This document shows positions 1 to 64,000 of a stretch of 64,000 nucleotides of DNA, piece by piece; position 1 is the stretch's first letter; every line of letters begins with the position of its first letter. The notes under the pieces are model-generated. The model had not been told where the DNA came from and searched no databases. It saw only the letters and a program-made list of their open reading frames with translations. This DNA is from Agreia sp. VKM Ac-1783 (GTDB lineage Bacteria > Actinomycetota > Actinomycetes > Actinomycetales > Microbacteriaceae), in assembly GCF_900177765.1 (NCBI RefSeq), contig NZ_FXWI01000001.1, positions 806,001 to 870,000 of the forward strand. The letters run 5' to 3'. Made by a program: the position numbers and the translations under genes.

Positions 1-1
1 G

Positions 2-1330
2 CAGGCGATCCTCCGCAGACACAGCTCCGCACCCGTCACGACGAACTTCATGGTCACCGCGCACATCCGCAATCAGGACTACTGGGCGTGGGCGCCACAC
101 ATGGACGTCGTCGCCAACGACCACTACCTCGACCACCGCCTGGGCGACCCGCGATCCGAACTGTCGTTCGCGGCGGATGCGACGCGCGGCCTGGCCGGCG
201 GCCGCCCCTGGATGCTCATGGAGCAGGCGACCTCGGCGGTCAACTGGCAGCCGCTCAACATCGCCAAAGCACCGGGCGAGATGATCCGCAACACTCTCAG
301 TCACGTCGCTCGTGGCGCAGACGGCATCAGCTTCTTCCAGTGGAGGGCGTCGCTGCAGGGGAGCGAGAAGTTCCACTCGGCGATGCTGCCGCACGCGGGA
401 ACGGACTCGGGCGTCTGGCGCGAGGTCGTCGAGCTCGGAGACATCCTCACCCGTCTTGCCGAGGTCACCGGCAGCGTCGTCGACGCCGAGGTGGCCATCG
501 TCTTCGACTGGCAGGCGTGGTGGGCCACCGACCTCGACTCGCATCCGTCGGTCGAGGTGCGCTACCTGGCACAGGTGCACGCGGCGTACAACGCTCTCCT
601 CGGCGCCGGTGTCACGGTCGACATTGTGGCGCCGGGCGCTTCGCTCGCCGCCTACAAGCTCGTCGTCGTTCCGAGCCTCTACAGCGTCACGGATGCCGCG
701 GCCCAGACTCTGGCCGACTATGTGGCGGCCGGCGGGCACACCGTGGTGACGTTCTTCAGCGGAATCGTGGACGAGCACGACCGGGTACGCCCAGGCGGTT
801 ATCCCGGAGCCTTCCGCGAGCTCCTCGGCGTGAGGAGCGAGGAATTCGTTCCCCTGCACGCATCCACGGTTCTCGAGCTGAGCGACGGGCAGAGCGCTCG
901 TCTGTGGTCGGAGCGCCTGCGGCTCGAGGGCGCAGAGGCGATCTCCGTCTTCGACAACGGCCCTGTCCCCGGAGTCCCTGCCGTCACGCGCAACTCGGTC
1001 GGCGGTGGAGTGGCGTGGTATCTCGCCACGGCCCTCGACGAGGCATCGCTCGCGGAGACGCTCATGCGTGCCGCCACCGAGGCGGGCGTTGCGGTACCCG
1101 TGGCGCACCCTGTCGGCGTGGAGATCGTGCGCCGGGTCGGAGCATCCGACAGCTGGGTGTTCATCATCAACCACACGGATGCCGCGTTCGAGTATCGAAC
1201 GCGTGGCACCGAGATTGTCACGGGCGCCGAGATCGGCACGCCCGCATCAGCTACGAACGAGACCGCGCAGAACGGCACGCTCGACGTGCCGGCCGGCGCG
1301 GTGCGCGTCGTGAGAGAGAGCAGGAACTAA
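2..1330 (+). CDS. GH42 beta-galactosidase, C-terminal part (gene begins before the window)
   Basis: Hydrolyses terminal beta-galactosides, probably in the cytoplasm. The frame is open from the left edge, so the start codon, most of the (beta/alpha)8 barrel and the acid/base Glu lie outside. Visible in order: PVTTNF near the edge, the probable nucleophile Glu in MLMEQ (codon 221-223), the barrel strand GISFFQWR, then the trimerisation domain (AIVFDWQAWW, GGHTVVTFFSGIVDE) and a small C-terminal beta domain. It ends 3 bases before the first permease gene, so it is the first visible member of a galactoside uptake and cleavage operon. Family assignment is firm; the exact substrate is inferred from the neighbouring alpha-galactosidase and transporter. 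Confidence 0.93.
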   Translation, partial: QAILRRHSSAPVTTNFMVTAHIRNQDYWAWAPHMDVVANDHYLDHRLGDPRSELSFAADATRGLAGGRPWMLMEQATSAVNWQPLNIAKAPGEMIRNTLSHVARGADGISFFQWRASLQGSEKFHSAMLPHAGTDSGVWREVVELGDILTRLAEVTGSVVDAEVAIVFDWQAWWATDLDSHPSVEVRYLAQVHAAYNALLGAGVTVDIVAPGASLAAYKLVVVPSLYSVTDAAAQTLADYVAAGGHTVVTFFSGIVDEHDRVRPGGYPGAFRELLGVRSEEFVPLHASTVLELSDGQSARLWSERLRLEGAEAISVFDNGPVPGVPAVTRNSVGGGVAWYLATALDEASLAETLMRAATEAGVAVPVAHPVGVEIVRRVGASDSWVFIINHTDAAFEYRTRGTEIVTGAEIGTPASATNETAQNGTLDVPAGAVRVVRESRN

Positions 1331-1333
1331 GAA

Positions 1334-2239
1334 GTGACGACCACCTCGGTGCCGCGGCTGAAAGCCCGCCGCACACCCGTCAAACACAAGAGGGCGATTG
1401 CGATCTTCCTCGCTCCCTTTGCTGTGCTGTTCGCTGCCTTCTACCTCTTGCCGATCGGCTGGGCGATTGGGCAGTCCCTGCTCGTCGTCGAGCGCGACGG
1501 CACCTTCGGCAAGCCGGTCGAGGTCTTCGGCGGGCTGACCCAGTACATCCTGGTGTTCCAGAACGAGGCGTTCTGGGCATCCGTCGGCCGGGTCGCGCTG
1601 TTCGGCGTGGTGCAGGTGCCGGTGATGCTCGGCTTCGCGCTCGTTCTCGCTCTGCTGCTCGACTCGCCGCTCGTGAAGGGCAAGAAGTTCTTCCGACTGG
1701 CCTTCTTCGTGCCCTACGCCGTGCCCGGCGTCATCGCCGCCATCATGTGGGGCTACCTGTATTCGCCGAACCTCTCTCCGTTCGCCGCTTTCACCTCTGG
1801 ATTCGACCTGCTGGCGCCCGAGACGGTGCTCTGGTCGATCGCGAACGTGGTCACCTGGGTCTACGTCGGCTACAACATGCTCATCATCTACTCGGCGCTG
1901 CTCGCTCTGCCGAGCGAGATCTTCGAGGCGGCCAGACTCGACGGCGCCAACCAGCTGCAGATCGCGCTGTCGATCAAGATCCCGCTCGTGATGCCGGCGA
2001 TCGTGCTCACCGCGATCTTCTCGATCATCGGAACGCTGCAGCTGCTCGCCGAGCCGCAGGTGTTCCGCAGCTTCACCTCGTCGGTGTCGAGCACGTTCAC
2101 GCCCAACATCGCCGTCTACACGACCTCGGCCGTTCCGAACGTGAGCCTTGCCGCAGCCATGTCGGTCGTGCTGGCGCTCGCCACCTTCATCATGTCGTTC
2201 GTCTTTCTCAAATTCACCCAGCGTAAGGGCGACCAGTGA
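1334..2239 (+). CDS. sugar ABC transporter permease, MalF type
   Basis: Inner-membrane permease of a carbohydrate ABC importer (CUT1 family), 301 residues with six predicted membrane segments starting at IAIFLAPFAVLFAAFYLLP. The EAA loop that docks the ATPase reads EIFEAARLDGANQLQIA at about residues 195-212. The start is GTG, 3 bases after the beta-galactosidase stop. The stop overlaps the next start as GTGA, so the two permeases are translationally coupled. No ATP-binding subunit is encoded nearby, so the importer probably uses a shared MsmK-like ATPase encoded elsewhere, as is known for this family. The substrate is inferred to be an alpha- or beta-galactoside. Confidence 0.93.
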   Translation: MTTTSVPRLKARRTPVKHKRAIAIFLAPFAVLFAAFYLLPIGWAIGQSLLVVERDGTFGKPVEVFGGLTQYILVFQNEAFWASVGRVALFGVVQVPVMLGFALVLALLLDSPLVKGKKFFRLAFFVPYAVPGVIAAIMWGYLYSPNLSPFAAFTSGFDLLAPETVLWSIANVVTWVYVGYNMLIIYSALLALPSEIFEAARLDGANQLQIALSIKIPLVMPAIVLTAIFSIIGTLQLLAEPQVFRSFTSSVSSTFTPNIAVYTTSAVPNVSLAAAMSVVLALATFIMSFVFLKFTQRKGDQ

Positions 2240-3099
2240 CCCAGATATCTGCCGGAGCTCCCAAAGAGAAGCTCGCCTCCCGCACCGCGGCGATGATCGT
2301 GATGGGCATCTCGACGCTCTACTTCCTGGTGCCCATCTGGTGGCTCTTCATCGGCTCGACCAAGTCGCGCGAGCAGTTCTCGAGCACGGCCGGCCTGTGG
2401 TTCGCCGACTTCAATCTGTTCACCAACATCGGCGACCTCTTCGCCTACAACGACGGCGTGTACCTGAAGTGGATGCTGAACAGCATCATCTACGCGAGCT
2501 TCGGCGCGCTGCTCGGAACGCTCTTCGCGGCGATGTGCGGCTATGCCCTGGCGAAGTACCGCTTTCCGGGTCGTGAACTGATCTTCAACACCGTTCTCGG
2601 TGGTGTCCTGGTTCCGGCCACCGCGCTCGCGCTGCCGCTGTTCCTCATCTTCAGCCAGTTCAACGCGACCAACACGTTCTGGTCGGTGTTCCTGCCGAGC
2701 ATCGTGAGCCCGTTCGGCGTCTACCTGGCTCGCATCTTCGCCGCGGCGAGCGTGCCGGACGAACTCCTCGAGGCCGCGCGTCTCGACGGCGCTGGCGAGG
2801 TGCGCACCTTCTTCTCGGTCTCACGCCGACTGATGACGCCGGCGCTGGTCACGATCTTCCTCTTCCAGTTCGTGGCCATCTGGAACAACTTCTTCCTGCC
2901 GCTCATCATGCTGCGCGACCAGACGCTGTTCCCCGTGACCCTCGGCCTCTACACCTGGAACTCGCAGGTCAACCAGATTCCCGAGATCCGCACCTTCGTC
3001 ATCATCGGGGCATTCCTGTCGATCATCCCGCTGATCATCGCCTTCCTCAGCCTCCAGCGCTTCTGGCGCGGAGGTCTGGGGGCCGGCAGCGTCAAGTAG
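2236..3099 (+). CDS. sugar ABC transporter permease, MalG type
   Basis: Second permease of the same CUT1 importer, 287 residues. An N-terminal membrane segment (STLYFLVPIWWLFIGS) is followed by five more. The EAA loop is ELLEAARLDGAGEVRTF at about residues 177-193, and the C-terminus FWRGGLGAGSVK is typical of MalG-like subunits. The GTG start lies inside the preceding stop (GTGA overlap). It pairs with the MalF-like protein as a heterodimer that receives the sugar from the downstream binding lipoprotein. Confidence 0.93.
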   Translation: MTQISAGAPKEKLASRTAAMIVMGISTLYFLVPIWWLFIGSTKSREQFSSTAGLWFADFNLFTNIGDLFAYNDGVYLKWMLNSIIYASFGALLGTLFAAMCGYALAKYRFPGRELIFNTVLGGVLVPATALALPLFLIFSQFNATNTFWSVFLPSIVSPFGVYLARIFAAASVPDELLEAARLDGAGEVRTFFSVSRRLMTPALVTIFLFQFVAIWNNFFLPLIMLRDQTLFPVTLGLYTWNSQVNQIPEIRTFVIIGAFLSIIPLIIAFLSLQRFWRGGLGAGSVK

Positions 3100-3155
3100 T
3101 CGCTGTCACCCGCACGACCCCTCACCACAGAACCGCACAGTCAAAGGAAGAGAAA

Positions 3156-4490
3156 ATGCATATCAAAAACAGCAAGCGCATCGTGGCGCTCGGTGTTCTC
3201 GCGGCTATCAGCCTCACGGGATGCGCCGCAGGCGGCAGCGGTGGAAGCGCCAGCGGCGACGCCGCCGCATGTGCTCCCAGCGACGGCAAGGTCGACCTGA
3301 CCTACACGTCGTGGATCCCCGGAATCGATAAGGTCGTCGACATCTGGAACAAGGAGAACCCCGACGTTCAGGTCACCGTTCAGACCGGCCCGAACGGCAA
3401 CGGCGGCACCTACAAGAACTTCTTCAACCAGCTGAGCGCCGGCAACGCGCCCGACCTCGGCCAGATCGAGTACGACGCCCTGCCGAACTTCCGCGTGCAG
3501 GACGGCCTCACCAACATCGCCTCGTGCAAGAACGTCACCGAGAGCAAGGACGACTTCATCGACTGGACCTGGAACCAGGTGACATTCGGCGAGAAGGACT
3601 CGGTCTACGCGATTCCGCAGGACACCGGCCCCATGGCCATGTACTACCGCAAGGACCTGTTCGAGAAGGCCGGCATCCCCGTGCCGACCACCTGGGACGA
3701 GTACGCAGCGGCAGCCAAGACCATCCGTTCGCAGGGCGGATACATCACCAACTTCCCGCAGAACGACGTGAACTGGTTCGCCGGTCTCGTCTGGCAGGCA
3801 GACGGTCGGTGGTTCTCGAACGAGGGCGACAAGTGGGACGTCACTCTGACGTCGCCCGAGTCCGAAAAGGTCGCCGACTACTGGCAGGGACTCATCTCGA
3901 CCGACCTCGTCTCCAAGGTTCCGGCCTGGACCGACGAGTGGAACAATGCCTACAACACGGGCAGCGACTGGACCTGGATCTCAGCCGTCTGGGGAGCCAA
4001 CTCGATCTCGAGCGGCGCCCCCGACACATCCGGCAACTGGGCCGTTGCGCCGATGCCGCAGTGGAAGGCTGGCGAGAACAAGGCCGGCAACTGGGGCGGT
4101 TCCTCGACCGCCGTGCTCAAGGGATCGAAGCACCCCTACGAGGCGGCGCAGTTCGCTCTCTGGCTCAACACCAGCGACGAGGCCCTCACGGCTCTGAACA
4201 AGGAAGCCAACCTGTACCCCGCGACGAAGGCCGGACTCAAGCTGCCCGTGCTCAGCGAGGGCGTCGACTTCTACGGCGGACAGAAGATCTACGACACGTT
4301 CGCGACCGCCGCGAACGAGACCAACTCGGACTTCGTCTGGGGCCCGACGATGACGCAGACCTACGGTGACGTCGCAGACGGCTTCGGCGAGGTGCTGGGT
4401 GGTAGCGGCACGCTGACCGACGCGCTGAAGACGGGTCAGAAGAAGACCATCGACGCACTCGACGCGGCTGCGATCCCCGTCAACAAGTGA
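3156..4490 (+). CDS. extracellular sugar-binding lipoprotein of the ABC importer
   Basis: Solute-binding protein, 444 residues, anchored by a lipobox: LTGC with Cys23 after a short hydrophobic signal sequence. The mature protein has the usual two-lobed family 1 architecture (SBP_bac_1), with aromatic residues such as NWFAGLVWQADGRWF and WGGSSTAVLKGSKHP that commonly stack on sugars. The ATG follows a good AAAGGAAGAG ribosome site. A 56-base gap separates it from the permeases, with no obvious terminator. It should deliver galactosides to the two permeases upstream, for cleavage by the flanking GH42 and GH36 enzymes. Confidence 0.93.
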   Translation: MHIKNSKRIVALGVLAAISLTGCAAGGSGGSASGDAAACAPSDGKVDLTYTSWIPGIDKVVDIWNKENPDVQVTVQTGPNGNGGTYKNFFNQLSAGNAPDLGQIEYDALPNFRVQDGLTNIASCKNVTESKDDFIDWTWNQVTFGEKDSVYAIPQDTGPMAMYYRKDLFEKAGIPVPTTWDEYAAAAKTIRSQGGYITNFPQNDVNWFAGLVWQADGRWFSNEGDKWDVTLTSPESEKVADYWQGLISTDLVSKVPAWTDEWNNAYNTGSDWTWISAVWGANSISSGAPDTSGNWAVAPMPQWKAGENKAGNWGGSSTAVLKGSKHPYEAAQFALWLNTSDEALTALNKEANLYPATKAGLKLPVLSEGVDFYGGQKIYDTFATAANETNSDFVWGPTMTQTYGDVADGFGEVLGGSGTLTDALKTGQKKTIDALDAAAIPVNK

Positions 4491-4503
4491 GCATGATCTA
4501 CAG

Positions 4504-6648
4504 GTGAACATGATTTACCACCTCCGTGCCGCGGGTACCAGCTTCGTGCTGGACGCCCGCGGCACGGCCGTGCCCGCCGTCATCCATTTCGGAGCCGATC
4601 TGGGCGAGCTCGACGATCGCGCCCTCGAGAATCTCGTCGAGGCGCAACAGCGTGCCGTCGGTCCGAGCTCCATCGACTCACCCCTGATCCAGAGGGTCGT
4701 GCCTCTCATGGCCGACGGTTGGTCGGGCAGACCCGGGCTCGCGGGCTATCACGAGGGCACGCAGATCTCAGCCCTCGGCGTGCAGCACACGGCCGCGCTC
4801 CGTATCAGGCAGGCCGAGCGCACCGACCAGAGCGTCACCCTCGTTCTCGAGAGCATCCCGCCCGCTCACGGCGAGGCGGATGCGACGGGGCTCGTCGTCG
4901 AGATCGACATCGAGTTGTCGACAGACGGGGTCTTGAGACAGCGGCTCAGCGTGCGCAACGAGGGATCGAGCGTCTACTCGCTGGCATCTCTCGACGCCAC
5001 TCTTCCGGTGCCCCCGCGGGCACGAGAGCTGCTCGACTTCACCGGCCGCTGGCCGCGCGAACGCCAGCCGCAGCGCCACGATCTGGGGCTGGGAACCTGG
5101 ACGAGGGACAGCAGACACGGCAGACCGGGTCACGACGCGGCTTTCCTCATGGTGGCGGGCACCCCGAACTTCGGTTTCCGGCACGGAGAGGTGTGGGGAT
5201 CTCATCTCGCCTGGAGCGGCGACCAGCGCCTATGGGCTGAGGCATCTGCGACAGGACACTCTCTCGTCGGTGCGGGGGAGCTGCTCGAACCGGGCGAGGT
5301 GCGCCTGGCGACGGGCGAGATCTATCACTCGCCGTGGCTCGTCTCGGCCTGGTCGAACAGCGGCCTCGACGGTCTGACGCGACGCCTGCACGGCTTCGTG
5401 CGCGCCCGACGCCAGCTCGGCGAACGCAAAGTCATGCTGAATACCTGGGAGGCCGTGTACTTCGACCACGACCTCGCGAAACTCACGAGGCTGGCCGAGA
5501 CTGCGGCCAGTGTGGGTGTCGAGCGCTTCGTGCTCGACGACGGCTGGATGAAGGGCCGCACCGACGACCGGCGCGCGCTCGGAGACTGGGTCGTCGACGC
5601 ATCCAAGTGGCCCGACGGCCTGCACCCCCTGATCGACAGGGTGCATGGCCTCGGAATGGACTTCGGTCTCTGGGTCGAGCCCGAGATGGTGAGCCTCGAC
5701 TCGGATGTATTCCGGACCCACCCCGACTGGGTGCTCTCAGCGGGCAACGCCGAGCTGCCCCAGCCGTGGCGCTTTCAGCAGGCGCTCGACCTGTCGAACC
5801 CGGATGCGTTCGCCCACGTGTATGGACAGCTCGCGGCCTTGCTCGACGAGTACCCGATCGCTTATCTCAAGTGGGATCAGAACCGCGATCTGCTCGGCGG
5901 CTCGGCACACCGTCAGACGCTCGCCTGCTACCGGCTCATGGACGCTCTCCGGCAGCAGTTTCCGACCGTGGAGATCGAATCGTGCTCGTCTGGTGGCGGC
6001 CGCGTCGACCTCGGAGTGCTGGAACGCACCGATCGGGTCTGGCCGAGCGACACCAACGATTCGCTCGAGCGCCAGTCGATCTACCGCTACACGGCGGGCC
6101 TCGTGCCGCCCGAGTTCCTGGGCGTGCACCTCGGGGCACCGACCGCGCACACCACGGGCCGCAGCCATGAGTTGAGTTTCCGCCTCGCGACGGCGCTGTT
6201 CGGCCACGCCGGCATCGAGTGGGACATCACCACGGCGAGCGAGCCGGAGCTCGACGCGATCCGCGCCTGGACCTCGTTCTACCGGGAGCAGCGGGCGCTC
6301 CTGCACTCGGGAGTCCTCGTGCGGGCCGATGACGTCGACCCGGCTCGTCAGGTGCACGCCATCGTCGCTCCGGATGCCTCGGCCGCGATCTTCGCGGTCG
6401 TCACGGTTGCCGCGACCCGCGATTCGGGTGTGGCGCCGGTGACCTTCCCCGGGCTCGATCCACAGCTCGTGTACCGCGTTCGTGCCGTGAAGCTCGGGGA
6501 GTGGCCCCGTGTCTTGCAGGATGCTCCGCCCGCGTGGTGGACTCACGGCGAGATCACCCTGCCCGGCCGCGTGCTCTCAGAACTCGGACTCACCATGCCG
6601 CTCCTGTTGCCCGAGCAGGCGCTCGTGCTGCATCTGGTGGCTGTCTGA
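4504..6648 (+). CDS. GH36 alpha-galactosidase
   Basis: Releases terminal alpha-1,6-galactose from oligosaccharides such as raffinose, melibiose or galactomannan fragments. 714 residues, full length for the GH36 single-subunit type: an N-terminal beta-supersandwich, a barrel with ERFVLDDGWMKGR and GLWVEPEMV, the nucleophile Asp458 in YLKWDQNR, the SCSSGGGRVDLG loop, and the acid/base Asp in WPSDTND at about residue 517. The start is GTG at 4504; an in-frame ATG at 4510 is the alternative. There is no signal peptide, so the enzyme acts on imported sugar. It is the last gene of the galactoside operon. Confidence 0.93.
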   Translation: MNMIYHLRAAGTSFVLDARGTAVPAVIHFGADLGELDDRALENLVEAQQRAVGPSSIDSPLIQRVVPLMADGWSGRPGLAGYHEGTQISALGVQHTAALRIRQAERTDQSVTLVLESIPPAHGEADATGLVVEIDIELSTDGVLRQRLSVRNEGSSVYSLASLDATLPVPPRARELLDFTGRWPRERQPQRHDLGLGTWTRDSRHGRPGHDAAFLMVAGTPNFGFRHGEVWGSHLAWSGDQRLWAEASATGHSLVGAGELLEPGEVRLATGEIYHSPWLVSAWSNSGLDGLTRRLHGFVRARRQLGERKVMLNTWEAVYFDHDLAKLTRLAETAASVGVERFVLDDGWMKGRTDDRRALGDWVVDASKWPDGLHPLIDRVHGLGMDFGLWVEPEMVSLDSDVFRTHPDWVLSAGNAELPQPWRFQQALDLSNPDAFAHVYGQLAALLDEYPIAYLKWDQNRDLLGGSAHRQTLACYRLMDALRQQFPTVEIESCSSGGGRVDLGVLERTDRVWPSDTNDSLERQSIYRYTAGLVPPEFLGVHLGAPTAHTTGRSHELSFRLATALFGHAGIEWDITTASEPELDAIRAWTSFYREQRALLHSGVLVRADDVDPARQVHAIVAPDASAAIFAVVTVAATRDSGVAPVTFPGLDPQLVYRVRAVKLGEWPRVLQDAPPAWWTHGEITLPGRVLSELGLTMPLLLPEQALVLHLVAV

Positions 6649-6714
6649 GCGTGCAGCTCGCGTCGGAGGGCGGGCCTGCCAGCGAATCAGCGCCGAACGC
6701 GGCATGCTGAAGGC

Positions 6715-7632
6715 ATGCAGCTCGCACGCGCGATAGACGACTTCGTGTCGTTCCTCGTCGGCGAGCGTGGCTACTCGCCGCACACGGTCCGGGCGTATCG
6801 CTCGGACCTCGCGGCGTTGGCCTCCTTCGCGGAGCAGAGAGCCATCGACGAAAGCGACGAAGTGACGCTCGAGGTGTACCGGGACTGGCTGTGGGCGGCC
6901 TCGCAGTCAGGGCTTTCGAAGGCCACGTTGGCGAGACGATCGGCGACGGCGAAGAGCTTCTCGGCCTGGCTCTCGCGGGGGAACGAGCAGACCGTAGACG
7001 CGGCAGCGCGGTTGCGGGCGCCCAAGCCCGATCGCAGCCTCCCGCGCGTTCTGTCGCGAGACGCGATGGACGGCGTGCTCGATTCCTTGGTGGCTCGAAC
7101 CCTCGATGGCGAACCGGTCGCGCTTCGCGACCTGGCCATCGTCGAGCTGCTCTACGCGTCGGCCCTGCGCGTCTCGGAACTCGTGGGCATCGATACGGGC
7201 GACCTCGACCTCGACCGACGCACCGTGCGTGTGCTGGGGAAAGGCAATAAGGAGAGGGTCGTTCCGTTCGGTCAGCCTGCCCATCTGGCGCTGGTCGACT
7301 ATCTGCAGCGCGGGCGGCCAGCGTTGGCGGCGCGGGCGAGCGGCGGCTCTCATTCGTCGGCCGTCTATCTGGGCGCGCGCGGCGCGCGGCTCGGCACCCG
7401 GTCGGTCTATGCGCTCGTCTCGAAGCTGCTCCTGGATGTTCCGGGCTCGGGACCCGAGGGACCTCACGCCTTCAGGCACACCGCGGCCACCCATCTTCTC
7501 GACGGCGGCGCAGACCTGCGCGCGGTGCAGGAGATGCTCGGTCACGCGAGCCTGGGAACGACCCAGATCTATACCCACGTGACGACCGAGAGGTTGCGTG
7601 AGACCTACCGTCAGGCGCACCCGCGGGCCTGA
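6715..7632 (+). CDS. xerC: tyrosine recombinase XerC
   Basis: Site-specific recombinase that with XerD resolves chromosome dimers at dif. 305 residues. An N-terminal core-binding (SAM-like) domain spans about 1-90. The catalytic domain has all six expected residues: Arg152, Lys176, His251, Arg254, His277 and nucleophile Tyr286 (QIYTHV). The location just before rpsB matches xerC in actinobacteria, which is why I prefer XerC to XerD; sequence alone cannot separate them with certainty. The start is ATG at 6715; no Shine-Dalgarno is evident. Its last 161 bases are overlapped on the other strand by the M23 peptidase frame. Confidence 0.88.
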   Translation: MQLARAIDDFVSFLVGERGYSPHTVRAYRSDLAALASFAEQRAIDESDEVTLEVYRDWLWAASQSGLSKATLARRSATAKSFSAWLSRGNEQTVDAAARLRAPKPDRSLPRVLSRDAMDGVLDSLVARTLDGEPVALRDLAIVELLYASALRVSELVGIDTGDLDLDRRTVRVLGKGNKERVVPFGQPAHLALVDYLQRGRPALAARASGGSHSSAVYLGARGARLGTRSVYALVSKLLLDVPGSGPEGPHAFRHTAATHLLDGGADLRAVQEMLGHASLGTTQIYTHVTTERLRETYRQAHPRA

Positions 7633-8200
7633 CCCGGCGCATCCGTCGCTCGACCCCGACCGCACCCCCGACGACGCCGAAGCCAGCGCCAGAGGTCGGC
7701 AGCAGGATCGCCCGTGGACGTGCCTCGAGCAGCAGAACAGGCGAGATGTAACGACCCGCGTGTCGAACGCCCAAATGCAGGCACGATTCGGCGCAGTGAC
7801 CAGACGACGAGACGGTGCCGATCTGCTGACCGCGTGTCACGTGATCACCCTTCTTCAGCGTGGTGTCGATGGGTTCGTAGCTCGAGATGAGATCACCGGG
7901 GTGCATGATCGACAGCACCGAACGATCGACCACGCGCCCGGCGAAGTGCACGGTTCCCGACTCGGGCGCGACGACGGCGTCGCCCGCCGACGCCCGGATG
8001 TCGATGCCTCGATGACCGGGGGAGTAGGTATCGACGGGCTGCTGCCACTCGCGGACGATGACGTGAGGCTCGCCTATGGGCCATGCCCACGCCGATTGAG
8101 CGGAGACCGTCAGCGGCATGCCGACACTCGAGACGACGAGAAGCGGCGCCAGGTGAAGGGCGATCCGCCCGACCGACAAGTGGATACCGGAGCGATGCAT
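7472..8200 (-). CDS. secreted M23 family metallopeptidase
   Basis: Putative cell-wall endopeptidase of the LytM/M23 type, 242 residues as read. Residues 1-35 form a signal peptide (hydrophobic ALHLAPLLVVSSVGMPL). The metallopeptidase core spans about 38-160, with His63 and Asp67 in HRGID, and His142 in ESCLHLGVR. The usual first His of the HxH motif is Cys140, as in many actinobacterial relatives. After the family core (LLLEARPRAIL) no stop appears, and residues 190-242 are simply the antisense of the xerC 3' end. That arginine-rich tail is probably not functional. Convergent with xerC. Start ATG at 8200. Confidence 0.8.
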   Translation of the reverse strand: MHRSGIHLSVGRIALHLAPLLVVSSVGMPLTVSAQSAWAWPIGEPHVIVREWQQPVDTYSPGHRGIDIRASAGDAVVAPESGTVHFAGRVVDRSVLSIMHPGDLISSYEPIDTTLKKGDHVTRGQQIGTVSSSGHCAESCLHLGVRHAGRYISPVLLLEARPRAILLPTSGAGFGVVGGAVGVERRMRRVRPAGAPDGRSHATSRSSRGYRSGSFPGSRDRASPAPRAGLRRRREDGWPRCA

Positions 8201-8332
8201 AGACGCCAGCCTGTCAAGGGGGAGGGCAGGGACAGGCAGGATGCCCCGAATGGGGGAGAGTTCGTGCCAAGATCGAAGTGTTAGGGACAGCGTCGTGATG
8301 CGCGCACTGTCGGTCACAAGAGGGAGCAGATC

Positions 8333-9823
8333 ATGGCAACCAGTGGGGTCGCAGGACAAGCAGACACCGACGTGAAAACCGATAAGAAGCTCAGGCGCAA
8401 GGTCATCGCGCTCGCGGCGGCGGGAGCAATCGGAGGCTTCCTCTTCGGATTCGACTCCTCGGTGGTCAACGGCGCGGTCGATGCGATTCAAGACGACTTC
8501 AGCCTGACCGCGGCATTCACCGGCTTCGCCGTCGCCTCCGCTCTTCTCGGCTGTGCGGTCGGCGCCTATCTGGCCGGCCGACTGGCCGACCGTCTCGGAC
8601 GCATCCCGGTGATGCTCATCGGCGCCGTCCTCTTCCTCGTCAGCTCCCTCGGTTCCGGATTCGCCTTCGCCGCGTGGGACCTGACCGTGTGGCGCCTCAT
8701 CGGCGGCCTCGGCATCGGTATCGCCTCTGTCATCGCCCCCGCCTACATCTCCGAGATCGCCCCCAAGGCGATCCGGGGCAGCCTGGCCTCGCTGCAGCAG
8801 CTCGCGATCACCGTCGGTATCTTCACGGCACTGTTGTCCGATGCGGTTCTGGCGAACGTCGCCGGCGGCGCGAACGAGGTCTTCTTCCTCGGCCTCGACG
8901 CCTGGCGGTGGATGTTCCTCGTGTGCGCCGTGCCCGCGATCGTCTACGGTCTCGTCGCTCTTCGGCTGCCGGAGTCGCCCCGCTTCCTTCTGATGACCGA
9001 CAAGAAAGAGAAGGCCACGAAGGTTCTGGCCTCGATCACGCCCGCCAACCAGCTCGACAAGGCCGTCGCAGACATCGAGGCCGGTATTCGCGAAGACGCG
9101 GCCAACGCCGACAAGAGCTCCCTGCGAGGAAAGCGGTTCGGTCTGCTGCCCATCGTGTGGGTCGGAATCATCCTCTCCATGCTGCAGCAGCTCGTGGGCA
9201 TCAACGTGATCTTCTACTACTCGACCACCCTCTGGTCGAGTGTGGGCTTCAAAGAGAGCGACTCTCTCACGATCTCGGTCATCACCTCGGTGACCAATGT
9301 CGCGGTCACCTTCGTCGCGATCTTCCTCGTCGACAAGGTCGGTCGTCGACCCATCCTGTTGTTCGGCTCGGTCGGCATGGCGGTGGCTCTCGGTTCGATG
9401 ACGCTGGCGTTCAGCCAGGCGCAGCTCGTCGATGGCAAGCCCAGCCTCGAGGGTGCGTGGGGAATCATCGCGCTGATCGGCGCCAACCTCTTCGTGGTCG
9501 CCTTCGGCGCCTCCTGGGGCCCGCTCGTCTGGGTGCTGCTCGGCGAGATCTTCCCGACCCGTATCCGAGGTCGCGCCCTCGGCGTCGCGGCTGCTGCACA
9601 GTGGCTCACGAACTTCGCCGTCACCATGACGTTCCCGATCATCTCTCAGGACGTCTCGCTGACGCTGGCCTACGGACTCTACGCGGCCTTCGCCGTGCTG
9701 TCGTTCTTCTTCGTCTTCTTCAAGATTCCCGAGACGAAGGGCGTGGCGCTGGAGGAGACCGGCAGCCTCAGCGTCGTGCGTGGTCGCCGCCGCGAAAAAG
9801 ACGGAGTCGGCGGCGCCAAATAA
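8333..9823 (+). CDS. sugar/proton symporter, MFS sugar porter family
   Basis: Twelve-segment major facilitator of the sugar porter family, 496 residues. Signatures: GGFLFGFDSSVVNGA in segment 1, the loop RLADRLGRIPVM, PESPRFLL after segment 6, QQLVGINVIFYYST in segment 7, DKVGRRPILL, and PETKG at the end of segment 12. These define XylE/GalP/GLUT-like transporters that import monosaccharides with protons. The start ATG has AGAGGGAGCAG just upstream. It stands alone; the specific sugar cannot be told from sequence, though galactose or glucose would suit the upstream operon. Confidence 0.92.
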   Translation: MATSGVAGQADTDVKTDKKLRRKVIALAAAGAIGGFLFGFDSSVVNGAVDAIQDDFSLTAAFTGFAVASALLGCAVGAYLAGRLADRLGRIPVMLIGAVLFLVSSLGSGFAFAAWDLTVWRLIGGLGIGIASVIAPAYISEIAPKAIRGSLASLQQLAITVGIFTALLSDAVLANVAGGANEVFFLGLDAWRWMFLVCAVPAIVYGLVALRLPESPRFLLMTDKKEKATKVLASITPANQLDKAVADIEAGIREDAANADKSSLRGKRFGLLPIVWVGIILSMLQQLVGINVIFYYSTTLWSSVGFKESDSLTISVITSVTNVAVTFVAIFLVDKVGRRPILLFGSVGMAVALGSMTLAFSQAQLVDGKPSLEGAWGIIALIGANLFVVAFGASWGPLVWVLLGEIFPTRIRGRALGVAAAAQWLTNFAVTMTFPIISQDVSLTLAYGLYAAFAVLSFFFVFFKIPETKGVALEETGSLSVVRGRRREKDGVGGAK

Positions 9824-9826
9824 GCT
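9821..9826 (+). promoter_or_regulatory. -10 box of a leaderless promoter (metallophosphoesterase)
   Basis: TAAGCT, with six bases between its last T and the ATG at 9833. Overlaps the stop of the preceding symporter gene (TAA at 9821). No clear -35. Confidence 0.5.
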
Positions 9827-9832
9827 GCACCT

Positions 9833-10741
9833 ATGCAGCTCGGTCAATACCCTCCAGCCGACCACGTGCTGGCGCACATCAGCGACACCCACTTTCTCGG
9901 CGGGCGTCGGCCCCTCTACGGCAGCATCGACACCGATTCGAACCTCGAAGCGGCGATGAGCGCGCTCGAGGCGTCTCGAATCGACATCGACGCGCTGGTC
10001 TTCACCGGTGACATCGCAGACCTGGGCGAACCGGATGCCTATGGCCGGGTTCGCGACATCGTCGAGCCGGCCGCCGCTCGCATGGGCGCCGAGATCCTGT
10101 GGGTCATGGGAAACCACGACGACCGATCCGCGTTCCGGGCAGGACTACTCGGCGAGGTCGGCCACGACTCTGACAGCGACGCAGCCCCCATCGACAGGGT
10201 GGTCTCGCTCGACGGGCTGAGAGTCATCACGCTCGACACCTCCGTGCCCGGCTACCACCACGGCGAGCTGACAGCAGAACAGCTCGAATGGCTGCGCGAG
10301 CAGCTGGCCACCAGTGCTTCTCACGGCTCGATCCTCGCGTTGCACCACCCTCCGATTCCGAGCCCTGTCGCCTACATGCAGGTGCTCGAATTGCAGCGAC
10401 AGAACGAACTCGCCGATGTCATCCGGGGCAGCGATATCCGCGCGATCCTGGGTGGTCATCTCCACTACTCCACCCACGGTCTGTTCGCGGGCATTCCCGT
10501 GTCGGTCGCCGCGGCCACCTGCTACACGATGGATGTCTCGGCACCGGAGTCGACGCTGGTCGGGCGCAACGGCGGTCAGTCGATCACGCTCGTGCACGTG
10601 TACGACGATCAGGTGGTCCATTCGATCGTGCCGCTCGGCGACTTTCCCATCGTCGCCCGCTTCGACAGCGACTTCACGCGTCGACTCGAGGCTGCCGATC
10701 CGGCCGAGCTACGCGAGTACTACGCCAAGCAACAGGGGTGA
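9833..10741 (+). CDS. calcineurin-like metallophosphoesterase, CpdA type
   Basis: Binuclear metal phosphoesterase of 302 residues, closest in layout to the 3',5'-cyclic AMP phosphodiesterase CpdA/Rv0805 group. Metal ligands: Asp18 and His20 (SDTHFLGG), Asp in FTGDIAD, Asn-His in MGNHDD, His in ALHHPP, and the two His of GGHLHYSTH. The ATG at 9833 has no Shine-Dalgarno, but TAAGCT lies exactly six bases before it, suggesting a leaderless transcript. Cyclic AMP is a plausible substrate, but many relatives act on other phosphodiesters. Confidence 0.85.
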   Translation: MQLGQYPPADHVLAHISDTHFLGGRRPLYGSIDTDSNLEAAMSALEASRIDIDALVFTGDIADLGEPDAYGRVRDIVEPAAARMGAEILWVMGNHDDRSAFRAGLLGEVGHDSDSDAAPIDRVVSLDGLRVITLDTSVPGYHHGELTAEQLEWLREQLATSASHGSILALHHPPIPSPVAYMQVLELQRQNELADVIRGSDIRAILGGHLHYSTHGLFAGIPVSVAAATCYTMDVSAPESTLVGRNGGQSITLVHVYDDQVVHSIVPLGDFPIVARFDSDFTRRLEAADPAELREYYAKQQG

Positions 10742-10747
10742 TATAGT
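10742..10747 (+). promoter_or_regulatory. probable -10 box of the rpsB promoter
   Basis: TATAGT directly after the phosphoesterase stop. It implies a start near 10754 and an untranslated leader of about 240 bases. The -35 region is not convincing. Confidence 0.45.
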
Positions 10748-10753
10748 TTCCGG

Positions 10754-10995
10754 AGCACCTCGATCCGTCGGGGTGACTACGCGTGCCCGCTGACTTTCGT
10801 CACGACTCCACTCGGTCCTCCCCTCTCCCTCCTGTTCTGCAGGAGTGTGTGATCGGTGGTCGGAGGCGTGCTGGGCACCAGGAACCGTCGCCAACAGGTC
10901 GACGGTAAGAAACCGATTGACGTGTGCCTGTGGCGCGAACAGTTCGTGATGAACTGCGACGTGCGCAGCCGCCGTCGAAGAACAGGAGACGGCTC
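10754..10995 (+). promoter_or_regulatory. long 5' leader of rpsB-tsf
   Basis: Gene-free stretch before rpsB with two simple hairpins: CTCCTG/CAGGAG with a 5-base loop (10829-10845) and CAGTTC/GAACTG with loop GTGAT (10940-10956). S2 is known to repress its own mRNA through a leader in some bacteria; whether this leader does so is inference. Confidence 0.35.
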
Positions 10996-12030
10996 ATGGC
11001 CGTTGTAACCATTCGCCAGCTGCTCGACAGCGGCGTTCACTTTGGACACCAGACCCGTCGTTGGAACCCGAAGATGAAGCGATTCATCCTCACGGAGCGC
11101 TCGGGCAGCCACATCATCGACCTGCAGCAGTCGCTGGTTCACATCGACAAGACGTACGACTACGTCAAGGAGACCGTCGCCCACGGCGGAACGGTCCTCT
11201 TCGTCGGAACGAAGAAGCAGGCCCAGGGCTCCATCGCCGAGCAGGCTCAGCGCGTCGGCCAGCCCTACGTCAACCAGCGGTGGCTCGGTGGCCTCCTCAC
11301 CAACTTCCAGACGGTCTCCAAGCGTCTTGCGCGCATGAAGGAGCTCGAAGAGGTCGACTTCGACGACACCACTCGCGGCTACACCAAGAAAGAGCTTCTG
11401 ATTCAGAAGCGCGAGCTCGTCAAGCTGCAGAAGAGCCTCGGCGGTATCCGCAACCTCACGAAGACGCCGTCTGCGATCTGGATCGTCGACACCAAGAAGG
11501 AGCACCTCGCCATCGACGAGGCGCACAAGCTCGGCATCCCCGTCATCGCGATCCTCGACACCAACTGCGACCCCGACGACGTTCAGTACCCGATCCCGGG
11601 CAACGACGACGCGATCCGTTCCGTGGGCCTGCTCACGCGCATCATCGCCGACGCTGCCGCCGAGGGCCTGATCCAGCGTCACCAGAAGCCCGAAGAAGCC
11701 GGAAACGTCTCGGCCGTCGAGCCCCTGGCCGAGTGGGAGCGCGAGCTTCTCCAGGCATCCGAGAACCCGTCGACCGAGGCTGAGAAGATCGAGGCCGTCG
11801 ACGGTCTCGTCGAGAACGCCGTCGAGTCCGACTCCGCCAAGGCTGCCGTCGCCGACGTCATCGCCGCGGAGACCCCCACCGAAGAGAACGACGCAGACGC
11901 CGTTGTCGCCGAGCACGAGGCCGCGGCAGACGCGTCGATCGTTCCCGAGCACGCCGTCGAGTCCGACGCTGCGACCGAGGCCCGCCTCGAGGCCGAGGCC
12001 ACCGACGCCGAGAAGACCCCCGCGAAGTAG
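10996..12030 (+). CDS. rpsB: 30S ribosomal protein S2
   Basis: Component of the small ribosomal subunit, needed for S1-dependent initiation and platform assembly. The start is ATG at 10996 ([19 protein letters not shown]), with AGGAGA 12 to 7 bases upstream; the frame is open further upstream but lacks S2 homology. The conserved core ([17 protein letters not shown] to [21 protein letters not shown]) fills about 1-230. It is followed by a tail of roughly 110 residues rich in Ala, Glu, Asp and Val, giving 344 residues against about 240-260 for typical S2. It is followed by tsf after 51 bases, the usual order. Confidence 0.97.
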
Positions 12031-12081
12031 TTCGCGCCTTCCTCGATATCTCACCTCTTTAGTCAAGTAAGGAAGCACACC

Positions 12082-12909
12082 ATGGCAGATTTCAGCCTGG
12101 CTGACCTCAAGACCCTGCGCGAGCGCCTCGGCACCGGCATGGTCGACAGCAAGAACGCGCTCGTCGAAGCCGGCGGAGACCTCGAAAAGGCGACGGAGAT
12201 CCTTCGCCTCAAGGGTGCCAAGTCGAACGCCAAGCGCGCCGACCGCTCCACCAGCGAAGGCCTCGTCGCGGCCAAGGAGAGCGGCAACACCGCAACCCTG
12301 ATCGAGCTCGCCAGCGAGACCGACTTCGTGGCGAAGAACGACAAGTTCGTCGCTCTGGCCGACGCCGTGCTCGACGCGGCCGTCGCTGCCGGCGCGACCT
12401 CGGTCGAGGAGGCCCTCGCGGCCCCCGCGACCGGTGGAACCGTCGCCGATCTGATCAGCAACGAGGCGGCGATCCTCGGCGAGAAGATCGAGCTCCGTCG
12501 TCTGGCCGTCGTCACGGGCGACGCCTTCGCCATCTACCTGCACAAGACCTCGAAGGACCTGCCCCCGCAGGTCGGCGTGGTCGTGGGCTACACGGGTTCG
12601 GATGCCGACACGGCGCGCTCGATCGCTCAGCACATCTCGTTCGCCAACCCGGAATTCCTCGCTCGCGAGGACGTGCCGGTAGAGGCCGTCGAGAACGAGC
12701 GTCGCATCGTCGAAGAGATCTCGCGTGGCGAGGGCAAGCCCGAGGCCGCCCTCCCGAAGATCATCGAGGGTCGCCTCGGTGCCTACTACAAGCAGGTCGC
12801 CCTGCTCGAGCAGGACTACGCGAAGGACAACAAGCAGCAGGTCAAGAAGGTGCTCGCCGATGCCGGCATCACCGTCTCGGGCTTCGCTCGCTTCAAGGTC
12901 GGCGCATAG
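12082..12909 (+). CDS. tsf: translation elongation factor Ts
   Basis: Guanine-nucleotide exchange factor for EF-Tu, 275 residues. The N-terminal UBA-like domain (LKTLRERLGTGMVDSKNAL) is followed by the exchange motif ASETDFVAKNDKF at about residues 78-90, then the dimerisation subdomains ending GITVSGFARFKVGA. The ATG has AAGGAAG upstream. It is co-transcribed with rpsB and followed by a strong hairpin terminator. Confidence 0.97.
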   Translation: MADFSLADLKTLRERLGTGMVDSKNALVEAGGDLEKATEILRLKGAKSNAKRADRSTSEGLVAAKESGNTATLIELASETDFVAKNDKFVALADAVLDAAVAAGATSVEEALAAPATGGTVADLISNEAAILGEKIELRRLAVVTGDAFAIYLHKTSKDLPPQVGVVVGYTGSDADTARSIAQHISFANPEFLAREDVPVEAVENERRIVEEISRGEGKPEAALPKIIEGRLGAYYKQVALLEQDYAKDNKQQVKKVLADAGITVSGFARFKVGA

Positions 12910-12932
12910 CACCACGAGCTACGCACTAGTCG

Positions 12933-12962
12933 AAGGCCCATCCCGCGTGCGGGGTGGGCCTT
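12933..12962 (+). terminator. intrinsic terminator after tsf
   Basis: Arms AAGGCCCATCCCGC and GGGGTGGGCCTT around GTGC form a stem of about 12 pairs with one G-T type mismatch, followed by TCTGCTATT. It closes the rpsB-tsf unit. Confidence 0.8.
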
Positions 12963-12973
12963 CTGCTATTAAG

Positions 12974-12979
12974 TAGGAT
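12974..12979 (+). promoter_or_regulatory. -10 box upstream of the LCP gene
   Basis: TAGGAT directly after the tsf terminator. Expected start near 12986, giving a leader of about 45 bases ending in the AAGGAG ribosome site at 13017. Confidence 0.45.
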
Positions 12980-13030
12980 CAATCGTGGCCGCTCTGTCGG
13001 GTGAGCCCCCAGCCCCAAGGAGACTCGCCT

Positions 13031-14305
13031 GTGAAGACGACCGCATCGCCTGTGCGCCATGGCCGTATGCCCCTGCGCGGAGCCTGGGTGCGCATCCTTC
13101 GTCTTGTGGCGATCGTGGCGGCTGTCGCGCTGGTGAGCACGGGCGGAATCGCGGCCGTCAGCGCGTGGACCTTCACCTCGAAGCTCGAGGCCAACTCTGT
13201 CGATATTCATCCGGAGCAGGAAGACGACCAGGCGCCGCCGGCGATCGGAGCTCACGAGGGCGGCTTCAACGTGCTGATCGTGGCCGCCGACAACGATGCG
13301 AACCAGAGTGAAGATCTCTACGGCGATCGCGAGGGAGCGACGCTGAATGACGTGAACATGCTGCTTCACGTGTCGCAAGATCATAAGACGGCCGTCGCCG
13401 TGAGCTTTCCGCGCGATCTGATCATCGCGCATCCGGAGTGCGAAAAGGGCGACGCCATGAGCGCTGCGCCCATCAACGAGGCGTGGGGCAGAGGGGGTCT
13501 TCCCTGCGTAGCGTCGACCGTCAAAGAACTCACGGGCCTTCCCATCGACTACGCCGTGTCGATGACGTTCGACGCCGTCATCGCGCTCACCGACTCCATC
13601 GGGGGCGTTCCGATTTGTCTCACCGGACCGGTGAAGGACGAGTACATCGTCTATCCCGACGAGAACGGGGTGCTGCAGCACCTCGATCTTCCGGCCGGCG
13701 TCACCAATGTCAAGGGCGGTCTCGCGGCCGGATTCCTTCGCTCTCGTCACGGCGTGGGCGACGGCGGCGACCTCAGCCGCATCTCATCGCAGCAGCAGTA
13801 TCTCTCGTCGCTCGTGCGCCAGTTGAAGAGCAACGACACCCTGAGTGACTTCGGCAAGCTCTATTCGTTGGCGAACGTGGTCTCTGAGAAGAAGTACTTC
13901 ACGCTCTCATCGGAACTCGCGAGGGTCGACACGATGGTGTCGTTGGCCCAGTCGCTGCGAACGATCGATCTCAACAACATCACGTTCGTTCAGTACCCGG
14001 GAACGACGGATGACCCCGACTATCCGGGCAAGGTCGTGCCCACCCAAGACGCGGCCGACACACTCTTCGCGTTGATCAAGGCCGACCAGCCGTTCACTCT
14101 GGGCGCCGACTCGCAACCGATCGGAACCACGACAGCGCCCACCGCTCCGGTGGATCCCGCGGCTCCCGTGGATCCGGCCGCCCCTGTCGATCCGGCGGCT
14201 CCCGCAGACCCGGCGACACCGGATGCCGCAGCGCCTCCCGTGCTCGACGGCGTCACGGGTTCCACCGCCCAACAGGAGACCTGCGCGATCCCGGCTGAGG
14301 GTTAG
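13031..14305 (+). CDS. LytR-CpsA-Psr family cell-wall polymer ligase
   Basis: Membrane-anchored enzyme of the LCP family, which transfers glycopolymers from lipid carriers to peptidoglycan. 424 residues from GTG 13031, chosen because AAGGAG sits 8 bases upstream; GTG 13001 would add ten residues without a ribosome site. One membrane segment at about 20-46, then the LCP domain with Arg in AVSFPRDL and the [19 protein letters not shown] loop, both pyrophosphate-binding motifs. The C-terminus carries an Ala-Pro-Val-Asp repeat tail. It lies between the rpsB-tsf unit and pyrH, separated by promoters, so it is an inserted unit within the conserved block. Confidence 0.88.
14144..14215 (+). repeat. 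four tandem 18-base units in the LCP gene
   Basis: Imperfect copies each encoding APVDPA or a variant, forming a proline/alanine tail outside the membrane. Length variation between strains is likely. Confidence 0.75.
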
Positions 14306-14319
14306 CCCGGCCAGCCCAC

Positions 14320-14325
14320 TAAAAT
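14320..14325 (+). promoter_or_regulatory. -10 box of the pyrH promoter
   Basis: TAAAAT, with a start expected about 26 bases before the pyrH ATG. The leader contains GAAAGGGATC as ribosome site. Confidence 0.5.
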
Positions 14326-14357
14326 TTGCAGGACGAGATCGAAAGGGATCCACACAC

Positions 14358-15083
14358 ATGACTTCATCAGAACCCCGGCGCCGGGTACTCCTCAAACTCT
14401 CTGGTGAGGCCTTCGGTGGAGGCTCCCTCGGAGTCAATCCCGACGTGGTCAGCGAATTGGCGAGGGAGATCGCGGCTGCGGCTAAGCAGGTCGAGATCGC
14501 GATCGTCGTCGGCGGCGGAAACTTCTTCAGGGGTGCCGAGCTCTCTCAGCGAGGCATGGACCGCGGCCGGGCCGACTACATGGGCATGCTGGGCACGGTC
14601 ATGAATGCGCTCGCCCTCCAGGACTTCCTCGAGCAGGCGGGTGCTGCCACGCGTGTGCAGTCCGCCATCTCCATGACGCAGGTCGCCGAACCGTACATTC
14701 CGCTGCGGGCAGAGCGTCACCTCGAAAAGGGTCGCGTGGTCATCTTCGGCGCGGGAGCCGGGCTGCCTTACTTCTCGACCGACACCGTCGCGGCGCAGCG
14801 CGCGCTCGAGATCGGCGCGAACGTCGTCCTCGTGGCGAAGAACGGGGTCGACGGCGTCTACGATTCCGACCCGCGCACCAACCCCGACGCGAAGAAGATC
14901 GACAGGCTCACGTATCTCGACGCGCTGCAGCGCGAGCTCAAGGTCGTCGACTCCACCGCGTTCAGCCTCTGCATGGACAACAAGATGCCGATGATGGTCT
15001 TCGGTATGCAGCCGCAGGGCAATGTGACCCGGGCGATTCTCGGCGAGCGCATCGGCACCCTGGTCAGCACGTCGCACGACTGA
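14358..15083 (+). CDS. pyrH: UMP kinase
   Basis: Phosphorylates UMP to UDP in pyrimidine nucleotide synthesis; bacterial hexameric amino-acid-kinase fold. 241 residues. [11 protein letters not shown] near the start, [10 protein letters not shown] for the phosphate loop, the [17 protein letters not shown] segment, and the acceptor site [20 protein letters not shown] at 14358 is chosen over an open frame further upstream, because it begins the family-conserved sequence and follows a -10 box and GAAAGGG. frr and cdsA follow in the usual order. Confidence 0.97.
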
Positions 15084-15098
15084 CCGAGCACGTCGCCC

Positions 15099-15104
15099 TA
15101 AACT
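15099..15104 (+). promoter_or_regulatory. possible -10 box of the frr promoter
   Basis: TAAACT in the gap between pyrH and frr. A start near 15111 would leave a short leader carrying AAGAAGGAG. Confidence 0.35.
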
Positions 15105-15131
15105 ACTGAAGAACCAAAAGAAGGAGTTGCC

Positions 15132-15686
15132 GTGATCGCGGATGTACTGGCCGGCGCAACAGAGCGCATGAAGAAGGCCGTCGACAACACGAAGGAAGAC
15201 TTCTCGAGCATTCGTACCGGGCGCGCGAACCCGGGTCTCTTCCAGAAGATCCTGGTCGACTACTACGGCACACCGACCCCGCTCAGCCAGCTGGCCGGCC
15301 TGCAGAACCCCGAAGCTCGCACGATGCTCATCACCCCCTATGACAAGGGCGCGCTGCGTGACATCGAGCAGGCGATCCGCGACACTCCCAACCTCGGCGC
15401 CAACCCGTCGAACGACGGCAATGTCATCCGCGTCACGCTGCCGGAGCTCACGGAGGAGCGCCGCAAGGAGTACGTGAAGATCGTGCGGACGAAGGCCGAA
15501 GACGGCAAGGTGTCTCTCCGAAACATCCGACGCAAGGCCAAAGACGAACTCGACGCACTGAAGAGCGAGGTCGGCGACGACGAGGTGGCACGCGCCGAGA
15601 AAGAGCTGGAGCAGATCACGAAGTCGCACGTCGACGGCATCGACGACGCGCTGAAGCGCAAGGAAGTCGAACTCCTCGAGATCTAG
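15132..15686 (+). CDS. frr: ribosome recycling factor
   Basis: Splits post-termination ribosomes together with EF-G. 184 residues, the standard length. A three-helix-bundle domain is interrupted by the small beta domain ([22 protein letters not shown]). Conserved features are [11 protein letters not shown] near residue 25 and the C-terminal helix [19 protein letters not shown]. Start GTG with AAGGAG 6 bases upstream. The cdsA gene follows 9 bases later. Confidence 0.97.
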
Positions 15687-15695
15687 GCGACCCGC

Positions 15696-16655
15696 ATGAC
15701 GAACGATCCCGACACTCCCGCATCCGAAGCGGACTCGGCGCGCAAGCATCCCGGCATGACCCGCGCCGAGTTCGAGGCGAAGGTGCGCGAGCGGCGCGAC
15801 CAATTCGATCGGGCGAACGACAAGATCACCGCCCGTTCCGGGCGCAATCTCGTCAGCGCGATCGGCATCGGCCTGGCGTTGGGACTCGTCATGGTCTTCA
15901 GCCTGCTCTTCATCAAGGACATCTTCGTCGTCTTCGCCACGGTGCTCGTGGCATTCACCGTGTTCGAACTCGCCACGGCCCTGCGGCATGCCGGGCGCGA
16001 CGTGCCTCGTATTCCGAGCGTTCTCGCTGCCGTCGTCGTCGTGCCCGTGTCGTTCTACTTCGGCGAAGAGTGGCAGTGGATCTCGATGATCGGCGGCGTG
16101 CTGCTGGTGGTCCTGTGGAGATTGGCCGAGCTCGCGATACCCCGGCACCGCGCATCCATGCGGAGCGTGTCGCTAGACATGTCGGGCGGGGTGTTCATTC
16201 AGGTCTACGTAACATTCCTCGGCAGCATCGCGGCCCTGCTCCTCCGCAACGACGACGGCCAATGGTGGGTGATGACCTTCCTCATCGTGGTGGTCTCGGT
16301 CGACGTGGGCGCGTATGCCACGGGACTGAATTTTGGAAAGCATCCGATGGCGCCGACCATCAGCCCGAAGAAGACCTGGGAGGGTTTCGCAGGTTCGTGG
16401 ATCTTCGGCGTCGCGTCGAGTGTGCTGCTCTCGATCTTCCTGCTCGACATGCCGTGGTGGTTCGGCCTCATCCTCGGAACGGTCCTGGTGTTGAGTGCCA
16501 CCGCGGGCGATCTGTCCGAGTCTCTATTGAAGCGCGACCTCGGCATCAAGGACATGAGCACGTGGCTGCCTGGGCACGGCGGCTTCCTCGACCGGCTCGA
16601 TTCGATCCTGCCTTCCGCCGCGGCGGCCTACGTGCTGTTCATCGTCTTCGCGTAG
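15696..16655 (+). CDS. cdsA: phosphatidate cytidylyltransferase
   Basis: Makes CDP-diacylglycerol from phosphatidic acid and CTP at the membrane, the branch point for phospholipid head groups. 319 residues: a charged N-terminus of about 50 residues, about eight membrane segments, and the CDS signature SLLKRDLGIKD followed by PGHGGFLDRLDS near the C-terminus, with metal-binding acidic residues. Tightly linked to frr (9 bases), the common bacterial pyrH-frr-cdsA order. Confidence 0.95.
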   Translation: MTNDPDTPASEADSARKHPGMTRAEFEAKVRERRDQFDRANDKITARSGRNLVSAIGIGLALGLVMVFSLLFIKDIFVVFATVLVAFTVFELATALRHAGRDVPRIPSVLAAVVVVPVSFYFGEEWQWISMIGGVLLVVLWRLAELAIPRHRASMRSVSLDMSGGVFIQVYVTFLGSIAALLLRNDDGQWWVMTFLIVVVSVDVGAYATGLNFGKHPMAPTISPKKTWEGFAGSWIFGVASSVLLSIFLLDMPWWFGLILGTVLVLSATAGDLSESLLKRDLGIKDMSTWLPGHGGFLDRLDSILPSAAAAYVLFIVFA

Positions 16656-16680
16656 GCGTCGATCGACAACTGTTGACAGA

Positions 16681-17244
16681 ATGGTGACCGTGAGTCAAAC
16701 GTTTCCCCGAGCGCGGTCTTCCAGGCCGGGTTACAAGATCGACGAGGTCGAGAAGTTCCTGGCCGCCGCTCGTATCGCGTACAGCGCCGAGCCCGGTGAC
16801 ACCGGCACGATCATCACAGCGGAAGGCATCCGGCACATGGCCTTCGGGCTCGAAAAGGGGGGATACTCGACTCTCGCGGTCGATGCCGCTCTCGAGCGCC
16901 TCGAAGAGGCATTCGCTGCCCGTGAGCGGGAAAAGATCTCGTCGTCTGTCGGCGACGAGGCTTGGTTCGCCGATGCACGAGACAAGGCCAGAGAGATTCT
17001 GGCTCGACTCGAGAGGCCGGCGAAGCAGCGGTTCCGAGGCAGCGGCCCATTCAAATTGGGATATGACAAGCGCGACGTCGACGCCTTTGCCGAGCGGCTC
17101 ATCGGCTACTTCAGAGAAGGCACTCCGGTCTCTGTCGACGATGTGCGTCAGGTTTCGTTCCGGTCGCGCACGCGCGGATACTCCGAAGCTCAGGTCGATC
17201 TCGTGCTCGACGCCGTGATCGATGTGATGCTGTCGGTGCGCTGA
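16681..17244 (+). CDS. small protein with two DivIVA-like segments
   Basis: 187 residues of unknown function. Two related halves: FPRARSSRPGYKIDEVEKFL (about 6-25) and FKLGYDKRDVDAFAERL (about 125-141). Each is of the G-Y-x-x-x-x-V-D/E-x-F type seen at DivIVA N-termini, and each is followed by a second copy-like motif (GGYSTLAVDAALERL; RGYSEAQVDLVLDAV). The long coiled coil of true DivIVA is absent. Such proteins are annotated 'DivIVA domain-containing' in Actinobacteria and may sit at septum or pole; that is inference. The start could be ATG 16681 or GTG 16690; neither has a clear ribosome site. Confidence 0.72.
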   Translation: MVTVSQTFPRARSSRPGYKIDEVEKFLAAARIAYSAEPGDTGTIITAEGIRHMAFGLEKGGYSTLAVDAALERLEEAFAAREREKISSSVGDEAWFADARDKAREILARLERPAKQRFRGSGPFKLGYDKRDVDAFAERLIGYFREGTPVSVDDVRQVSFRSRTRGYSEAQVDLVLDAVIDVMLSVR

Positions 17245-17297
17245 GATCTTCCCCTCCGTCTGCAATTCGGCCAGAAGTTCGCTAAAGTCGAATAATC

Positions 17298-18056
17298 GTG
17301 GGTAGAAATCGTGAACGTGACGCATCCGCGGGGGTCTCTCTGAAGCCCCGCGTGAGTTCATTGCCCGTTCAGGCGAACGGCGTGGCCCCGATCCGGGTTC
17401 TCGATCCCGTCACTCCGCGCCCGGCGCGCATCGCCTCGCGGCCCGGTCGGCTCGCCCTTCAGCTTCTGGGTGTCGCCGCCGTCGGCGCATCCGTTCTCGT
17501 CAATGTCGTCGACCCGTACTCTGGCGTCGCCGCCTCGGAGTACTTCACCGTCGCTCTCGAGCCGGGCTCGAACCTTCCGTCGCAGAGTGTCACCTCGTCG
17601 AGCCAGGCCGCGTCGATCGTTCGCGACGGGTTCACCGTGACCGAGCCGCCGAAGCCCACGCCGACCCCGACTCCCACGCCGGCTCCCGCCGAGACGCCGG
17701 CGAAGACCGGTGGAGGCGGGGGAGGGTATGCGCCGCCCGCGGCTGCACCTGACCCGGGAAGTGCGCAGGCCATCGCCGCTCAGATGGTGGCCGACCGCGG
17801 ATGGCCGAGCACCGAATACGACTGCCTGTATTCACTCTGGTCGAAAGAGTCGGGCTGGCGCTACAACGCGTACAACGCGGGTAGCGGCGCTTACGGCATT
17901 CCGCAGTCGCTGCCGGGCAGCAAGATGGCATCGGCCGGCGCCGACTGGGAGACGAACCCTGCAACGCAGATCACCTGGGGGCTCGGCTATATCACCGGCC
18001 GCTACGAGACTCCCTGTGGAGCATGGGGACACTCGCAGAGTTCGGGCTGGTACTGA
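17298..18056 (+). CDS. secreted transglycosylase-like protein
   Basis: 252 residues. A basic N-terminus is followed by one membrane segment at about 55-72 (LALQLLGVAAVGASVLVNVV), a Pro/Thr-rich stretch (PKPTPTPTPTPAPAET) and glycines that cross the wall, and a C-terminal lysozyme-like domain from about 155. This domain contains the catalytic-type Glu in WSKESGWRYNAYNAGSGAYG and ends in CGAWGHSQSSGWY. Domains of this kind cleave peptidoglycan glycan strands. Start GTG 17298; TAAAGT lies nine bases upstream. Confidence 0.82.
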   Translation: MGRNRERDASAGVSLKPRVSSLPVQANGVAPIRVLDPVTPRPARIASRPGRLALQLLGVAAVGASVLVNVVDPYSGVAASEYFTVALEPGSNLPSQSVTSSSQAASIVRDGFTVTEPPKPTPTPTPTPAPAETPAKTGGGGGGYAPPAAAPDPGSAQAIAAQMVADRGWPSTEYDCLYSLWSKESGWRYNAYNAGSGAYGIPQSLPGSKMASAGADWETNPATQITWGLGYITGRYETPCGAWGHSQSSGWY

Positions 18057-18075
18057 TTCAGCGGTGCTGATTCAA

Positions 18076-18081
18076 TAGGCT
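18076..18081 (+). promoter_or_regulatory. -10 box of a leaderless promoter (antiporter)
   Basis: TAGGCT with six bases to the ATG at 18088. No Shine-Dalgarno is present. Confidence 0.55.
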
Positions 18082-18087
18082 GACCCC

Positions 18088-19689
18088 ATGGGGTTGGCTT
18101 TGATCGCGGTTCTTGGTGTCGTCGTCATCGTCGCGGTGTCGCTGCTCGCTCCGAAGGTCAAGGTCGCCGCTCCTCTCATCCTCGCCGTTCTCGGCATCGG
18201 GATCTCGGTTCTTCCCGGCATGCCACCCGTTCACGTCGCGAGTGCGGTCATCCTCTCGGGTGTCCTGCCGCCCCTCCTCTATGCCTCGTCGATCAGCCTG
18301 CCTCTCGCAGATCTGCGCTCGAATATCGGCAGCATCTCCGCCCTTGCGGTCGTGCTGGTGGTCGTCAGCGCGTTCGGCACGGGCTTTCTATTGTTCACGC
18401 TCTTTCCCGACCTCAACCTGGCGTCGGCCATCGCGTTGGGGGCGGTGATCAGCCCGACGGATGCCGTGGCCGCGACGTCGATCGGCAAGCGCCTCGGCCT
18501 TCCGCCTCGACTTCTCGCTGTTCTCGAAGGCGAGAGCCTCGTCAATGACGCCTCCGCCCTCGTGCTGCTCAGAACGGCGATCGCAGCGACGGCCGGAGCA
18601 ATCAGTGCGTGGCAGATTCTGGGCTCCTTCGCCTACTCCGTCGTGCTCGGGGTCGGCCTCGGCGTCGCGGTCGGATATCTCACCGTCTTCGTTCGGGCGC
18701 GAGTGCCCGATCCCGTGCTCGCCACCGCGATCTCGTTCGTGGTGCCGTTCGCCGCGTACATTCCCGCCGAGACGATCGGCGCATCCGGCATGCTCAGCGT
18801 GGTGGCCGCGGGGCTCATCACCGGCCACCTCGGAGCCACGAGTTTCTCGGCTCCGGCACGGCTGAGCGAGCGCGTGAATTGGCGCACGTTCCAGTTCTTG
18901 CTCGAGAACGGCGTGTTCCTGCTCATGGGCCTCGAACTCAAGACGATCGTCGAGGGAATGCGGCACCATCGGCTCGACGTTCCCCAGGCGGTGCTCTTCG
19001 GTCTGCTCGCCACGGTCGTGCTCATAGGCATCCGCTTCATCGTCGTGGCGGCGATGACGGCGGTCGGTCGCCTTCGGAGAAGACATCCCGATCCTGATGC
19101 GCTCGGTGCGAGGGAGGGAGTGGTGCTCTCGTGGAGTGGAATGCGGGGTGTCGTTACGGTCGCCGCGGCCCAGTCCCTGCCCGAGGACATCCCTTATCGA
19201 GAGCAGCTCGTGCTCATCGCGTACACCGTCGCCATCGTGACGCTCGTCGCGCAGGGCGCGAGTCTGCCCGCGGTGATCCGCCTCGCCGGCGTCAAGGGCC
19301 CGGCCCGCGACAAGCAGCGAGAGGAATTCGCGCAACTCGTCGATCACATCCGCCTCAAGGGCTCGGAGCGTCTCGCTGACCCTTCGCTGGCAGAGGTGGC
19401 CGGGGGAGCGCTCGACCCTGCCGTCATCGAACGCGTGCGGGTCGAGTCGTCGAGGCGCAGCGACTACGCCTGGGAGCAACTCTCGGGGCCGCACGGGAAT
19501 GGTCCGGCGGCGAACGAACAGTATGCGCTCGTCAGGCGCGACATCCTGCTGCACGAACGCGCCGCGCTGGTCGCGGCCCGTAACCGTGGCGGCTACTCGT
19601 CGATAGCCCTGATGCGCGCACAGGAGATGCTCGATCTCGAAGAAGCCGGTCTCGACCACTCGCGCGACGACGACGCGTCGGGGCACTGA
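18088..19689 (+). CDS. Na+/H+ antiporter, CPA1 family
   Basis: Exchanges cytoplasmic Na+ (or K+) for protons. 533 residues, about twelve membrane segments over 1-400, then a hydrophilic C-terminal region of about 125 residues. Characteristic sites: GAVISPTDAVAATSI with the conserved Asp, LEGESLVNDASALVLL, FLLENGVFLLMGLELK, and WSGMRGVVTVAAAQSLP. No Shine-Dalgarno; a -10 box stands six bases before ATG. The start of the next small gene lies 14 bases after the stop. Confidence 0.9.
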   Translation: MGLALIAVLGVVVIVAVSLLAPKVKVAAPLILAVLGIGISVLPGMPPVHVASAVILSGVLPPLLYASSISLPLADLRSNIGSISALAVVLVVVSAFGTGFLLFTLFPDLNLASAIALGAVISPTDAVAATSIGKRLGLPPRLLAVLEGESLVNDASALVLLRTAIAATAGAISAWQILGSFAYSVVLGVGLGVAVGYLTVFVRARVPDPVLATAISFVVPFAAYIPAETIGASGMLSVVAAGLITGHLGATSFSAPARLSERVNWRTFQFLLENGVFLLMGLELKTIVEGMRHHRLDVPQAVLFGLLATVVLIGIRFIVVAAMTAVGRLRRRHPDPDALGAREGVVLSWSGMRGVVTVAAAQSLPEDIPYREQLVLIAYTVAIVTLVAQGASLPAVIRLAGVKGPARDKQREEFAQLVDHIRLKGSERLADPSLAEVAGGALDPAVIERVRVESSRRSDYAWEQLSGPHGNGPAANEQYALVRRDILLHERAALVAARNRGGYSSIALMRAQEMLDLEEAGLDHSRDDDASGH

Positions 19690-19691
19690 CC

Positions 19692-19697
19692 TAGGAT
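19692..19697 (+). promoter_or_regulatory. -10 box of a leaderless promoter (small zinc-ribbon-like protein)
   Basis: TAGGAT with six bases to the ATG at 19704, immediately after the antiporter stop. Confidence 0.55.
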
Positions 19698-19703
19698 TGA
19701 TGC

Positions 19704-20006
19704 ATGCCCCGCAGCAACCGACCTCGTCGACGCGGGGCCGGCGATGACGACGAGCCAGAGATCGATCTCAGCCGCATCCTCACCGGCGGTCGTCGAATCG
19801 AGCATCGCCGCAGCGGTTCGTGGAACGTGCAATCGGTGTCGCCCGCGCAGGCTGTCAAAGACTACGTCTGCCCCGGATGCTCGTTGCCGGTTGTCGCAGG
19901 CACGGCACACATCGTCGCATGGCGTGCGGACGGTCTGATGGGCGAGGCGAGCGATCTCGCCGGACGCCGACATTGGCACAGCCACTGCTGGAAGATCGGA
20001 AACTGA
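19704..20006 (+). CDS. conserved small protein with a CxxC...HxxxC site
   Basis: 100 residues, function unknown. The basic N-terminus (RSNRPRRRG) is followed by an acidic patch. The C-terminal half has YVCPGCSLPV, then HIVAW, and HWHSHCWKIGN at the end: a Cys-X2-Cys and His/Cys pattern able to hold a zinc ion. Relatives in actinobacteria carry the misleading name 'ATP/GTP-binding protein'; I see no P-loop. The alpha/beta hydrolase start follows 2 bases after the stop, so the two are probably co-expressed. Confidence 0.75.
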   Translation: MPRSNRPRRRGAGDDDEPEIDLSRILTGGRRIEHRRSGSWNVQSVSPAQAVKDYVCPGCSLPVVAGTAHIVAWRADGLMGEASDLAGRRHWHSHCWKIGN

Positions 20007-20008
20007 AC

Positions 20009-20728
20009 GTGAGCATCGTAGACATCCGCAGCACCACCGTGCTTCCCGCCATTCGAGAAGACATCGTGCTGCACACCGACGACGGGTTCGAGTTGGTGGG
20101 AGAACTGGCGCTCCCGGAATCGGGAGACCCGGTCGCCACCCTCGTCACTCTCCATCCGCTTCCGACGGGCGGCGGATTCATGGACTCCCACATTCTGCGC
20201 AAAGCGGCGAACCGTCTCCCGGCTCTGGCCGATCTGGCCGTGCTCCGCTTCAACACCCGCGGCACCTCGTCGCCCCGTGGAACGAGCCAGGGCGTATACG
20301 ACCACGGCGTCGCGGAGCGCTGGGACGTGAAGGCGGCCATGGCGTTCGTCGCCGAGCGCGCGCTCCCTCACCCCTGGCTTGTCGGCTGGTCGTTCGGAAC
20401 CGAGTTGGCCCTCAAGTACGGCATCGAGCACACCGTCGACGGAGTCATCCTGCTCTCGCCGCCCCTGCATCGAACCTCCGAGGCGGAACTGGCGGCGTGG
20501 AACGAAGTGGATGTGCCGGTCACAGCGCTCATTCCCGAGCTCGACGACTACCTTCGCCCTCCCGAGGCGGCCGCTCGCTTCGCGGCGATGCCGCATATCG
20601 AGCTCGTCGCCGTGGAGGGCGGCAAGCACCTCTGGGTAGGCGAATCGCAGACGCGCAGGGTGCTCAGCGAGATCGTGGCCCGGGTGAACCCGGCCGTGCT
20701 TCCGCTGCCCGAGCGCTACGAGAGCTGA
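20009..20728 (+). CDS. alpha/beta hydrolase
   Basis: 239 residues from GTG 20009. The fold is recognised by TLHPLPTGGGFMDSHIL (oxyanion region), LRFNTRGTSSPRGTS, the nucleophile elbow GWSFGTE, the acidic residue in ALIPELDDYLRPPE, and the late His in VEGGKHLWVGES. This pattern resembles bacterial dienelactone hydrolase/esterase-like proteins related to YfbB or COG2945. Start chosen directly after the preceding stop; a longer open frame upstream lacks homology. Substrate unknown. Convergent with the AI-2E family transporter. Confidence 0.85.
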   Translation: MSIVDIRSTTVLPAIREDIVLHTDDGFELVGELALPESGDPVATLVTLHPLPTGGGFMDSHILRKAANRLPALADLAVLRFNTRGTSSPRGTSQGVYDHGVAERWDVKAAMAFVAERALPHPWLVGWSFGTELALKYGIEHTVDGVILLSPPLHRTSEAELAAWNEVDVPVTALIPELDDYLRPPEAAARFAAMPHIELVAVEGGKHLWVGESQTRRVLSEIVARVNPAVLPLPERYES

Positions 20729-20735
20729 GTCTGCG

Positions 20736-21788
20736 TCACCGTTCGTTCTGAATGGGGATGACCACCTGTTTGATGATCAGCAGCAGTGACGCTGCGACCG
20801 GGATCGCGATGAGGGCGCCCAGAATGCCGAGCAGCGTGCCGCCGGCGAGAGCCGCGATCACCACGACGGCCCCGGGAACGGAGACGGCTCGATTCATGAT
20901 GTTCGGGCTCAGCAGGTAGGCCTCGACCTGCATGTAGATCAAGTAGTAGATGGCTGCTGCGATGAACGTCGGCAGCGACCCCAGCCCGGGAATGAGGCAG
21001 ACGAGCGCGATGATGATCGAGCCCGAGAGCGTTCCGACGAGGGGGATGAGCGACAGCATGCCGGCGAGGAACGCGAGCACGGCGGGGAACGGGGCCTGGA
21101 TGATCGACAGAAACACGTAGCTGAGCACGAAGTTGATGGCTCCGAGCGAGAGTTGCCCGACGACGTAGCGACCCACGGCGTCGGTGATCTGCTCGCTGAG
21201 GTCGGCGAAGCGTTCGCGCCGTGAGGCCGGAACGAGGCGATACGTGGCCCGCTTGATCGAATTGAGCGACGCCGTGAAGTACAGGGTCAGAATGAGCACG
21301 ATGACGGTGCCGAACACGCCATTCGCGATACTCGCGCCCACGGCCAGGGCGCCGCTCGCGATGATCGAGTAATTGCCGACGTCGGTGAGGTACTTGGTGG
21401 CCTGGTCGATCACGGCCTGCACGTCGAACCCGCCGAGTTGATTCGAGAGATCGGACACCCATGTGCCCTGTTGCGCCCTGCTCACCAGAACGGGCACGAT
21501 GTCGAACAGCTGGCCGAGCTGGTCGACGATGATCGGAACGACGGCGAACACGAGACCCGCGATGATTCCGGCCACCGCGACGAAGACCACGATGATGGCC
21601 AGCCAGCGAGGAAGCTTCTTCTTCTCGAACCACGAGATCACGGGATCGAGGCCGAGGGCGATGAAGATGGCCGCACCGATGTAGGTGAGGATCGTGGCGA
21701 GCGACTCGATCGACGTGAGAATCAGGATGCCGACGCCGACACCCAGCGTGCCGACAAGTCCCAGGGTGAATGCGTTGTGGATCTTCAC
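20736..21788 (-). CDS. AI-2E family transporter (PerM/UPF0118)
   Basis: Integral membrane protein of 350 residues with about eight segments. Family signs are LGLDPVISWFEKKKLPRWLAI near residues 45-65, and the C-terminal half with PLVGTLSGSIIIALV, YMQVEAYLLSPNIMNRAVSV and LLGILGALIAIPVAASLLLI. The AI-2E family includes exporters of autoinducer-2 and Na+/H+ antiporters, so the name does not fix the substrate. Start GTG at 21788, with GGGCAGG a little upstream. Confidence 0.88.
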   Translation of the reverse strand: MKIHNAFTLGLVGTLGVGVGILILTSIESLATILTYIGAAIFIALGLDPVISWFEKKKLPRWLAIIVVFVAVAGIIAGLVFAVVPIIVDQLGQLFDIVPVLVSRAQQGTWVSDLSNQLGGFDVQAVIDQATKYLTDVGNYSIIASGALAVGASIANGVFGTVIVLILTLYFTASLNSIKRATYRLVPASRRERFADLSEQITDAVGRYVVGQLSLGAINFVLSYVFLSIIQAPFPAVLAFLAGMLSLIPLVGTLSGSIIIALVCLIPGLGSLPTFIAAAIYYLIYMQVEAYLLSPNIMNRAVSVPGAVVVIAALAGGTLLGILGALIAIPVAASLLLIIKQVVIPIQNER

Positions 21789-21938
21789 GAAAACCTGCCC
21801 TGCCCGAAGCTGTCGGATATCGCTGATGGAGTGTCCCGAATTCTATCGAGTAGAAGGACCCGAGCCTGGCAGGTCGTCACAGCCGCGCCACAGCGAGTCT
21901 CGAGCCTGCGCTCATCGACCGGCCCCACCCTATAGCTC

Positions 21939-23900
21939 GTGCACTCCTCTCACACTGACAGCCTTCCTCGATGGTGGGGTCAACCGTGGCGATTCCGAAC
22001 CGGACTCGTCGTCATCCTGCTCGTCTCGGCCGCCCTTCTGCTGTGGAATCTGGCTAAGGGAGGCGATGCAGCGTTCTACGAGGCCTCAGCGCGCTCGATG
22101 TCGGAGTCCTGGCACGCGATGCTGTTCGGGGCGTTCGATCCCGCCGCCACTGTGACGCTCGACAAGCTCAGCGGGTTCGCGGTGCCGCAGGCGCTGAGCA
22201 TCCGGCTGTTCGGCATGTCGACCTCGGCGCTCGCTCTGCCGCAGGTTCTCGAAGGGCTCGTCACCGTGTGGTGCTGCTCGGTGATCGGCCTGAGATGGGC
22301 GGGGCCTGGAGCGGGCCTCGTGGCCGCAGCCGCTGCGGCGACCACCCCGATCTTCGTATCGATGTTCGCGCATCCGATGGAGGACGGGCTCGTCACCATG
22401 GCTCTCACGGCGGCGCTGCTCTTCTTTCAGCGGGCTCTGCTCACCGCGCGGCTATGGCCCCTCCTGGTCTCGGCCGTCTTCGTGGGCGTGGGGTTCCAGG
22501 CCAAGATGATGCAGGCGTGGTTCATCCTGCCCGCCTTCGTCATCGGCTGTCTCCTGTCGACGCAGGGCCGCTGGTCGCGCCGTCTCTGGCGATCCGCGGT
22601 CGTGTCGGTCACGGCCATCGCCGCCTCGCTCGTGTGGGTGCTCGTACTGCAACTCACTCCCGACACCGAGCGCCCGTACATCGACGGTTCGACGAGCAAC
22701 AATGCCTTCGCCATGGTCTTCGGCTACAACGGGATCGACCGGCTGCTGCCGCACGCCGTGCCCGGTGCTGTGGGAGGTTCCGGTCCACATGGCATGTCAG
22801 CGCCCGTCCTCTTCGCGGCGCCCTCGGATCCGTCGGCGGCGGGAGCCTCCCTGACCAAGCTGATCGACCCGCTGTACGTCACGCAAGTGGGATGGCTGTA
22901 CCCCATAGCGATCGCCGCGATCGTGTTCGGGCTGATCCAGTGGTGGCCGCGCCGGGCCAGCGCGCCGTCTGCTTCGTTCGCCATGCTCGGCGTTGTGTCC
23001 GTCTGGCTGATCACCGCCACGGCTGTTCTCTCGGTGGCGCACACCCCGCATACGGCCTATGTCGCCGCCATCGGCACTCAGCTCGCGTTGCTGGCCGCCG
23101 TCGGATGGAAGCAGGTCCTTCGGCTGCTGCGCGCGCCGACCCGCAGAATACGGGTTGCGGTGTGCCTCGTTCTGGCGGTGCAAGCCGCATGGTCGGTGTT
23201 CCTCGCACTCGAGGGTTCTCTCCCGGCGGTTCTCGCGATCCCCATGGCGACGGTGTGCGTTGCCTCCTGGATCGTGCTCACGGTGACAGGATGGCGTGGC
23301 CGCTCGCTTCTCTCCGTCGCGGCGCAGCGCCGCACTCGCCTCGGGGCTGCGGTTCCCCTTCTCGCCGCCGCGCTGATACTCAGTGGGCCGGCAGCCTTCT
23401 CGCTGCAGGTCATCGACCCTGCCAGGAACGGCACCGGAGGAGACGCATACGTCGGAATCAAGCCGCTCAGAAACGAGGCGGCTCTGGCTTCGTTCCGACC
23501 GTCCCCGCCCCAACTGTGGGGAGGATCCGCGACACTCTCGCCGAAAGTGGGCGACCTCGTGACGGCGGCGCGCAAGGCGGGCGGCGGAGCCGATGGTCGA
23601 CCGGATTTCGTCACGGACTCGTGGGCACTCGCCGCTCAGGTGATCAACGCGACCGGAGACAGTGTGCTGACCGATGGGGGCTACTCGGGAACCGTGCCCG
23701 TGTTCACGAAAGTGCAACTCGAGCAGATGATCTCGTCGGGCTCCGACCACCTCTTCGCTGTGAAGCAGGATGCACCGGCTACCGACCCGGTCGCAGAGAC
23801 GGTGCAGAACGCGCACTGCACCCGGCTCGGGACTTTCACCACGGGCATCGCGGTGGTGAGTCCGAAATCCACGTCCGTCGTGCTCTGGGACTGCACCTGA
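21939..23900 (+). CDS. membrane glycosyltransferase, GT39/GT83 (PMT/ArnT) type
   Basis: 653 residues with about 11-12 membrane segments. The first extracellular loop holds GGDAAFYEASARSMSESW and TLDKLSG, the acidic loop typical of polyprenyl-phosphate-sugar dependent GT-C transferases. The protein ends with an extracellular domain after the last segment at about residue 470 (VTDSWALAAQVINATG, TDGGYSGTVPVFTK). It probably glycosylates envelope components outside the membrane using a lipid-linked sugar; the acceptor is unknown. The start is GTG at 21939; TATAGC at 21931 is too close for a leaderless start, so an alternative start cannot be excluded. Confidence 0.82.
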   Translation: MHSSHTDSLPRWWGQPWRFRTGLVVILLVSAALLLWNLAKGGDAAFYEASARSMSESWHAMLFGAFDPAATVTLDKLSGFAVPQALSIRLFGMSTSALALPQVLEGLVTVWCCSVIGLRWAGPGAGLVAAAAAATTPIFVSMFAHPMEDGLVTMALTAALLFFQRALLTARLWPLLVSAVFVGVGFQAKMMQAWFILPAFVIGCLLSTQGRWSRRLWRSAVVSVTAIAASLVWVLVLQLTPDTERPYIDGSTSNNAFAMVFGYNGIDRLLPHAVPGAVGGSGPHGMSAPVLFAAPSDPSAAGASLTKLIDPLYVTQVGWLYPIAIAAIVFGLIQWWPRRASAPSASFAMLGVVSVWLITATAVLSVAHTPHTAYVAAIGTQLALLAAVGWKQVLRLLRAPTRRIRVAVCLVLAVQAAWSVFLALEGSLPAVLAIPMATVCVASWIVLTVTGWRGRSLLSVAAQRRTRLGAAVPLLAAALILSGPAAFSLQVIDPARNGTGGDAYVGIKPLRNEAALASFRPSPPQLWGGSATLSPKVGDLVTAARKAGGGADGRPDFVTDSWALAAQVINATGDSVLTDGGYSGTVPVFTKVQLEQMISSGSDHLFAVKQDAPATDPVAETVQNAHCTRLGTFTTGIAVVSPKSTSVVLWDCT

Positions 23901-23989
23901 GACCAGACGTCGAACGCGCGCTGGGCGTAGTCTGAGTGCAGCGCCAGGCTTGATCGGCTATCTTTTAATGTCTTTGTCTGGAGTAATCT

Positions 23990-25828
23990 GTGCGCTTTGT
24001 ATTCGCGATCATCGCCTTCGTCGTTGCGACGGCTCTCATCGGTGTCGGTGTTGCCCAACGCACCTTCCTCCTGCCGCCGGGAAGTGTGAGCGCTGAGACC
24101 TCTCGTCCGACAGATGAGGCCTACGTTCTGCTCGACTCCGACACGCTGCGGGCTAACCCTGGTTCGCAGACGGTCTCGCTCAGCGGTGACTCCACCGTCT
24201 TCGTCGCCTACGGACGTGACGCCGATGTGAAGGCGTGGTTGAACGGCTCGAGCTACTCGCAGCTCGCGGTAGACAGCGAATCCAACAAGTTGACCGAAGC
24301 GGTCGTTCCGGCAGACCCCGCCGGCGCCAAGAATGTCGCCAGCGGCTCGGCGGATCCGGCAGGCAGCGACCTCTGGCTCGAGCAGTACACAGGCGAAAAG
24401 TCGCTCACGCGCACGATCAACGTGCCCAAGGGATACTCCGCCATCGTCGCGTCCAACGGCACCGACCCGGCGCCCGCAGACATCACCGTGGCGTGGCCTA
24501 TCGACAACTCAACGCCGTGGGCTGTGCCGCTTCTCCTCTCAGGGGCCTTCGTCCTGCTCATCGGTCTGGCTCTTCTTCTCTGGGGTCTCTGGCACATGCG
24601 ACGCCAGCAAGGGCCGCGACGCAAGCCGCCCGCCGGCACCCCCCGTCGTCGGTTCTCGCCGGCCCGAACCAATGCGATTGAGTCTGGAATGTCGAAACGG
24701 CGCAAGGCCATCACCCGCTCGATGACGGCTGCGCTGCCGGTCGTTCTCGTCGTGGCGTTGGGCGCGGGCGCGCCCATGGCGGCTACAGCCGACACCGTCA
24801 CCCCCACGCCTCGCCCCACGTCGACAGTGGGGCCCGATTCGGATTCGACGACCAAGCCGTCGGACATGCAGACCGAGACGCCGACCCCCACGCCCACGAG
24901 CACTGCTCCGGCTTCAGAGGCCGTCGTGCCGGCAGTGACCGAGAAACAGGTGCAGGCGATCATCGAGCGCGTTATCGCCGTGGAAGGCGCAGCCAATGCG
25001 TCATTCGACGCCACCGGTCTCGACGCGCGGTTCACCGGCCCGGCTCTCGAGCTGCGCAAGGCGTCGTATGCGATCCACGCTGCTCTACCGGAGTATGTGC
25101 TCCCGGCGGCCATCCCTTCTGGAGCCGCATCCGTGGTCCTTCCTCAGGCCACCACGGTCTGGCCGAAGACGGTGTTCACCATCATCGAGAACGAAGACAA
25201 GACGGTTGCCCCTCTCGCCGTCACCCTCGTTCAAGAATCCGCGCGTGCCAACTACAAGGTCGAATACGCGATCTCTCTCGAGCCCGACACGACGCTCCCG
25301 CCGGTGTCGGCGGCCAGCGTCGGTGCGTCGCGGCTTGCTCCAGACTCGAAGCTGCTGTCGATGACCCCCGACGCCGTCGAGGCGGCCTACGCCGACATCC
25401 TTGCGCAGGGATCGGCCAGTCCGTCGTTCGGACTGATCGACACCGATGGCGACACCTTGATCACGAGCGTCGGCTCCGACTACAAAGCGGCCAAGAAGGC
25501 GAAGATCGAAGAGACGGGCACAGCGACGATCGAGTATTCGAAGGTTCCGGCCATCTCTGATGGAATCGCGCTGGCGACCAACGACTCGGGTGCCATCCTG
25601 TCGTTCAACCTCCGCGAGTCCGAGGTCGTCAAGCCCACGCAGACGGGCGCCACTGTCACACCGGAGGGCGCCGTCAAGGCGCTGTCGGGTCTGGGGCCCA
25701 CAGGCAAGGGCATCGAGTCGACCTACGACTACCAGCTGCTGTTCTACATCCCGTCCGCGGGTGAGACGGGCAAACCGAAGCTGCTCGGCTTCACCCAGGG
25801 CCTCGTTCAATCCAAGGAGCTTCCATGA
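23990..25828 (+). CDS. membrane-anchored secreted protein with two signal-like segments
   Basis: 612 residues, not assigned to a named family. Order: N-terminal membrane segment (1-22), an extracellular part with LEQYTGEKSLTRTINVP (to about 170), a second membrane segment at about 175-200 (VPLLLSGAFVLLIGLALLLW), a basic cytoplasmic stretch, a third hydrophobic segment at about 244-262 that resembles a signal peptide ending APMAATAD, a Thr/Pro linker (PTPTPTSTAP), then a large domain to the end. Met234 (ATG 24689), in front of that third segment, could be an internal start. Start GTG with GGAG 6 bases upstream. Its stop overlaps the next gene by ATGA, so it is coupled to the thioredoxin/TPR protein. 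Confidence 0.7.
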   Translation: MRFVFAIIAFVVATALIGVGVAQRTFLLPPGSVSAETSRPTDEAYVLLDSDTLRANPGSQTVSLSGDSTVFVAYGRDADVKAWLNGSSYSQLAVDSESNKLTEAVVPADPAGAKNVASGSADPAGSDLWLEQYTGEKSLTRTINVPKGYSAIVASNGTDPAPADITVAWPIDNSTPWAVPLLLSGAFVLLIGLALLLWGLWHMRRQQGPRRKPPAGTPRRRFSPARTNAIESGMSKRRKAITRSMTAALPVVLVVALGAGAPMAATADTVTPTPRPTSTVGPDSDSTTKPSDMQTETPTPTPTSTAPASEAVVPAVTEKQVQAIIERVIAVEGAANASFDATGLDARFTGPALELRKASYAIHAALPEYVLPAAIPSGAASVVLPQATTVWPKTVFTIIENEDKTVAPLAVTLVQESARANYKVEYAISLEPDTTLPPVSAASVGASRLAPDSKLLSMTPDAVEAAYADILAQGSASPSFGLIDTDGDTLITSVGSDYKAAKKAKIEETGTATIEYSKVPAISDGIALATNDSGAILSFNLRESEVVKPTQTGATVTPEGAVKALSGLGPTGKGIESTYDYQLLFYIPSAGETGKPKLLGFTQGLVQSKELP

Positions 25829-26787
25829 GTTCTGTCCCCCCATCCGCAGCCAGCCTCCGCGGCGCTGTCGATCTCTCCTCGCTCGTCAACCGGCCCGCAC
25901 CGGGTGCCGCCGCCGCTCAGCCGGGTGCAGCGCCGGCAGCAGCGGGTACACCGGTGCCGCTGCCCAGTCTCGTGATCGAGGGAACTGACGCCGCCTTCAG
26001 TGCGTTCATCGAGCTGTCGAATACGGTTCCCGTCGTTGTGGTCGTAGGCGCTTCGTACAACGAGCCGAGCACCCAGCTCGACACCATCTTGCGCGCTCTC
26101 ACCACCGAGTACGCGGGCCGATTCGTTCTCGTCACGGTCGAGGCGGACGCAAACCCTCAGCTGTCGCAGGCGTTCCAGGCCCAGACCCTTCCCACCGTCG
26201 CTGCCGTTGTCGGCGGTCGACCGATCGGCCTCTTCGCCGGTGTCCACCCGGTGGAGCAGGTGCGCGACGTCATCGAACAGGTCCTCGAGCTGGCTGCCCA
26301 GCAGGGGGTCACGGGAACAGCAGTCGTCGATGGGGCGCCCGAAGCAGAGCAGTCGGCGCCCGTGGAGGCACCGCTGCCACCACACCACGCCGAGGCCTAC
26401 GACGCCATCGCTCGCGGAGACTTCGACGAGGCGATCCGCGAATACGAGACGGCCATCAAGCAAGACCCGCGTGACAGCCTCGCGGTAGCCGGTCTCGCCC
26501 AGGTGAGCCTGCTCGCGCGGCTGAAAGACAAGACCCAGGCCGAGATCCGCAACGACGCCGCAGCACGACCGACCGAGCTCGAGCCCCAGCTCCTGGTGGC
26601 CGACCTCGACCTGTCGGGCGGGCACGTTGAGGATGCGTTCGATCGCCTTCTGACGCTCTTCCCCACGCTCGACCAAGACGGCAAGAACACCGTTCGTGCC
26701 CGCCTCATCGAGCTGTTCGAGGTCGCCGGAATCGATGACCCGCGGGTCGTCAAGGCGCGAGCCCGACTCACGGGCCTGCTGTACTGA
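25825..26787 (+). CDS. cysteine-less thioredoxin-fold/TPR protein, CnoX (YbbN) type
   Basis: 320 residues. A Pro/Ala-rich N-terminus of about 45 residues, a thioredoxin fold (about 50-165) and TPR-like helices (about 190-318; AYDAIARGDFDEAIREYETA). The place of the CGPC motif reads GASYNEPSTQ, so both redox cysteines are gone, while the cis-Pro segment LPTVAAVVGG is kept. Related CnoX proteins act as chaperones that protect proteins from aggregation rather than as reductases, so a holdase role is likely; this is inference. ATGA overlap with the preceding secreted protein. Confidence 0.85.
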   Translation: MSSVPPSAASLRGAVDLSSLVNRPAPGAAAAQPGAAPAAAGTPVPLPSLVIEGTDAAFSAFIELSNTVPVVVVVGASYNEPSTQLDTILRALTTEYAGRFVLVTVEADANPQLSQAFQAQTLPTVAAVVGGRPIGLFAGVHPVEQVRDVIEQVLELAAQQGVTGTAVVDGAPEAEQSAPVEAPLPPHHAEAYDAIARGDFDEAIREYETAIKQDPRDSLAVAGLAQVSLLARLKDKTQAEIRNDAAARPTELEPQLLVADLDLSGGHVEDAFDRLLTLFPTLDQDGKNTVRARLIELFEVAGIDDPRVVKARARLTGLLY

Positions 26788-26800
26788 GCGCGACGAAGCC

Positions 26801-26837
26801 GGTCGAGTAGTCCGCTCGTTCCTCGCGGACTACTCGA
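26801..26837. terminator. hairpin of the GGTCGAGTAG family between convergent genes
   Basis: CGAGTAGTCCGC (26804-26815) and GCGGACTACTCG (26825-26836) are exactly complementary around a 9-base loop. It lies between the thioredoxin/TPR gene and glgB, which face each other, so it can end both transcripts. The same core recurs at 45568 and 60565. Confidence 0.7.
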
Positions 26838-26852
26838 TCGGCGCAGTAACGC

Positions 26853-29066
26853 CTATCGCCGCGGCTTGAGGTACAGCGCCGCCAGCGGCGGCAGCGTGAG
26901 TTCGACCGAGGCCTGGCGTCCCGACCAGGGCACGTCTTCCGCCTCGACGGAACCGAAGTTGCCCACGCCCGATCCTCCGAACTCCACGGCGTCGGTGTTG
27001 ATCAGCTCATCCCAGGTGCCGCCGAAGGGTAGGCCGACCCTGTAAGGCCCGACCGGAGCGCCGGAGAAGTTCATCAGAACGGCGATCGGGTTGCCCTCGT
27101 CGTCCCAGCGGAGGAACGACACGAGGTTCTGGTTCGACGATCCGCCGTCGATGAACTCGAAGCCCGAGGCATCGTGATCGCGCTGCCAGAGCGCGGGGTT
27201 GTCGGCGTAGACCCGGTTGAGCTGCGAGACGAGTCCGAGAAGCGCGCGGTGCACGGGCTGATCGAGAATCCACCAGTCGAGTCCGCGTTCCTCCGACCAC
27301 TCCGACGGCTGCCCGAACTCCTGGCCCATGAACAGCAACTGCTTGCCGGGGTGCGCCCACATGAACGCGAGATACGCCCGAAGGTTCGCGAGCTTCTGCC
27401 AGTGGTCGCCGGGCATCTTGTTCAGTAGCGATCCCTTGCCGTGCACGACCTCGTCGTGGCTGATCGGCAGGATGAAGTTCTCGCTGAAGGCGTAGACGAA
27501 CGAGAACGTGATCTCGCCATGATGGTACGAGCGGTAGAGCGGATCGGTCTCCATGTACTGCAGGGAGTCGTGCATCCAGCCCATGTTCCACTTGAGCCCG
27601 AAGCCGAGCCCGCCCTGGTTCGTGGCGTGCGTGACTCCAGGCCAGCTCGTCGACTCTTCAGCGATCATGATGATGCCCGGGTACAGCTTGTACGCCGTCG
27701 CCGTGGCCTCCTGCAAGAAGCTGATGGCCTCGAGGTTCTCGCGCCCACCGTACTGGTTGGGCAGCCACTCGCCCTCTTTGCGGGAGTAGTCGAGATAGAG
27801 CATGCTCGCCACGGCGTCGACCCGCAGGCCGTCGACGTGGAACTGCTCGAGCCAGTAGAGCGCGTTCGCGACCAGGAAGTTGCGCACCTGCGAGTCGCCG
27901 AAGTTGAACACGAGCGTGCCCCAGTCGGGCTGCTCGCCTCGACGAGGGTCAGGATGCTCGTACAGCGGCTGGCCGTCGAAATTGGCCAGGGCGAACTCGT
28001 CTTTGGGGAAGTGCCCGGGAACCCAATCGACGAGCACTCCGATGCCGGCCTGGTGCAGGCGGTCGATCAGGTAGCGCAGGTCGTCGGGGTGGCCGAAGCG
28101 CGAGGTGGGAGCGTAGTACGAGGTGACCTGGTAGCCCCATGAGCCGCCGAACGGGTGCTCGGCCAGGGGCATGAACTCCACGTGGGTGAAGCCGAGTTCC
28201 TGTACGTAGTCGATGAGGTGGTCGGCGAGCTCTCGGTACGAGAGTCCGGGGCGCCAGGATCCGACGTGCATCTCGTAGACGCTCATGGGACCGGAATGCG
28301 GGTCGCTCGACGCGCGCCGCGACATCCACTCGTCGTCGCCCCAGGTGTGGGCCGACTGGCCGATGACGGATGCGGTCAGCGGCGGGATCTCCGTGTAGCG
28401 GGCCATCGGGTCGGCGCGCCGGACCCACTGGCCGGACTGCGCCAGGATCTCGAACTTGTAGTTGCTGCCGGGCTCGAGGCCGGGCACGAACAGCTCCCAG
28501 ACGCCCGAGCTGCCGAGGCTGCGCAGAGAGTGCTTCAGTCCGTCCCACGAGTTGAAATCGCCGATCACGCGCACGGCTTGAGCGTGCGGTGCCCAGACCG
28601 CGAACGACGTGCCGGCGACCTGCTCGTCGACGCCGTGCCACGAGCGGTAGTGCGAGCCCAGCACGTCCCACAGGCGCTCGTGTCGGCCCTCGCCGAGAAG
28701 GTGGATGTCGACGTCTCCCAGCGTGGGGGAGAAGCGGTAGGGGTCGTCGCTGGTCCAGACGGTGTCGTCGTCGTAGCGGGCCTCGATCGTGTAGTCGCTG
28801 AGGCCGGTCAGCGTGTAGCCCTGCCAGATGCCGCCGTGCAGGTGGGTGAGCTCGGTGCGGGCGCCGGATGCGAGCACCGCGACTACCGATTTGGCGAGGG
28901 GCCGCAGGGCTCGGATGACGGTCACACCGTCGGCCCCCGCGCCCTCGATCGGGTGCTGCCCGAGCACGCTGTGGGGGTTGTAGTAGGAGCCCGCCGCGAC
29001 CTTGTCGAGCACGTCGGAGGGAACGTCGGGAATGGAGAGCACGGATGCTCCGTCGAGGGTGGACAT
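26853..29066 (-). CDS. glgB: 1,4-alpha-glucan branching enzyme
   Basis: Creates alpha-1,6 branches in glycogen. 737 residues. Two N-terminal CBM48-like domains (first about 20-105, second about 125-225) are followed by the GH13 barrel with the nucleophile Asp in [11 protein letters not shown] (about residue 416), the acid/base Glu in [11 protein letters not shown] (about 469), and [13 protein letters not shown]. The ATG at 29066 overlaps the glgE stop as TGATG, so it is translated from the glgE message. The downstream end faces the thioredoxin/TPR gene across a hairpin. Confidence 0.96.
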
Positions 29067-31147
29067 CAGTGAGCCGCCTTGTCTGCACCGCTGGGGTGCG
29101 TTTCGGGCCAGGTCCCATCGACCGGCTCCACGTGCAGAATGTGTACGGGTTCGGTGAACGCGTCGAGGCGCACGAAGTTGTGGCTGACGCCCCAGATCCA
29201 TGATGCGCCCGTGATGAGGTCGGTGACCCTGAACTGCTCGGCCCCGGCGAGGCCGAGCTTCGAGACGTCGAAGTGAACGCTGGTCTCGCGCGCCGAGTGG
29301 GGATCGACGTTCGCTACGACGATGACGGCGTCCGGCGTTCCCGTGCCGCTGAACTCCGCGGCGATGTACTTGGAGTAGACGAGGATCGCGTCGTCGTCGC
29401 TCCAGTGCAGTTCGAGGTTGCGCAGCTGGCGCAGGGCCGGGTGGTCGCGGCGGATCTCGTTGAGCCTCGTGATGTACGGCGCGATCGATTGCCCGGTCTT
29501 CTCCGCCAGCGCGAAGTCGCGCGGGCGGTACTCGTACTTCTCGTTGTCGATGTTCTCTTCGGCGCCGGGGCGTGCCACGTTCTCGATGAGCTCGTAACCG
29601 GAGTACACGGCCCACGTGGGCGCTGCGGTCGCGGCGATGGCAGCGCGGATCTTGTAGGCCGCGCGCCCCCCGAACTGCAGATACTGCGTGAGGATGTCGG
29701 GGGTGTTGACCCAGAGATTCGGCCGGAAGAAGGCGTCGGTCTCGTGCGACAGGCCCTGAAGGAACTCCTCGAGCTCTTCTTTCGTGTTGCGCCACGTGAA
29801 GTAGGTGTACGACTGCTGGTAACCGACCTTCGCCAGCCCCTGCATGATCGCCGGGCGCGTGAAAGCCTCGGCGAGGAAGACGACCTCGGGGTACTCCGCG
29901 TTGATCGTATGGATCACGTACTCCCAGAAGTCGAGCGGCTTCGTGTGGGGGTTGTCGACACGGAAGATGCGCACGCCGAGTTTGATCCAGTAGCGCAGCA
30001 GGCGCAGGGTCTCACGCCGGATGCCCTTCGGGTCGTTGTCGAAGTTGATCGGATAGATGTCCTGGTACTTCTTCGGCGGGTTCTCGGCGTAGGCGATAGA
30101 GCCGTCGGGCAGCGTGGTGAACCACTCCGGATGCTCGGTGACCCAGGGGTGGTCGGGCGAGGCCTGGAGCGCGAAGTCGAGGGCGACCTCCAGCCCGGCT
30201 TTGGCCGCCTGCTTCAGGAAGAAGCTGAAATCGGCGACCGTTCCGAGGTCGGGGTGGATGGCGTCGTGTCCGCCTGCCGGGCCGCCGATGGCCCAGGGCG
30301 ACCCGGGGTCGTGCGGGCCGGCATCCAACGAGTTGTTCGGGCCCTTGCGGAATGAGCGGCCGATCGGGTGGATGGGCGGCATGTACAGCACATCGAACCC
30401 CATGGCCGCGACCTCTGGCAGGCGCTTGGCAGCCGTGCGGAATGTGCCGCTCGTCCAGCTGCCGTCGGTGTTCTGCTTGGCGCCGATGGAGCGCGGGAAG
30501 AATTCGTACCAGGAGCCCGATCCGGCGCGCTCGCGCTCGACCGTGATCTCCCTCCACTCGGAGAAGGTGGTGAGGCTCTCGAAGGGACGCTCGGCGATGG
30601 CGTCGAGAACGGCGGGGCTCGTGGCCGCGGCGAAGCGCTCCATCGGATCGATCGTCGCATCGCCCAGGGTGTTGGCTACCTTGCCGAAGAGCACGCGCTG
30701 AGCGTCGGATCGGGTCGCATCGACCCGGCCCGCCTCGAACAGCTCTCGCCCGATGGCCAAGGTCACGTCGACATCGAGACCGGCAGGCAGCTTGATCGAT
30801 GCGGTGTGCTGCCAGGTGGCGAAGTCGTCGGAGTAGGCGCGGATGCGGAACCGCCAGAGGCCTTCTTCTGCCAGCTGCTCGAGGGCGCCGTAGCGGTCGG
30901 TGCCGGGTTCGAGCGGCGTCAGGACGCGTTCGCTGCGCTGACCGGACGGGCCGGCGACCTCGAGACGGGAGCCGACGGCGTCGTGTCCCTCACGGAACAC
31001 CACCGCGCCGAAGGGCACGACCTCGCCGGCGAAAGCCTTGGGGAGCCATCGTTGGCCGGGAACGCTGGGGAAGATGTCGAGGATCGGGATGCGCCCGAGT
31101 CCGGAATCGGAGAGGGTCGGTTGCTTGGGTGCTTGCGTCTTTGCCAC
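29066..31147 (-). CDS. glgE: alpha-1,4-glucan:maltose-1-phosphate maltosyltransferase
   Basis: Extends alpha-1,4-glucan with maltosyl units from maltose-1-phosphate, the actinobacterial GlgE route that links trehalose to glycogen. 693 residues: an N-terminal beta domain ([20 protein letters not shown]), the GH13_3 barrel with [15 protein letters not shown], the nucleophile Asp in [10 protein letters not shown] (about residue 396), the Glu in [10 protein letters not shown] (about 425), and [13 protein letters not shown]. Start GTG at 31147 with TACGGT six bases upstream, so probably leaderless. The usual partners TreS/Pep2 are not in the window. Confidence 0.95.
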
Positions 31148-31153
31148 GGTTCG

Positions 31154-31159
31154 ACCGTA
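31154..31159 (-). promoter_or_regulatory. -10 box of a leaderless promoter (glgE-glgB)
   Basis: TACGGT on the minus strand, six bases before the GTG of glgE. Confidence 0.55.
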
Positions 31160-31190
31160 CCAAGAAAGGCGAAACGTTCGCGGGGGATTA

Positions 31191-31204
31191 TGGAAACGGT
31201 TCCC
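31191..31204. promoter_or_regulatory. LacI-type operator between glgE and glgP
   Basis: TGGAAACGGTTCCC matches the LacI-family pattern TGNAANCGNTTNCA at every defined position except the last. A second near-palindrome, CGAAACGTTCG, lies at 31170-31180. Either could control both divergent transcripts. Confidence 0.5.
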
Positions 31205-31235
31205 GGTCGTTTATGCGGGCCGCGCGCCGCTGTCC

Positions 31236-31241
31236 TAGGCT
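31236..31241 (+). promoter_or_regulatory. possible -10 box of glgP
   Basis: TAGGCT, about 78 bases before the glgP start. It would give a leader containing the GGAG ribosome site. Confidence 0.4.
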
Positions 31242-31318
31242 GGGCAACGCCTGGCCCACGGTGTCCACCGCGGGGTTCGAGACGAGTGGTGGTGGCGCGC
31301 CGATGTGGAGAATTTCTC

Positions 31319-33886
31319 GTGAAGGCGATCAGAAGATTCACCGTTCGATCCGTGCTGCCGGAGCGTCTGCGCGCGGTCGGTGAGCTGGCATCCAATCTTC
31401 GTTGGTCGTGGCACGAGCCCACCCGGGCGCTCTTCGCGCGCATCTCACCGGACGACTGGCAGCAGACTGGGGGAGACCCGATCGCGCTGCTCGGCGCGGT
31501 GAGGCCGGAACGCCTCGAGGAGCTGTCGCACGACGAGGGATTCGTCGCCTGGGCGAACAGCCTTCGAGACGACCTCAACCGCTATCTCGCCGAGCCGCGC
31601 TGGTACCAGCAGCTCGAGGGCGAGAAGCCCACCGGCATCGCCTACTTCTCGGCCGAGTTCGGCATCGCCGCCGCCCTTCCCCAGTACTCGGGAGGACTCG
31701 GCATTCTCGCCGGCGATCACCTGAAGGCCGCGAGCGACCTCGGTCTTCCCCTCACGGGAGTGGGCCTCTTCTATCGCGCCGGCTACTTCAGCCAAGCCAT
31801 CTCTCGCGACGGCTGGCAGCAGGAGAGCTACCCGGTGCTCGACCCCGACGGACTTCCGCTCACTGTCTTGCGCCTCGCCGACGGCTCTGCTGCCCACATC
31901 GCTCTGGCGCTTCCCGATGGCCGCGCCCTCTTCGCCCGGGTCTGGCAGGCCCAGGTCGGTCGCGTACGGCTTCTGCTGCTCGACACCGACATCCCTGAGA
32001 ACGCCGAGGATCTTCGCGGCATCACAGACCGTCTGTACGGCGGCGGCGGCGAGCACCGTCTTCTTCAGGAGCTCCTGCTCGGCATCGGGGGAGTCCGCGC
32101 TCTCAAGCTCGCGGCCGAGTTACGCGACGTGCCCGAGCCCGAAGTCTTCCACGCCAACGAAGGCCACGCCGGATTCCAGGGCCTCGAGCGCATCTCCCGA
32201 CTCATCGGAGACGGCCTGTCGTTCGACGCCGCTCTCCAGGTCGTGCGGGCGGGCACCGTCTTCACCACACACACGCCCGTTCCGGCGGGCATCGATCGCT
32301 TCGAGCGCACGCTCGTCGAGCGCTACTTCAGCGGTGACCTGCTTCCCGGTCTCGAGGTCGACGACATCCTGCGCCTCGGGGCGGAGGACTACGAGGGCGG
32401 TTCGTCCGAGGTCTTCAACATGGCCGTCATGGGTCTGCGTCTCGCCCAGCGCGCGAACGGGGTCTCGCAGCTCCACGGCGCTGTGAGCCGCGGCATGTTC
32501 CAGGGCCTCTGGAAGGGATTCGACGTCGACGACGTTCCGATCACCTCGGTGACGAACGGCGTGCACGCCGCGACCTGGACCGACCCTCTGCTGCAGGAGC
32601 TCGCGAGCTCGAAGCTCGGCACCTCCGACACCACGAACGCCGACTGGAACAGCTCCGACGTGAGCGACAGCGACCTCTGGGCTGTGCGCGGCGACATGCG
32701 ACGTCAGCTCGTGCACGACGCCCGCCGCCGAGTGACCGAGGCCTTCACCTTGCAGAACCCGGGCTCGATCGCGCCGGCCTGGTACCAGACGCTCCTCGAT
32801 CCCACCGTGCTGACGATCGGCTTCGCTCGCCGGGTGCCGACCTACAAGCGCCTCACCCTGATGCTGCACGACCCCGCGCGCCTCAAGTCGATTCTGCTCA
32901 ACCCTCAGCGCCCCATCCAGCTCGTGATCGCGGGCAAGTCGCATCCTGCCGACGAAGAGGGCAAGCGGCTCATCCAGCGCCTCGTGCAGTTCGCCTCCGA
33001 CCCCGAGGTCCGTCACCGCATCGTGTTCCTTCCGAACTACGACATCGGCATGGCTCAGCTTCTCTACCCCGGCACCGACGTGTGGCTCAACAACCCGCTG
33101 CGTCCGCTCGAGGCGTGCGGAACATCCGGTATGAAGGCCTCGCTGAACGGCGGACTCAACCTGTCGATCCTCGACGGCTGGTGGAACGAGTACTACGACG
33201 GCGAGAACGGATGGGCGATCCCGACCGCCGACGGCGCGAGCACGCCCGAGGAACGCGACTCCATCGAGGCGGGGGCGCTCTACGACCTGCTCGAACATCA
33301 GGTGGCCACCCGGTTCTACGACCGCAACGCCGACGGAATCCCCGAGCGGTGGATGGCATCGGTGCGGCACACGCTGTCGACTCTGTCGCCCAGCCTCTCG
33401 GCCGAGCGGATGGTGCGCGAGTACACCGAGCGCCTCTACACGAAGGCGGCCGCGGCCGAGCGGGTGATGTCGGCGAGAGACCACGAGGCGGCGCGCGAGC
33501 TGTCGGCCTTCAAGCAGCGCATGACCGCGCACTGGCCCGCCGTGCAGGTCGTGCACGTCGAGTCCGGTGGACTCGACGACACTCCTCAGGTGGGCGACTC
33601 TCTGCATCTGCGTGCCCAGGTGCAGCTCGATGGCATCAGTCCAGCCGACGTCTCGGTCGAGGTCGTCTACGGTCAGGCGGGAACGGGCGACGAGCTGCGC
33701 GATGTGGCCACATTCGCTCTGTCTCCGTCGACCACGTCAGCGACCGAGGCCGCCGGAGTGGTGCTCTTCGAGGGGACCCTCGCGCTCTCGAGTGCCGGAG
33801 CGTTCGGTTACACGGTGCGCGTCGTGCCGAAGCACGCCCACCTCGCGTCGCCGGCGGAACTGGGCCTCATCGCCACGGCCCACTGA
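31319..33886 (+). CDS. glgP: alpha-glucan (glycogen) phosphorylase, DUF3417 type
   Basis: Releases glucose-1-phosphate from alpha-glucans; GT35, PLP-dependent. 855 residues. GTG 31319 is chosen because GGAG lies 8 bases upstream and the protein then starts with the family sequence KAIRRFTVRSVLPERL; the frame stays open far upstream as antisense of glgE. The N-terminal DUF3417 domain holds LASNLRWSWHEPTRALF. Then AYFSAEFGIAAALPQYSGG, VFHANEGHAGFQ, and the PLP lysine in GTSGMKASLNGGLNLS. A beta-rich C-terminal region (about 740-855) follows. Divergent from glgE-glgB, with a LacI-like site between them. Confidence 0.93.
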   Translation: MKAIRRFTVRSVLPERLRAVGELASNLRWSWHEPTRALFARISPDDWQQTGGDPIALLGAVRPERLEELSHDEGFVAWANSLRDDLNRYLAEPRWYQQLEGEKPTGIAYFSAEFGIAAALPQYSGGLGILAGDHLKAASDLGLPLTGVGLFYRAGYFSQAISRDGWQQESYPVLDPDGLPLTVLRLADGSAAHIALALPDGRALFARVWQAQVGRVRLLLLDTDIPENAEDLRGITDRLYGGGGEHRLLQELLLGIGGVRALKLAAELRDVPEPEVFHANEGHAGFQGLERISRLIGDGLSFDAALQVVRAGTVFTTHTPVPAGIDRFERTLVERYFSGDLLPGLEVDDILRLGAEDYEGGSSEVFNMAVMGLRLAQRANGVSQLHGAVSRGMFQGLWKGFDVDDVPITSVTNGVHAATWTDPLLQELASSKLGTSDTTNADWNSSDVSDSDLWAVRGDMRRQLVHDARRRVTEAFTLQNPGSIAPAWYQTLLDPTVLTIGFARRVPTYKRLTLMLHDPARLKSILLNPQRPIQLVIAGKSHPADEEGKRLIQRLVQFASDPEVRHRIVFLPNYDIGMAQLLYPGTDVWLNNPLRPLEACGTSGMKASLNGGLNLSILDGWWNEYYDGENGWAIPTADGASTPEERDSIEAGALYDLLEHQVATRFYDRNADGIPERWMASVRHTLSTLSPSLSAERMVREYTERLYTKAAAAERVMSARDHEAARELSAFKQRMTAHWPAVQVVHVESGGLDDTPQVGDSLHLRAQVQLDGISPADVSVEVVYGQAGTGDELRDVATFALSPSTTSATEAAGVVLFEGTLALSSAGAFGYTVRVVPKHAHLASPAELGLIATAH

Positions 33887-33913
33887 CACACCCTTAGCCA
33901 CCTTCCGCTGGCC

Positions 33914-34005
33914 CCCCTTTCGCGGATGAGGAAACGCTGCCGACACGCCGAGTCATGCTCCCTTCTGAGCGGAGTGTCGCGCGTTTTTCCTCATCCGCGA
34001 AGGGG
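33914..34005. repeat. long palindrome upstream of the DUF559 gene (copy 1)
   Basis: Outer arms CCCCTTTCGCGGATGAGGAA (33914-33933) and TTCCTCATCCGCGAAGGGG (33987-34005) pair with a single-base bulge. The interior adds CGACAC/GTGTCG and GCTC/GAGC. About 92 bases in all. It shares the GATGAGGAA/TTCCTCATC block with the copy at 35002. Confidence 0.8.
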
Positions 34006-34053
34006 TGCCTGGTCGCGGTAGCCAGTCCTCCCCAGGGCGTCAGCGTTCCTTTT

Positions 34054-34092
34054 TTGTTGCCGATGAGGTGATCCGCCCGCTGAGTCATGCCT
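34054..34092 (+). repeat. partial copy of the palindrome's left half
   Basis: GATGAGG followed, after 13 bases, by GAGTCATGC. The same two words occur in the same order in the copy at 33914, where they are 18 bases apart. It overlaps the proposed start of the DUF559 gene. Confidence 0.5.
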
Positions 34093-35025
34093 CTTCAGGG
34101 AATGCTGGCCGGCATGAATGGCGATGCATACGGTTTTCTTCTGACCCACGGCGGTGTTGCACGGCGCCGAGATCTCGAGCGGTGTGGCGTCTCTGGCATG
34201 TCCATCGCCCGCATGGTGCAGCTCGGCATGCTGATCCGGCCCCGAGTCGGCTGGTATTGCCTTCCGGATGTCGACCGTCGCGTAATCGAGGCCGTGCGGG
34301 TGGGCGGGGTCCTCACCTGCGTCTCGGCCGCTGCAGTCGATGGGCTGTGGGTGCTCGACGAGGAGAAACTCCATGTGTGTGTGAGGGGCAACGGTTCAGT
34401 CTTTCGAAGCAGGACTGACGCGACGCGTTATCGGGCACACGATGAACGTGGCGATGTCGTTCTCCACTGGGATGATCAGGCGTGGTCGACCTCTGGAGGG
34501 TACGCGCTTTCGCGGGTTGCCTATCTCCGGCATCTGGTGTCGTGCCAGTCCCATCGAAGCGTCGTCTCGACGCTCGACTCCGCATTGCACCGCGGCGTGC
34601 TGTCAGACCGCGACTTGGGGGAGTTGCGTGGGTCGGTTCCTGCTGTCCACCGCTCGATCATCGATCTGGTGGACGGCCGAGCGGAGAGCGGAGTCGAATC
34701 GGCTGCACGGTTGGGGTTTCTCGCCGCGGGCCTACCCTTCGAGGTTCAGGTTGTCGTATCCGAGGGGCTGCGGGTCGATTTCGTGATCGACGGGGTCATC
34801 GTCGTCGAGGTTGACGGCTCGGAGTTCCACTCAGGCCACGAGGCATTTGTTGCCGACCGGAAGCGCGACGCATTCTTGAATGCCCTCGGCTACCGCGTGC
34901 TGCATTTCACCTATGCGATGGTTTTGTTCGACTGGGAGACCGTTCTTTCGACGATCATCATCGTTCTGCGGCGAGAACGAGCAGTTCGCGCGGGTCTTTC
35001 ACCCCTCCCGCCCTTCCGCCGATGA
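34087..35025 (+). CDS. AbiEi antitoxin-like / DUF559 nuclease-fold protein
   Basis: 312 residues. The N-terminal part (about 12-60; YGFLLTHGGVARRRDLERCG) looks like the winged-helix domain of type IV AbiEi antitoxins. The C-terminal part (about 200-295) is DUF559, a Vsr/PD-(D/E)XK-like fold, with ESAARLGFLAAG, VDFVIDG, VVEVDGSEFH and a basic helix VADRKRDAFLNALGYRV. No partner toxin gene is adjacent. ATG 34087 has no ribosome site; ATG 34114 (MNGDAYGF) is a likely alternative. The stop codon lies inside the second palindrome. The cellular role of this protein group is not known to me. Confidence 0.8.
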   Translation: MPLQGMLAGMNGDAYGFLLTHGGVARRRDLERCGVSGMSIARMVQLGMLIRPRVGWYCLPDVDRRVIEAVRVGGVLTCVSAAAVDGLWVLDEEKLHVCVRGNGSVFRSRTDATRYRAHDERGDVVLHWDDQAWSTSGGYALSRVAYLRHLVSCQSHRSVVSTLDSALHRGVLSDRDLGELRGSVPAVHRSIIDLVDGRAESGVESAARLGFLAAGLPFEVQVVVSEGLRVDFVIDGVIVVEVDGSEFHSGHEAFVADRKRDAFLNALGYRVLHFTYAMVLFDWETVLSTIIIVLRRERAVRAGLSPLPPFRR

Positions 35026-35106
35026 GGAAATCCCTGCGACCCGCCGCACCTACTCGTCAGGTGCACGGCGCGTCGACGATGGTTCCTCATCCGCGCACGG
35101 GAGGGG
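35002..35106. repeat. long palindrome at the end of the DUF559 gene (copy 2)
   Basis: Arms CCCCTCCCG (35002-35010) with CGGGAGGGG (35098-35106), GATGAGGAA (35021-35029) with TTCCTCATC (35083-35091), CGAC with GTCG, and a tip stem GCACCT/AGGTGC around ACTCGTC. It contains the stop codon of the DUF559 gene and separates it from the convergent glgX, so it can also act as a terminator. Confidence 0.8.
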
Positions 35107-35138
35107 GGCGGGGAAGAGGCGGATGCGTGTTCCGCGGG

Positions 35139-37187
35139 TCAGTTCGCGCGGAACAGGCGCAGCGACGACGGCGCCATCTCGATGACTGTTCCCGGCTCGT
35201 AGGTCGGGCCCTCTTCGGGGTTCGGGGCGTCGTTGCCCGAGTCCCAGAGCTCGGTGTACGAGGCTACGCCCAGGTGCACGGGCAGCGTCACGGCGACCGG
35301 TGCCTCGATGCCGTGGATCACGAGCAGGATGCGGTTGAACTCCTCGTGCTCGGGCGTCGAGGCCGCCATGTACTGCAGGGTCCGGTTCTCTGCGGAGTTC
35401 CAGTCGTAGACAGACATCGACGAGCCGTTTGCGTCGTACCAGTCCATCTGGCTGGCGCTCGGTGTGGTCTCGCCGAAGATGCCGAATCTGACCGGACGCA
35501 GGGCGGGGTTCTCGCGCCTCAGCTTCAAGAGGTGCTGCGTGGTCTTCCAATGGTCTTTCTGCCAGCGCCGCCTGTCCCAGCTCAGCCAGGTGAGTTCGCT
35601 GTCGTGACAGTAGGCGTTGTTGTTGCCCTTCTGGCTGCGACCGAACTCGTCGCCGGCGGTGATGAGAGGAACTCCCGCCGAGAGCAGCAGGGTGCCCATG
35701 AGATTGCGCATCGCCTGGCGCCGCGACGCCTCGATCGGCCGCGACGACGTGGGCCCCTCGACGCCGTGGTTGAACGACATGTTGTTGTCGGTGCCGTCGC
35801 GATTCGACTCGCCGTTGCCCACGTTGTGCTTCGAGTCGTATGCGGTGAGGTCGGCCATCGTGAAGCCGTCGTGGGCCGTGATGAAGTTGATCGACGACAG
35901 CGGTCCGCGATGCTGCGCGAAGGTGTTCGACGATCCCGCCAGCCGCGTCGCGAGCATGCCCACGCCGTCGCCCGGGTTGCCGTGCTCGCGGATCGATCGG
36001 ATGTCACGCAGCCAGAACTTGCGCATCCGGTCGCGGTAGCGGTCGTTCCACTCCGACCAGCCATCGGGAAAATTGCCGGTCTGCCATCCGCCCATGCCGA
36101 CATCCCACGGCTCGGCGATCATCTTGACGTTCTGCAGCAGCGGATCGGACACGATCTGAGTGAGAAGCGGATGCTGCGGGTCGTAGTAGTGGTCGGCGTT
36201 GCGTCCCAGGGTCGCTGCGAGATCGAAGCGGAATCCGTCGACCTGCACCTCGTTCGCCCAGAACCGCAACGAATCGAGGATCATGCGTGAGACCGCCGGG
36301 GTGGCGGTGTTGATGCTGTTGCCGCATCCGGTGACGTCGATGTAGGTGCCGCCCGCTGTCTGGCGGTAGTAGCTGGCGTTGTCGATGCCGCGGAAGCTGG
36401 TGGTCGGACCCCCGGGGCCCTCCTCGGCCGTGTGGTTGTAGACCACATCCATGAGCACCTCGATGCCGGCCTCGTGCAGAAGCTTGACCATGCCTTTGAA
36501 CTCGCGCAGATTCGCACTGGGTCCCTGCGCCTGCGCCGCCTTCGACGCGTACAGCGCGTGCGGGCTGAAGAATCCGAGGGTGTTGTAGCCCCAGTAGTTG
36601 CGGAGGCCCTGCTTGATGAGCCGCTGCTCTGAGACGAACGACTGCACGGGCAGCAGCTGCACGGCCGTGACGCCGAGATTCTTCAAGTACCCGATGGTCG
36701 TCTCATGCGCGAGGCCGGCATAGGTTCCCCGAAGCTCTTCGGGGATGCGCGGGTTGAGTTCGGAGAGACCCTTGAGATGCGCCTCGTAGATCACGGTGTG
36801 GTCGAGCGGCGTGTTGGGCTTCGCGACGCCGGCCCAATCGAACGACTGATCGACGACGACCGAGCGCTGCGATCCCGAACTCAGCCGCTGGATGCCCTTG
36901 CCGTAGGGATCGAGGAGAAGCCGCGAGGGGTCGAAGCGGTGGGTCGGCCCGTGCGGCCCTGAGACGCGGAGGTTGTAGCGGCGACCGGGGACCAGCTCCC
37001 TCGTGCGGCCGAACCACACCCCGTGCCGATCCCGCGCGAGATCGACGGTCTTGTAGATCCAGTTGGCGTCCTTGTCGTCGAACAGGCAGAGTTCGACCTT
37101 GTCGGCGTGCTCCGACCAGACGCGGATCTCGCCTCCGTGGGCGGTGAGGCGAACGCCCATGTTCGCGAGGGGATCGGCGGCAGTCAT
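35139..37187 (-). CDS. glgX: glycogen debranching enzyme GlgX
   Basis: Isoamylase-type enzyme cutting alpha-1,6 branches of phosphorylase limit dextrin; a close alternative is TreX, the debranching partner of TreYZ. 682 residues. N-terminal CBM48 domain (1-100), barrel with YEAHLKGLSELNP, VYNHTAEEGPGG, the nucleophile Asp in VDGFRFDLAATLGR (about residue 320), Glu in MIAEPWDVGMGG (about 358), and ITAHDGFTMADLTAYDSKHN. ATG at 37187 has no Shine-Dalgarno; TACTCT lies seven bases upstream. The downstream end faces the DUF559 gene. Confidence 0.93.
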   Translation of the reverse strand: MTAADPLANMGVRLTAHGGEIRVWSEHADKVELCLFDDKDANWIYKTVDLARDRHGVWFGRTRELVPGRRYNLRVSGPHGPTHRFDPSRLLLDPYGKGIQRLSSGSQRSVVVDQSFDWAGVAKPNTPLDHTVIYEAHLKGLSELNPRIPEELRGTYAGLAHETTIGYLKNLGVTAVQLLPVQSFVSEQRLIKQGLRNYWGYNTLGFFSPHALYASKAAQAQGPSANLREFKGMVKLLHEAGIEVLMDVVYNHTAEEGPGGPTTSFRGIDNASYYRQTAGGTYIDVTGCGNSINTATPAVSRMILDSLRFWANEVQVDGFRFDLAATLGRNADHYYDPQHPLLTQIVSDPLLQNVKMIAEPWDVGMGGWQTGNFPDGWSEWNDRYRDRMRKFWLRDIRSIREHGNPGDGVGMLATRLAGSSNTFAQHRGPLSSINFITAHDGFTMADLTAYDSKHNVGNGESNRDGTDNNMSFNHGVEGPTSSRPIEASRRQAMRNLMGTLLLSAGVPLITAGDEFGRSQKGNNNAYCHDSELTWLSWDRRRWQKDHWKTTQHLLKLRRENPALRPVRFGIFGETTPSASQMDWYDANGSSMSVYDWNSAENRTLQYMAASTPEHEEFNRILLVIHGIEAPVAVTLPVHLGVASYTELWDSGNDAPNPEEGPTYEPGTVIEMAPSSLRLFRAN

Positions 37188-37193
37188 GCGTCT

Positions 37194-37200
37194 TAGAGTA
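37194..37200. promoter_or_regulatory. overlapping divergent -10 boxes for glgX and the cysteine desulfurase
   Basis: The sequence TAGAGTA contains TAGAGT for the plus strand (37194-37199) and TACTCT for the minus strand (37200-37195). The minus box is seven bases from the glgX ATG. Polymerase can occupy only one direction at a time. Confidence 0.5.
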
Positions 37201-37240
37201 GTGATTCATACGTTTCGAACAGATCACGGAAAGGGTCGTC

Positions 37241-38437
37241 GTGCCCGTCTACCTCGACCATGCGGCCACCACCCCGATGCTCCCCGATGCGAGAGACGCT
37301 TACATCGAGGCGCTCGGCGTCGTCGGCAACCCCGCGTCGATCCACAGCCAGGGGCAGCAGGCCAAGCGGATGCTCGAAGAAGCCCGCGAGAATGTCGCCG
37401 CCAGCGTGTCGGCGGATTCCGTCGAGGTCGTCTTCACCTCCGGCGGCACGGAAGCCGTCAACCTCGGCATCAAGGGCCTGTTCTGGAAGAGGCAAGAGGA
37501 TCGGCCGAGGCGTCGCATCCTCATTCCCGGCGGCGAGCACCACGCGACCATCGATGCCGTCGAGTGGCTCGCGGGCCATGACGGGGCCGAGCTCGAGTGG
37601 CTGCCGATCGATTCGCTCGGTCGGCTGCACCCGCACACCCTGCGCGAGGCGATCGAACGCGATCCAGACGGCGTCGCCCTGCTCTCCGTTCTCTGGGCGA
37701 ACAACGAGGTCGGTACGATCCAGCCGGTCGCCGAGCTCGCAGAGGTCGCGGCGGAGTTCGGAATCCCGACCCACGTCGACGCCATCTCCGCATTCGGATA
37801 TCTGCCACTCGACTTCCATGCCTCGGGTGCCGCCGCTATGAGCATCTCGGCGCACAAGATCGGGGGACCGGTCGGGGTGGGGGCACTTCTGCTGTCTCGC
37901 TCCGCCGAGGTGGTGCCCCTCTTTCACGGCGGCAGCCAGCAGCGCGGCCGCAGCGGAACGCAGGACGTCGCCGGCGCCGTCTCGTTCGGTGTCGCCGCTC
38001 TCCGCGCATCCGCCGAGGTCGATGCCCACGCGGCCGAGCTTCGGGCTCTTCGTGACCGGCTCGTCGAGAACGTGCGACGGGCCGTACCCGAGGCGGTGCT
38101 TCACGGCGATCCGGATGCCGCGGGCCGGCTCCCGGGCAACGCCCACTTCACTTTCCCTGGCTGCGAGGGCGACTCGCTTCTCTTCCTGCTCGATGTGGCA
38201 GGGCTATCCGTGTCGACGGGATCGGCGTGTCAGGCGGGCGTGCCCGAGGCGTCGCACGTGCTCACCGCCATGGGTCTGAGCGAGGCCGACGCGAGGGGGG
38301 CGCTGCGCATCACGCTCGGGCATGGAACGACAGAGGACGACGTCGACGCGCTCGTGGCCGCTCTTCCCGGTGCCTTCGCTCAGGCGTCGAAGGCCGGGCT
38401 GAGCGACCGGGTGGTGCCGCTCGGGCACGCTCGCTAG
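37241..38437 (+). CDS. cysteine desulfurase, NifS/IscS family
   Basis: PLP enzyme that removes sulfur from cysteine for Fe-S clusters and tRNA thiolation. 398 residues. HAAT near the N-terminus, TSGGTEAVNLGIKG, HVDAISAFGYLPLD, the PLP lysine Lys206 in SISAHKIGGP, and the sulfur-accepting Cys330 in VSTGSACQAGVPEASHVL. Start GTG with GGAAAGGG just upstream. It probably feeds MnmA, encoded 3.7 kb downstream. Its stop shares the four bases CTAG with the stop of the convergent gene. Confidence 0.93.
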   Translation: MPVYLDHAATTPMLPDARDAYIEALGVVGNPASIHSQGQQAKRMLEEARENVAASVSADSVEVVFTSGGTEAVNLGIKGLFWKRQEDRPRRRILIPGGEHHATIDAVEWLAGHDGAELEWLPIDSLGRLHPHTLREAIERDPDGVALLSVLWANNEVGTIQPVAELAEVAAEFGIPTHVDAISAFGYLPLDFHASGAAAMSISAHKIGGPVGVGALLLSRSAEVVPLFHGGSQQRGRSGTQDVAGAVSFGVAALRASAEVDAHAAELRALRDRLVENVRRAVPEAVLHGDPDAAGRLPGNAHFTFPGCEGDSLLFLLDVAGLSVSTGSACQAGVPEASHVLTAMGLSEADARGALRITLGHGTTEDDVDALVAALPGAFAQASKAGLSDRVVPLGHAR

Positions 38438-39411
38438 AGGTTGACCGTGGCCACGATCGCCAGATGGTCGCTCTTGCCCGCCGGGATGACGGTGTTGCTC
38501 GTGACCTCGAGACCGCGCTGGAGAAAGTGGTCGAGTCGCGTGACGGCGAAGGGCGAGGACGGCCAGGTGAAGCCGAAGATCCCATCGCTCTGATTCGGCT
38601 CCGACAGCTGCGACAGAATCGGCTTGAACGCCCTGTCTGTCGAGGCCGCGTTGAAGTCGCCGACTGCGATGACGCGATCATTCTCGTCGTTCGGAAGCAC
38701 GTCGGAGAGGTTCTTGAGCATCTCGTCGCGGTCGCCGTGATCGCCCATGCGGGCCGACGCCGCATGGATCACATAGATGCTCACGAGACCCTCGGGTGTC
38801 TCGAGATCGGCAGCGAGCGCGCGCTGCCACCCCAGCCCGAGATCCCAGGGCTGGGCGTTCAGAATGGGATAGCTGCTCCAGAGACCGACCGTGCCCACCT
38901 GATAGGAGTACTCGTAGGCTCCGTCGAGAACCGATGAGATCTCGGTGCGCGACGCGTCGTCGATCTCCTGTATGGCGACCACCTGGGCGCCGGTTGCGAC
39001 GAGATCCGTGGCCGACGCCGCACCCGTTCCCGAATTCGCCTCGACGTTCTGGCTCGCGACCGTGAGCGTCGTCGCGCTCGCGGGAGGCGCGGTCCACTTC
39101 AGAGGAACGATCGACGGTCCGAACACCAGGACCCAGGCCACGAGCGGCACGAGAGCGGCGATCCACGGGCGGCCACGGCGAGCGAATGCGGCGAGAACGA
39201 GAAGGATCGGAATGCCGACCCCGAGCCAGGGTGCAGCAGAGTCGATCACGAGGCCGAGTCCGGCCACGTCGGGCACGACAGTGTGCAGCACGATGATGGC
39301 GGCGAGCACGAGGGATGCGATCACGACGACGGCGTTGAGAGCGCGTCGACCCGCAGAGGGCCGGCGCCGCGCAGAAGGGGACGCTCGGGGCGTCTCGTGA
39401 AGGAGAGACAT
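38434..39411 (-). CDS. membrane-anchored endonuclease/exonuclease/phosphatase family protein
   Basis: 325 residues from ATG 39411 (TTG 39420 is also possible). Three hydrophobic segments over about 25-105 (VVVIASLVLAAIIVLH; WLGVGIPILLVLAAF; LVPLVAWVLVFGP) are followed by an extracellular DNase-I-like domain: TVASQNVEANSG, VVAIQEIDD with the catalytic-type Glu, VIAVGDFNAASTD, and LDHFLQRG with SDHLAIVATV at the end. Relatives hydrolyse phosphodiesters or phosphoester head groups; the substrate is unknown. The stop overlaps the cysteine desulfurase stop. Confidence 0.85.
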   Translation of the reverse strand: MSLLHETPRASPSARRRPSAGRRALNAVVVIASLVLAAIIVLHTVVPDVAGLGLVIDSAAPWLGVGIPILLVLAAFARRGRPWIAALVPLVAWVLVFGPSIVPLKWTAPPASATTLTVASQNVEANSGTGAASATDLVATGAQVVAIQEIDDASRTEISSVLDGAYEYSYQVGTVGLWSSYPILNAQPWDLGLGWQRALAADLETPEGLVSIYVIHAASARMGDHGDRDEMLKNLSDVLPNDENDRVIAVGDFNAASTDRAFKPILSQLSEPNQSDGIFGFTWPSSPFAVTRLDHFLQRGLEVTSNTVIPAGKSDHLAIVATVNL

Positions 39412-39501
39412 CGTGCCCAAGTCTGCCGCAGCAGACTGAGCAAATACTCAGGCTGCTCGGCCGCCGTGCGTGACGACGGAGCCGTCGCACGAATCCTCAT
39501 G

Positions 39502-39518
39502 TTTTGAGTCATTCAAAA
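39502..39518. promoter_or_regulatory. Fur/PerR-type operator before the regulator gene
   Basis: Perfect inverted repeat TTTTGA-GTCAT-TCAAAA. It overlaps the -35 position of the promoter below, so binding of the regulator would block its own transcription. Confidence 0.75.
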
Positions 39519-39524
39519 TACGGC

Positions 39525-39530
39525 TAGGGT
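39525..39530 (+). promoter_or_regulatory. -10 box of a leaderless promoter (Fur-family regulator)
   Basis: TAGGGT with six bases to the ATG at 39537; a possible -35 is TTGAGT at 39504, within the operator. Confidence 0.6.
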
Positions 39531-39536
39531 GGGTGC

Positions 39537-39971
39537 ATGACGACAGACGTGACGGAGGCCGCGGCCCTGGCCGACAGCATCCGCTCGGTCGGCCTCAAGG
39601 TGACGGAACCGCGCTTGGCAGTGCTCGACGTGATCGAACGCGAGCCGCACATCGATGCGGAGCGCATCTTTCGATCGATACGGATCTCGTTGCCCGGAAC
39701 CAGCGTGCAGGCCGTGCACGGAGTTCTGGCGGCGTTTTCTCAGGCCGGGCTTGTGCGGCGCATCGAACCCGCTCACTCGCCCGCTCTCTACGAGCGGCGC
39801 GTCGATGACAATCATCACCACATCGTCTGTTCCGCCTGCGGAGCGGTCGAAGACGTCGACTGCGCGGTCGGGCACAGCCCGTGTCTCATTCCGTCGTCGG
39901 TGTCCGGTTTTCAGATCCAGAGCGCCGAAGTGAACTTCTGGGGTCTCTGCCCGAATTGCCAGACTGCCTAG
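39537..39971 (+). CDS. Fur-family, probably peroxide-sensing, transcriptional regulator
   Basis: 144 residues. A winged helix (about 1-85; LKVTEPRLAVLDVIEREPHI) and a metal-binding dimerisation domain with DDNHHHIVC, the structural zinc pair CSACG, and the second pair LCPNCQ at the C-terminus. Placement just before a catalase gene and the operator in its promoter fit a PerR/FurA-like sensor that is released by metal-catalysed oxidation, as known for FurA-KatG in mycobacteria. A peroxide role rather than iron sensing is inferred from context. Confidence 0.9.
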   Translation: MTTDVTEAAALADSIRSVGLKVTEPRLAVLDVIEREPHIDAERIFRSIRISLPGTSVQAVHGVLAAFSQAGLVRRIEPAHSPALYERRVDDNHHHIVCSACGAVEDVDCAVGHSPCLIPSSVSGFQIQSAEVNFWGLCPNCQTA

Positions 39972-40025
39972 CAGCGCCAGACCGTATTCTCGTCCTGTCG
40001 ACCGATCCTCTACCCAAGGAGAACT

Positions 40026-41525
40026 ATGTCCACCGATGCTTTTACCACCACCAACTCGGGCGCACCCGTCGCCAGTGACGAGCACTCGCAGACCGTCGGA
40101 GCCGACGGTCCCATCACACTGCATGACCATTACCTGGTCGAGAAGCTGGCGCAGTTCAACCGCGAGAAGGTTCCGGAGCGCATCGTGCACGCCAAGGGCG
40201 GCGGCGCATTCGGAACGTTCGTCACCACCCACGATGTGTCGGCCTACACCCGGGCCAGCCTCTTCCAGCCGGGCGCATCCGTCGACGTGCTCGCTCGGTT
40301 CTCGACCGTCGCCGGCGAGCAGGGAAGCCCCGACACGTGGCGCGACCCTCGCGGATTCGCCCTCAAGTTCTACACCGACGAGGGCAACTACGACCTCGTC
40401 GGCAACAACACGCCGGTCTTCTTCATTCGTGACGGCATCAAGTTCCCCGACTTCATCCACTCGCAGAAGCGTCTGCCCGGCACACACCTGCGCGATCACG
40501 ACATGCAGTGGGACTTCTGGACCCTGTCGCCGGAGACGGCCCACCAGGTGACGTGGCTCATGGGCGACCGCGGTCTGCCGGCCTCGTGGCGACACATGGA
40601 CGGCTTCGGTTCGCACACGTACCAGTGGATCAACGCCGAGGGCGAGCGCTTCTGGGTCAAGTACCACTTCAAGACCCACCAGGGCATCGAGATCCTGAGC
40701 CAGACCGACGCGGACCGCATCGCCGGTGAGGATGCGGACTTCCACATCCGCGACCTCTCCGAGGCGATCAAGCGTGGCGACTACCCCAGCTGGACCCTCT
40801 CGGTGCAGATCATGCCCTACGCCGACGCGGCGAACTACCGCTTCAACCCGTTCGACCTCACCAAGGTCTGGCCGCACGCCGACTACCCGCTGCACGAGGT
40901 CGGAACGATGACCCTGACGCGCAACCCCGAGAACTACTTCGCTCAGATCGAGCAGGCGACCTTCGCTCCCTCGAACTTCGTTCCAGGAATCGCGGCCAGC
41001 CCCGACAAGATGCTGCTCGCCCGCATCTTCAGCTATGCCGACGCGCACCGTTACCGCGTGGGAACGAACCACGCCCAGCTGCCCGTGAACGCAGCGGTCT
41101 CGCCGGTCAACTCCTACTCGAAAGACGGCGCGATGCGTCACGGCTTCAACTCGGAGGAAACCCCCGTCTACGCGCCGAACTCGCACGGCGGCCCTCACGC
41201 CGACCCTGCGCGTCACGGCAACGACGCGGGCTGGGAGAGCGACGGCGAGCTCGTGCGCGCCGCCGCGACTCTGCACGCTGACGACGACGACTTCGGCCAG
41301 GCCGGCACGCTCGTTCGCGAGGTGCTGGATGACGCGGCTCGCGACCGGCTCGTCGCGAACATCGCGGGTCACGTCTCGAAGGTGACCGATGCCGGCCTCC
41401 GCCAGCGCGTGTACCAGTACTGGACGAACGTCGACGCGACGCTCGGCGCTCGCGTGGCCGCAGCGGTGGAGCCGAGCGCTCCTGGTTCCAACGAGCAGCC
41501 CGAGGTCGTGGGCATCGGCGCGTAG
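40026..41525 (+). CDS. katA: monofunctional haem catalase
   Basis: Converts hydrogen peroxide to water and oxygen. 499 residues, small-subunit (clade 3-like) size. Active-site His55 in [13 protein letters not shown], Asn128 in GNNTPVFF, and the proximal haem ligand Tyr337 with Arg333 in [15 protein letters not shown] preceded by AAGGAGAACT. Lies 54 bases after the Fur-family gene and is probably co-transcribed with it; TATTCT at 39985 could be an extra -10 box. Ends at a strong hairpin. I assign katA by type; catA-like names are used for the same family. Confidence 0.95.
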
Positions 41526-41536
41526 TAGTGCATCGT

Positions 41537-41564
41537 CCCCGGCCCGCCCTCGGGCGGGCCGGGG
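41537..41564 (+). terminator. strong hairpin after the catalase gene
   Basis: CCCCGGCCCGCCC (41537-41549) pairs fully with GGGCGGGCCGGGG (41552-41564). There is no T-run, as often in high-GC terminators. Confidence 0.75.
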
Positions 41565-41660
41565 AATGAAGCGCAACCCCGTTTCGTTGTACGGGTCGTG
41601 CGGGTAGCGTTTCGCGAACCGCACGACCATCAACCGACACGCTTCACGAGGAGGCCCGTT

Positions 41661-42044
41661 TTGCCTACCGTTACCGTCACCGCCGATTCCCTCGACAAGA
41701 CCATCACCGACAACGAGATCGTTCTTCTCGACTTCTGGGCCGACTGGTGCGGACCCTGTAAGCAGTTCGCTCCCGTCTTCGAGAAGTCCAGCAACGACAA
41801 CACCGATGTCGTCTACGGAAAGATCGACACCGAAGACCAGCAGCAGCTCGCGGCCGCGGCGCAGATCACGTCGATCCCCACGCTCATGGCGTTCAAGAAC
41901 GGCGTGCCCGTGTTCCGCCAGGCTGGATCGCTTCCCGCGCCCGCACTCGCCGACCTCGTCGCACAGCTCAAGGCGCTCGACGTCGAAGCTGCGATGAAGG
42001 CCCAGGCCGAGGCAGACGCCGCGGCTACGACACCGGCCGAGTAA
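41661..42044 (+). CDS. trxA: thioredoxin
   Basis: Small disulfide reductase of 127 residues with the intact active site Cys30-Gly-Pro-Cys33 in WADWCGPCKQ and the cis-Pro segment ITSIPTLMAFKNG. The C-terminus is extended by about 20 Ala/Glu-rich residues. The start is the rare TTG at 41661, supported by CGAGGAGG 7 bases upstream and by the family N-terminus (PTVTVTADSL). TAGCGT at 41605 may be its -10 box. It sits beside catalase and the peroxide regulator, in keeping with an oxidative-stress role. I see no regulator site of its own. Confidence 0.92.
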   Translation: MPTVTVTADSLDKTITDNEIVLLDFWADWCGPCKQFAPVFEKSSNDNTDVVYGKIDTEDQQQLAAAAQITSIPTLMAFKNGVPVFRQAGSLPAPALADLVAQLKALDVEAAMKAQAEADAAATTPAE

Positions 42045-42078
42045 GCACCACCCCGGCCCCGCCGTCGTACCCCTCACG

Positions 42079-42084
42079 TAAGCT
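42079..42084 (+). promoter_or_regulatory. -10 box of a leaderless promoter (mnmA-ligA)
   Basis: TAAGCT with six bases to the GTG of mnmA. No Shine-Dalgarno precedes the start. Confidence 0.55.
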
Positions 42085-42090
42085 CGTTCC

Positions 42091-45566
<3,476 letters not shown>

Positions 45567-45567
45567 T

Positions 45568-45601
45568 GGTCTCGATCCGGCCGCGGGCGGCCTACTCGAC
45601 C
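45568..45601. repeat. GGTCTCGAT...CTACTCGACC intergenic repeat
   Basis: 34-base element with inner palindrome GGCCGC/GCGGCC, right after the ligA stop. Same family as the elements at 26801 and 60565; here it is not between convergent genes. Confidence 0.55.
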
Positions 45602-45643
45602 AACGCGGCAGGGCTGCGCCGAGATCACCGCGACCGCCTCCGG

Positions 45644-45649
45644 TAGAAT
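45644..45649 (+). promoter_or_regulatory. -10 box of the gatCAB promoter
   Basis: TAGAAT, about 46 bases before the gatC ATG; the leader holds the CGGAG ribosome site. Confidence 0.5.
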
Positions 45650-45694
45650 CGGTGGGTTCGTCCGAACTCCCCCCGAATGAAGACACGGAGCAGC

Positions 45695-45994
45695 ATGTCC
45701 GAAATCACGCAGGAGCAGGTCACTCACCTCGCCAACCTCGCCCGCATCGCCCTGACGCCCGAAGAGATCGTGTCGCTCACCAGCGAACTCGGGTCGATCA
45801 TGGACCACGTGGCCACGGTCGCCGAGGTCGCGACACCTGACGTGCCGGCGACGAGCCACCCGATTCCGCTGCAGAACGTCTTCCGCGACGACGTCGTGGG
45901 GCAGACCCTCACCGCCGAAGAGGCGCTGGCAGGGGCACCCGACCACGACGGCTCCCGGTTCCGCGTCACAGCGATCCTGGGGGAGGAGCAGTAA
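45695..45994 (+). CDS. gatC: Asp/Glu-tRNA amidotransferase subunit C
   Basis: 99-residue belt subunit that holds GatA and GatB together in the complex that amidates Glu-tRNA(Gln) and Asp-tRNA(Asn). Family sequence [17 protein letters not shown] near the start and [11 protein letters not shown] in the middle. ATG at 45695 with CGGAG upstream; an ATG six codons earlier in frame has no ribosome site. The stop overlaps gatA as TAATG. Confidence 0.95.
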
Positions 45995-47529
45995 TGACAT
46001 CCGATCTGACCCGGCTCACCGCCGACGCCCTCGCATCTAAGCTCGCCTCGAAAGAGGTGAGCTCGGTCGAAGCGACCCAGGCTCACCTCGACCGCATCGC
46101 TGCGGTCGAAGGCGCGGTGCACGCGTTCCTTCACGTCGCATCCGACAGCGCTCTCGCCGAGGCGGCCGACATCGACCGTCGCCGTGCGGCGGGCGAGCAG
46201 CTGCACCCGCTGGCCGGCGTGCCCATCGCCATCAAAGACGTCATCGTCACCAAGGGCATGCCGACGACCAGCGGCTCCAAGATCCTCGAGGGCTGGGTTC
46301 CGCCCTACGACGCGACGGTCATGACCAAGCTGCGGGCCGCTGGCCTCGTCTCGCTCGGCAAGACCAACATGGACGAGTTCGCCATGGGCTCGTCGACGGA
46401 GCACTCCGCCTACGGCCCCACACACAACCCGTGGGATCTCGAGCGCATCCCGGGAGGATCCGGCGGCGGCTCCGCCGCTGCGGTCGCGGCCTTCGAAGCG
46501 CCCTTCGCGCTCGGCAGCGACACTGGCGGATCTATCCGCCAGCCCGCCCACGTCACCGGCACGGTCGGTCTCAAGCCCACCTACGGCGGGGTGAGCCGCT
46601 ATGGAGCCATCGCGCTCGCTTCCAGCCTCGACCAGATCGGCCCGGTCTCCCGCACCGTTCTCGACTCGGCCTTGCTGCACGACGTGATCGGCGGGCACGA
46701 CCCCCGCGACTCCACCTCTCTCACCGACGTGTGGCCCTCGTTCGCCGAGGCCGTGCGCAACGCCGACGTTGCGGGTCTGCGCATCGGTGTCATCAAAGAG
46801 CTCCAGGGCGACGGCTTCCAGCCCGGTGTTATGGAGCGCTTCCGCGAAGCACTGGCTCTTCTCGAGGCAGCGGGCGCCATCATCACCGAGGTCGAGCTTC
46901 CGAGCGTCGAGCACGCCATCGCCGCGTACTACCTGATCATGCCCGCCGAGGCCTCCAGCAACCTCGCCAAGTTCGACTCCGTGCGCTTCGGTCTGCGGGT
47001 CAACCCGAAGGGCGGCGGAACCGTCGAAGACGTGATGAGTGCCACCCGCGAGCAGGGCTTCGGAGCAGAGACGAAGCGACGCATCATCCTCGGCACCTAC
47101 GCGCTCTCCGCCGGCTACTACGACGCCTACTACGGCAGTGCTCAGAAGGTGCGCACGCTCGTGCAGCGCGACTTCGCCGCCGCCTTCGCGAACGCCGATG
47201 TCCTGGTGTCGCCGACGGCGCCCACCACGGCGTTCAAACTCGGCGAGAAGACCGGCAATCCGCTGTCGATGTATCTCAACGACATCGCCACGATCCCGGC
47301 GAACCTCGCCGGCATCCCCGGAATCTCGGTGCCCGCCGGCCTGGCCGCGGAAGACGGCCTGCCCGTCGGCATCCAGTTCTTGGCACCGGCCCGTGAAGAC
47401 GCCCGCCTTTACGGCGTCGCGGCGGCGCTCGAGGCGCTGCTCGAGCAGAAGTGGGGCCACACGCTCCTGAGCCAGGCGCCCGACCTGTCCTCCAGTGAAA
47501 TGAACGCGACCGACGAGGGAGCCGTCTGA
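45994..47529 (+). CDS. gatA: Asp/Glu-tRNA amidotransferase subunit A
   Basis: Glutaminase subunit that releases ammonia for transamidation. 511 residues of the amidase signature family with the complete triad: Lys81 ([10 protein letters not shown]), cis-Ser156 ([13 protein letters not shown]) and nucleophile Ser180 ([12 protein letters not shown]). The C-terminal part holds [18 protein letters not shown]. Joined to gatC by TAATG and to gatB by TGATG overlaps. Confidence 0.97.
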
Positions 47530-49046
47530 TGGCGAAATTGATGGACTACGACCGCGCGCTCGAATTGTTCGAGCCGGTTCTCGGCTTCGAGGTGCACATC
47601 GAGCTCAGCACCAAGACCAAGATGTTCTCTGACGCGCCCAACTACTTCGGCGGCGAGCCCAACACCAACATCACTCCGGTCGACCTCGGTCTGCCGGGAT
47701 CGCTTCCCGTCGTCAACGGACAGGCCGTTCGCTACGCGATCAGCCTGGGCCTGGCCCTCGGCTGCTCCATCGCACCGACGAGCCGGTTCGCCCGCAAGAA
47801 CTACTTCTACCCCGACCTGGCCAAGAACTACCAGATCTCGCAGAGCGACGAGCCCATCGCCTTCGAGGGCTCCGTCGAGGTGGAGCTTCCGAACGGGCGC
47901 ATGTTCACCGTTCCCATCGAGCGGGCGCACATGGAGGAGGACGCCGGAAAGCTCACCCATGTGGGTGGCGCGACCGGTCGCATCCAGGGCGCCGAGTACT
48001 CGCTGGTCGACTACAACCGCGCCGGTGTGCCGCTCGTCGAGATCGTCACCGACATCATCTACGGCGCCGAGGCCGACGCACCCGAGTTGGCCAAGGCCTA
48101 CGTGTCGACGATCCGCGACATCGTCGTGGGCCTCGGCATCTCGGAGGCGCGCATGGAGCGCGGAAACCTGCGCTGCGACGCCAACATCTCGCTGCGTCGG
48201 CGCACGCCCGAGGGTGAGCCCCCCGCGCCGCTCGGAACCCGCACCGAGACGAAGAACGTCAACTCGCTGCGCAGCGTCGAGCGAGCGATCCGCTACGAGA
48301 TCCAGCGCCAGGCCGCCATCCTCGACGACGGCGGAACCATCACGCAGGAGACCAGGCACTGGCACGAAGACACGGGCGAGACCTCTGCGGGGCGCCCGAA
48401 GTCCGACGCCGACGACTACCGCTACTTCCCTGAGCCGGATCTGCTGCCCGTCGTTCCCTCGGCAGAGCTCATCGAGGAACTGCGCGCGGCCCTGCCCGAG
48501 GCGCCCGCGGCGCGCCGCCGCCGCCTCAAGGCCGAGTGGAACTTCACCGACCTCGAGTTCCAAGACCTGACGAACTCCGGCCTGGTCAACGAGGTCATCG
48601 ACACCGTGGCCGCGGGTGCTTCGCCAGCAGCCGCGCGCAAGTGGTGGACCGGCGAGATCGCCCGAACGGCCAACGCGCAGGGCGTCGACGCAACGACACT
48701 CGTGACGCCGCTGCAGGTCGCGCAGCTCGTCGCGCTCGTTGATGACGGCACCCTCACCGACCGCCTCGCGCGGCAGGTTCTCGAGGGCGTGATCGCCGGC
48801 GAGGGCACCCCGCAGCAGGTCGTGGATGCGCGCGGCCTCGCCGTCGTGTCAGACGACGGCGCGCTGATCGCCGCCATCGACGAGGCCCTGCAGAGCCAGC
48901 CCGACGTGCTCGCCAAGATCCGCGACGGCAAGGTCCAGGCCGCCGGCGCCGTGATCGGAGCAGTGATGAAGGCGATGAAGGGTCAGGCCGACGCCGCACG
49001 CGTTCGCGAACTCGTTCTCGAGCGAGCCACAGCTCTTCCCGAGTAG
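47529..49046 (+). CDS. gatB: Asp/Glu-tRNA amidotransferase subunit B
   Basis: Binds the mischarged tRNA and carries the kinase/transamidase site. 505 residues. [15 protein letters not shown] near residue 20, the [19 protein letters not shown] segment, [13 protein letters not shown], and [16 protein letters not shown] form the cradle domain. The helical and YqeY-like tail domains cover about 320-505. Last gene of gatCAB; a hairpin follows. Confidence 0.97.
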
Positions 49047-49057
49047 TCGGCCCGCTG

Positions 49058-49094
49058 CCCTTCGATAGGCTCGGGTGACGAGCCTGTCGAGGGG
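49058..49094. terminator. bidirectional hairpin between gatB and the SDR gene
   Basis: CCCTTCGATAGGCTCG (49058-49073) and CGAGCCTGTCGAGGGG (49079-49094) pair almost fully around GGTGA. The genes on either side are convergent. Confidence 0.75.
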
Positions 49095-50024
49095 CTAGAG
49101 GTCGATGCCGGTCAGGTCCTCCGACGCGGTCCACAGCCGCAGGGCGTCCCTCTGATCGAGGGCTCGTCGGCTCTGCTTCGCGCGGCCGGGAGGGCCCGTG
49201 AGACCGAACGCCCCGGTGGGCCCGACGTAGTCACCGCCCGAGACGCTCGCCCAGGTCGCGGCGAAGAGCTCGGGCTCTGCGCCCTGCTCTGCACTCTGCG
49301 ACAGCCCGGGCGACTGCATGAAGCGCTCGACGAACGCGTTGGCCGGCTTGTCGCGACCCAGTTGCGGGCCCGCGCTCTGCAGATTCGTGCGGCTCGAACC
49401 GGGATGCGCCGCGGCGCTCAGCAGGCCCCATCCGGCGGCATCGCTTCGGCGCTGCAACTCGTGGGCGAAGAGCAGATTCGCCAGCTTCGACTGGCCGTAG
49501 GCGAGCCACGCGTTGTACTTCTTCTCGGCGTTGAGGTCTCCGAATCGCATGCGACCGATCCAGTGCATCACGCTCGACAGGGTGACGACACGGGGCGCCT
49601 CAGCGGCGGTCAGTGTCGGGAGCAGACGTGCGGTGAGGGCGAAGTGACCGAGGTGGTTCGTGCCGAACTGCAACTCGAAGCCGTCTTCTGTCGTGCGCCT
49701 CGAGGGCACCGCCATGACGCCGGCGTTGTTGATCAGGATGTCGGTGGGCACCTTCTCGGCGATCATGCGGTCGGCGAACGCCTCCACACTCGCCAGGGAC
49801 GCGAGGTCGAGGCTCTCCAGCTGGAGCGAGGCATCCGGAACGCTCTTCTGGATCGTCTCGGCGGCGTGAGCGTTCTTCTCGGCCGTGCGCGCGGCCATGA
49901 CCACGTGGGCACCGGCTGCCGCCAGACGGCGTGCGGCCTCGAGTCCGAGACCGCTGTTGGCGCCGGTGATGATCACACGCTTGCCGTGCTGGTCGGGAAT
50001 GGACAGCGCTGCTGGGGTCGACAT
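49095..50024 (-). CDS. short-chain dehydrogenase/reductase
   Basis: NAD(P)-dependent oxidoreductase of 309 residues, related to the retinol dehydrogenase/WWOX-like group. [16 protein letters not shown] is the cofactor site, [11 protein letters not shown] the second motif, LSSVMHWIG carries the catalytic Ser, and [10 protein letters not shown] the Tyr-x-x-x-Lys pair (AWLAYGQSK). Substrate unknown. ATG at 50024 with GAGGAG 5 bases upstream. Stands alone. Confidence 0.9.
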
Positions 50025-50110
50025 GAGGCTCCTCGTTGCGGGGCGGCGTCTCGGGTTCGCCGCCTAGACCTCAGGTTATTGCGCCTTCATGTCGATGCAT
50101 ACATCGGCGG

Positions 50111-50713
50111 CTACGCGGAGAGCGGAAGCCTGTCGTCACGTCCCGTCAGAGCGAGCAGCTTCGACTGCAGCGACGCATGCTCGGGAACGGGAACGGGCGA
50201 GCTGAACAGGCCTGACGCTTCGAGCGTCTCTTTCTGCGGCTCGAAGACGCTCCAGACTGCGGCGATCAGCTCTTCGTCGATGGTCTCCGCCGACCGGGTC
50301 GCACGAGCGAGGTCCCAGGTGTGGATCGTGACATCGGAGACCTGCTCACGCAGGTACTCGGTGACCGTCACGGTGTCGTACGAGAGCTGCACCTGAGCAT
50401 CCGGCGCCGCCGACCGCCACGCGTCGGTCGCGGCCTTCGAATACTGCGCCCACTCTGCCGCGAGATCGCTCGACAGGGGCCGCTTGAGCGATCGAGCGTG
50501 GCGCAGGCTGCGGCCCTCGAGCAGCAGAGGCACCCACTGCTGTTCTTCGATCACGTGGGTCACGAGTTGACGGGTGTTCCAGTCGGTGTCGGGCGTGGGC
50601 GCGTTCCAATCGGTCACCGCGTTCAGACGCGCGGTGAACTCGGCGTGGGCGGTGTACTGCAGTGTCAGCCAGTCGATGGTCACGATGGGGCTCCTGTCGG
50701 CGGTGCTCGTCAT
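50111..50713 (-). CDS. TIGR03086-like DinB/maleylpyruvate isomerase-fold protein
   Basis: 200 residues of a four-helix fold. TDWNTRQLVTHVIEEQQW near residues 40-57 carries the first metal-type His, and VSDVTIHTWDLARATR at about 130-145 the second and an Asp, the spacing of actinobacterial mycothiol-dependent DinB-like proteins. The C-terminus (VWSVFEPQKE) fits TIGR03086. It may be a mycothiol S-transferase; that is inference. Start ATG 50713 with TATACC seven bases upstream and no ribosome site. Divergent from the GNAT gene. Confidence 0.75.
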   Translation of the reverse strand: MTSTADRSPIVTIDWLTLQYTAHAEFTARLNAVTDWNAPTPDTDWNTRQLVTHVIEEQQWVPLLLEGRSLRHARSLKRPLSSDLAAEWAQYSKAATDAWRSAAPDAQVQLSYDTVTVTEYLREQVSDVTIHTWDLARATRSAETIDEELIAAVWSVFEPQKETLEASGLFSSPVPVPEHASLQSKLLALTGRDDRLPLSA

Positions 50714-50767
50714 AGTCCTGGGTATAAGTCCATCATGGCGGTGCGCATTCCGCCGAGCCGGTGCGGT

Positions 50768-50773
50768 TAGGCT
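50768..50773 (+). promoter_or_regulatory. -10 box of a leaderless promoter (GNAT protein)
   Basis: TAGGCT with six bases to the GTG at 50780. Confidence 0.55.
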
Positions 50774-50779
50774 CTCGGG

Positions 50780-51310
50780 GTGACCTTGACGACCCGAGAC
50801 ATCGACGCTACCGATCTGACTCCGCTTCTCGCGATGAACAACGGGGCGATACCGGCGGTCAACCTGCTCGACGAGAAAGAACTGCTCGATCTCGTGTCGA
50901 TGGCGCACTCTGCGGTGATCGTGGTCGACGACGCGTCGCCCAGAGAGCCGCTGGGACTCGTCATCACGCTGACGGCCGGCAACGACTACGACAGCGAGAA
51001 CTACCGCTGGTTCGAAGAGCGCGGCGGTGACTTTCTCTACGTCGACCGCATCGTCGTGCACCAGGGCATGCGCGGCCGGGGTCTCGGACAGATTCTCTAC
51101 GAGCGGGTCTTCGCCGAGGCAGAGCTGGCCGGACTCGTCGAAGTCACGTGCGAGGTCAACCTCGATCCGCCGAACCCGGGGTCTCTGGCGTTCCACGATC
51201 GGCTCGGCTTCGTGCAGCTGGGCGAGCAGGTCACGAAGGGCGGATCCGTGAAGGTCGCGCTGCTGTCTGCCCCCGTCTTACCCGCCTCGTCTCTGCCCGA
51301 GGCGTCTTAG
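50780..51310 (+). CDS. GNAT family N-acetyltransferase
   Basis: 176 residues. The acetyl-CoA site appears as YVDRIVVHQGMRGRGLGQIL (about 85-104), followed by ERVFAEAELAG and LAFHDRLGFVQLGEQ. The N-terminal half (MNNGAIPAVNLLDEKEL) matches a group of uncharacterised GNAT proteins. Acceptor unknown. GTG start, leaderless-type promoter. Convergent with the acyl-CoA ligase gene. Confidence 0.87.
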   Translation: MTLTTRDIDATDLTPLLAMNNGAIPAVNLLDEKELLDLVSMAHSAVIVVDDASPREPLGLVITLTAGNDYDSENYRWFEERGGDFLYVDRIVVHQGMRGRGLGQILYERVFAEAELAGLVEVTCEVNLDPPNPGSLAFHDRLGFVQLGEQVTKGGSVKVALLSAPVLPASSLPEAS

Positions 51311-51328
51311 CTCCTGGCTCAGACCAGG

Positions 51329-53020
51329 TCAGCCGCGGTCGGCAAGCAGCTGCTCCCTGACCGCCCGGCGCAGGACCTTGCCGATCAGGGACTTCGGAAG
51401 CTCGTCGATGACTACGATCCTCTTTGGCACCTTGTACGCGGTGAGCTGGTCGCGGCACCAGTCGCGGAACGTCTTCTCGTCGAAGTCGGCCTTGGACGAC
51501 AACACGACCGCCGCCACGACGTCTTCTCCGCCGCCGCCGCTGGGCATGCCGACCACGGCGACATCGGCGACTCCGGGGTGTTGCCTGAGCGCGTCCTCGA
51601 CCTCCGAGGGCGCGACGTTGAAGCCGCCCGTGATGATGAGTTCTTTGATGCGGTCGACGATCGTGACGAAGCCATCGGCATCCTGAGTGCAGATGTCGCC
51701 CGTGCGGAACCACCCGCCCTCGAGTAGGACCGCCTGGGTCTCGTCGGACTTCTGCCAGTAGCCCTGGAACACCTGCGGTCCGCGGATCAGCAGTTCGCCC
51801 TCTTCTCCCGGGGCACGGTCGATGGAGGTGTCGTCGGGATCGACGACGCGGATCTCCGTGCTGGGAAACGGCACGCCGACAGTGCCGGGCCGACGGCTCG
51901 GGCCGATCGGGTTGCCCAGGGCGACGGGAGAGGTCTCGGTGAGTCCGTAGCCCTCGACCAGGTAGCCGCCGGTCGCCTTCTCCCACAACTCGACCGTGGA
52001 GACAGGCAGATTCATGGCCCCCGAGATCGCGAACCGGATGCCTGTGAGATCGACCTTTCGCTTCTCGGCGCCCAGGGCGAGCCGCTCGTAGATGGGAGGC
52101 ACGGCCGGTAGGAATGTGGGCGGATGCGACTTGGCCGCGTCGAGAACGAGGTCGACGTCGAACTTGGGCAACAGCACGAGCCGCGCGCCGCTGTTCATCG
52201 CGAAGGTGAGGCAGAGCGTGAGGCCGTATGCGTGGAACATGGGTAGCACGGCGTAGATGACCTCCTTGCCGGCCACCATCCCGGGCACCCACGCTCGTCC
52301 CTGCAGTGCATTGGCGTGCAGGTTGAGATGGCTGAGCTTCGCACCCTTCGGCGTTCCGGTGGTGCCGCTGGTGTACTGGATCACGGCGAGGTCGTCGACC
52401 GACGGCCGCGGCACGGAGCGCCGGATCGGCCGATGATTGACGAGCCTCTCCCATGGCGTGCTGCGCTTCGACTCGGCAGTGAGCGCCTTGCGTGCCTCGC
52501 GCGCTTTCGGCACGGGCAGGCGCAGCGCGAGTCGCTTGGAGAACGGCATGGCGCGCGTCACGTCGACCGCTATGACGGTGTCGAATGCGACATCGGCGGG
52601 CATCGAGTGGATGCGTTCGCCCACCTTGTCCCACACGATCGCGACCTTCGCGCCGTGGTCTTCGAACTGGTGTCGCATTTCGCGATCGGCGTAGAGCGGG
52701 TTGTGCTCCACGACGATCGCGCCCAACCGAAGCACCGCGTAGAAGGCGATGACATGCTGCGGGCAGTTGGGCAGCACGAGGGCCACCCGGTCGCCGTGAC
52801 CCACCCCTGCTCGACGCAACCCCTCCGCCGCGCGCGCGACGAGCATGCCGAGTTCTGCATATGTCGTGGTCGAGCCGAAGAAGTCGAGGGCGACGTTGGA
52901 TCTGAACGCGCGCACAGAGTCGTCGAACATGTCGACGAGCGAGCCGGTCGGCAGCTCGATCGTCGCAGGCACACCGTCTGCATACTGAGAAATCCAGGGC
53001 CGGTCGGTCTCGATGGTCAT
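51329..53020 (-). CDS. long-chain fatty acyl-CoA (AMP-forming) ligase
   Basis: Activates fatty acids to acyl-CoA. 563 residues of the ANL superfamily. AMP/phosphate loop YTSGTTGTPKGAKLSHLN, GYGLTETSPVALGNP, GWFRTGDICTQDADGF with the conserved Asp, the hinge region KELIITGGFNVAPSEVE, and catalytic-type Lys in PKSLIGKVLRR near the end. ATG 53020 is chosen because GAAGGG lies just upstream. Divergent from the type III polyketide synthase operon with a 98-base gap, so it may supply its acyl-CoA starter; this is an inference from position. Confidence 0.92.
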   Translation of the reverse strand: MTIETDRPWISQYADGVPATIELPTGSLVDMFDDSVRAFRSNVALDFFGSTTTYAELGMLVARAAEGLRRAGVGHGDRVALVLPNCPQHVIAFYAVLRLGAIVVEHNPLYADREMRHQFEDHGAKVAIVWDKVGERIHSMPADVAFDTVIAVDVTRAMPFSKRLALRLPVPKAREARKALTAESKRSTPWERLVNHRPIRRSVPRPSVDDLAVIQYTSGTTGTPKGAKLSHLNLHANALQGRAWVPGMVAGKEVIYAVLPMFHAYGLTLCLTFAMNSGARLVLLPKFDVDLVLDAAKSHPPTFLPAVPPIYERLALGAEKRKVDLTGIRFAISGAMNLPVSTVELWEKATGGYLVEGYGLTETSPVALGNPIGPSRRPGTVGVPFPSTEIRVVDPDDTSIDRAPGEEGELLIRGPQVFQGYWQKSDETQAVLLEGGWFRTGDICTQDADGFVTIVDRIKELIITGGFNVAPSEVEDALRQHPGVADVAVVGMPSGGGGEDVVAAVVLSSKADFDEKTFRDWCRDQLTAYKVPKRIVVIDELPKSLIGKVLRRAVREQLLADRG

Positions 53021-53106
53021 TCGGTGCCCTTCGCGTCGTCGTCGAGTCATTATCGCGCAGGTGAATCGACATCCCATGGGCATCGATGGCGGTGCGCCCT
53101 CCGTGC

Positions 53107-53112
53107 TAGCGT
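53107..53112 (+). promoter_or_regulatory. -10 box of a leaderless promoter (polyketide operon)
   Basis: TAGCGT with six bases to the GTG at 53119. Confidence 0.55.
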
Positions 53113-53118
53113 GCGAGC

Positions 53119-54198
53119 GTGTCGAGAATCGTCGGGCTATCCGCCGCACTTCCACGGAACTCGTATGCCCAGACCGAGATCACGGCGGCCATCGCTCCTA
53201 TGATCACTGAGGACCCGACGAAGCGAGCCCTCCTGCGGCGCCTTCACGCAGGAAGCCGGGTGGAGCGGCGTCACCTGGTGCAGCCCATCGAGCGCTATCT
53301 GGAGGGGCAGAACTTCACGACCACGAACGGCATCTTCATCGAGGCTGCGACCGATCTGGCCGAGGAGGCCCTCGCGGGGGCTTTGTCGCAGGCAGGAATC
53401 GCAGCGGACGAAGTCGATTTCGTTCTCTTCACCTCGGTGACCGGCGTCTCGGCTCCCTCCATCGACGCGCTGCTCGTTCCCCGGCTAGGGCTAAGACCCG
53501 ACGTGAAGCGGGTGCCCATGTTCGGGCTCGGATGCGTCGCGGGTGCGGCAGGGATCGCCCGCGTCGACGACTACCTCGTCGGCCATCCGAGCGGCGTGGC
53601 TGTTCTGATCTCGGTCGAGCTGTGCTCGCTGACCGTGCAGCGCGGCGACGACTCGATGGCCAATCTGGTCGCATCCGGGCTCTTCGGCGATGGCGCTGCC
53701 GCGGTCGTCATGGTGGGGGCCGAACGCGCGGCCGACCGAGCAGATCAGGGATTCGACGTCGTGGCGGCGCGCAGCGCGCTGTACCCGGACACCCGTCACG
53801 TGCTCGGTTTCAATCCCGGTGAGACGGGGTTCAGGATCGTGCTGACCGCCGGTGTCGCGGATGTGGTCGACGAGCACTTCGGCAGGGACATGACGCAGTT
53901 CCTCGCCGACCACGGATCGACCGTGGGCGGCATCGGGCGTTGGATCGCGCATCCGGGTGGCCCGCGTGTGCTCGACGCGTTCAGCGACGCTCTGCAGCTG
54001 CCGCCGGGGTCGCTCGACGCCAGCTGGCGCTCGCTGGCTCGGGTCGGCAATCTCTCGTCGGCCTCGGTGCTGCACGTGCTGGCCGACAGCATCCGAGACG
54101 CCCCGCCGACCGGCGGCGAGCTGTGTGCCCTCTTCGCGCTCGGCCCCGGGGTCTCCGCCGAACTCGTTCTACTTCGCTGGTCTGGAGATCCGACATGA
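53119..54198 (+). CDS. type III polyketide synthase (alkylresorcinol/alkylpyrone synthase type)
   Basis: Homodimeric chalcone-synthase-like enzyme that extends an acyl-CoA starter with malonyl-CoA. 359 residues with the complete triad Cys139 (FGLGCVAGAAG), His278 (IAHPGGPRVLDA) and Asn311 (GNLSSASVL). In bacteria such enzymes with a methyltransferase and a hydroxylase gene behind them (SrsABC of Streptomyces griseus) make phenolic lipids. The start GTG has no ribosome site, only the -10 box. ATGA overlap with the methyltransferase gene. Alkylresorcinol versus alkylpyrone product cannot be read from sequence. Confidence 0.93.
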   Translation: MSRIVGLSAALPRNSYAQTEITAAIAPMITEDPTKRALLRRLHAGSRVERRHLVQPIERYLEGQNFTTTNGIFIEAATDLAEEALAGALSQAGIAADEVDFVLFTSVTGVSAPSIDALLVPRLGLRPDVKRVPMFGLGCVAGAAGIARVDDYLVGHPSGVAVLISVELCSLTVQRGDDSMANLVASGLFGDGAAAVVMVGAERAADRADQGFDVVAARSALYPDTRHVLGFNPGETGFRIVLTAGVADVVDEHFGRDMTQFLADHGSTVGGIGRWIAHPGGPRVLDAFSDALQLPPGSLDASWRSLARVGNLSSASVLHVLADSIRDAPPTGGELCALFALGPGVSAELVLLRWSGDPT

Positions 54199-54743
54199 CG
54201 CTGTCCGTGCTGCTGTACGTGATTCTGATCCTGCTCACCGGTGGCGAGCGCATCGTCGAGCTCGTCGTCTCCACACGCAACGCGGCGTGGGCATTCGCCC
54301 GCGGCGGCATGGAGTTCGGCCGTCGCCACTTCGGACCGATGGTCGCCCTTCACACGGGTCTGCTCCTGGCTTGCCTCGTCGAAACGCTTCTCGCCGACAG
54401 GCCGTTCATCCCGTTGCTGGGCTGGCCCATGCTCGTGATCGCGCTGGCGAGTCAGGCCCTGCGCTGGTGGTGCATCGCGTCGTTGGGGCGTCGCTGGAAC
54501 ACCCGGGTGATCGTAGTCCCCGGCCTGCCGCTCGTTCTGGGCGGGCCGTACCGGTGGCTCCGCCACCCCAACTACATCGTCGTGATCGCCGAAGGCATCG
54601 CGCTGCCCCTGGTGCACACGAACTGGGTGACGGCCCTCGCCTTCACCGTGCTCAACGCGGTGCTCCTGTTCGGGTTCCGTATCCCGGTCGAGGAGCGCGC
54701 GCTCGAAGCTGCTCTCGGCGAGAAGCCCGTCGTGCCGAGATGA
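54195..54743 (+). CDS. isoprenylcysteine carboxyl methyltransferase-family membrane protein (SrsB-like)
   Basis: 182 residues with about four to five membrane segments (LSVLLYVILILLTGGERI at the start). The SAM-binding C-terminal part is GGPYRWLRHPNYIVVIAEG, with the RHP-x-Y and downstream Glu typical of the ICMT/PEMT fold. In the SrsABC operon the equivalent protein O-methylates the polyketide phenol. Start and stop both overlap the neighbouring genes by ATGA, so the three proteins are produced together. Confidence 0.88.
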   Translation: MTLSVLLYVILILLTGGERIVELVVSTRNAAWAFARGGMEFGRRHFGPMVALHTGLLLACLVETLLADRPFIPLLGWPMLVIALASQALRWWCIASLGRRWNTRVIVVPGLPLVLGGPYRWLRHPNYIVVIAEGIALPLVHTNWVTALAFTVLNAVLLFGFRIPVEERALEAALGEKPVVPR

Positions 54744-55786
54744 CCCCAATCGAGGTCGATGTCGCCATCGTGGGGGCTGGCCCCGTCGGCCTCGCCGCGG
54801 CGATCGAGGCTCGGCTCGCCGGTCTGTCGGTCGGCGTCATCGAGCCACGGTCCTTTCCGATCGATAAGGCCTGCGGCGAAGGGCTGATGCCGGGCGCTGT
54901 CGACGCCCTCGCGCGACTCGGCATCCATCCACCGGGCATTCCGATCGCGGGATTCCGATACACGGATGCCATCAGATCTGCCGAGCACCGCTTCGCCGGA
55001 GGCTCAGGGCTCGGCGTGCGACGCACGGCCCTGCACGACGCTCTCGCGGCTCGCGCCGACGAGCTGGGCGTCACGCGCGTGGATACCCGAGTCTCCGATG
55101 TTGTGCAGAACGCCGGTGGCGTGACGGTCGGCGACGTGCGTGCGTCGTGGTTGTTCGCGTGCGACGGCCTGCATTCGACGGTGAGAAGGCTGTCGGGACT
55201 CGAGCGGCCGCCGAGGGCGCGCGTCGATCGCCGCCGATTCGGCCTGCGCAAGCACTACACGATCGAACCGTGGACCGACCTGGTCGAGGTGCACTGGGTC
55301 GCGGATGCCGAGGCCTACGTGACGCCGCTGGCCGGGGGCCTCGTCGGCGTCGCCGTTCTGGGCCCGCCGCGCACCGATTTCGACGAGGTGCTGGGGCGCA
55401 TCCCTGAGCTGAATGCTCGGCTGCGAGACGCCGGCGCCGAGGAGGGGCTGCGCGGAGCGGGGCCTCTGCGGCAACGCAGCTCGGCCCGCAGCGTCGGACG
55501 AGTGTTGCTCCTGGGAGACGCATCGGGCTACGTCGATGCGCTGACGGGGGAGGGCATCCGGGTCGGACTCGCCCACGCGCGCGCCGCCGTCGAGTCGATC
55601 GTCGGTCAGCCCGCGCGTCAAGCCAAGGCCTACGATCGGGAGTGGTCTCGGGTCAGCCGGGATTTTCGGGTGATCACCTCGGGTCTGCTCGCCGCGGCGC
55701 AGTCTCCGCTCCGGCCGCTCATCGTGCCGGCGGCGCGCGCGATGCCGGCGCTCTTCGGCGCCGCAGTGGAGCGCCTCGCGCGATAG
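54740..55786 (+). CDS. FAD-dependent monooxygenase (SrsC-like)
   Basis: 348 residues. The dinucleotide-binding N-terminus VAIVGAGPVGLAAAIEA, the CGEGLMPGAVDAL segment, the DG motif in FACDGLHSTVRRLSG and the flavin-site GD in LLGDASGYVDALTGEGI identify a PHBH-like flavoprotein hydroxylase, also related to geranylgeranyl reductases. In SrsABC the third enzyme hydroxylates the methylated phenolic lipid towards a quinone. ATG within the methyltransferase stop (ATGA). Confidence 0.88.
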   Translation: MTPIEVDVAIVGAGPVGLAAAIEARLAGLSVGVIEPRSFPIDKACGEGLMPGAVDALARLGIHPPGIPIAGFRYTDAIRSAEHRFAGGSGLGVRRTALHDALAARADELGVTRVDTRVSDVVQNAGGVTVGDVRASWLFACDGLHSTVRRLSGLERPPRARVDRRRFGLRKHYTIEPWTDLVEVHWVADAEAYVTPLAGGLVGVAVLGPPRTDFDEVLGRIPELNARLRDAGAEEGLRGAGPLRQRSSARSVGRVLLLGDASGYVDALTGEGIRVGLAHARAAVESIVGQPARQAKAYDREWSRVSRDFRVITSGLLAAAQSPLRPLIVPAARAMPALFGAAVERLAR

Positions 55787-55819
55787 GAACAGGGACGTGA
55801 CGACGCGGGTACGCGCTGC

Positions 55820-55825
55820 TACGGT
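55820..55825 (+). promoter_or_regulatory. -10 box of a leaderless promoter (AraC-type protein)
   Basis: TACGGT with six bases to the ATG at 55832. Confidence 0.5.
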
Positions 55826-55831
55826 CGAGAC

Positions 55832-56287
55832 ATGTCCCCGGAACGACTCGCCGCGCTGGTGCAGCTGCGCCGGGCGCGCGACCTGATCGACAGAGAGTTC
55901 GCGCGTCCGCTCGACGTGCCTGCGATGGCGCGCCACGCGCTCATGTCGCCGGCGCACTTCTCCCGGCAGTTCCGCGAAGCGTACGGTGAGACGCCCTACG
56001 GGTACCTCATGACTCGGCGCATCGAGCGCGCCATGGCGCTGCTCCGAACGGGGGCCTCGGTGACCGATGCCTGCATGGCGGTCGGCTGCACATCGCTCGG
56101 CTCCTTCAGCTCTCGTTTCAGCCTGCTGGTCGGTGAGACGCCCAGCCAGTACCGCAGTCGGGAACACGGTGCCGTGCAGCTGATGCCGTCGTGTGTGGCG
56201 AGCGGGTACACGCGGCCGCGCACCGCAGACTCGGCGACCGCCGAATCGAGCAGGATTCGAGAAGTCGCGATGTCGCTGTCGGCCTAG
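55832..56287 (+). CDS. short AraC-family regulator
   Basis: 151 residues, little more than the DNA-binding domain: two helix-turn-helix motifs at about 30-50 (MARHALMSPAHFSRQFREAY) and 75-100 (DACMAVGCTSLGSFSSRF), with the family sequence GETPSQYR. No ligand-binding domain. Paired with the VOC protein gene, a common pairing in actinobacteria, so it may regulate that gene. Confidence 0.87.
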   Translation: MSPERLAALVQLRRARDLIDREFARPLDVPAMARHALMSPAHFSRQFREAYGETPYGYLMTRRIERAMALLRTGASVTDACMAVGCTSLGSFSSRFSLLVGETPSQYRSREHGAVQLMPSCVASGYTRPRTADSATAESSRIREVAMSLSA

Positions 56288-56290
56288 CGT
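56285..56290 (+). promoter_or_regulatory. -10 box of a leaderless-type promoter (VOC protein)
   Basis: TAGCGT overlapping the AraC-type stop, seven bases before the ATG at 56298. Confidence 0.5.
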
Positions 56291-56297
56291 GGCATCC

Positions 56298-56699
56298 ATG
56301 ACCATTTCACTTCAGTACGCAGGAATCACCGTCACCGATGTCGATGAGGCGCTCGGCTTCTACCGCGACGCTCTCGGATTCGAGGTTCAGAACGACGTGG
56401 CCAACGGAGGCTTTCGCTGGGTCACGCTCGGCAGCCCCGACCAGCCCGACCTGTCGATCGTGCTCTCGGAGCCTCACGCCGGTCGCTCGCAAGCCGACGG
56501 CGACGCGTTGCAGGAGTTGCTCGTCAAGGGTGTGCTGCAGACTCTCGTCTTCCGCAGCGACGACCTCGACGCGAGCTTCGAGAGGATCCGCGCATCCGGG
56601 GCAGAGGTGCTGCAAGAGCCGATCGAGCAGCCGTGGGGGCCACGCGACTGCGCGTTCCGCGACCCGTCGGGCAACACGGTACGCGTGTCGCAGGCGTAG
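56298..56699 (+). CDS. VOC (glyoxalase/bleomycin resistance) family protein
   Basis: 133 residues, two beta-alpha-beta-beta-beta modules: ITVTDVDEALGFYRDALGF at about 9-27 and QTLVFRSDDLDASFERIRA at about 79-97. It ends EQPWGPRDCAFRDPSGNTV with the metal-ligand type Asp/Glu positions. Such proteins bind or transform small molecules, often electrophiles or drugs. ATG 56298 begins the homologous region; the frame is open further up but overlaps the AraC gene. Confidence 0.87.
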   Translation: MTISLQYAGITVTDVDEALGFYRDALGFEVQNDVANGGFRWVTLGSPDQPDLSIVLSEPHAGRSQADGDALQELLVKGVLQTLVFRSDDLDASFERIRASGAEVLQEPIEQPWGPRDCAFRDPSGNTVRVSQA

Positions 56700-56761
56700 G
56701 CGCAGCGGGGCGCGTCGTCAATGCCGGGCAGCCCCCAGGTCGGCGCGCGCAGACTGGGTGA

Positions 56762-57691
56762 GTGAAACTCGTTCCCGGCGCCCTGCGCGATCGCATCCGC
56801 CTCGTCCTGAGCGGCTCCAGCGACGAGCCGCCCGAGTGGTCCGTTCGTCTGGACGAGGGCGAGGACGGCGGGTTCTTCGCGCCGGGCTCTGCCACGTGGA
56901 GCGTGCACGGAGGCATGTCGACGATCGTCGCGGGGATCCGTGCGCTGCTGATCCAGGCGCTGCACCCGGGTGCGATGGCCGGAGTGCACGATCACTCCCG
57001 CTACAAGGAGGATCCGCTCGGTCGATTGGCCGGCACTATCCGATGGATCTTCACCGTGAGCTACGGTGACACCCGAACGGCGATAGGCACCTCGAACTGG
57101 GTGCTGAAGATGCACGAGCGCGTCGTCGGCAGCTATCTCGATGCGCGCGGTGTCGAGCGCCCCTACGCGGCGAACGATCCCGAGTTGCTGAGCTGGGTGC
57201 ACCTCGCGTTCACGGATTCGTTTCTCGCGACGGCCAAGCTGTACGGAAGGCCGATCCCAGGCGGACCGGACGCCTACGTTCGCGAGTGGGCGAAGGCCGG
57301 CGAGCTGATGGGCGTGCCGAATCCTCCGCGATCCGAAGCAGAGCTGTCCGAGCATGTGCGCCAGTACCTCGATCGAGGGCAGCTGGTCTACAACGACCGC
57401 GTGGCCGATGCCGTGTCGTTCATCCGCCGACCGCCACTCGGCCGGTCTCTGATGCCGGGCTACGCCCTCCTCTTCGCGGGGGCGGTCGCGTCGATCCCCG
57501 AGCCCTATCGCGGCATGTTGCGGCTGCGCATCCCATCGCTCGGGCCCATCCGGCTGCCAGTGGCCGCGTTCACGCGACTGACGCTTCGAGTGATCGCGGG
57601 AACGCTCGAGAAAGATCCGCCGAGCGAGCTTGCGGCACGCCGCAGGCTCGCTCGGCTCGGCATCGACGGGCCGGCCATCACCCCGCGATGA
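56762..57691 (+). CDS. MpaB/DUF2236-family oxygenase-like protein
   Basis: 309 residues, all-helical. FFAPGSATWSVHGGMSTIVAG opens the domain. The likely haem-ligand and oxygenase region is ALLIQALHPGAMAGVHDHSRY. The rest matches 'oxygenase MpaB family' (formerly DUF2236), which includes rubber oxygenase Lcp-type catalytic folds. The natural substrate of bacterial members is mostly unknown. GTG start at 56762. Convergent with the aldo/keto reductase gene, 6 bases apart. Confidence 0.82.
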   Translation: MKLVPGALRDRIRLVLSGSSDEPPEWSVRLDEGEDGGFFAPGSATWSVHGGMSTIVAGIRALLIQALHPGAMAGVHDHSRYKEDPLGRLAGTIRWIFTVSYGDTRTAIGTSNWVLKMHERVVGSYLDARGVERPYAANDPELLSWVHLAFTDSFLATAKLYGRPIPGGPDAYVREWAKAGELMGVPNPPRSEAELSEHVRQYLDRGQLVYNDRVADAVSFIRRPPLGRSLMPGYALLFAGAVASIPEPYRGMLRLRIPSLGPIRLPVAAFTRLTLRVIAGTLEKDPPSELAARRRLARLGIDGPAITPR

Positions 57692-57697
57692 CGTCGA

Positions 57698-58702
57698 TCA
57701 GACGGGGCGCTTCTCGGGAGAGACGGTGTGCTTGGGGTCGCGCACGACGACCGACCCGAGGGCCTCGTCGATGCGGGCGAGGATGCCCTCGTCGAGAGTC
57801 ACTCCGGCGGCCTTGACGTTCGACTCGACCTGCTCGGGCCGCGATGCTCCCATGAGTGCTGAGGCCACGTTCGGGTTCTGCAGAACCCACGCGATCGCGA
57901 GCTGAGCCATGGTCAGGCCGAGGTCGTGGGCGATGGGCTGCAGCAGCTGAACCCGGGTCAGCACGTCGTCGTTCAGGAAGCGCTTGACCATGTCGGCGCC
58001 GCCCTTCTCATCGGTGGCGCGGCTTCCCGGCGGCAGCTCCGCGCCCGGCTTGTACTTGCCGGTGAGCACGCCCTGGGCGACGGGAGACCAGACGATCTGC
58101 GACAGACCCAGCTCGGCTGAGGTCGGCACGACCTGGTCTTCGATCACGCGCCACAGCATCGAATACTGGGGCTGGTTCGAGATGAGCTGGAAGCCGAGCT
58201 CCTTCGACAGGGCGTGGCCCGCGCGGATCTGCTCTGCATTCCACTCGCTGACGCCGATGTAGAGAGCCTTTCCCTGGCGCACGATGTCGGCGAACGCCTG
58301 CATCGTCTCCTCGAGGGGAGTCTCGACGTCGTAGCGGTGAGCCTGATAGAGATCGACGTAGTCGGTCTTCAGACGGCGCAGCGATCCGTCGATGGATTCC
58401 ATGATGTGCTTGCGCGAGAGTCCGACGTCGTTGGGGCCCTTGGGGCCGGTGGGCCAGTAGACCTTGGTGAAGATCTCGAGCGATTCGCGGCGCTGGTGCT
58501 TGAGCGCCTTTCCGAGCACCTTCTCCGCAGCCGTGTTCGCATAGGCGTCTGCCGTGTCGAAGGTCGTGATGCCGGCGGTCAACGCCGCCTCCACACACTG
58601 CGCAGCGATGTCGTTCTCGACCTGCGATCCGTGAGTGAGCCAGTTGCCGTACGTGATTTCCGAGACTTTGAGCCCGGACTTGCCGAGGTACCTGAATTCC
58701 AT
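57698..58702 (-). CDS. aldo/keto reductase (Kv-beta-like)
   Basis: NADPH-dependent reductase of 334 residues. FRYLGKSGLKVSEITYGNW at the start, FDTADAYANTAAEKVLGKAL with the catalytic Asp and Tyr, Lys in EIFTKVYW, His in YQAHRYD, and MGASRPEQVESN near the end. This is the YghZ/potassium-channel beta-subunit type (AKR6/14-like). ATG 58702 starts the family sequence; TAGCGT lies seven bases upstream. Confidence 0.93.
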   Translation of the reverse strand: MEFRYLGKSGLKVSEITYGNWLTHGSQVENDIAAQCVEAALTAGITTFDTADAYANTAAEKVLGKALKHQRRESLEIFTKVYWPTGPKGPNDVGLSRKHIMESIDGSLRRLKTDYVDLYQAHRYDVETPLEETMQAFADIVRQGKALYIGVSEWNAEQIRAGHALSKELGFQLISNQPQYSMLWRVIEDQVVPTSAELGLSQIVWSPVAQGVLTGKYKPGAELPPGSRATDEKGGADMVKRFLNDDVLTRVQLLQPIAHDLGLTMAQLAIAWVLQNPNVASALMGASRPEQVESNVKAAGVTLDEGILARIDEALGSVVVRDPKHTVSPEKRPV

Positions 58703-58709
58703 GATGCCA

Positions 58710-58715
58710 ACGCTA
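58710..58715 (-). promoter_or_regulatory. -10 box of a leaderless-type promoter (aldo/keto reductase)
   Basis: TAGCGT on the minus strand, seven bases before the ATG at 58702. Confidence 0.5.
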
Positions 58716-58761
58716 CTCCTCGTGCTGGACGGCGGCTGGGGGTAGCGTGGGAGCCCTCCGG

Positions 58762-59325
58762 ATGACAGGACAGGTGACGGTGACGACCTATGTGGCACTG
58801 GTGCGGGGCATCAACGTGGGAACGAGCACTCTTGTGGCGATGCCCGACTTCCAGCGTGTGCTCGAGGAGAGCGGCTTCACCGATGTGAAGACTCATCTGC
58901 GCAGCGGCAACGCCGTCTTCGAGTCCGATGTAGATCTGTCGCCTGGCGATATCGCAGCTCTCGAGAGTCGCTTCTCCGACGCGACCGGGATCTCCGCGCC
59001 GTTCGTCGTGATCGAGGGCCGCGAGTTCGTGAACGTGGTCGAGGAGAATCCTCTCGTCGGCGAGTCCGACAATCCGTCACGGCTGGTGATCTCCTTCCTT
59101 CCCGGTCCGGTCCCGTCGGGCGTCACGATTCCGGATGCCGCGACGCTGCTTCCCGAGGCCGTTCGCGTCGGATCGCGGGCCGTCTACGCCTGGTGTCCCC
59201 ACGGGGTATCCACGTCGTCGATCCCGGCGTCGTTCTGGAGGCAGTTCGGCCCGGCGGCGACGGCGCGCGACGCGAATACGGCGAACAAGCTGGTGTCACT
59301 GGTGCTGCCTAGACTCGAAGGATGA
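58762..59325 (+). CDS. DUF1697 protein
   Basis: 187 residues from ATG 58762, with a GGGAG ribosome site 8 bases upstream; GTG 58774 and 58780 are also possible. Family start YVALVRGINVGTSTLVAM, followed by DVKTHLRSGNAVFESD and the C-terminal SKFWR/NTANKL-like segment (ASFWRQFG, DANTANKLVSLV). Function unknown in all organisms I know of. Overlaps dinB by ATGA. Confidence 0.88.
   Translation: MTGQVTVTTYVALVRGINVGTSTLVAMPDFQRVLEESGFTDVKTHLRSGNAVFESDVDLSPGDIAALESRFSDATGISAPFVVIEGREFVNVVEENPLVGESDNPSRLVISFLPGPVPSGVTIPDAATLLPEAVRVGSRAVYAWCPHGVSTSSIPASFWRQFGPAATARDANTANKLVSLVLPRLEG
59310..59315 (+). promoter_or_regulatory. -10-like box before dinB
   Basis: TAGACT, six bases before the ATG of dinB and inside the DUF1697 gene. 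It could allow separate leaderless expression of the polymerase. Confidence 0.45.
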
Positions 59326-60551
59326 CGGTGAGTGCGGGGGTAGATGACTCGACCGCCACCATGCTGCACATCGACATGGACGCCTTCTTCGCCTCGGTCG
59401 AGCTCCTCGACCATCCCGAGCTGCGCGGTCAACCGGTCATCATCGGCCACGCCGGGGGCCGAGGCGTCGTCACGAGCGCCACCTATGAGGCTCGTCGGCT
59501 CGGGGTGCACTCGGCCATGCCGGTCTCCGTCGCCATGCGGCTCGCCCCGAAGGCGCACGTCCTGCCTCCGCACCACAAGCTGTACCAGCACTACTCGTCC
59601 GAGGTGATGCGCATCTTCCGAGACGTCACCCCGTTGGTCGAGCCGCTCAGCATCGACGAGGCCTTCCTCGACGTGTCGGGCGCCCGACGGCTTCTGGGCA
59701 GTCCGAGCGTCATCGGCGCTCAGGTTCGCGCACGTGTCCTCGCAGAGACCGGCCTCACCTGTTCTGTCGGCGCATCGTCGACCAAGTTCGTCGCCAAGAT
59801 GGCGTCGCAGAGGGCGAAGCCCGACGGCATGCTGATCGTTCCCGAGTCCGAGATCCTCAACTTCTTGCATCCGTTGCCCATCAAAGCGCTGTGGGGCGTG
59901 GGCGCGAGCACCGAAGCGGCACTGGCGCGCATCGGCATCAAGACCGTGCGCGAACTCTCCGAGATGCCGCTGCCGGCACTCACCAGGGCGGTGGGCGAGG
60001 CCTCGGGCCAGAAACTGCACGCGCTGGCACTCGGCATCGATCCCCGGGGCATCGTTCTCGAGCGTCAAGAGAAGAGCATCGGGCACGAGAACACCTTCGA
60101 GTTCGATGTCTCAGACCGACGGGTCCTTCATCGAGAACTCTTGAAACAGGCGAATCAGGTCGCCGTCCGTCTGCGCAAGGCAGGTCTCGAGGGGCGCACG
60201 GTCGCCCTCAAACTCCGATTCAGCGATTTCACGACCATCACACGGTCGCGCACGCTCGCCGAGCCCAGCGACCTCGGCAAGCAGATCTACGACGAGGCCA
60301 AGGCCATCTTCGACGCGCTCGACCTGCGCGACGATCAGCGGGTGCGCCTCATCGGCGTGCGTGTGGAGCAGCTGGCCGAATCGGGGTCGGTGGTGCACCA
60401 GCCCTCGCTCTGGATCGACGAGGCCGAATCCCAGACCGACGGATGGCGCGACGCCGAGCGCACGATCGACAAGCTCTCGGCGCGCTTCGGTTCAGGAGCC
60501 GTCGGCCCCGCATCGCTCATGCGCAAGAAGAGCCCGCCCGCCTCGGAATAG
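59322..60551 (+). CDS. dinB: DNA polymerase IV (Y family)
   Basis: Error-prone translesion polymerase, 409 residues. Catalytic acids in HIDMDAFFASVE and LSIDEAFLDVSG, the steric-gate region DAFFASVE, SAMPVSVAMRLAPKAHVLPP in the fingers, GVGASTEAALARIGIKTV (helix-hairpin-helix) in the thumb, and the little-finger domain to about 350. HQPSLW near residue 365 resembles a beta-clamp binding motif. I see no LexA box upstream. ATGA overlap with the DUF1697 gene suggests coupling. Confidence 0.95.
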   Translation: MTVSAGVDDSTATMLHIDMDAFFASVELLDHPELRGQPVIIGHAGGRGVVTSATYEARRLGVHSAMPVSVAMRLAPKAHVLPPHHKLYQHYSSEVMRIFRDVTPLVEPLSIDEAFLDVSGARRLLGSPSVIGAQVRARVLAETGLTCSVGASSTKFVAKMASQRAKPDGMLIVPESEILNFLHPLPIKALWGVGASTEAALARIGIKTVRELSEMPLPALTRAVGEASGQKLHALALGIDPRGIVLERQEKSIGHENTFEFDVSDRRVLHRELLKQANQVAVRLRKAGLEGRTVALKLRFSDFTTITRSRTLAEPSDLGKQIYDEAKAIFDALDLRDDQRVRLIGVRVEQLAESGSVVHQPSLWIDEAESQTDGWRDAERTIDKLSARFGSGAVGPASLMRKKSPPASE

Positions 60552-60564
60552 GAGGACCTGCGCC

Positions 60565-60648
60565 GGTCGAGTAGCGAGGGACGAGCGTATCGAGACCACC
60601 GCGGGTGACCTCGATACGCCAGCTCGTTCCTCGCGCGGCTACTCGATC
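60565..60648. repeat. two inverted copies of the GGTCGAGTAG repeat between dinB and treZ
   Basis: The left copy (60565-60597) begins GGTCGAGTAGCGAGG and ends GTATCGAGACC. The right copy (60609-60648) begins CCTCGATACGCC and ends GGCTACTCGATC. They can pair into one large hairpin between convergent genes, likely serving as a terminator for both. Confidence 0.75.
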
Positions 60649-60659
60649 AGCGCGTAGCG

Positions 60660-62423
60660 TCAGATGCTGGGGCGATAGACCGTCACCGAGTGTCCGGCGA
60701 CACGGGCGATGTCGCCGCGCGGGCTCGACTCGAGGAGCACGCCGCTCGACGAGAGCAGGCCGCTCGGGGCATCCAACGGCTCGCCCGAGAGGTTGACCAG
60801 CACCCGCACGTCGCCGCGCGTCAGTTCGAGCCAGCGATCCTGCTCGGAGAATTCCACCGAGAGGTGCGGCCAGCGCGGGTCGGTGAAGGCCGGCACGGTT
60901 CGGCGCAACGTCGTGAGCGCCGTGTAGAACTCCAGCAATCGCGCGTGAGCCGACGTGTCGTCGGCAGGCTCTGACCAGTCGAGCTTCGAGTTGGTGAACG
61001 TCGAGACGTCCTGCGGGTTCGGAACGACCGACTCGTCCCACCCCATGCGCTCGAACTCGGCGATGCGGCCTTCTGCTGTGGCCTTGCCGAGTTCTGGTTC
61101 CGGGTGCGAGGTGAAGAACTGGAAGGGCGTCGAGGCGCCCCACTCCTCGCCCATGAACAGCATGGGGGTGTACGGGCCGAGAAGAGTCAGTGCTGCGGCG
61201 ATGGCGAGCTGACCTTCGTCGAGCGACGCGGTGAGTCGATCGCCGATCGCCCTGTTGCCGATCTGGTCGTGGTTCTGATTGGCCACGACGAGGCGCCAGG
61301 TGAGCACGTTCGCCGTGTCGATGCGTTTGCCGTGGTGGCGGCCCCGGAAGCTCGACCAGGTTCCGTCGTGGAAGAAGCCGGACGTCAGGGCCTTGGCCAA
61401 GGCGCTGAGCGGCTCGAAGTCGGCGTAGTAGCCCGACGTCTCGCGCGTGAGGGCGACGTGCACGGCGTGGTGGAAGTCGTCGCTCCACTGGCCCGCGAGA
61501 CCGTAGCCGTTCTGGTCACGCGCGGTGAACATGACCGGGTCGTTGAGGTCGGACTCCGCGATGAGACTGAGCGGCCGACCGACGAACGCCGACCAGGCAT
61601 CCGTCTCGGCCGCGAGCTCGCTCAGCAGGTGACGCGAACTCTCGTCGTGCAGAGCGTGCACCGCGTCGAGGCGCAGGCCGTCGACGTGATACTCCTCGAA
61701 CCACATGCGGGCGTTGTCGAGAATGAAACGCCGTACCTCCGTCGAGCCGTGGCCGTCGAGGTTGATCGCCTTGCCCCAGGTCGTTCCGGCGGCCTCGTGC
61801 TCGTAGGGTCCGTAGACCCCCAGATAGTTACCGCTCGGGCCCAGGTGGTTGTAGACCACGTCTTGGATGACGGCGAGGCCGCGGAGGTGACACGCGTCGA
61901 CGAACCGGCGGTAGGCATCCGGCCCGCCGTAGGTCTCTTGCACGGCGAACCAGAGCACACCGTCGTAGCCCCAGTTGTGCGTGCCGTTGAAGGCGTTCAC
62001 CGGCATCACCTCGACGAAGTCGATGCCCAACGAGACGAGGTGATCGAGACGATCGATCGCCGAGTCGAGGGTGCCCTCGGGCGTGAAGGTGCCGATGTGC
62101 AACTCGTAGATCGAGCCTCCGGCGAGCTGCCTGCCCGCCCAGTCGTCGTCATTCCAGACGTACGCCGCATCGTCGACGGTGCGCGAGAGTCCGTGCACTC
62201 CCTCGGGCTGGCGCCGGGAACGCGGATCGGGCAGAGGCCCGACCGTCTGTCCGTTCGCGTCGTCGACCAGATAGCCGTAGTCGACCTCGCCCTCGGGCGC
62301 CGACGGGCCGGCGGTCCACCAGTCGCCGTCTTCGCGGGTCATCTCGATCGTCTGCTCGGCGACGACGAGGCGCATGCGTCGGGCGTGAGGCGCCCAGACA
62401 TCGAAACGGGTACGGACGGTCAT
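60660..62423 (-). CDS. treZ: maltooligosyltrehalose trehalohydrolase
   Basis: Releases trehalose from maltooligosyltrehalose made by TreY. 587 residues. CBM48-like N-terminus ([16 protein letters not shown]), GH13_10 barrel with [18 protein letters not shown], nucleophile Asp in [11 protein letters not shown] (about residue 251), Glu in IAESDLNDP (about 290), and [17 protein letters not shown] overlap with treY. It ends just before the paired repeats facing dinB. Confidence 0.95.
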
Positions 62424-64000
62424 TCTGAAGGATCCTCTCGGACGGCGGCAAGAAGGGCGACGGGAAGGTCTGCGAGCAACTCAGATACGGCCACCGGCCC
62501 GGCCTCGATCCGGCGTCCGGTGAGAACGTCGACGCTGTCGCGGTCGATGGTGATCTGGGTCGAACCCCAGCCGTCTGCCTGGGCGAGCGACCAGGGAAGG
62601 CGGGTCGCGATCGTGACCGCACCGCCCCTGTCGAAGCCGATCACGTGACTGGCCGCGTCACCGTGCGCCTCGACGGGGGTGTATCCCGTGAAGAGCTCGG
62701 GATGCTCGTGCCGGAGCCGGAGCGCGCGCGACGTGACGAGCAGCTTCGCGGCGCCGGTCTCATCGACCGTCGGAAGCTCACCCGTGTCGAGGATCTCGAG
62801 CAGTCGGCGCCGTTCGTCGAAGTCGACGGGGCGGCGATTGTCGGGGTCGACGAGAGAGTTGTCCCACAGCTCGGTGCCCTGGTAGACATCGGGCACGCCC
62901 ACCATGGTGAGCTGGATCAGTTTCGCGGCGAGCGAGTTCGACCAGCCCGCGGGCCGGATGCGCAGGGCGAGCGACTCCACGAGCTCGTGGGTGCGCGGGT
63001 CATCGTAGGCGGCGTCGACCGCGGCATGCAGGGCCTTCTCGAACTGCTCGTCCGGTGCGTTCCACGTCGTAGACGCGCCGGCTTCGCGAGACGCTTTCTC
63101 GGCGTAGGCGTGCAAGCGCTCACGCTCGATCGGCCACGCGCCGATCGCGGTCTGCCAGAGCAGCGAATCGAAGGTCTCGTCGCCGATCGGATCGGATTCG
63201 CGGAGCCCCGCGAGCGTATCGAGCCAGGTGTGCGGCAGCTCGCTCAACACGTCGATGCGGGCGCGCACGTCTTCGCCCCGCTTCGTGTCGTGAGTCGAGA
63301 GCGTCGTCATGGTGCGAGGGAACGACGCCATGCGCTGCCACTGGCGCGCGTGGAATTCGGCGGCATCGATCGCGAACTCGGCCGGCTCGCCGCCGACCTC
63401 GTTGAGCGACACCAGCCGGTTCCAGCGGTAGAACGCGGTGTCCTCGACGCCCTTGGCCATGACCATGCCCGATGTCTGCTGAAAGCGAATTGCGGCGGCG
63501 TTGCTCGGGTGCGACAGCGCCGCGGTGACGACGTCGAGTTCTGCGGCGAGGTCGGGCCTGGCCGCGAGGGCGAGACGATGAGCCTCCTCGAGCTTCTCTC
63601 TTCCCGACGGCAGGTACGAGCGATAGACGGGGAAGCAGGTGAGCAATTCGGCTATGGCATCCGCGATCGCGGGGGAGCCGCGCCAGCTCGACTCCGCCAG
63701 CGCGTCTTCGCGGTCGAGGTCGCGCTGAATTCGCAGAACCTCCGAGCGCAGGATGCCGTCGGCAATGGCACGTTTGGTGTCGTGGATCAAGGCGATCCAG
63801 TTGTCGTGAGCGCTCTCGCCCTCGCCGAGACCGAGTGCGACGTTCAGGAACGGTTCGCCCGAGGCATCCACCAGAACCCTGTCGATGTCGCCGAGCGAGT
63901 CGTAGCCGGTCGTGCCGGCCGTCTTCCAGGTGCCGGGCAGCCGTTCGCCACCCTCGAGAATCTTCTCGACGAGCACATAGGCGCCCCCGGTCAGCTCCGC
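62420..64000 (-). CDS. treY: maltooligosyltrehalose synthase, C-terminal part (gene begins beyond the window)
   Basis: Turns the reducing end of maltodextrin into a trehalose unit by intramolecular transglycosylation. The frame is open to the right edge, so the start and the catalytic barrel core are missing. The visible 526 residues include [59 protein letters not shown] and [22 protein letters not shown], all characteristic of TreY (GH13_26). Its stop overlaps the treZ start. Confidence 0.95.

Follow-up and report, generated by a model that had tools for sequence, protein, structure and literature searches.

An AbiEi-DUF559 gene flanked by two palindromes in Agreia: a proposed independent analogue of REP/RAYT systems with an unrelated predicted nuclease

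Do a nuclease gene and the two long palindromes between which it is located form a unit, or are the palindromes ordinary terminators around a resident gene? This question is raised by a DUF559 gene in the genome of Agreia sp. VKM Ac-1783, which we take to belong to the class Actinomycetes. The stretch of DNA analyzed, called the window below, is 64,000 nucleotides long, and the gene is located between two glycogen genes. The names glgP, glgX, hemB, hemL, fah, gltX, terC and leuC are used here on the presumption that the translations, or the first-pass annotation of this DNA, identified these genes correctly. The data presented below suggest that the gene and its palindromes look like an independently evolved counterpart of the REP/RAYT systems, based on an unrelated enzyme.

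The features of the unit are listed in Table 1. The two related palindromes described in the first-pass annotation are both present, with GATGAGGAA and TTCCTCATC common to the two; the core, which extends from the former sequence to the latter, is exactly 71 bp long in both cases, and the gene does stop within the second palindrome. CGCG is found outside the common arms of both palindromes, apart from the left side of palindrome 2, where CGCC occurs. The flanking genes are convergent, the stop codon of glgP ending at 33886 and that of glgX being located at 35139 on the other strand. The partial copy said to overlap the gene start (GATGAGG at 34062, GAGTCATGC to 34090) is present as well, and its score was reached in 2 of 2000 shuffles, a figure which applies to a candidate picked post hoc.

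Table 1. Features of the palindrome-flanked unit (positions in the window)
Feature	Position	Strand	Remarks
Whole stretch between the stop codons of both flanking genes	33887..35138	.	1252 bp
Upstream palindrome (palindrome 1)	33914..34005	.	Core 33925-33995, 71 bp
Parts of palindrome 1			Outer arms CGCGGATGAGGAAA / inverse; inner boxes CGACACGCCG / CGGAGTGTCG; free loop of about 19 nt
Degenerate partial copy, overlaps gene start	34062..34104	+	GATGAGG ... GAGTCATGC
AbiEi-type winged helix + DUF559 (predicted Vsr-like nuclease) gene	34087..35025	+	312 aa
Downstream palindrome (palindrome 2)	35002..35106	.	Core 35021-35091, 71 bp; overlaps the gene's last codons

The palindromes belong to a repeat family, as had been proposed, and are more than a chance occurrence, since the exact pattern was found at six places in the 3.76-Mb genome of the window (G000) versus none in the case of the reversed control pattern. 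A covariance model built from these six copies identified 8 places in G000, 7 in G150 (taken to be Agreia pratensis) and 18 in G153; the five remaining genomes of the eight compared in the genus gave no match. Six of the eight copies in G000 and five of the seven in G150 are located away from the gene, which is present in G150 with the same flanking palindrome pair as in the window. In G153, no DUF559 gene was found within 1 kb of any of the 18 copies, which have a mean score of 67 bits, versus 75 bits for the 15 copies in G000 and G150, with a model built from G000. These 18 copies without any adjacent gene speak against the simplest model in which the nuclease copies its sites. On the main contig of G153, which starts with dnaA, the copies avoid a 1.21-Mb arc opposite the origin (P about 0.01). 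The idea that the family is confined to one species was rejected: when 150 genomes of the taxonomic family were searched with the exact pattern of the window's arms only G000 gave matches, but neither G150 nor G153 was included in that sample.

Since the arms are specific to each gene, the association with DUF559 genes was tested on palindrome pairs and not on the window's own arms. The set of loci was composed of the best 60 of 93 rows of relatives (one fragment in that range was dropped) and the five genes of G000, giving 65 genes from 26 genomes. The loci are not fully independent, 21 of the 65 genes, including orthologues, coming from one genus. Palindromes with a score of at least 12 were present on both sides of 39 of the 65 genes versus 11 of 246 control ORFs, and on neither side of six genes. 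The upstream and downstream palindromes have a common word of at least 12 bases at 25 of the 65 genes versus none of the 302 control ORFs from the same stretches (Fisher 1.8e-21); such words occur in 23 of 4160 locus-swapped pairs, and this length is not reached at the other 40 loci. With words of at least 9 bases, the numbers are 35 of 65 genes versus 1 of 302 control ORFs, and 362 of the 4160 swapped pairs. In this form, the check suggested in the first-pass annotation, that of comparing DUF559 genes with other genes, favors the link with the palindromes, and the longer words were also found outside the window's genus, at 17 of 44 genes, in 8 of 18 genomes. In a second set of 30 loci from the class, one per genome (two of which, L316 and L327, were already in the first set) and without control ORFs, common words of at least 9 bases occurred at 3 of the 8 loci belonging to the family and 8 of the 20 from other orders, but at neither of the two remaining loci. 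A lenient local-alignment score between the flanks was discarded as uninformative, since 217 of the 246 controls reached 18, and common words in palindrome pairs were used instead. The arms vary from one locus to another, even between paralogues carried by one genome. According to the first-pass annotation, palindromes occurring at unrelated gene ends with no link to DUF559 genes would be ordinary terminators. The first part of this description applies to four of the six exact copies in G000, which are located at gene ends with no DUF559 gene beside them. The link with the gene survives, because the arms are common to both sides of a gene and differ between loci.

When 33 copies belonging to the window's family were compared, the sequences of the outer arm CGCGGATGAGGAAA and of the inner box GCGACACSCCG proved to be preserved with some variation, an inner box being flipped in some copies. 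The core is 70-73 bp long in the 31 of these copies in which it could be measured, while the loop and the linker are free. The interiors are largely unrelated among the copies of one family, and are therefore not as expected from recent copying. No excess of base pairs was detected in the interiors of five of the six sets tested (5-17 non-redundant copies, two of the sets being length classes of one family), and in the sixth set, that of G029, a weak excess was observed (34 of 2000 shuffles). The fact that the boxes and the length are kept in five of the six sets, and base pairing is not, points to a site which would be read as a duplex by a dimer rather than as a hairpin. Since the boxes have been preserved in old copies, some selection must be at work beyond what the copying model names.

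The comparison with relatives, suggested by the first-pass annotation as a way of looking for an empty site, showed that the unit is missing from six of the eight genomes of the genus. The glgP-glgX spacer is 1252 bp long in G000 and G150, where the unit is present; without it, the spacer measures 3, 6, 46 and 61 bp in G153, G077, G140 and G151, respectively, and at least 130 bp in G152, where the flanks align only in part. In G154 (L213 / L217), it measures 865 bp and carries two small ORFs instead of the unit; by eye, these resemble an antitoxin/GNAT-acetyltransferase pair. The spacer between hemB and hemL carries a palindrome of the window's family only in G000 among the eight genomes; it is 18-23 nt long in G077, G150, G154, G140 and G153 and 88 nt long in G152, and in G151 (L347) it harbors a different palindromic repeat, of the CCCTTCGACA...TGTCGAAGGG type. 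The latter repeat is also present in the glgP-glgX spacers of G140 and G151 (L211, L212). In the case of fah-gltX, read in four genomes, the palindrome is present in G000, absent in G150 and G077, and other DNA is found in G140. Both G000 and G153 have the one located between terC and leuC, which in G150 seems to have lost its right half by deletion. Palindromes without a gene are thus gained, since the hemB-hemL copy is present only in G000, and they also seem to be lost. No target-site duplication was visible by eye at hemB-hemL or fah-gltX. One intergenic spot, perhaps an insertion hot spot, is occupied by a lone palindrome in G150 and G153 (L283, L271). In another genus (L134) the spot holds a DUF559 gene, and in a third one (L168) such a gene adjoins one of the same neighboring genes.

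Dispersal was traced in the case of the named families, which account for a minority of the arms at the 65 loci. Palindromes of the GGCGGAGAT type were found at 24 places in seven of the eight genomes of the genus (16 of 57 bp, seven of 55 bp and one of 56 bp). Those of the ATTCAGGA type, 59 or 61 bp long, number 16 in G140, 13 in G151, 12 in G153, 10 in G077, 4 in G000 and 3 in G154, the pattern search having detected none in G150 and G152. Longer forms of the latter were found outside these genomes (at least 7 in G021, at least 9 in G022, at least 12 in G029, and single ones in G008 and G026), and the reversed ATTCAGGA patterns had no match in 60 genomes. The largest number of copies of one family found here in a genome was 18. 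All 16 ATTCAGGA copies in G140 lie within 750 kb, on the contig carrying the cognate gene (P 5e-5 for an empty arc of this size if the genome is taken as a circle of 4 Mb), and 16 copies with a core of 68-71 bp lie within 60 kb around a DUF559 gene in G029, where 80 kb were read. Such close clustering does not seem to be general: extra copies less than 5 kb away were detected at 1 of 42 loci, in what is a weak test, as the word used is not always an arm and near copies at the G029 and G021 loci were missed.

The positions of the lone copies bear on whether the gene is simply a resident one, with palindromes that act as ordinary terminators in both directions or as hairpins stabilising the mRNA. 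Seventy distinct lone copies were obtained (75 entries minus two repeat entries from G029 and three copies flanking a DUF559 gene), including some orthologues and a few ATTCAGGA copies from outside the genus which may be due to chance. They lie between tandem genes in 35 cases, between convergent genes in 33 and between divergent genes in one, so that 69 of the 70 are intergenic, and one lies inside a called gene; among 236 neighboring gene pairs of the same stretches, 149 are tandem, 57 convergent and 30 divergent. Convergent spacers are thus over-represented (Fisher 0.0003) and divergent ones under-represented (Fisher 0.003), the neighbors having been called by a codon-usage gene caller trained on G000 genes, which is less sure in G029. 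Terminators would account for the intergenic location and the many convergent neighbors. We nevertheless regard them as an improbable explanation, given that the arms are common to both sides of one gene and differ between loci, that a set length is combined with a free interior, that covariation is absent in five of the six sets, and that six of the eight genomes of the genus do not have the unit; in addition, no Rfam family matched the window at gathering scores. No T run, as in an intrinsic terminator, follows the arms in either of the copies in the window.

The protein encoded by the gene matches DUF559 (1e-9) and AbiEi_4 (2.8e-7) above the Pfam cut-offs, and no other family; no transposase family was matched in Pfam. 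The match with MTES_1575, a family named after a Vsr-type nuclease domain (PMC3710099), is below the cut-off. No match was obtained in NCBIfam at E 0.001 or in PHROGs at 0.01, and the PADLOC models for AbiEi and homing endonucleases matched the protein weakly. Among the predicted catalytic residues, E204, D231 and D257 do not vary in an alignment of 48 sequences, and D243 and H248 hardly do. The AlphaFold2 model (mean pLDDT 92.5, pTM 0.88) was matched by Foldseek primarily to an AbiEi antitoxin (6y8q, E 2.1e-5) over the N-terminal part, next to the homing endonuclease I-Bth0305I (3r3p, E 4.4e-4, TM 0.74 by target), and in sixth place to Vsr (1cw0), and a profile search of solved structures gave 3hrl (1.8e-8) and 3r3p (5.7e-7). 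Because of these results, the protein is predicted to have a winged helix of the AbiEi type at its N-terminus, joined to a nuclease of the Vsr/I-Bth0305I type in which the catalytic residues are kept. The statement in the first-pass annotation that the enzyme is unrelated to the HUH fold agrees with both the Pfam and the fold assignments. Within the class, 122 of 197 genomes have a match to the protein profile at E 1e-15. The identity between DUF559 proteins carried by one genome (n=76 pairs) has a median of 0.355 and amounts to 0.75 in the best pair, and judging from these sequences there is little sign of multiplication of the gene; on the other hand, only two of the eight genomes of the genus have the glgP-glgX unit, which bears on whether the gene jumps. 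In other genera, the DUF559 genes at L121, L134, L157 and L168 show one in-frame stop each; in G153, a DUF559 gene matched as two pieces in different frames (L261, ~8527-9334) near ATTCAGGA arms is possibly decaying.

The resemblance to I-Bth0305I, in both sequence and fold, suggests that the gene might be a selfish one of the homing-endonuclease kind, the nuclease of which would cut spacers devoid of the unit, the palindrome in an occupied spacer blocking the cutting. The existence of full and empty alleles at glgP-glgX would be in line with this process, as would the intergenic spot mentioned above, where lone palindromes (G150, G153) alternate with a DUF559 gene (L134), the gene of L168 being located beside one of the same neighbors. 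Palindromes are gained without the gene, however, whereas homing moves the gene and not the sites alone, and we therefore consider this explanation unlikely. Even less likely, in our opinion, is a defence nuclease, the sites of which would help to tell self from non-self or serve as tethers when DNA enters the cell: the weak PADLOC matches and the variability of the arms between loci would fit in with a defensive role, but the neighbors read from the translations are glycogen genes.

How the protein might recognize its sites was approached by comparing similarities between arms and between parts of the protein at 43 loci, with relatedness uncontrolled. The similarity of the outer arms tracks that of residues 69-112 (0 of 500 permutations), and the similarity of the inner boxes leans towards both residues 69-112 (24 of 500 permutations) and the winged helix (44 of 500). 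The pairs of loci L016/L120 and L125/L130 have the same outer arms and different inner boxes, for example, and their winged helices are 30-36% identical between the pairs versus 72% within them.

The strongest rival explanation is that the sites are operators by which an AbiEi-type winged-helix protein regulates its own promoter and a small regulon, the nuclease domain serving some other purpose. AbiEi antitoxins are autorepressors which bind to inverted repeats (PMC7319586); the boxes are kept as sequence without covariation in five of the six sets, and the upstream site is often located about 80-200 bp before the start of the matched gene. Operators would be expected between divergent genes, however, where only one of the 70 distinct lone copies lies; the second site is located at or past the stop codon of the gene, and sites of 55-90 bp are long for a single regulator. 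All in all, we give this explanation a modest chance, well short of that of the reading we prefer.

The reading which we prefer, at about even chances, is that of a system resembling REPIN/RAYT, in which a nuclease gene has its own family of short dispersed sites and the enzyme is an unrelated one. The protein would bind a bipartite inverted site, with an outer arm and an inner box on each side and a set total length, by means of its AbiEi-type winged helix and the domain following it. The Vsr-like domain would then nick or cut the DNA at or beside the site, and the repair of the break would create further copies of the site, about 100 bp long, in other spacers at gene ends. One such site would be retained on each side of the gene itself, and that on the upstream side may also control its expression. 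The association of the palindromes with the nuclease gene, which the first-pass annotation had put forward, is borne out by the flanking pairs and the empty sites, and the gain of a lone copy is shown as well; a role of the nuclease in moving or maintaining the repeats, as it had also suggested, is something we still infer, and the same goes for the binding and cutting of the site and for cutting as the cause of the copying. A more far-reaching proposal, which we hold to be somewhat less probable than an even chance, is that a system separate from REP/RAYT exists throughout the class Actinomycetes. Its AbiEi-DUF559 nuclease would read a two-part inverted site, recognizing the outer arm through residues ~69-112 and the inner box through the winged helix; it would seed copies of this site at gene ends, in some genomes near the gene, and would evolve a new specificity as the gene diverges.

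In REPIN/RAYT systems (PMC3116915, PMC2817692), the gene is located between two of its own repeats, each gene has one repeat family with extragenic copies, and the REPIN has two conserved ends and a less conserved spacer, the length of which matters: in the GI REPIN, 71 bp separate the first residues of its 16-mers. The same plan is seen here, in keeping with the resemblance to REP/RAYT noted in the first-pass annotation: the gene is flanked by two related repeats, in the window and at 25 of the 65 genes, and the repeat families traced are gene-specific, extragenic and dispersed. The differences are that the enzyme combines an AbiEi winged helix with a predicted nuclease of the Vsr kind and is not a HUH tyrosine transposase, that the compensatory changes reported for REPINs are not found in five of the six sets, that no more than 18 copies of a family were found per genome here, and that the present system was found in the window's class, Actinomycetes. 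Because of the unrelated enzyme and the lack of compensatory changes in these five sets, we do not file the system as a member of the REP/RAYT group, although it seems to work like one.

Other known systems show partial similarities. The N-terminal winged helix (AbiEi_4; 6y8q, E 2.1e-5) is like that of the AbiEi antitoxins of type IV toxin-antitoxin systems (PMC7319586), whereas the window's protein has a C-terminal nuclease domain; an AbiEii-like nucleotidyltransferase toxin was not recognised beside the gene, the adjacent ORFs of which are glgP- and glgX-like by translation. In its C-terminal fold and its acidic and histidine residues, the protein resembles I-Bth0305I, Vsr and DUF559 proteins such as the Caulobacter VsrA (PMC12907096), but it differs from them in having a fused winged helix and in being flanked by gene-specific palindromes. 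The inverted ends and the short non-coding copies are reminiscent of MITEs and insertion sequences, from which the system differs in that no target-site duplication was seen, no transposase family was matched in Pfam and there is little sign that the gene has multiplied. No earlier report of such a system was found in a literature search that left aside most subscription papers and all preprints, and a word search in PMC3733652, which deals with GTAG/CGTC repeats, gave no mention of actinobacteria.

If our reading is correct, the winged-helix/Vsr nuclease would be a second solution, meaning that such partnerships between genes and repeats evolve repeatedly; to our knowledge, dispersed palindromes with a cognate gene have so far been explained by one enzyme fold, that of the HUH transposases. 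A role would also be provided for many actinobacterial genes labelled DUF559 or AbiEi, as well as natural pairs of enzymes and sites with varied specificity, in which to study how nucleases acquire the ability to recognize different DNA sites.

A few minor observations were made on individual stretches. A scan of further contigs gave 67 stretches matching the window's pattern, five of which belong to Agreia pratensis (seven copies), and most of the others show few further pairs beyond the pattern's 9-mers. The stretches from Saprospiraceae SJ208 (L050, L065, L069, L082 and L085) were rejected: they carry a short tandem repeat of the GATGAGGAATGAGG type and look unrelated to the DUF559 system. 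A near-perfect single palindrome of 69 bp in a Myxococcaceae MAG (L026, 23-91) fits the arm pattern by itself. In A. pratensis (L284, 1013-1500), two copies of the window's family lie 417 bp apart, both with the inner box in the reversed orientation. At L174, in G156, the flanking palindromes have near-perfect long stems, unlike those of the families tested for covariation, and the copies differ by one change which is matched on both arms.
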